In this document: piece by piece, positions 1 through 22,519 of the stretch
Position numbering within the stretch: the first letter of the stretch is position 1
How the letters are laid out: every line of letters starts with the position of its first letter
Origin: a virus
DNA: 22,519 bases
Strand: one strand, 5' to 3'
IMG/VR virus record: IMGVR_UViG_3300025138_000405
Coordinates: 1 to 22,519 of that record
The notes under the pieces: generated by a model
Databases searched by the model: none
What the model was told of the DNA's origin: nothing
The model's input: only the letters and a program-made list of their open reading frames with translations
Translations under genes and position numbers: made by a program

Positions 1-326
1 TATGTAAGTTCTTTTTTGTTGTAAGCCACTTGTAGGATTTTTCTTTCTAGATCTTCTTTATTTGCGTCTTTTATAAAACTGTGAGAACCATAGTAAGTTT
101 TCCAATCGCTTTCCTTCAATACTCTTTTGAATATTGGTGGGCGACCTTTTCCTTCCCAAAGTGCTTTTTCTTTTTTGCCTAATTTTTTCTTTAAATTGTA
201 AATTAAAGATTTTTTACCAATGTATTGTTTTCCAGTTGGTAAGTGAGTTGTTTGATAAATAAAACCGAATGCTTCTTCTGGAAGGTCAACGATTTCATTA
301 ATTTGTTTATTTAAGTAGTACCACAT
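1..326 (-). CDS. GIY-YIG nuclease-like protein, 5' part (runs off window)
   Basis: I translated this frame by hand from the ATG at 326-324; it stays open to the window edge, giving at least 108 residues. The start is MWYYLNKQ. Residues 21-37 read GFIYQTTHLPTGKQYIG, which matches the GIY-x10-YIG signature of GIY-YIG endonucleases and is followed by KKS. Further on come WKTYYGSH (about residues 74-81) and a C-terminal ERKIL...KKELTY-like stretch. This overall pattern resembles the small Seg-like GIY-YIG proteins that I recall as common in T4-like marine phages. Such proteins may be homing nucleases or DNA-processing enzymes; the sequence does not decide which. It follows the distal fibre gene after 38 AT-rich bases with no clear promoter. 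Its GC content (about 31% over 1-300 by hand count) is above that of the baseplate genes. Confidence 0.7.
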   Translation of the reverse strand, partial: MWYYLNKQINEIVDLPEEAFGFIYQTTHLPTGKQYIGKKSLIYNLKKKLGKKEKALWEGKGRPPIFKRVLKESDWKTYYGSHSFIKDANKEDLERKILQVAYNKKELT

Positions 327-364
327 AATGGTAAATGTATAAAAAAAATTTTAAAAAACCAAAT

Positions 365-1030
365 TTAATATACAGAATATTTTGCTGCCACTGTAAATCT
401 TCCAGCTACATCCGACCCATTATAAGTAGTTGTAGTACGAGCATATAAAAATTTTCTAGCAATTGCTGCTGTTACATAAGGTGTAAAAATATGATAATTA
501 CCTGCTGTGTTATTAAAATTAATGTCTACTTCTGTAATTGATTGGGTTGCACTTAATTGACTATTAAACGTAGTTACATCTGCCCCACAAACTTCTGTTG
601 GATTAGTTAATGCTACATTTGTTGCTGTGCCCGTTGCAGAAGCTACTGCTAAATTTCCTGTTAAAACACCTCCCATTGCTGCTGTAATTCCAATAGTAAA
701 TGTTTCAAAGAAAAATTTAGTTGCTGCAACAAAACCTGAAGGTACTGATGTGTCTAAAGTTCCTAATTCTACTAAAGCATCATTGTCTGCATATTGAGGA
801 GTACCTGTACATCCTGCAAGTGTTCCTACAAATCCTTGAAATTTATGAAGTCCTAAATAGTTGGTTGCATTTTGTGCATTTAATGCACCCGTCATTGTTG
901 TTGTTCCTATTACTCCTCCTCCGTCTTTTAAATTTACACAACTGTCTATTAAATTGTGAAATTGTGCTTCTGTAGGATAATCACCTGTGTTAAAGTATGA
1001 TTTTAAAGTTGATCTGTTTTGTGATGACAT
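365..1030 (-). CDS. Fibre-like virion protein, paralogue B
   Basis: A 221-aa protein about three quarters identical to the product of the next gene upstream (1110-1781), with roughly 50 differences over about 223 aligned positions. The N-terminus carries LKSYFNTGDYPTEAQFHNLI, a form of a motif that I associate with N-termini of fibre or appendage proteins in Bacteroidota phages. The rest is rich in Ala, Thr and Gly, with TTTMTGALNAQNATNYLG, NPTEVCGA and ITEVDINFNNTAGNYH. There is no signal peptide, membrane segment or recognisable enzyme motif. It lies at the distal end of the structural cluster, behind its own terminator and promoter pair, which suggests separate expression. A fibre, fibril or decoration role is inferred. 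The start is supported by the leader AAACAAACAATT directly before ATG, shared with the paralogue. Confidence 0.75.
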   Translation of the reverse strand: MSSQNRSTLKSYFNTGDYPTEAQFHNLIDSCVNLKDGGGVIGTTTMTGALNAQNATNYLGLHKFQGFVGTLAGCTGTPQYADNDALVELGTLDTSVPSGFVAATKFFFETFTIGITAAMGGVLTGNLAVASATGTATNVALTNPTEVCGADVTTFNSQLSATQSITEVDINFNNTAGNYHIFTPYVTAAIARKFLYARTTTTYNGSDVAGRFTVAAKYSVY

Positions 1031-1040
1031 AATTGTTTGT

Positions 1041-1056
1041 TTTTATTTATACATAT
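1041..1056 (-). promoter_or_regulatory. Late promoter, exact T4-type TATAAATA in sense orientation
   Basis: The minus strand reads ATATGTATAAATAAAA. It contains the octamer TATAAATA (1051 down to 1044), which is the T4 late promoter core recognised by gp55. The octamer ends 13 bases before the ATG at 1030 and starts right after the terminator U-tract, so it is well placed to restart transcription for the 365-1030 gene. A gp55-like gene is present in the window. In such AT-rich DNA the octamer can occur by chance, so position is the stronger argument. Confidence 0.55.
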
Positions 1057-1088
1057 AAAAAAAAGACCCTGGAAAACCAAGGCCTTTT
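1057..1088 (-). terminator. Intrinsic terminator between the two fibre paralogues
   Basis: On the minus strand, GGCCTTGG - TTTT - CCAGGGTC forms an 8-bp stem with two G-U pairs and a 4-base loop. It can be extended by four A-U pairs (AAAA before, UUUU after) and is followed by eight T residues (1064-1057). On the plus strand the same stem would carry two A-C mismatches, so it works as RNA only in the minus direction, matching gene orientation. It lies 21 bases after the stop codon of the 1110-1781 gene. Confidence 0.85.
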
Positions 1089-1109
1089 AAATAAGTATTT
1101 ATTTTTATT

Positions 1110-1781
1110 TTAAAATATGCTATATCTTGCTGCTACTGTAAATCTACCTGCTTGTTGAGTATCAGCGTTAACTGTAGTTGTAGTACGAGCATATAAGTGT
1201 TTTCTAGCAATTGCTGCTGTTACATAAGGTGCAAAAACATGATAATTACCTGCTGTGTTATTAAAATTAATGTCTACTTCTGTAATTGATTGTGTTGCAC
1301 TTAATTGATTGTGGAATGTAGTTACACCTGCTCCACAAACTTCTGTTGGGTTAGTTACTGCTACGTTTGTTGCTTGACCAGTTGCAGATCCTACTGCTAA
1401 ATTTCCTGCTATAGCTGCTCCTGCTGCTGTTGTAATACCAACTATAAATTCAGAGAAAAAGAATTTAGTTGCTGCAACAAAACCTGAAGGTACTGTTGTG
1501 TCTAAAGTTCCTAATTCTACTAAAATATCATTGTCTGCATATTGAGTAGTACCACCATTAGTTGCTGCTAATGTTCCTACAAAACCTTGAAATTTATGAA
1601 TTCCTAAATAGTTGGTTGCGTTTTGTGCATTTAATGCACCTGTCATTGTTGTTGTTCCAGCTACTGTTCCACCATCTGTTAGATTTAAACTACTGTCGAT
1701 TAAATCTACAAATTGTGCTTCTGTAGGTTGGTCACCCGTATTGAAATACGTTTTTAAAGTTGTTCCTGTTTGTGCTGCCAT
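1110..1781 (-). CDS. Fibre-like virion protein, paralogue A
   Basis: A 223-aa protein and the tandem paralogue of 365-1030. It begins MAAQTGTTLKTYFNTGDQPT and then EAQFVDLIDS, the same N-terminal motif. Long blocks are shared with the copy, including GTTTMTGALNAQNATNYLG, HKFQGFVGTLA, VPSGFVAATKFFF and ITEVDINFNNTAGNYH. Differences cluster around residues 72-80, 108-130 and near the C-terminus (VNADTQQAGRF against YNGSDVAGRF). It is Ala/Thr-rich and lacks a signal peptide or transmembrane helix. Position after the LamG-like and coiled-coil genes at the end of the structural cluster fits a fibre-associated or decoration protein, but function is inferred. The leader AAACAAACAATT-ATG is the same as in the copy. 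An intrinsic terminator closes the transcript 21 bases after the stop. Confidence 0.75.
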   Translation of the reverse strand: MAAQTGTTLKTYFNTGDQPTEAQFVDLIDSSLNLTDGGTVAGTTTMTGALNAQNATNYLGIHKFQGFVGTLAATNGGTTQYADNDILVELGTLDTTVPSGFVAATKFFFSEFIVGITTAAGAAIAGNLAVGSATGQATNVAVTNPTEVCGAGVTTFHNQLSATQSITEVDINFNNTAGNYHVFAPYVTAAIARKHLYARTTTTVNADTQQAGRFTVAARYSIF

Positions 1782-1795
1782 AATTGTTTGTTTTT

Positions 1796-1811
1796 GTTTT
1801 TATTTATTATT
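1796..1811 (-). promoter_or_regulatory. AT-rich promoter-like element before fibre paralogue A
   Basis: The 48-base gap 1782-1829 reads on the minus strand as a run of TAA/AAT units ending in ATAATAAATAAAAAC, then AAAAACAAACAATT-ATG. It resembles the TATAAATAAAAAC element at 1041-1056 but lacks the exact TATAAATA octamer. The shared leader suggests that regulatory sequence was duplicated along with the gene. The AT run makes a chance match likely. Confidence 0.35.
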
Positions 1812-1829
1812 ATTATTTATTTTATATTT

Positions 1830-2267
1830 TTATTGTATTGTAAATCTATCAAATCCTTCATCTGTAGCAGTTGATGTTGGGTTTCCACCTTGTTGTAAGA
1901 AGGTACCTACTGCATAATTACCTATACCAGAAAATAGGTTAAATCCTCCTCCACCTCCTGCTCCAGAACCTGGTGCTGGGTTCATATTATCAACGTCAGC
2001 TGTTACTGCTTCAGCTAAAAACTTAGATAATGATTGTTGTCTTTCAGACGCTATCATTATTTGTCTTTGTCTTTCTGCCATCATTTCAGCTTGTCTTTCT
2101 TGTTGCATTCTTTCCTGAAGAAGTACATTTTCAATAAGTTCTGCTTCTTCCTCCATGTATCTTCTTCTTGCTTTTGCTGGATTAGATTCAAATAATCTTT
2201 TATTATTAGGGATTCGTACCCAGTCTGTCCAAGAAAGTCCTTGTACCATGTTAAAGTCTATTGCCAT
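1830..2267 (-). CDS. Coiled-coil virion-cluster protein, function unknown
   Basis: A 145-aa protein with three visible parts. The N-terminus is MAIDFNMVQGLSWTDWVRIP. From about residue 28 to 85 it is a highly charged helix rich in Glu, Arg, Gln and Met (RRRYMEEEAELIENVLLQER and similar), likely an alpha-helical coiled coil. A glycine-rich linker around residues 97-108 (PGSGAGGGGGFNLF) leads to a short tail ending GFDRFTIQ. No family is recognised. It sits between the LamG-like protein and the fibre paralogues, so it may be a structural linker, a connector or an assembly factor; this is inference from position only. The start is preceded by AAATCAAACA, in keeping with the A-rich leaders of neighbouring genes. 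Confidence 0.65.
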   Translation of the reverse strand: MAIDFNMVQGLSWTDWVRIPNNKRLFESNPAKARRRYMEEEAELIENVLLQERMQQERQAEMMAERQRQIMIASERQQSLSKFLAEAVTADVDNMNPAPGSGAGGGGGFNLFSGIGNYAVGTFLQQGGNPTSTATDEGFDRFTIQ

Positions 2268-2297
2268 TGTTTGATTTTTTTAGTTGTTTTCATGCAT

Positions 2298-2312
2298 CAA
2301 TAAATATAAAAT
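2298..2312 (-). promoter_or_regulatory. Degenerate promoter-like element before the coiled-coil gene
   Basis: The minus strand reads TTTTATATTTATTG, similar to the TATATTTATAA elements at 6068, 17960 and 21388 but lacking the TATAA 3' half. It lies about 30 bases before the ATG at 2267. Just before it in transcription order (2332-2314) is a 6-bp AT-rich inverted repeat, GTTTTA-7 bases-TAAAAC, overlapping the stop codon of the previous gene; it could be a weak terminator. Both calls are weak. Confidence 0.25.
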
Positions 2313-2331
2313 TGTTTTAGAAACCATAAAA

Positions 2332-4209
2332 CTAAGTGTCCCACCTTAATACAAAAGTAGTATCTGTATTTTTTGATTTTTTTATTGGTTGACCTAATTT
2401 ACCTACTACTAATAATTCATTTTCCTCATTATAAAGACCAATTGTTGTTACATACGTACTAAAATTAGAGCTTGTTGTAAAACTATCTAAATGATAGGGA
2501 TCATTTGCGTTTATATCTCTTGCTGATAAGTTTGTTGTTTGATTAAATTCGTGTTCTTGAAGGGTACATTGATATTCATTTTCATAAATTAAATGTGAAC
2601 CTTGAAATTGTAATGCTTTTATTGTTGAATCTTTTATTTCAAAACCATCACCTACAACCATTCTTCCAATTCCTGTTTCATCTAATATGGGAAAATATTT
2701 AGGATGTGTAATTGTGGCAAATCCATTTGGATAAAAAATATTTCCTATATAAGGAGAAGCATTTACACTTTCTGATATATTAGTTATTGTTGTTAAAGGA
2801 TATGCTCTTGACCAAATATTAATATTATTAATGTCTCCATTAAAATATCTATTAATTGAAGATACTCCACCAATAATAAAAGAGCCTCCTATAGTTGAAG
2901 ATCCAATATATCCAGTACCATCATCAACACTTAATTTTCCTTTTGAACCTATATAAAGATTTGCTGTGTTTTTTGTTTGTTTAGCTAAGGGAGTTGTTGA
3001 AGATGCTATTAAATTACCATCAAAATACATTTGCATTGTAGATCCGGTATTTTGACATACAATATGAGAGGTATTAAAAATAGTACCATCAGATCCTGTT
3101 ATTAAACCATCTATAGACACTCTAGTATCACCATCAAATCTATCAAAATATAATGATTGACTTCTCATATAAATTTCAAAAGGAAATTGAGGTTCTGAGT
3201 TTGTTTCTTCTATTACTGTATTGGGTAAATCAGGAGCATAATTTACAGGAATAATTGTTTTTGTAGTACTTTTAGATATTATATATCTTCTATTATTATC
3301 TAAAGACGCTGAGTTAAATAATTTAGGTGTTATATAAAATGATATAGAAAAATCTTCTTTTGGACCAAAATTAAAATTTTTATTATGTGGGGATGAAATA
3401 TAAGAACCTATTGTACTATCCAAATTAATTTTAGGAAATTTATGAAATATACTTCCTAAAGAAGATGTATTAAAAGTTACATTATTATAATAAATATTAT
3501 TAAATAAAAAACTATCATCTTCATCTGCTCTATAAAGTTCATATGGTTCTTTTGTTACTATATTTGTATATTCTTTTTGATTACTAGTATATTTAGATTT
3601 AGCATCAGGATTAGCTAATCCTTTTCTCCAAAATTTACCTTCTATAATATTATCTTCAGATACTCTTTCATATACTGCATATCCATCATATATTGATAAA
3701 TCATATTTTTTAAATCCTTTTATAGGATCTAATCTAAAAACATTTTGTTGAATATCATTAGGATAATTATCTAAATTAGTTCCACTAATAATTAAATTAC
3801 CCAATTTATCATCTATAATTTCAAAACCACTTGCAGATAAATAAAAAGATTGTGGTTTTACTTCACTTCCAAATAAACCTGAGGGAATTGAAAGTATGTT
3901 AGCTTTTTCATATAAATCTCTAGGTTGTTTTAAATAATTTATAGGACCTAATTTATTATGAATATTTCTTTTAAAATCTCTATAAAATAATTTATCAATT
4001 TGATTATATTTTATAGTATTAATTGTATCTATTGAAGCACTTAATTTATGTGTGCTATAATTAGATATAGATTCTGAAGTATATTGAGTAGAAAAATAAG
4101 TTACCCTATTAGAAGCTGCTGAAGCTGATTGAAAATTATACTGTTTATGAGCATAAAAAGGAATTAATGCTTTATCTTGAGCTGTGAGTTTTTTATAGAC
4201 AAATGCCAT
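2332..4209 (-). CDS. LamG-like jelly-roll virion protein (candidate adhesin)
   Basis: A 625-aa protein. Residues of about 265-470 look like a LamG/concanavalin A-type jelly roll: a FGPKEDFSISFYITP strand, a HIVCQNTGSTMQMYFDGNLI core, a TANLYIGSKG strand and the closing FNGDINNINIWSRAYPLT, a typical LamG-3 ending. Such domains usually bind glycans or proteins, so a host-surface binding role is likely but inferred. At about residues 585-609 it carries TTIGLYNEENELLVVGKLGQ, a C-terminal module shared with the next upstream gene (4222-5370), perhaps for attaching to a common partner. The N-terminal 260 residues are unrecognised. The gene is separated from 4222-5370 by 12 bases, suggesting a shared message. 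It is the only one of the complete genes checked that ends in TAG; the others end in TAA. Confidence 0.75.
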   Translation of the reverse strand: MAFVYKKLTAQDKALIPFYAHKQYNFQSASAASNRVTYFSTQYTSESISNYSTHKLSASIDTINTIKYNQIDKLFYRDFKRNIHNKLGPINYLKQPRDLYEKANILSIPSGLFGSEVKPQSFYLSASGFEIIDDKLGNLIISGTNLDNYPNDIQQNVFRLDPIKGFKKYDLSIYDGYAVYERVSEDNIIEGKFWRKGLANPDAKSKYTSNQKEYTNIVTKEPYELYRADEDDSFLFNNIYYNNVTFNTSSLGSIFHKFPKINLDSTIGSYISSPHNKNFNFGPKEDFSISFYITPKLFNSASLDNNRRYIISKSTTKTIIPVNYAPDLPNTVIEETNSEPQFPFEIYMRSQSLYFDRFDGDTRVSIDGLITGSDGTIFNTSHIVCQNTGSTMQMYFDGNLIASSTTPLAKQTKNTANLYIGSKGKLSVDDGTGYIGSSTIGGSFIIGGVSSINRYFNGDINNINIWSRAYPLTTITNISESVNASPYIGNIFYPNGFATITHPKYFPILDETGIGRMVVGDGFEIKDSTIKALQFQGSHLIYENEYQCTLQEHEFNQTTNLSARDINANDPYHLDSFTTSSNFSTYVTTIGLYNEENELLVVGKLGQPIKKSKNTDTTFVLRWDT

Positions 4210-4221
4210 TCAAATAACATT

Positions 4222-5370
4222 TTAGTAGTCTAATTTAACTCTTATAAGTGCTTCTTTTGTAAAGTCTTTTGCAACTGGTTGACTTAATTTAGCTACTGCT
4301 AAAAGTTCATTAGCATCATTATATAATCCTACTGTTGTTATAAATGTTTTAGGATTAAGTTTCATAGAATTATGTAATATATTGTTTGTACTATCTACAA
4401 ATGAAGGATTATTAGTATAATTATATTCTGAATTTTTTGCTCGAACAAAAAAGTATTTTGATTCTACATTTTCAGCTGTGTCTACTACAAATTTACCAAA
4501 AGAGCCAGTTGATGCATGTATTCCCCCTCTTATACTATGTAAAAATCTTAAATGATTTTTAGCTGCTACATTTTTTACTCTTGTAGGTACTAAATTTGCT
4601 CCTGCTGGAAGATAACCAAAAGAAGCTGTTGCTGTTCCTGCTACTGAGGCTGAAACTGCACCTGTTTGGGTAAAAGCATCACAATTTAAAAATATAAGTC
4701 CTGCTTCTGGATAATATAAACCAAATGTAGATCCACTACCATTAATTGTTAATTGATTTGTTACTGATCCTGAAAGAACTCCCTTAGATCCTGACACTAT
4801 ATTATAATATTCTCCTAATTTATTTCCTGGTACATTTGTTGGACCTGCTCCATTAGTTACACTATCATCAGTTAAATGAAGAACCCCTGAACCACTACCA
4901 CCTTCCATTGATGATCCTGTTAAAAATAAACTTAAAGATCCAGGATTAAGTTTTTGTTTATATCTTGCTCTATTAACATTAATTACATAAATATCATCTG
5001 GAGTATGAGATCCAAAAGTAAAATTTTGTGTTTCATCTTGAAATACTAATTGTCTAAATTGATTGTATGTAGTTCTAGCTGCATTTAATCCAAAAGATCC
5101 TGTGTCATTAGTAAAATCAAGAGATCCTGATCCTAATCTATTACCATAAGCTACTGAATATTGTACTTCAGAATTAGCTGAAGAAGTGTGTTCATTATAT
5201 ACTTCAATAAAAAATTGTCCTGAACTTGTAGGGGTATTAAAAGAGGCTTGGGCAGAAGATGTATGGTGAGAATCCATATCATTTCTATTTCCTGTCCATG
5301 TTGATGTTATTAATGTGGCTGCTTCTTGTTGTAATATATCGTTTGCTATATCAAATCGTGTTAAACTCAT
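4222..5370 (-). CDS. Virion structural protein with GLYNDANELLAVAKL C-terminus
   Basis: A 382-aa protein rich in Ser, Gly and Thr. It contains IYVINVNRARYKQKLNPGSL (about residues 127-146), a pattern that I recall from structural proteins of T4-like marine phages. The C-terminus carries FITTVGLYNDANELLAVAKL and SQPVAK (about residues 340-367), a module shared with the LamG-like protein at 2332-4209. No catalytic motif, signal peptide or membrane helix is visible. It is probably a baseplate-periphery or tail-fibre protein, inferred from position and the shared module. Only 14 bases separate it from the upstream gene 5385-6056; this gap reads ACATAAATAAAAAATAAACT-ATG and offers an A-rich start region without a Shine-Dalgarno sequence. 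Confidence 0.7.
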   Translation of the reverse strand: MSLTRFDIANDILQQEAATLITSTWTGNRNDMDSHHTSSAQASFNTPTSSGQFFIEVYNEHTSSANSEVQYSVAYGNRLGSGSLDFTNDTGSFGLNAARTTYNQFRQLVFQDETQNFTFGSHTPDDIYVINVNRARYKQKLNPGSLSLFLTGSSMEGGSGSGVLHLTDDSVTNGAGPTNVPGNKLGEYYNIVSGSKGVLSGSVTNQLTINGSGSTFGLYYPEAGLIFLNCDAFTQTGAVSASVAGTATASFGYLPAGANLVPTRVKNVAAKNHLRFLHSIRGGIHASTGSFGKFVVDTAENVESKYFFVRAKNSEYNYTNNPSFVDSTNNILHNSMKLNPKTFITTVGLYNDANELLAVAKLSQPVAKDFTKEALIRVKLDY

Positions 5371-5384
5371 AGTTTATTTTTTAT

Positions 5385-6056
5385 TTATGTTGTTGTTACT
5401 GTAAAAGGAATTGTTACTTTAGCTCCTGTGTTTGCTCCTTCAACTATTATACTAGTACTTACAGAAGTTAAAGTCGTACTAAATAATGCATTATTAGTAG
5501 TAGCTGTAAGTTGAAGACTAATTCCTGGACCTACTGATTTAGTAGTTGGAACAGTAAAGTATGGTGACATCATTTTTGCTTGTTGTTTTATATCTGAAGA
5601 TTGTAAACCTTGATTTATTTTAAATGTATCTTGATATTGTGCATTTATTATAGTAAAAATATATCCTGATTCTTGTCCGGCTTGGTTAGCTCCTTGTAAA
5701 TTATATGTTGTAGGACTAATAGTTACTGTTTGTCCTTTTCTAATAGAAATTCCATTAGTAAAATTAGTTGTAATATTAGGAATTGCTGAAGTATTTCTAC
5801 TTAAAGTTATTAATTTTGATAATAACATATTTTGTCCATTAGGAATAGCCTCTATTAAAGGCATGTTTTCTATGGCTTCTGCAGCATATTGTGTTCCATT
5901 TGGATGATTTTCATTAAATAAAGTATAATCAATTTCATCATCTCCTAAAGCAAATTGTGTAATATTAAAAGAACCATCATTACGTGCAAGAAGTTCTCTT
6001 CCTTTCATTGTTAAAATTGCATCTACTGTGATGCTTGTGTTGTCTAAATATCCCAT
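5385..6056 (-). CDS. Conserved T4-like phage structural protein (MGYLDNTSITVDAILTMKGR type)
   Basis: A 223-aa protein. The N-terminus contains TVDAILTMKGRELLARNDGS followed by FNITQFALGDDEIDYTLFN and NHPNGTQYAAEAIENMPLIE. I recall this pattern as a conserved, unnamed virion protein in T4-like phages outside the T-even group. The C-terminal half is beta-rich and Thr/Ser-rich, with a plausible Ig-like strand pattern (GISLQLTATT, TSIIVEGANTGAKVTIPFTV), although no domain can be named firmly. It is likely a small tail or baseplate component. Its start is preceded by AAAAACA-ATG and, 11 bases further upstream, by a promoter-like TATATTTATAACAAA, so it may head the message for the genes down to 1830. 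Confidence 0.7.
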   Translation of the reverse strand: MGYLDNTSITVDAILTMKGRELLARNDGSFNITQFALGDDEIDYTLFNENHPNGTQYAAEAIENMPLIEAIPNGQNMLLSKLITLSRNTSAIPNITTNFTNGISIRKGQTVTISPTTYNLQGANQAGQESGYIFTIINAQYQDTFKINQGLQSSDIKQQAKMMSPYFTVPTTKSVGPGISLQLTATTNNALFSTTLTSVSTSIIVEGANTGAKVTIPFTVTTT

Positions 6057-6067
6057 TGTTTTTGTGT

Positions 6068-6082
6068 TTTGTTATAAATATA
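6068..6082 (-). promoter_or_regulatory. Promoter-like element TATATTTATAACAAA
   Basis: On the minus strand the 53-base gap 6057-6109 holds TATATTTATAACAAA, ending 11 bases before the ATG at 6056. Almost the same 15-mer is found before the genes starting at 17948 and 21382. It can be read as a variant of the T4 late core (TATAACAA for TATAAATA) or as a Bacteroidota -7 box (TAnnTTTA). The exact octamer TATAAATA occurs here only on the plus strand (6073-6080), so orientation is ambiguous. Confidence 0.45.
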
Positions 6083-6109
6083 ATATGTTTTCAAAAGTAT
6101 GATTTTTAT

Positions 6110-7906
6110 TTAAGAAGCTTGATTAGGGTTAGAAGGAGCTTGTGGTCCTGGGTTAGAAGTATTTATTGGAGATTTAGTTATTGGGGCAGAAGTTATTAAT
6201 CCTGCCTTATTTAAATAAAATTCTAAATTACTTTTTATATTTTGAGTTAAATTATCTGGTATAAGTATTATTTCTTTATTACCAATTCCATCAAATAATT
6301 CTGTGTCTTTGTTTAAATTTGTTATTATTGTATGATCTTTATCTAAAAATGATAATTGATATCTCATTGAACCCGAATAAAAATTATCAACATTCATAGC
6401 ACCTGAGGGTATTAATGTTCCAGGACCAAATTGAGCAGACAAATCACCTGATTTTCCTAGGGGGCCTAAATCCCCTCCTTGAAAATATACTTCAGCCTCA
6501 TCTATAAGATCATTACTCATCCCCACAATAGATCCATTAGTTGAAAATCCTGAATTTCCTAAAGATTGACAACCATTTATTCCACTAGATGCTGTTGATT
6601 CTAAATAGGCCTGATGTATGTCTTCATTGTATGTTTCAAAAGTGGGTTCAAATCTAGAATCATCTATTCCTTTAAATGAAATTTCAGGTACATGAGGTAA
6701 AAATCCATTACATTCATCCCCCTTATCTTTACTATCATTATGGGTTTGACTTGGTAAATTACTATCTACTTCAAAAGTACCTATGCTTCTTTCATCATTA
6801 AAACCTTTTGCAAAATCTTTTGTACCTTCAAAAAATGTAATGTGTAATTCTGTTTTATTTTGGTTTGATAAATTTTGGTTTTCTGTATTTTGTTTTAAAA
6901 AAGTTAAAGTATTATAATTTATAAATTTACTAGCTGAACCATATCCTGAATTTTTTAATATTTGACTATCTGTAGTGCCATTAGGATTATCTAATATAAG
7001 ACCAAAGCTACCTGAATAATATTGTTTTGTAAATTTATTTTCTATAATAGAAGAAGAAGCAAATGAAGGACCTGTTTTTTCAATCACAAATTTATTTGAT
7101 ACTGATGCTGTTGGAAATAAAAATGGGGCAAAAACTTCGTTTTTAGCATATCTAAATTTTAATTTTCCATCATTAAGTACTGATGCATTACCAGAAGCAG
7201 AACCTGTGTGATTTTCTCTAACAGTAGTAGATCCACTTCTATACAAATACATTGTATTATTACGAGCTAAATGTTTATCTGCAGAAGAAGAAGCAAATTT
7301 AAAATCAAAAGTATTTAATAAATATCCTTTATTCATTTTAATTTTATAATTTAATTTTAAATTTGATTGTACAGTACCATCTAATAATTTTATTCCAAAA
7401 TTACCCCCTGTAGGTAAATCATTAGTTACAAATCTATGAAATTCATCAAATCCTTCTACACTTTTATTTAATATTTGTACTGAATCATCATCTTGATCAA
7501 TTAATAATATTCTATCTATTCCTATATAAGAATGATCTCTTAAAAGAGTAAATTGAGGATCTTCTGTTCCCCCTATAACTGTATTAGCTATATATACTGC
7601 TGTTGTTTTATTTGAAATTATAGGAGACAGACCTCCTGGATGGTAACTATCCCCCTCATATTTTACAAAAGATCCTGATAATCCTACTGGAAAACCTCCT
7701 ACCTGTAAACCAGGAATAGGTTGGTGTATTCCTTGTTCAAAATCATTATATTCATTTATTTTTTTAGCTTTAAGTTTACTACCATCATATCTTGGATTTT
7801 TCCAAGCAATTTGATCTACTAAAGCATCATCAAATTCTGCTATTTTAAGTCTGTCTTCAAAACTTTGTGTTACTAATATGTTAGTTCCTGGATGGTATAA
7901 TGGCAT
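6110..7906 (-). CDS. Virion structural protein, 598 aa, unrecognised
   Basis: A 598-aa protein beginning MPLYHPGTNILVTQSFEDRL and continuing with a conserved-looking AWKNPRYDGSKLKAKKINEY. The middle is rich in Ser, Asn and Gly with alternating hydrophobic residues (SGSFGLILDNPNG, KFRYAKNEVFAPFLFP), suggesting mostly beta structure. The C-terminal 20 residues are a Pro/Ser/Asn-rich tail (GPQAPSNPNQAS), likely disordered. No enzyme motif, signal peptide or membrane helix is seen, and I do not recognise the family. It starts 11 bases after the stop of the 1262-aa gene, with the short leader AGTTATAAATT before ATG, so co-expression with that gene is likely. A baseplate-outer-ring or fibre-attachment role is guesswork from position. 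Confidence 0.65.
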   Translation of the reverse strand: MPLYHPGTNILVTQSFEDRLKIAEFDDALVDQIAWKNPRYDGSKLKAKKINEYNDFEQGIHQPIPGLQVGGFPVGLSGSFVKYEGDSYHPGGLSPIISNKTTAVYIANTVIGGTEDPQFTLLRDHSYIGIDRILLIDQDDDSVQILNKSVEGFDEFHRFVTNDLPTGGNFGIKLLDGTVQSNLKLNYKIKMNKGYLLNTFDFKFASSSADKHLARNNTMYLYRSGSTTVRENHTGSASGNASVLNDGKLKFRYAKNEVFAPFLFPTASVSNKFVIEKTGPSFASSSIIENKFTKQYYSGSFGLILDNPNGTTDSQILKNSGYGSASKFINYNTLTFLKQNTENQNLSNQNKTELHITFFEGTKDFAKGFNDERSIGTFEVDSNLPSQTHNDSKDKGDECNGFLPHVPEISFKGIDDSRFEPTFETYNEDIHQAYLESTASSGINGCQSLGNSGFSTNGSIVGMSNDLIDEAEVYFQGGDLGPLGKSGDLSAQFGPGTLIPSGAMNVDNFYSGSMRYQLSFLDKDHTIITNLNKDTELFDGIGNKEIILIPDNLTQNIKSNLEFYLNKAGLITSAPITKSPINTSNPGPQAPSNPNQAS

Positions 7907-7917
7907 AATTTATAACT

Positions 7918-10900
7918 TTAAATAGATGTAGCTCCTGTATATAAACTTGAAGTCGATATTGGGAACTGGGTATACATATAATATTTACTTGATTTTCTTC
8001 CTTTTGTTGCATTTCCTAATAAAACACTTGATTTATGTGCTTTATAACCAGATGGTTTTGAACCTGAATGGGGTCTAATAGGGGCTTGACATGATTGATT
8101 ATTTTCACTGTTTGGGTCTTTTCTAAGTGGATTTAAATAATCTTCATAAATTAATATAGTTCCATTAGTTCCTGTTTCTGTTTTTAATCCTCTACTTGAA
8201 GTTATAGGAGATCCATTACTATGATGAACTACATAAGTTCCAGGTTCAAATTCTTGTGATACATTTTTACTTACTCCAAAAGCCTGAGATCCTGTACTAA
8301 TTTTATATATTTTATTATCAGAATAAGAAGTATCTATTGTTACTTCAAAAGTTTGATGTGAACCTGTGACCATTGTTTGACCATCATTTCTAGTTGGTAT
8401 TTCTCTTGGAAATTTATTTCTTTCTAAATAATGAGGTTCAATTAAAAGACCTGTTTTTGTGTTTGCTCTAAAAGGCACAAATTCTTCAATTAATTTAAAA
8501 AGTGTATGATCTATATATTGAATTAATTTTATATAATCCCCATATTTATATCTATTTCTTTTTACCTTTTTAAAATAAATATCTTTTAAATCTTTTAAAT
8601 CATTATAATTAGAGGATGTTTGTACTGAAGGTAAAGGAGATCCTATATAATCATCCATTCTAAATGAACCTAAAGTATAAAGTATATCTTCATTAATTTC
8701 ACTAGTTGGGGAAAAGAAAATTCCTAAATCTTCAAAATCTGGTGGTTGTCTATCTAATGTAGATGTTTCAGCTTTTTGATATAAATCTAAAATATTATTG
8801 TCTACTGTTCCTTCATCAATTCTAACCTTTTCACTTGTCATTGAAGCTCCAACTGTGTCTGGGGTAGGTAAATGGTGGGTTTCTAATACTTCTTCCCATT
8901 CTTGAGAAACTAATGAACTAGATACTCCTGCTTCCATTCCTAAGAAAGGAATATCTATATTAGGGTGAAAACTAGAACTGTCTTGTTGGTCATTACTTCC
9001 TAAAGGTAATCTTAAAATTACAGTATCATAAGATGAAGATATTGTATTTCCACTATACATAAATGGTTCTAAAGCATGTTTTTTAAGAGTACTATGTAAT
9101 AATAATTCACCAAAATGATATTTTATTTCTTGAATAGATCCTGAATAACGTAAAGTATCTATATTATCATATTCAGAATTAGAGTTTGCTTCTATTCCTC
9201 CTATATAAGCAAATTTAGCTCCTCCTACATCTGCACCTCCACTTATAAAAGAATCTCCAAAAGTTAAACCTCTATCTGCTTCTGTTTGAGAAAAAGTTGC
9301 TGTATGGTAAGATATATTTTTTAAGAAATTTGCTTGATAAGCTCCAAAGTCTATATTAGCATTACTTCCTGAAGTTCCTATTGTTCCTATATGAACATTC
9401 CAAAAACTACCATTATATATTGGAAAATATTGAGTAGAAGATACTACTACTGCATTTTCAATTAAATCTAATCTTCCATATTGTGTAGAATCATTAGAAG
9501 ATGAAATATCACTTCCTGTATATGGAGTTAATAATAAAGAAGTATCTTTTCCACTATCTGAACCTGATAAAGTAAATAAATGATATTGGTTGTTTGTTCT
9601 AAAAGGTTTTACTCTAAATTCAACTGTTTTTGCAGAAGCGGATAATGCATTTACTAGTGAAGAAGACCAATTTGTTTTAATAAAATATCCAGAAGAAGAT
9701 GAATCACCTTTTAATGCTAATCCTGCTTTTTCATAACTAAAAGTTTTATAAATATCAGCTGTGTCTAAATCTTTTAAAGGTCCACTTACAACTGTGTTTC
9801 CACCATATTCTTTTACATTTAATATTGTTGCAGGTACCCCATAACAACTCATTAATGCTTTAATTCCTCTTTCTGTTCCTTTTGTTTTTAAAAGATATGG
9901 TGCATTATGATATAAACGTTTCCAAATTTCTTTAGTTATATCTTGTTTTGGAGTTGATCCTTCATTTGATGATGTAACTAAAGTTTGATATCTAGGAACA
10001 TCATAAAACATATTAGAATTTCCTCCAACAACATATGTACCTACAGTTAAACCTCCTACTGTATGGTTTGTTGTTCCTTCTCCTAAAATATATTCTATTA
10101 AATTACTATTTTCAAATTGATCAAAAGTTTCTATACCTAAGTTTTTTAATTGAAAATAAACTAATTCTTTAGAAATACCTTTACTATTGTTAGGATGATT
10201 AATTTCTGTTATATGTTTTATATAGGTCCAAATTTGATCAAAATGTTGACCAATCATATTTACAAAATTTACATATAAACTATTATTATCATTTTCTGCT
10301 ATAAATTCTGGGATTAACTTATTTAAGTTATGAGGATTTACTCTATCATATAAAGAAGCTGATAGTAATTGTCCTCCATAAAGTGAAAAAGCGTCTCTTT
10401 CATCTCCTAACCAATTTTTAGCTTGAGAAGAAGTTGTATGATAATTAGTAAATGGGGGTAAAGGATTTACTTTAGGCCAAGCAAAAGTACCAGAAGTAAA
10501 ATATAAAAATCTTTCATATCCATCAAAGTTTTTTATTAAATTTGTTTTTTTACTATTATAAGATTCTTTATCATTTAAAATAACAGTAGAACCTGAAGTA
10601 GATCCTTGTATTTTATTTATTTGATTTACTTTAGAATCATATTCTTCTATTAATTCTAATTTATATTTAAAGTTTTTTAGTTTTTCTGTAGCACTACCAA
10701 AATGTACAAAACTTTCAAAATGATAAGATTCTTCATAACTACTTTCAGATACAGGTCTTATATAGTCATATTGAATATTTAATGTTTCTGGATTTTCTAA
10801 ATTATTTAGAAGATATTGATAAGATGAAGTAAAATTATAATCTAATAAATTATCAAAGTTTTTAAATTCAGATGGGATTGAACTTTCTTGTCTTGTATTT

Positions 10901-11706
10901 ATTTCAAAATTAGGTCCTCTTAATTCTATAACTTCTTCATCTTCAAAAGAAAATCCTAAATCTATATCTAAGGATATAGGATCTACTATTTCTTCAACTA
11001 TCTTAAAATCATCTAAATTTATATTTGAAGGTAAAGTATTTAATGTTTTTAATATTAATTCATATTTTTCAGATGATTTATTTAACCTAATATTAATAGC
11101 AGGTATAAGAGTTCCATCTCTAAAATATAAAGAAAATTCTTTAAAATAAGCTGAACTATCAATTTCTGCTATAAATTGACTAACTGCAGGTGAAAGTAAA
11201 TTATTTTCAATTAATGATAATGATTTAAGTTCTCTACGTTTTGGAGAAATTTCTGTTATTGTAAAAAGATATTCTTTAGTGTTAAATATTTTGTTTCTTA
11301 AAAGACTTAATCTAATATTAAATTTTCCTGTTGTATATCCTAAATCTTCTAGGATTAAATTTGGATCAATTGAAAGAGATTTATTTTCAGTTATTTCATA
11401 ATTTTTAAAATCTTCTATTCTATTAATTATATTATTTGATTCATCTATTATATGTACTTCTATGTAATCTCCTTCTTCTCCAAATTTTCTATTTATAGTT
11501 TTAGAAGGAATATTTTCGATTTGTAAACTATCATTTTGTGAAGGTATAATATCCTTTCCTAAGCTTAAAGTTTTTATATCTAAATTTGGATATTTATTAT
11601 CTGGAGTTTTATCTAAAATTTTATCAATATTTTTACTTTGATTAGATGAATTATCAGTTTTTCTTAATGTAGATTTTGTTATATTATATTTTTTATTTTT
11701 AGCCAT
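7918..11706 (-). CDS. Large baseplate protein with gpI/gp7-like motif and LamG-like region
   Basis: A 1262-aa protein, the largest in the window. Around residues 450-640 it has NKLIPEFIAENDNNSLYVNF, then a helical stretch, then PYLLKTKGTERGIKALMSCY followed by GVPATILNVKEYGG. The KGTxxGI...YG..ILNVxEYGG pattern resembles P2 gpI-type tail proteins, the counterpart of T4 gp7 (1032 aa) in the (gp6)2-gp7 wedge. Residues of about 670-865 (VEFRVKPFRTNNQYHLFTLS, FWNVHIGTIG, YSGSIQEIKYHFGELLL) look like a LamG/concanavalin-type jelly roll. The first 270 residues show Ig-like strand patterns. The gene overlaps the preceding one by 8 bases. The wedge assignment is inferred from the motif and from sharing a cluster with gp6 and gp25. 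Confidence 0.65.
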   Translation of the reverse strand: MAKNKKYNITKSTLRKTDNSSNQSKNIDKILDKTPDNKYPNLDIKTLSLGKDIIPSQNDSLQIENIPSKTINRKFGEEGDYIEVHIIDESNNIINRIEDFKNYEITENKSLSIDPNLILEDLGYTTGKFNIRLSLLRNKIFNTKEYLFTITEISPKRRELKSLSLIENNLLSPAVSQFIAEIDSSAYFKEFSLYFRDGTLIPAINIRLNKSSEKYELILKTLNTLPSNINLDDFKIVEEIVDPISLDIDLGFSFEDEEVIELRGPNFEINTRQESSIPSEFKNFDNLLDYNFTSSYQYLLNNLENPETLNIQYDYIRPVSESSYEESYHFESFVHFGSATEKLKNFKYKLELIEEYDSKVNQINKIQGSTSGSTVILNDKESYNSKKTNLIKNFDGYERFLYFTSGTFAWPKVNPLPPFTNYHTTSSQAKNWLGDERDAFSLYGGQLLSASLYDRVNPHNLNKLIPEFIAENDNNSLYVNFVNMIGQHFDQIWTYIKHITEINHPNNSKGISKELVYFQLKNLGIETFDQFENSNLIEYILGEGTTNHTVGGLTVGTYVVGGNSNMFYDVPRYQTLVTSSNEGSTPKQDITKEIWKRLYHNAPYLLKTKGTERGIKALMSCYGVPATILNVKEYGGNTVVSGPLKDLDTADIYKTFSYEKAGLALKGDSSSSGYFIKTNWSSSLVNALSASAKTVEFRVKPFRTNNQYHLFTLSGSDSGKDTSLLLTPYTGSDISSSNDSTQYGRLDLIENAVVVSSTQYFPIYNGSFWNVHIGTIGTSGSNANIDFGAYQANFLKNISYHTATFSQTEADRGLTFGDSFISGGADVGGAKFAYIGGIEANSNSEYDNIDTLRYSGSIQEIKYHFGELLLHSTLKKHALEPFMYSGNTISSSYDTVILRLPLGSNDQQDSSSFHPNIDIPFLGMEAGVSSSLVSQEWEEVLETHHLPTPDTVGASMTSEKVRIDEGTVDNNILDLYQKAETSTLDRQPPDFEDLGIFFSPTSEINEDILYTLGSFRMDDYIGSPLPSVQTSSNYNDLKDLKDIYFKKVKRNRYKYGDYIKLIQYIDHTLFKLIEEFVPFRANTKTGLLIEPHYLERNKFPREIPTRNDGQTMVTGSHQTFEVTIDTSYSDNKIYKISTGSQAFGVSKNVSQEFEPGTYVVHHSNGSPITSSRGLKTETGTNGTILIYEDYLNPLRKDPNSENNQSCQAPIRPHSGSKPSGYKAHKSSVLLGNATKGRKSSKYYMYTQFPISTSSLYTGATSI

Positions 11707-12358
11707 AGTATGTGTTTATTATGTCATTTCCAACAAAAATTTCATCAGGTGTTGTAATTGGGGGACCATCTAAAATTTCATTTAATCCATTTCCAGGTAT
11801 AAATATAATAAATTCATTATTTGATTTAGTTATTTTAAACCTAGTCTTAATAAGATAAAAAATTTCTGTGTCTTTTATAAGTCTTTTTCTATTTGATTGA
11901 AGTAAATATTTTCTATTATCATATAAATCACGACTTCCTAATACTGATCCATTAGGAATAAGTGGATGGTGTCTTTCTATTGAGTCTATTTGTTGTTGAA
12001 GATTATTTAATTGTTCTTCAAGTTCTTTTACTATTTCCCCTTTTCCTACTGAAAAAGGATAACCTAAATAATTTTTACTTTCATGTATAAAAGATTCATG
12101 TGTAGATTTAGGTATATCATAAAAAAATGAATCATATAAATCAAAAAATTCTTTATAATTTTTAGTTTGTAATAAAAATTCAGTAAATTCTTCATCTAAT
12201 ATTTTTTTTGCATTAGTTTTTCCATATACTGTTTTAGATAAAGTAATGTCATTAGGATCATTAATATTATTTGTAGGGGTAATTTCTTTACTAATATTAT
12301 TAGATGATTGGATAAATTCTTCTCGTAAGGTATTATATGTATTTTTATTTACAGCCAT
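11699..12358 (-). CDS. Short paralogue sharing an N-terminal domain with the 562-aa protein
   Basis: A 219-aa protein, mostly helical and charged at first. Residues 78-98 (SFFYDIPKSTHESFIHESKN and on) match residues 47-70 of the upstream 562-aa protein (EVFYNISKKGKLSHESIIER and on). After a coiled-coil stretch, RHHPLIPNGSVL (129-140) matches EHPVYPDGTFL (107-117) there. It therefore looks like a short homologue of that protein's N-terminal domain. The C-terminus ends IINTYYG. It overlaps the upstream gene by 10 bases and the downstream 1262-aa gene by 8 bases, so translation is probably coupled across all three. The family is not recognised; a baseplate wedge or adaptor role is inferred from the neighbours. 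Confidence 0.65.
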   Translation of the reverse strand: MAVNKNTYNTLREEFIQSSNNISKEITPTNNINDPNDITLSKTVYGKTNAKKILDEEFTEFLLQTKNYKEFFDLYDSFFYDIPKSTHESFIHESKNYLGYPFSVGKGEIVKELEEQLNNLQQQIDSIERHHPLIPNGSVLGSRDLYDNRKYLLQSNRKRLIKDTEIFYLIKTRFKITKSNNEFIIFIPGNGLNEILDGPPITTPDEIFVGNDIINTYYG

Positions 12359-14037
12359 TGTTTCATATAATCTGTTAAACCATCATTAGTTCCATTTTCA
12401 CCAGATGGATTATATATAATATTTCCATGATTAAGAGAATGTCCTTGAAGGCCTAAATATTTTATATATTTTGGATCTAAATTTTTATAATCAAAATATT
12501 TATCTTGATTAATATCTACTCCTAAAAACTGTCCTTTATTAAATTCTATTTTAACATCATCTTTATCATATTTATAAAGATTTAAATAAGCAATTACTGA
12601 TCCTTCAAATATTAATTTTCCAAATATTTTAAAAACTAAATATCTAACTCCTAATAAAACTATTTCTTTTCCAGTATCAGGATGTTGAAGTATTGGTTGA
12701 CCATACACATTACCTTCTATTTTAGCAATTTCATACCCTGCATATGTTATACTTTTTTTAGCTGTTTTTTTATAATAATTAGAATCTGGACTGTTAAAAT
12801 AATCTTGAATACGATCCTCTTGTTTTAAGTCTCCAAAACAAAAAGATCGAATTTGTCCAAATCTATTTTTACAATCTTTATATATTATAGATGTATTATA
12901 GTCTGATTTAGTGCTTCCATCATGGTTGGGAACATCAGGTAAATAATCATTTTCAACCCCATTTAATAATTTTGAGTTTCCATCTGATTTTTCTTTATAA
13001 TACATTCTACCAACTGCTTTTATTATTGCAGGAAATTTTCTATAAGTTCCATCAGCAAATTTTCCCCATATTTTATCTCTATCTTCAAAAACTAAACTAC
13101 TATATGGTTCTTTATTAGCCCAATTACTATAATAATCTCCATATGCGGGTTCAATCATTTCGGGAACGGTAGACATAGGAACTGAAATTGGAGATCCTGT
13201 ATGTACATAATTTGCTTCTCTCCAATCTCCTGCTGCTGGTATTTTTATTTCTTTAACTCTAGAAAGTAATGTTAAACCATCATCATCATAATATGCTTCA
13301 GCTACTAATAAAGAACAATCTTCATTTAAATTTATACTATAATTTACATTAGTAGGACTTACTATATTATTTACATAATCTGTTTGTTCTCTTCCTACAC
13401 AACTGATAATTAAATTGTCAGAAGGTATATCTTCTATTCTATCTATTGTATCTATGTCTTTTTTATTAAGATCTTTACCTGTTCTTATTACTTCTCCATC
13501 TGGAATTTTTATAATGTCTTCTAATGATAAATGTATTATATCAGTTTGAAAATCTTGTTCGTTTTGTCCCATAGCTTTTCTAACTATATTAAATAAATAA
13601 TCAGCTGCAAAATATCTTTTTAATCCATCTTGCATAATGTAGGGATTTTGAACATTAGTACCTACAGTATTAGGGGAATTTACTTTTAAAAAAGTACCAT
13701 CAGGATAAACTGGATGTTCTTTTACATTAGGAGATGATAATTTAAATAAACGATCATTTAATAAGCCTAATTTTGCTTGTCTAGTTTCAATTTTTGCTTC
13801 TATTATAGATGCTCTTTCAGGATATAAAAAATTATGACTTCTTTCTATTATAGATTCATGAGATAATTTTCCTTTTTTTGAAATATTATAAAAAACCTCC
13901 TTATAGGTGTCTATAATATAATCATTATCTATAGGTTTTGGAGATTTAGCTAAATTTTCAAAATTTCTATTATGTCTTTTATTAGCTAATTTAGGACTAA
14001 TTACTTCTTTTTGTAATTTTATTTCTTGTTTTGCCAT
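12349..14037 (-). CDS. Baseplate-cluster structural protein, 562 aa
   Basis: A 562-aa protein. The N-terminal 120 residues are helical and charged and match the 219-aa neighbour (see FYNISKK...SHESIIERSHNFL and EHPVYPDGTFL). Next comes ADYLFNIVRKAMGQNEQDFQ and a mixed region with a beta-rich middle (SIILGREQ-like and LLVAEAYYDDDGLTLLSRV stretches, then EIKIPAAGDWREANYVHTG). The C-terminal 150 residues contain a possible small beta domain (GKEIVLLGVRYLVFKIFGKL) and finish GLTDYMKQWL. No catalytic signature was found and I do not recognise the family. Its ATG overlaps the preceding stop as TAATG (14037), the signature of translational coupling. Its place between gp6 and the gp7-like gene suggests a wedge component. 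Confidence 0.65.
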   Translation of the reverse strand: MAKQEIKLQKEVISPKLANKRHNRNFENLAKSPKPIDNDYIIDTYKEVFYNISKKGKLSHESIIERSHNFLYPERASIIEAKIETRQAKLGLLNDRLFKLSSPNVKEHPVYPDGTFLKVNSPNTVGTNVQNPYIMQDGLKRYFAADYLFNIVRKAMGQNEQDFQTDIIHLSLEDIIKIPDGEVIRTGKDLNKKDIDTIDRIEDIPSDNLIISCVGREQTDYVNNIVSPTNVNYSINLNEDCSLLVAEAYYDDDGLTLLSRVKEIKIPAAGDWREANYVHTGSPISVPMSTVPEMIEPAYGDYYSNWANKEPYSSLVFEDRDKIWGKFADGTYRKFPAIIKAVGRMYYKEKSDGNSKLLNGVENDYLPDVPNHDGSTKSDYNTSIIYKDCKNRFGQIRSFCFGDLKQEDRIQDYFNSPDSNYYKKTAKKSITYAGYEIAKIEGNVYGQPILQHPDTGKEIVLLGVRYLVFKIFGKLIFEGSVIAYLNLYKYDKDDVKIEFNKGQFLGVDINQDKYFDYKNLDPKYIKYLGLQGHSLNHGNIIYNPSGENGTNDGLTDYMKQWL

Positions 14038-15194
14038 TATCTTACAACCTTAAAGTTATAATCGTTATCATAAACTGTTGTTCCATCATTATTGATATGT
14101 TTAAATAATAAGCGATAATACCTTTCTGGTTGTAATCCTTTCATGTATATTTTAAAATACATTCCTTCACTATCAGCACTTAATTTAGTAAAAGTAGTAT
14201 CAAATGGAATAACTTCTTGTTCTGTGGAAGCATCTCTTATGCTATAGTAAGAACTTGTTGTAAAATATCCTGCATTTAAATAATTAGAAGATGTAGTAAA
14301 TGTTCTTGTTGGATATTTATCTCTTACATTAATTCTAAAGGTGGCTACATCATTTTGGTTAAATTCTTTTTTATTTCTATATAAAGATACATTTAATTCT
14401 CCACTTTTTTTAGATTCACCTTGAAAATTATGTACACTATCAATCCATTTAAAAACTAATTTAGGAGGATAAATAGTATGGGTATCTACAGAAAAATATT
14501 GTAAATCACCAAAACTAGTAGATATGTGATTTTCCACATCATCTGGTTTTCTTATTATAAATCCATGGTTTTCAATTCCTGTAGGGTATGTTGAATTTGC
14601 AAATAAACTTGCACTGTGTTTTTGAATAATTGATGTTACATCAAAATCTAGATCTAGATTATCTCCTGTTAAAAATTGTTGTGGTGCATAAAAATTACTA
14701 CCTGTATACCATACTCCTCCTCCTGGGGTTAATACTGAAGCACTTACTAGAGATCCTGTTGTAGCTGAAGCAAAACTACCTGTGGTCCATTTTGTTTTAG
14801 CTATAGAATTGTCTCTATAATTCCATGTGGCTCCATTCGAACTTGTTGGTAAATTTAAATATCTTCCTGTTCCTTCATTCCATGATTGAGATACAGCATA
14901 AGCCACTACATTTAATGTTGATGTTAGGTTTTTGGGTTCTGTTGCAGTTAATTGTAAATTGACTTTACTTACACCATTATTAAAAACTGTGGGGGTTATA
15001 GAATCAGTAATTATTGATTGTATTTCTTCATTTTTAAATTTAATTAAAATTCTTGAAGGATATAATTTTTGATCAGTAGATCCTCTTTCTTTTACAATTT
15101 CTAAGATTTCATCTTTTCCTGTGTTCATTTCTGATCTGTCAGGGTGACTATAAATTGTTGTGTCACTTTCGGGGAATAAAAAATAATATGCCAT
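14037..15194 (-). CDS. CBM96/DNRLRE-like jelly-roll structural protein
   Basis: A 385-aa protein. The first 250 residues follow the pattern of DNRLRE/CBM96-type beta sandwiches: an opening FPESDTTIYSHPDRSEMNTG, a PSRILIKFK strand, AVSQSWNEGTGRY (about 99-111), ATWNYRD (about 120-126), LDFDVTSIIQKHSA (about 178-191) and NHGFIIRKPDD. In this family the W-xEG, TWN and DVTxxI elements are hallmarks, and members bind carbohydrates or act as structural adhesion modules. The C-terminal part (GELNVSLYRNKKEFNQNDVA, TTSSNYLNAGYFTTSSYYS) looks like further beta domains. It follows gp6 with one base between genes (TAA-T-ATG). A sugar-binding role is an inference; it might equally be a structural wedge protein. 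Confidence 0.65.
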   Translation of the reverse strand: MAYYFLFPESDTTIYSHPDRSEMNTGKDEILEIVKERGSTDQKLYPSRILIKFKNEEIQSIITDSITPTVFNNGVSKVNLQLTATEPKNLTSTLNVVAYAVSQSWNEGTGRYLNLPTSSNGATWNYRDNSIAKTKWTTGSFASATTGSLVSASVLTPGGGVWYTGSNFYAPQQFLTGDNLDLDFDVTSIIQKHSASLFANSTYPTGIENHGFIIRKPDDVENHISTSFGDLQYFSVDTHTIYPPKLVFKWIDSVHNFQGESKKSGELNVSLYRNKKEFNQNDVATFRINVRDKYPTRTFTTSSNYLNAGYFTTSSYYSIRDASTEQEVIPFDTTFTKLSADSEGMYFKIYMKGLQPERYYRLLFKHINNDGTTVYDNDYNFKVVR

Positions 15195-15195
15195 A

Positions 15196-17088
15196 TTAGT
15201 ATGTTGTTACTTTTCCTTTAATATCTGAATTAGGGTATTTTAATTCAAAAATACTGGGATCCATTGAAGGATAAATTATATCATTTAAAGTAGCTTTTTT
15301 AAGCCCATATTTATAAATTGAATATCCTAAATTTTCTCCATTTTTATTTGTAAATGTTACATCTTCTACAGTTTGTACTCCTTTTACCCCTCCTATTAGA
15401 TTTTCAACTTCTGAAATTATAATAGGTTGATTAACTTGCCATTTATCTATATTAAAATAATCTTTTAATTCTGTAATACATTCTAATAATACTTGTTGAT
15501 TATTATAATTTTTAAATGTGGTTATTATAAAATCTAAAGAAAAATTAATTATAAATGCATCTTTAATATTAATACTATCTGTTAGCATTCTATATTGTTC
15601 TAAATAAGTTGCTAAATTAGTTTTTGTGGCTGTATTTAGTGTTGTTAAATATTTATTTTGATCATATCCTAAAGTATATAAGTTTAAAGCTAATGGGTTT
15701 GGTATACGATTTGGTTCTGTTGTTAGTGGGGATAATTGGTCATCTTGTTGAATATATGCTTTAGCTACTCTTCCTAATTTAGGAGATAAACTTAAAGTTC
15801 TAATAATATAATCTTCTTTTGTTACTGTTCTATTTTGTGCAGCAAAATTAGCTGATATATTCATTTTTAATTCTTCTGCTGTATCTCCAGATCCCCCTCC
15901 TCTTGCTGGTTCTAAATTTGTTACTGCTATAGAATTTTTAACAAAACTTAACATTGAACTATTTATATTTGTTCTATTACTTATATTTAATACTCCTTTA
16001 TTTACTATTGTATTTGAATTTACATTAGATTTTAATCCTCCCCCCATTAAATAACTTACTGTTAAAGTTGTATTTGATGGGGCTTCTCCATAAGTTTTAG
16101 TTAATAAAAAATTTGATGGATCATAAGCTAAATCTAATTTACTTCTTCCATCTTTAATTCCTAAACCTATATTATCTGGATTTGGAATAATTTGTTCGTC
16201 TGCTTTATCACTTATCCCCGATCCAAATTGTATTTCTATAATATCATTAGGATTAATTCTTGTTATAAATCTTTTTGTTGTTTTCTTTAATTTTAAAAGA
16301 TAAGGTGTTTGTGCATTATAATGAAACAAATCTGGATCATTAGCAGCATTATTTGTAACCTCTTCAAAAATAGTATCTTGAGCTAAATAAGGTACTTCAT
16401 ACCAATTATTACCATCTGAATCTACTATAGATTCTATGGATAAAAAATCTCTTGAAAATAAACTTATTGTTTTAAATTTTTCAACAGGTCCTATAGGAAA
16501 ATTTTTAGTTGCAACTTCCCCTGATATTGCTGGGACTTTTTTCTTTAAAAGAAAATATTCTGGATTATCTAAAGTATCATAATTAAATATACTTACTGTT
16601 GTAGGATCATAACTAGATGAAAAATTAAAATCTGCATCTTGAGTTATATAAAATGATGCGTCTTCTATTGATTCAAAAGTAGAATTAGCTGTTATATTTA
16701 AAGCATAATCATAATCAGGTTCATAAGATCCGCTTATTAATTTTGAAGGGACTAATTGAGATACATCTAATATAACAGAAGCTGCTGTACTATTTTTTGG
16801 TTTATATCCTAAGGAATAAGCTAAATTATATAAACTTTCTTTATCTTCAGCTAATTGTAAAAATATTTCTCTTAATTGAGTGTCTGTATAAAAAGATAAT
16901 ACATCTCCCACATAAGCTGCCATTTCAAGAAACATCATTCCTGGATTACCTTCACTAAAATCATTAAAATTATTAGGAAAATATATTTCAGCAAATTCTG
17001 TTAGTTGTTGTTTAAAACTATTAAAATCTTTACTTAAATATTTAACGTCTTTATCTTGTGTTTTATTTGATACTTTTGTATATGCCAT
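15196..17088 (-). CDS. gp6: Baseplate wedge protein, gp6 / baseplate J family
   Basis: A 630-aa protein, close to the 660 aa of T4 gp6. Residues of about 46-103 carry the family's N-terminal signature: SEGNPGMMFLEMAAYVGDVL, SFYTDTQLREIFLQLAEDKE and LAYSLGYKPKNSTAA. At about residues 397-447 the baseplate-J core is clear: GGGSGDTAEELKMNISANFA followed by AQNRTVTKEDYIIRTLSLSP and LGRVAKAYI. In T4, gp6 dimerises and joins gp7 and gp25 to build the wedge and the iris-like ring holding the central hub. The start codon overlaps the stop of gp25 as TAATG at 17088, so translation is coupled and stoichiometry may be linked. The assignment rests on motifs, length and the adjacent gp25 gene; I am confident of it. 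Confidence 0.92.
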   Translation of the reverse strand: MAYTKVSNKTQDKDVKYLSKDFNSFKQQLTEFAEIYFPNNFNDFSEGNPGMMFLEMAAYVGDVLSFYTDTQLREIFLQLAEDKESLYNLAYSLGYKPKNSTAASVILDVSQLVPSKLISGSYEPDYDYALNITANSTFESIEDASFYITQDADFNFSSSYDPTTVSIFNYDTLDNPEYFLLKKKVPAISGEVATKNFPIGPVEKFKTISLFSRDFLSIESIVDSDGNNWYEVPYLAQDTIFEEVTNNAANDPDLFHYNAQTPYLLKLKKTTKRFITRINPNDIIEIQFGSGISDKADEQIIPNPDNIGLGIKDGRSKLDLAYDPSNFLLTKTYGEAPSNTTLTVSYLMGGGLKSNVNSNTIVNKGVLNISNRTNINSSMLSFVKNSIAVTNLEPARGGGSGDTAEELKMNISANFAAQNRTVTKEDYIIRTLSLSPKLGRVAKAYIQQDDQLSPLTTEPNRIPNPLALNLYTLGYDQNKYLTTLNTATKTNLATYLEQYRMLTDSINIKDAFIINFSLDFIITTFKNYNNQQVLLECITELKDYFNIDKWQVNQPIIISEVENLIGGVKGVQTVEDVTFTNKNGENLGYSIYKYGLKKATLNDIIYPSMDPSIFELKYPNSDIKGKVTTY

Positions 17089-17495
17089 TAGTTATAAGTT
17101 ATTTGAATAGTATCTGTTATCCCTGTTGATCTAACACTATATGTTATGTTAATAAATATAGTATGTTTGTCTTCTGAGCGTGTAGTTCTTACATCTCTTA
17201 TATTTAAATTAGGTAAATAAAATTCTACTTGTTTTTCTATTTTATCTTTTAATGCAGGTAAATCTACATTAGTTTCAAATATTAATTTTTTTAAACCTAT
17301 TCCATAATTAGGTAAATTTATTCTTTCTCCAGGATATGTTAATAAAAGACTTAAAAAATTTGTTTTAGATTGTTCTGTGGTAGTTTCAGTACCTTTAAAC
17401 ATGTTTGTTTCATCTAAAGGTAATGCAACCCCAATAGTTATATCATTATTTATATCTAATGGATTTCTTCTTGATATAGAATTATTTAAAGGCAT
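17088..17495 (-). CDS. gp25: Baseplate wedge protein, gp25 / GPW family
   Basis: A 135-aa protein, nearly the length of T4 gp25 (132 aa). It contains the family's conserved core TYPGERINLPNYGIGLKKLI (about residues 49-68), equivalent to the PGER...P.fG motif of gp25/P2 gpW proteins. This is followed by a helix (PALKDKIEKQVEFYLPNLNI) and two C-terminal strands (HTIFINITYSV, ITDTIQITYN). In contractile tails this protein links the wedge to the sheath and helps to start sheath polymerisation. The start follows the upstream stop by 6 bases, with AATAAATACTA before ATG and no Shine-Dalgarno sequence. Order gp25-gp6 is typical of contractile tail clusters. Confidence 0.93.
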   Translation of the reverse strand: MPLNNSISRRNPLDINNDITIGVALPLDETNMFKGTETTTEQSKTNFLSLLLTYPGERINLPNYGIGLKKLIFETNVDLPALKDKIEKQVEFYLPNLNIRDVRTTRSEDKHTIFINITYSVRSTGITDTIQITYN

Positions 17496-17501
17496 TAGTA
17501 T

Positions 17502-17948
17502 TTATTTTTTCTTAAGTATTGTTTTCATTAAACCACTATAATCTTTTGTTACTGCATTTGCTACTGAATCTGGCATTCCTGTTGTGTCCATTGGTAATGG
17601 AGCTCCTGATCCAAAAGGTGAAGATAAACTTACAGGTGAATTTGCAGATTCTGTATTTGTATCACCCATTGCTGTTTCATTTAAAAGATCATTTAAAGAT
17701 GAATTAGATGAAAAATTTTGAGATTGTTGGTTTGTTTTTTTTATAGGTTCAATACCCATAATTTTTTCTTTTAACGAATTTTTAGTTACTTGGGGAATTT
17801 CAACTATTTTTTCTTTATGTTCTGTGATTGTTGGTTTTAATTCATCACGTAAATCTTCTTTAAGTGTTTTAATTTCTCTACGTAATGCATAATCAATTTC
17901 TTCTCTAACTACTTTTCTAATTAAATTTTCGAATGTTTTTGCTTTCAT
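17502..17948 (-). CDS. Small helical phage protein of unknown role
   Basis: A 148-aa protein. The N-terminal 55 residues are a long charged helix (FENLIRKVVREEIDYALRRE and on), of a type I recall in small proteins next to gp25 in T4-like marine phages. The middle is Ser/Asn/Gln-rich and probably disordered (QQSQNFSSNSSLNDLL). The C-terminus ends in a short amphipathic segment (DYSGLMKTILKKK), which may be a conserved docking tail. No family function is known to me. It could be a chaperone, an assembly factor or a minor baseplate protein. It has its own leader (AAATACAAACAAAC before ATG) and a promoter-like element 11 bases upstream, suggesting that it heads the message that includes gp25 and gp6. 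Confidence 0.65.
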   Translation of the reverse strand: MKAKTFENLIRKVVREEIDYALRREIKTLKEDLRDELKPTITEHKEKIVEIPQVTKNSLKEKIMGIEPIKKTNQQSQNFSSNSSLNDLLNETAMGDTNTESANSPVSLSSPFGSGAPLPMDTTGMPDSVANAVTKDYSGLMKTILKKK

Positions 17949-17959
17949 GTTTGTTTGTA

Positions 17960-17974
17960 TTTATTATAAATATA
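17960..17974 (-). promoter_or_regulatory. Promoter-like element TATATTTATAATAAA
   Basis: The 41-base gap 17949-17989 holds TATATTTATAATAAA on the minus strand, ending 11 bases before ATG at 17948. It differs from the element at 6068-6082 by one base (T for C) and matches 14 of 15 bases of the one at 21388-21402. As at those sites, the exact TATAAATA octamer is only on the plus strand (17965-17972). Confidence 0.45.
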
Positions 17975-17989
17975 AAGTTTATTTATTTC

Positions 17990-18928
17990 TTATATTTTTA
18001 TTACTTTAAAACTAATATTATATCCTTCTGTAAGTTCTTTAGTAATAGTATATATTCTTTCTATTGCTTTAGTGTTTCCTTGTTTTATTAAATCATCTAA
18101 TATATTTCCATAAAGTTCTTCTGCTATATTTTTTATATCATCTATTGTAGGAGAAGAAAAATTATTTGGATTTAATCCTGTTGTGTTTCCAGGTTCTCCA
18201 GTATTTTGAGTTCCTGTGTTACCTTGTGAATTTAAATCTGCACAGTCTTTTTCAAATTGTAATTTTAAAGTTAATATAAATAATTTTATTTTTATTATTT
18301 GATTTTCTAATGCTTCAATTTTATTTTTTAATATTAGAATTTTATCTACAACTTCTTGGGCTTGATCTTTATAAAAATTAAGCATATTAGGAATACTATT
18401 TATTAATCCTGATATTTCTCTTACCTTAGCTTTTCCAAAATCAATCTTATCTATTAATTGTGCTATTACTAAACCATTAATAGCTCCTACTCCTCCTACT
18501 GATACTTGAGAAGCTAAAGCAGCGGGAGAAACGGCTATTACTTTATTTAATGCATCCGTTATTGGTTTTAAAGCTTCTGATATTGTGTTTATTACTCCAA
18601 CTGCCCCACCTTCATTTAATATATCTGATAGATTATCATAAAGTTTTGTTAATTTTTGTTGAGATTTTGATAAAGGTTCTTCTAATTTTTGAAGTTTATT
18701 TAATTCATTATTTATTTTTTTATCAAATTTTTCTTTTCCTTCTTTACTACATGTATTTGGGTTTATATCTGCTTTTAATTTTTCTACTATTTCTTGGGGA
18801 TTTGTAGGTATTTCGTTTTTTAATTCATCTATTTTTTTTCTACCTTCTTCTTCAATTTGGTCTTTTCCATTAGATATTATTTGTGATACTTGATTTGTTA
18901 TTATACTTCTTATTGATTGTGTAGACAT
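17990..18928 (-). CDS. Long coiled-coil protein in the baseplate cluster
   Basis: A 312-aa protein that is almost wholly helical. Residues of about 20-105 are charged heptad-like sequence (QIEEEGRKKIDELKNEIPTN, KKINNELNKLQKLEEPLSKS). Residues of about 105-165 are a Gly/Ala/Ile-rich hydrophobic stretch (GGAVGVINTISEALKPITDA, SVGGVGAINGLVIAQLI). A second coiled coil follows (VVDKILILKNKIEALENQII, KIKLFILTLKLQF). The C-terminus includes a Gly/Asn/Thr-rich linker (about residues 236-254) and ends in a short globular tail. This hydrophobic centre flanked by coiled coils recalls tape-measure-like or membrane-active virion proteins, but the length is far too short for a normal tape measure. Its neighbours are the spike-like protein and gp25, so a hub-internal role is possible. 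Function remains unknown. Confidence 0.6.
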   Translation of the reverse strand: MSTQSIRSIITNQVSQIISNGKDQIEEEGRKKIDELKNEIPTNPQEIVEKLKADINPNTCSKEGKEKFDKKINNELNKLQKLEEPLSKSQQKLTKLYDNLSDILNEGGAVGVINTISEALKPITDALNKVIAVSPAALASQVSVGGVGAINGLVIAQLIDKIDFGKAKVREISGLINSIPNMLNFYKDQAQEVVDKILILKNKIEALENQIIKIKLFILTLKLQFEKDCADLNSQGNTGTQNTGEPGNTTGLNPNNFSSPTIDDIKNIAEELYGNILDDLIKQGNTKAIERIYTITKELTEGYNISFKVIKI

Positions 18929-18929
18929 T

Positions 18930-19400
18930 TTATGCTATTTTTGTTATATCACTTTTTATTACCCCTATTTGTTTTACCAATTTTTTAATTCGATTACGAG
19001 TTTCTAATAAAGCCCCAGCATTAGCAGGATTTAATCCTGTTGGTCCTCCGGGAGCTGTTACTATATATGATACTTTATATTCTATATCTGCTGTTAATCC
19101 ATATATTACATCTAATATTTTATGTAATAAATCATGTAATTCATTTCCTAAAACTGCTGGTTCTGTTGGGAGTTTTTTAAGATCTAATCCTAAATAAATA
19201 TTAGGTGCATTTATTATAAATTTACTTTCATCATCATCACTAGTATCAAAATGAAAACTTCCATTAGTACTAAAACCTATAACTTCATTTGAAAATAATA
19301 AAATACTGTCTGTTTTAGCATTAAATAATAATCTGTCTGAATTTATTACTACTTGATTTCCATCATATAATAGTGGTGATTTTGGTGTGTATTTTTCCAT
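18930..19400 (-). CDS. Beta-rich spike-like protein (candidate gp5 C-terminal needle)
   Basis: A 156-aa protein. Residues 13-71 are short alternating beta strands: GNQVVINSDRLLFNAKTDSI, LLFSNEVIGFSTNGSFHFDT and SKFIINAPNIYLGLD. This repetitive VxINSxRLxFNAK...ILLFS...IGFS pattern is like the triple-stranded beta-helix or prism of phage central spikes, which in T4 is the C-terminal part of gp5. The segment PAVLGNELHDLLHKILDVIY (81-100) starts a helical C-terminal half. It sits directly downstream of the M15 peptidase (3 bases apart) and two genes after the OB-fold hub protein. I infer a puncturing needle or spike base. Trimerisation and the spike role are untested. Confidence 0.6.
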   Translation of the reverse strand: MEKYTPKSPLLYDGNQVVINSDRLLFNAKTDSILLFSNEVIGFSTNGSFHFDTSDDDESKFIINAPNIYLGLDLKKLPTEPAVLGNELHDLLHKILDVIYGLTADIEYKVSYIVTAPGGPTGLNPANAGALLETRNRIKKLVKQIGVIKSDITKIA

Positions 19401-19403
19401 ATT

Positions 19404-20039
19404 TTATGGTATTAAACTTGGTGTTTGTATAGGTAGAGGTATAATTGTATTAAATTGACCTGGATTTAAATGATGTGTATATATACCTGTCCTTAATGTA
19501 TGGTGTTTTTTATAAGTTTGGTGAGTGTTTTCAAATTCAGATGCTAAACTAATAAGATTTTTAAAATCATCATGAACATAAGCTATATGAACCCATGAAT
19601 TTACAGTATGTGTACTTGTAGTTTCTACATCTCCACCAGATTTTATTCTAGATTTACCCCTTTCTGGGAATTCCCATATTACTTGGTAAAATTTAGGTAT
19701 ATACATTAATATCCATTCAAATATTTCTTTACTACTAAATTCTCCTGTTGGATCATATATATCTGCTGCTTCTCCATATAAATGATTACTTTTACTAACT
19801 CCTCCTACTGCTGAATTTAAATCTTCACATCTAAAACCTGATGATATAGCTAAGTTAGGAAATGCTTCTTTTATAGGTTGTATACACTTTTTAAAAAGAA
19901 GCACTGCATTAGTATTCACTTCTTCAGCTGAAGCATCTTCACCAAGTGAATCTACATCTATTCCTGGAGTATTATCTATTTTATTATTATTAGCATAATC
20001 AGAATGTATAAAATCCCCTATTGTAAATTTATTTGCCAT
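19404..20039 (-). CDS. M15-family zinc peptidase (tail-associated cell-wall hydrolase)
   Basis: A 211-aa protein with the M15A (peptidase M15) signature. SSGFR (66-70) leads into SKSNHLYGEAADIYD (82-96), where His86 and Asp93 are likely zinc ligands. SWVHIAY (148-154) supplies the third, His151. M15 enzymes are L,D- or D,D-peptidases that cut cross-links or stem peptides in peptidoglycan. There is no signal peptide. It is embedded between the OB-fold hub gene (one base upstream) and the spike-like gene (3 bases downstream), so its likely job is local cell-wall digestion during injection, the role of the lysozyme domain of T4 gp5, rather than host lysis. A lysis endolysin is the alternative. 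Confidence 0.85.
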   Translation of the reverse strand: MANKFTIGDFIHSDYANNNKIDNTPGIDVDSLGEDASAEEVNTNAVLLFKKCIQPIKEAFPNLAISSGFRCEDLNSAVGGVSKSNHLYGEAADIYDPTGEFSSKEIFEWILMYIPKFYQVIWEFPERGKSRIKSGGDVETTSTHTVNSWVHIAYVHDDFKNLISLASEFENTHQTYKKHHTLRTGIYTHHLNPGQFNTIIPLPIQTPSLIP

Positions 20040-20040
20040 A

Positions 20041-21018
20041 TTATCCTAATTCTTGATTAATATCTATTCCTATTAAACTATAATTATCACCAAAAACAAG
20101 TGGTGTTGAACCATCTTTTACAGTAACATTTTGTTCTGTTTCAGATATATCATAAGTTACTCTATCTTTTAATGGTAACATTTGTAAATCTCTATCTTGT
20201 AAATCTGAAGCAGGAATATCACTAGGAGTAGACATTACTATGTCATCTTCTATATTAGACGGCATATTTTCATTACTAATATCTGGTTCTTCATTGTCTG
20301 ATATTTCATATATGTCAGTTAAATATGATGCATCATTTAAAGATGCTACGTTTATATTTAATTTATCTCCTTCATACATATAAATACTTGAATTATCATT
20401 ATTTATATTTTCTTTTATGTTAATATATTCACTATTTTCATCTAATTCTTGTTGACCATTTCTTAAAATTATATTTGGATTAGTAAATTCTGAATTAGAT
20501 CCAAATTTTATAAAATTACCATATCTTCCTTCTACAGAAACATCTCCTTCTTTTATATGTAAAGGTCTTATTTTTTCTATTTCTTTAAAATTTTTTCCAA
20601 AATTTATATAATAATCCTCATCTTGTGGTTTATTAACCCCACCCCCCTCTACTTCTTCATTACTTAGTGTATTAGAATTATTTATTAAAGATATAGGTAA
20701 TGTATTATGGTTAGGAATATTATGTACTCCTATAGGAGGAAAATAATAAGAATCAATACTATTATTTGTTAAATAATTAGAAGAGGGAGCATTTACTATG
20801 TATATTAATTCATTTACAGTTGGTATTTGAGTAAAATTATAATTTATAGCTTTAGCTACAGGTAAATATTTAATTTGAGATAGATTAGGAGTTGGTTGAT
20901 GTAATTCTGAAAAAGATACCATCCCTATAGAATTCCATCGTCCTAATTCATTCCATCTATTATGATTTGGTTCTGTGAATACTTCTTCTACTCTTACTAC
21001 TCTTAAATTAGTCTGCAT
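20041..21018 (-). CDS. gp5: Baseplate hub protein, gp5-like OB-fold type
   Basis: A 325-aa protein. Residues of about 20-108 resemble the N-terminal OB-fold region of gp5-type hub proteins: RWNELGRWNSIGMVSFSELH, LPVAKAINYNFTQIPTVNEL and YYFPPIGVHNIPNHNTLP. Residues 147-174 (EIEKIRPLHIKEGDVSVEGR then YGNFIKFGS) match the EGDVxxEGRxGNxIRFGS pattern that I recall from hub proteins of T4-like marine phages. The C-terminal 100 residues are acidic and low in complexity (DNEEPDISNENMPSNIEDDI). T4 gp5 (575 aa) also contains a lysozyme and a beta-helix; here neither is present, and both appear as separate downstream genes. Its start overlaps the preceding gene by 11 bases, indicating translational coupling. 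Confidence 0.75.
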   Translation of the reverse strand: MQTNLRVVRVEEVFTEPNHNRWNELGRWNSIGMVSFSELHQPTPNLSQIKYLPVAKAINYNFTQIPTVNELIYIVNAPSSNYLTNNSIDSYYFPPIGVHNIPNHNTLPISLINNSNTLSNEEVEGGGVNKPQDEDYYINFGKNFKEIEKIRPLHIKEGDVSVEGRYGNFIKFGSNSEFTNPNIILRNGQQELDENSEYINIKENINNDNSSIYMYEGDKLNINVASLNDASYLTDIYEISDNEEPDISNENMPSNIEDDIVMSTPSDIPASDLQDRDLQMLPLKDRVTYDISETEQNVTVKDGSTPLVFGDNYSLIGIDINQELG

Positions 21019-21382
21019 TTGGAGATTCTATTTGTTTAGGTTTTTCAACTGTTTTTGAAATTTCATCTGCTACTTGCATTAGTTGGTCCATTTCTTCTTC
21101 AGATAATAAACCACCATCTCCACTTGAAGTTGTACTTGTTGACAAACGTTGTACAATAGCTGCCATTTTTATTAGTTGGTCGTCATTTTTAACGCTTATT
21201 TCCATATATTCCTTGATTAGGGGGACTACTACTGTGGCATCACCTAAAGATTGGACTAAAGGTCGTAATTCAGCTATTAAAGATGCAAGTTGGGTTGCTT
21301 TTTTCTTTTGATTACCGTGAATTTCTTTTAGTAAGTCACTAAAAGATTTATTGTCAAATAATATTTGGTTTAACGAATCCAT
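21008..21382 (-). CDS. Conserved phage protein between late sigma factor and hub gene
   Basis: A 124-aa helical protein. The core VQSLGDATVVVPLIKEYMEI followed by SVKNDDQLIKMAAIVQRL looks strongly conserved, and I recall similar uncharacterised proteins in T4-like marine phages, but not their function. The N-terminus is FDNKSFSDLLKEIHGNQKKK and the C-terminal 35 residues are acidic (LLSEEEMDQLMQVADEISKT). It has no membrane helix or DNA-binding motif that I can recognise. It starts AAAACAAT-ATG, five bases after a promoter-like element, so it may head the baseplate message. It overlaps the hub gene by 11 bases. A role in baseplate assembly or in late transcription are both possible. Confidence 0.65.
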   Translation of the reverse strand: MDSLNQILFDNKSFSDLLKEIHGNQKKKATQLASLIAELRPLVQSLGDATVVVPLIKEYMEISVKNDDQLIKMAAIVQRLSTSTTSSGDGGLLSEEEMDQLMQVADEISKTVEKPKQIESPNAD

Positions 21383-21387
21383 ATTGT

Positions 21388-21402
21388 TTTATTATAAATA
21401 TG
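21388..21402 (-). promoter_or_regulatory. Promoter-like element CATATTTATAATAAA at the head of the baseplate genes
   Basis: The 27-base gap 21383-21409 consists of a T-rich stretch (TTTTTTCC) after the sigma factor stop, then CATATTTATAATAAA and AACAAT-ATG. The element matches those at 17960-17974 and 6068-6082. It is placed to drive the hub, peptidase and spike genes separately from the sigma gene. The plus strand carries the exact TATAAATA octamer (21393-21400), so the reading direction is uncertain. Confidence 0.45.
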
Positions 21403-21409
21403 GAAAAAA

Positions 21410-22186
21410 TTAGATTTTTACATATCCTGTTTCATTAAATTCTGTATATAATTTTTTATATACTATTTTTAATTTTTTAGTAACTTTAGTTATTATAGGA
21501 GTTTCTACATCTGTTATTTCTCTTATATAAATGTAAAGTGCTTTTTTATTAAAAATTTCTAAATTTTCTCTACGTTTAAATAATATATTAATAGCATCAG
21601 CTACTTTTCTATCTTTATCTTTTTTAAACATAGTAAACATATGTTTATCAATATATTCTGTAAAATAATCTATAAAATCTTTTATTTCTTGTTTTCGTCC
21701 ATCTCTTCCTAATTGATGTAATACACCATCATCTTCATCTGCTTTTAAAACGTCTACTTTTTGTTTTTTCTTTTTATAATTGTTATTATTATATAAGATA
21801 AGATAATTTTTACCTACAATTGAAAAATAACTAAATGCTTTAGTACCTTTTTCTGGTTTAAAATAGTCTAATTTTTCTAAAAGAAAACAAATTACTTCAT
21901 GTTTTAAATCTTCTAAATCATCTACTTCTGTATAGTAGAATTTGAATGTATGTATAAGATTTTCTGCTAATTTGTAGAATGGATAATGGATTCTTTTTGC
22001 AAATATATTGTCTCTTTCTTCTTGATTTGAAGACGCTAAATATTCTGCTATAGCTGCGTCTGTATCTGGTGTAAAATATTGTTTTTTTGTTCTTTTTCTT
22101 CCTCGTTTTTTAGGTTGAGGATCAAGAGAACCAGTGATTACTGGTTCTGGAGGGGGACTAGGGGCATACTTAAGTTTATTTGACAT
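21410..22186 (-). CDS. gp55: Late-gene sigma factor, gp55-like
   Basis: A 258-aa protein. Residues of about 66-138 form a sigma-70 region 2-like helical block: HYPFYKLAENLIHTFKFYYT, DDLEDLKHEVICFLLEKLDY, PEKGTKAFSYFSIVGKNYLI and NNNNYKKKKQK. The KAFSYFSIVGKNYLI segment is the most telling part for gp55-type phage sigma factors. In T4, gp55 (185 aa) joins host core RNA polymerase, and with gp33 and the gp45 clamp directs transcription from TATAAATA late promoters. This protein is longer, with a Pro-rich, very basic N-terminus (PKKRGRKRTKKQYF, 25-38) and a helical C-terminal half. It lies just upstream of the baseplate genes, a good position to control them. No gp33 or clamp gene is seen within this window. 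Confidence 0.85.
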   Translation of the reverse strand: MSNKLKYAPSPPPEPVITGSLDPQPKKRGRKRTKKQYFTPDTDAAIAEYLASSNQEERDNIFAKRIHYPFYKLAENLIHTFKFYYTEVDDLEDLKHEVICFLLEKLDYFKPEKGTKAFSYFSIVGKNYLILYNNNNYKKKKQKVDVLKADEDDGVLHQLGRDGRKQEIKDFIDYFTEYIDKHMFTMFKKDKDRKVADAINILFKRRENLEIFNKKALYIYIREITDVETPIITKVTKKLKIVYKKLYTEFNETGYVKI

Positions 22187-22202
22187 GTGGTTTTATTAAT
22201 TT

Positions 22203-22472
22203 TTATTTAATGGTAAATTCATTTAAAGCATCTTGTATACTTTGTAGTTCTTTAAAAAACCACCCTATTTCATCATCTGATTTGAATATACCTCTATCGT
22301 CTACTTGTTTTAATCTTTGATCACAAGCTTCAATTGCTTCATTTTGTTTAGAAATAAAATCTTCATATTTATTTAAAATATCATCTAATTTTTCGTTTTT
22401 TAAAAATAAATTTCTTATAACAAAAAAAGAAGTTATCACTACTAATGCTAATATTATACTAAGTGTAATCAT
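22203..22472 (-). CDS. Small membrane-anchored coiled-coil protein
   Basis: An 89-aa protein. Residues 3-24 (TLSIILALVVITSFFVIRNL) are one hydrophobic helix with no clear cleavage site, most likely an N-terminal membrane anchor. Residues of about 29-57 form a charged coiled-coil-like helix (LDDILNKYEDFISKQNEAIE). The tail VDDRGIFKSDDEIGWFFKEL and the final helix make a pattern (RGxFxSDDEIGxFF) that I recall from small proteins in T4-like marine phages, of unknown function. The gene starts 2 bases after the previous stop (GATTAAAT-ATG) and ends 16 bases before the sigma gene, so it is probably on the same message. An inner-membrane role in the infected cell is inferred. Confidence 0.7.
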   Translation of the reverse strand: MITLSIILALVVITSFFVIRNLFLKNEKLDDILNKYEDFISKQNEAIEACDQRLKQVDDRGIFKSDDEIGWFFKELQSIQDALNEFTIK

Positions 22473-22474
22473 AT

Positions 22475-22519
22475 TTAATCTTTAAAAAATGAATCTATAA
22501 CATCTAGGGTTGCTGATGC
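22475..22519 (-). CDS. C-terminal end of an upstream gene (partial)
   Basis: The minus strand reads an open frame ASATLDVIDSFFKD and then TAA (22477-22475), two bases before the ATG of the 89-aa gene. The tight spacing and the stop in frame suggest the end of a real gene transcribed in the same direction. Fourteen residues are too few to name it. Confidence 0.5.
   Translation of the reverse strand, partial: ASATLDVIDSFFKD

Follow-up and report, generated by a model that had tools for sequence, protein, structure and literature searches.

A probable cell-puncturing device encoded by three adjacent genes, with an M15 peptidase in an exchangeable slot, in an uncultured marine phage

A three-gene set in a contractile-tail baseplate locus

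Three adjacent genes of an uncultured marine virus of bacteria, a phage with a contractile tail, probably specify its central cell-puncturing device, dividing among three chains the role of T4 gp5, with a zinc peptidase of the M15 family docked non-covalently. The sequence, called the window here, is an IMG/VR virus record of 22,519 bases and 27% G+C. In T4, gp5 has the domain order OB-fold, lysozyme and needle, and cleavage between Ser351 and Ala352, in the linker between lysozyme and needle, contributes to a ripe device of nine chains (PMC3004832). A preliminary description of the window had suggested that the three genes mirror this domain order as parts of a single device. That reading has stood up: since relatives carry OB-M15 and OB-needle fusions and exchange the enzyme in the slot, we infer, with good support, that adaptor, enzyme and needle belong to one gp5-like device.

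All of the genes concerned lie on the minus strand. The first of the three (20041..21018) encodes a 325-aa OB-type spike adaptor, assigned from its reading frame, its AF2 model, the Foldseek list and the fusions in relatives. One base separates it from the gene of a 211-aa free Peptidase_M15_3 in the enzyme slot (19404..20039), assigned from PF08291, the match to 1LBU, the junction sequence and the M15 tree. Three bases farther on is the gene of a 156-aa needle-like protein (18930..19400). Viral contigs contain more than 500 relatives of this protein, and in more than 80 loci it is fused to the OB protein. The minus-strand ORFs thus bear out the adjacency and the spacing first noted. In the order of transcription, the 124-aa, 325-aa, 211-aa, 156-aa, 312-aa and 148-aa genes are followed by homologues of gp25 and gp6. 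The 312-aa coiled-coil-like protein (17990..18928) comes after the needle in all arrangements, a gene order conserved in the loci. The gp25-like baseplate wedge protein (17088..17495; PF04965, E 1.3e-11) and the gp6-like baseplate wedge protein (15196..17088; PHROG baseplate wedge subunit, E 2e-18) are encoded two genes beyond the three-gene set on the same strand, which marks this as a contractile-tail baseplate locus. T4 gene 5 is likewise positioned shortly before gene 6.

The end of the 325-aa gene contains the sequence AGGA four bases ahead of the M15 start codon (ATG), a position from which the M15 is likely to be translated separately from the OB gene, with coupling. Short gaps are the rule elsewhere, too. 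In 53 distinct loci with a free M15 gene, the gap between OB and M15 is at most 11 bases in 49, and that between M15 and needle is at most 13 bases in 52. Such spacing, kept across these loci, indicates that the order OB, M15, needle is not due to chance.

Several other features of the window were recorded. A 258-aa protein (21410-22186), encoded two genes ahead of the spike set, has weak similarity to sigma-70 (NCBIfam E 0.0012, below the cut-off); a similar-sized gene holds the same place in relatives, and the product is perhaps a late sigma factor. Adjacent similar proteins of 221 and 223 aa (365-1030 and 1110-1781) appear to have arisen by tandem duplication within the tail region, and positions 3-326 encode the first part of a homing endonuclease-type protein, truncated where the contig ends (PHROG 447 is the best match; PHROG 314 gave E 2e-6).

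The enzyme is fused, free, exchanged or lost in relatives

Some 250 related loci were classified with HMMs of the window families. The state of the window, with OB, free M15 and needle as three genes, was found in 67 of 181 loci (34 with near copies removed). OB and M15 are fused and followed by the needle in 17 of the 181 (12 with near copies removed; L016, L041, L047 and L072 are examples), and at least 10 loci have an OB-Amidase_2 fusion in the same place before the needle (6 without near copies in the 181-locus set; e.g., L058, L064, L073 and L085). An OB-M23 fusion precedes a separate needle in L011. Matches just under the cut-off point to OB proteins fused to a VanY-like domain in L332 (E 2.9e-5) and to a C39-like domain in L347 (E 2.5e-4). 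The enzyme is absent, with OB and needle retained, in L069, L082, L083, L309 and L344. Wherever the needle is separate, any recognized enzyme sits between OB and needle. The tail of the window OB protein and the head of its M15 align end to end with the fused proteins of L041 and L016, so that, judged by the L041 linker, the gene break falls in a linker that tolerates breaks.

More than 80 contigs encode OB and needle as one gene (about 380-500 aa) without an enzyme. The single polypeptide is also present in Flavobacterium phage immuto, Microcystis phage Mel-JY01 and the huge (484-kb) phage LR756508. The immuto and Mel-JY01 proteins are detectable homologues of both the window OB and the window needle, but theirs is one polypeptide with no enzyme inside, and Mel-JY01 has a GH19-like gene directly downstream. 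A clade with fused OB and needle (L114, L126, L132, L141, L146, L148, L152, L159 and L348) has a free GH19-like gene about 3-4 kb upstream of the spike, and L247 and L262 have a 156-aa M15 at a similar place. In L035, L180, L187 and L189, an OB core of 226-233 aa is followed by 284-367 bases before the M15; the gap in L035 is filled by a 129-aa ORF, and in loci of this type the OB linker may be an additional separate gene, making four genes in all.

The adaptor and the needle-like protein

Neither the OB protein nor the needle protein gave anything usable in Pfam, PHROGs or NCBIfam, and PDB profile searches with the two families returned no relative, or coiled-coil chance matches. The AF2 model of the 325-aa protein, from 37 aligned sequences, has five strands in residues 1-105 (20704..21018, minus strand; pLDDT about 80-90) and low confidence in the remainder. 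This N-terminal domain is thus predicted to be a five-stranded barrel, and an OB-fold is likely. A Foldseek search of the model against the PDB (350,542 chains) listed 32 chains, none significant (best E 0.56). The non-significant list includes T4 gp5 three times (E 2-6), the spike of Mu, baseplate chains of Mu, Milano and a Streptomyces injection system, and several OB-fold proteins (1jb3, 6esq, S28-type ribosomal proteins). In BFVD the model matched a protein annotated as GH19 (E 1e-5) and, at E about 0.03, proteins from two phages labelled "baseplate hub subunit and tail lysozyme". The EGDVSVEGR...IKFGS motif to which the preliminary description drew attention was found, as EGDVSVEGRYGNFIKFGS, at residues 157-174 (20497..20550, minus strand). 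It is conserved in relatives, with E157, G158, D159, G164, R165 and G167 invariant in 37 of them, and is present in OB-needle fused proteins too.

The 156-aa protein had been described as a beta-strand-repeat protein. This holds for about residues 14-73 (19182..19361, minus strand), a beta-repeat-like segment that is the best-conserved stretch of the protein (NQV-INSDRL-FNAK-DSILLFS---IGFSTNGSFHFDT) and in which hydrophobic positions recur every 7-8 residues (p 0.0025 and 0.004 by shuffling; lags 7 and 8, two scales). It does not hold for residues 86-148 (18957..19145, minus strand), which AF2 models confidently as a C-terminal helical hairpin (pLDDT about 75-95). The beta region is without structure in the AF2 monomer (pLDDT about 41-60), as it would be in any obligate trimer modeled as a single chain, and this is uninformative; a triple-stranded prism would not be visible in such a model. 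Foldseek with this monomer model gave no match, as expected with the beta region unstructured. In the spike of a huge phage (L088:8476-9933), the C-terminal sequence HTHPSPVGPTGPPPPTSPGG resembles the metal-binding apex of simple spikes.

The comparison with T4 gp5 came out divided. The proposed device is like that of gp5-gp27 in the order of adaptor (here with a likely OB-fold), wall-cutting enzyme and needle, and in its place shortly before gene 6. Enzyme and needle are separate chains in both, by the S351/A352 cleavage in T4 (PMC3004832) and by a gene break at the corresponding place here. In contrast, the window has three genes rather than one polypeptide, Peptidase_M15_3 rather than a lysozyme domain, and a short needle with a helical end; T4 gp5C consists of octapeptides of another motif, and no tandem VXG (VXGXXXXX) repeats were found in the 156-aa protein. 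hhalign against T4 gp5 detected no homology (probability 1.8% and 0.1%), a weak test because a single T4 sequence was used. Descent from T4 gp5 is therefore not supported: hhalign was negative, the repeats are missing and the enzyme is of another family, and the Foldseek matches are suggestive only.

The three proteins might instead form a side component of the baseplate, such as an enzyme carrier attached to the hub, with the central spike being a protein encoded outside the window. In favor of this, none of the solved spikes matched the fold of the OB model significantly, and in phage A-1(L) enzymes are carried in the hub protein rather than in the spike (PMC10966104). We nevertheless consider a side component unlikely, as the order of OB, enzyme and beta repeat is that of gp5 and the weak matches of the OB model are mostly spikes and OB-folds. 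Moreover, a single polypeptide of OB-fold and repeats, as in the OB-needle proteins of relatives, is the usual layout of spikes (P2 gpV, Mu gp45, VgrG). In type VI secretion, evolved and cargo VgrG spikes are like the proposed device in layout, in that the enzyme can be fused to the spike or carried non-covalently; unlike it, VgrG serves the delivery of secretion effectors and not DNA entry.

The M15 peptidase

The 211-aa protein belongs to Peptidase_M15_3 (PF08291, E 2e-11), scoring 44.4 bits against a curated cut-off of 23.2, and the M15 family profile matched the zinc D-Ala-D-Ala carboxypeptidase 1LBU in the PDB (E 1.7e-5). The slot is therefore occupied by an enzyme other than a lysozyme, as first proposed, and the three residues then named are conserved in relatives. 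These presumed zinc ligands are His86 (19782..19784), Asp93 (19761..19763) and His151 (19587..19589), all on the minus strand. H86 and D93 do not vary among 27 M15 relatives, in which H151 is almost as constant; an alignment with endolysins in it shows no variation at any of the three positions. Glu123 (19671..19673, minus strand), invariant in slot M15s and endolysins, is a candidate catalytic acid/base. Residues from about 160 to 211 (19407..19562, minus strand) form a C-terminal extension that is a candidate docking tail. Its motif R-x-G-x-Y-T-H-G-I-x-x-A-D is conserved in the free slot M15s and in fused L041, and the extension is not present in six other phage M15s compared. With L003 (its M15 at 1810-2445) as the reference, dN/dS in the window is 0.70 for M15, 0.48 for OB, 0.21 for the needle and 0.09 for the 312-aa gene; the M15 evolves faster than these neighbors, a point against the three-chain reading. 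Two relatives depart from the intact enzyme. The slot M15 of L024 (5433-5993) has Ser in place of the zinc ligand His151 (SWISIS) and is possibly inactive. That of L028 (3355-3924) is split into 111-aa and 55-aa ORFs and is intact in the near relative L027, reflecting either a sequencing error or decay.

The best PHROG match of the M15 is "endolysin" (phrog_894), and in seven records of the clade, all incomplete, M15 occurs once each and neither a T4-type lysozyme (PF00959) nor Amidase_2 was found. Both facts would suit an endolysin gene that merely happens to be located among baseplate genes. However, the exact position is kept in dozens of loci, relatives carry OB-M15 fusions at the same place or have the M15 replaced by an OB-fused M23 or Amidase_2, and no holin or spanin was recognized beside the M15, which baseplate genes adjoin. 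The phage M15 endolysins of Burkholderia KS9 (gp23), DSL-LC04 and Caulobacter GB2A share the peptidase family and the zinc-site residues, but they are about 150 aa long and without the C-terminal extension, and those of KS9 and DSL-LC04 lie beside holins. In the M15 tree, the slot enzymes are on one side of a 100/99 branch, opposite seven other M15s that include these three endolysins. A virion enzyme is the reading favored by the fusions of M15 to OB, by the fixed slot and by the separate clade, and we regard an endolysin as improbable. A free M15 that acts outside the particle, processing the spike or aiding its assembly, for example as a protease in place of gp5 maturation, would fit a free gene for a peptidase in a slot adjoining the needle, but it is very improbable, because characterized M15 enzymes cleave peptidoglycan peptides, the swapping of an amidase and M23 into the same slot points to wall cutting, and enzyme-free loci occur (L069, L082).

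History of the slot

A tree of OB plus needle places the needle-separate loci on one side of a 100/99 branch and requires at least seven changes of arrangement and at least five changes of enzyme. The window is sister to L011 (100/100), from which it differs both in slot enzyme (M15 versus M23) and in arrangement (free versus fused), so that enzyme and arrangement have changed while OB and needle stayed.

The preliminary description had left the choice between a fission and an ancestral unfused state. When endolysins are used to root the M15 tree, the first lineages to branch off are OB-fused, and the fused L041 is nested deep among free M15s. A single origin of the free M15, with the free M15s and L041 held together, was rejected (p 0.002). 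Holding the early OB-fused M15s as one clade was not rejected (p 0.17), for which reason the direction from fused to free is favored only. Fission of an OB-M15 fusion is thus favored over an ancestral unfused state, not proven; the better reading of the tree would have fission occurring more than once, with at least one refusion (L041). The window M15 is on a long stem (1.3), and a fresh acquisition of M15 there is possible.

A proposed mechanism

We propose that the 325-aa protein is a trimeric OB-type adaptor that would link the hub to the needle, and that the 156-aa protein forms a needle, a short beta-prism ending in helices. Between them in the virion, the zinc peptidase would be placed non-covalently, with its conserved C-terminal tail and the flexible C-terminal linker of the adaptor probably keeping it there. 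After the needle crosses the outer membrane, the enzyme may cut peptide cross-bridges or stems. T4 reaches its multi-chain state through maturation cleavage; here the break would be in the genes themselves, and the slot would act as a cassette in which the enzyme can be fused, split off, lost or replaced. More tentatively, and at somewhat less than even probability in our judgment, the spike may be convertible as a general matter, with a conserved OB adaptor and needle, an exchangeable enzyme attached covalently or docked by its tail, and gene fission replacing the proteolytic maturation of T4. If so, phages could come to cut a different bond while leaving the rest of the spike as it is. The open-access literature that we searched, which leaves most subscription papers outside its scope, held no description of a split or swappable spike.

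The series of fused, free, swapped and lost enzymes, found among uncultured aquatic phages of a widespread family, offers a test bed for how the mechanics and the enzymology of a puncturing device are coupled, and for whether host peptidoglycan chemistry selects the slot enzyme. It also points to enzymes that are labeled as endolysins in profile libraries but are likely to belong to the virion, and it assigns a role to spike proteins that go unrecognized by Pfam, PHROGs and NCBIfam. In L321, L322, L323, L326 and L330, the OB proteins are 567-804 aa long and have a slot domain without a Pfam match (and, for L321 and L330, without a PHROGs match); these domains are possible new wall-cutting enzymes.
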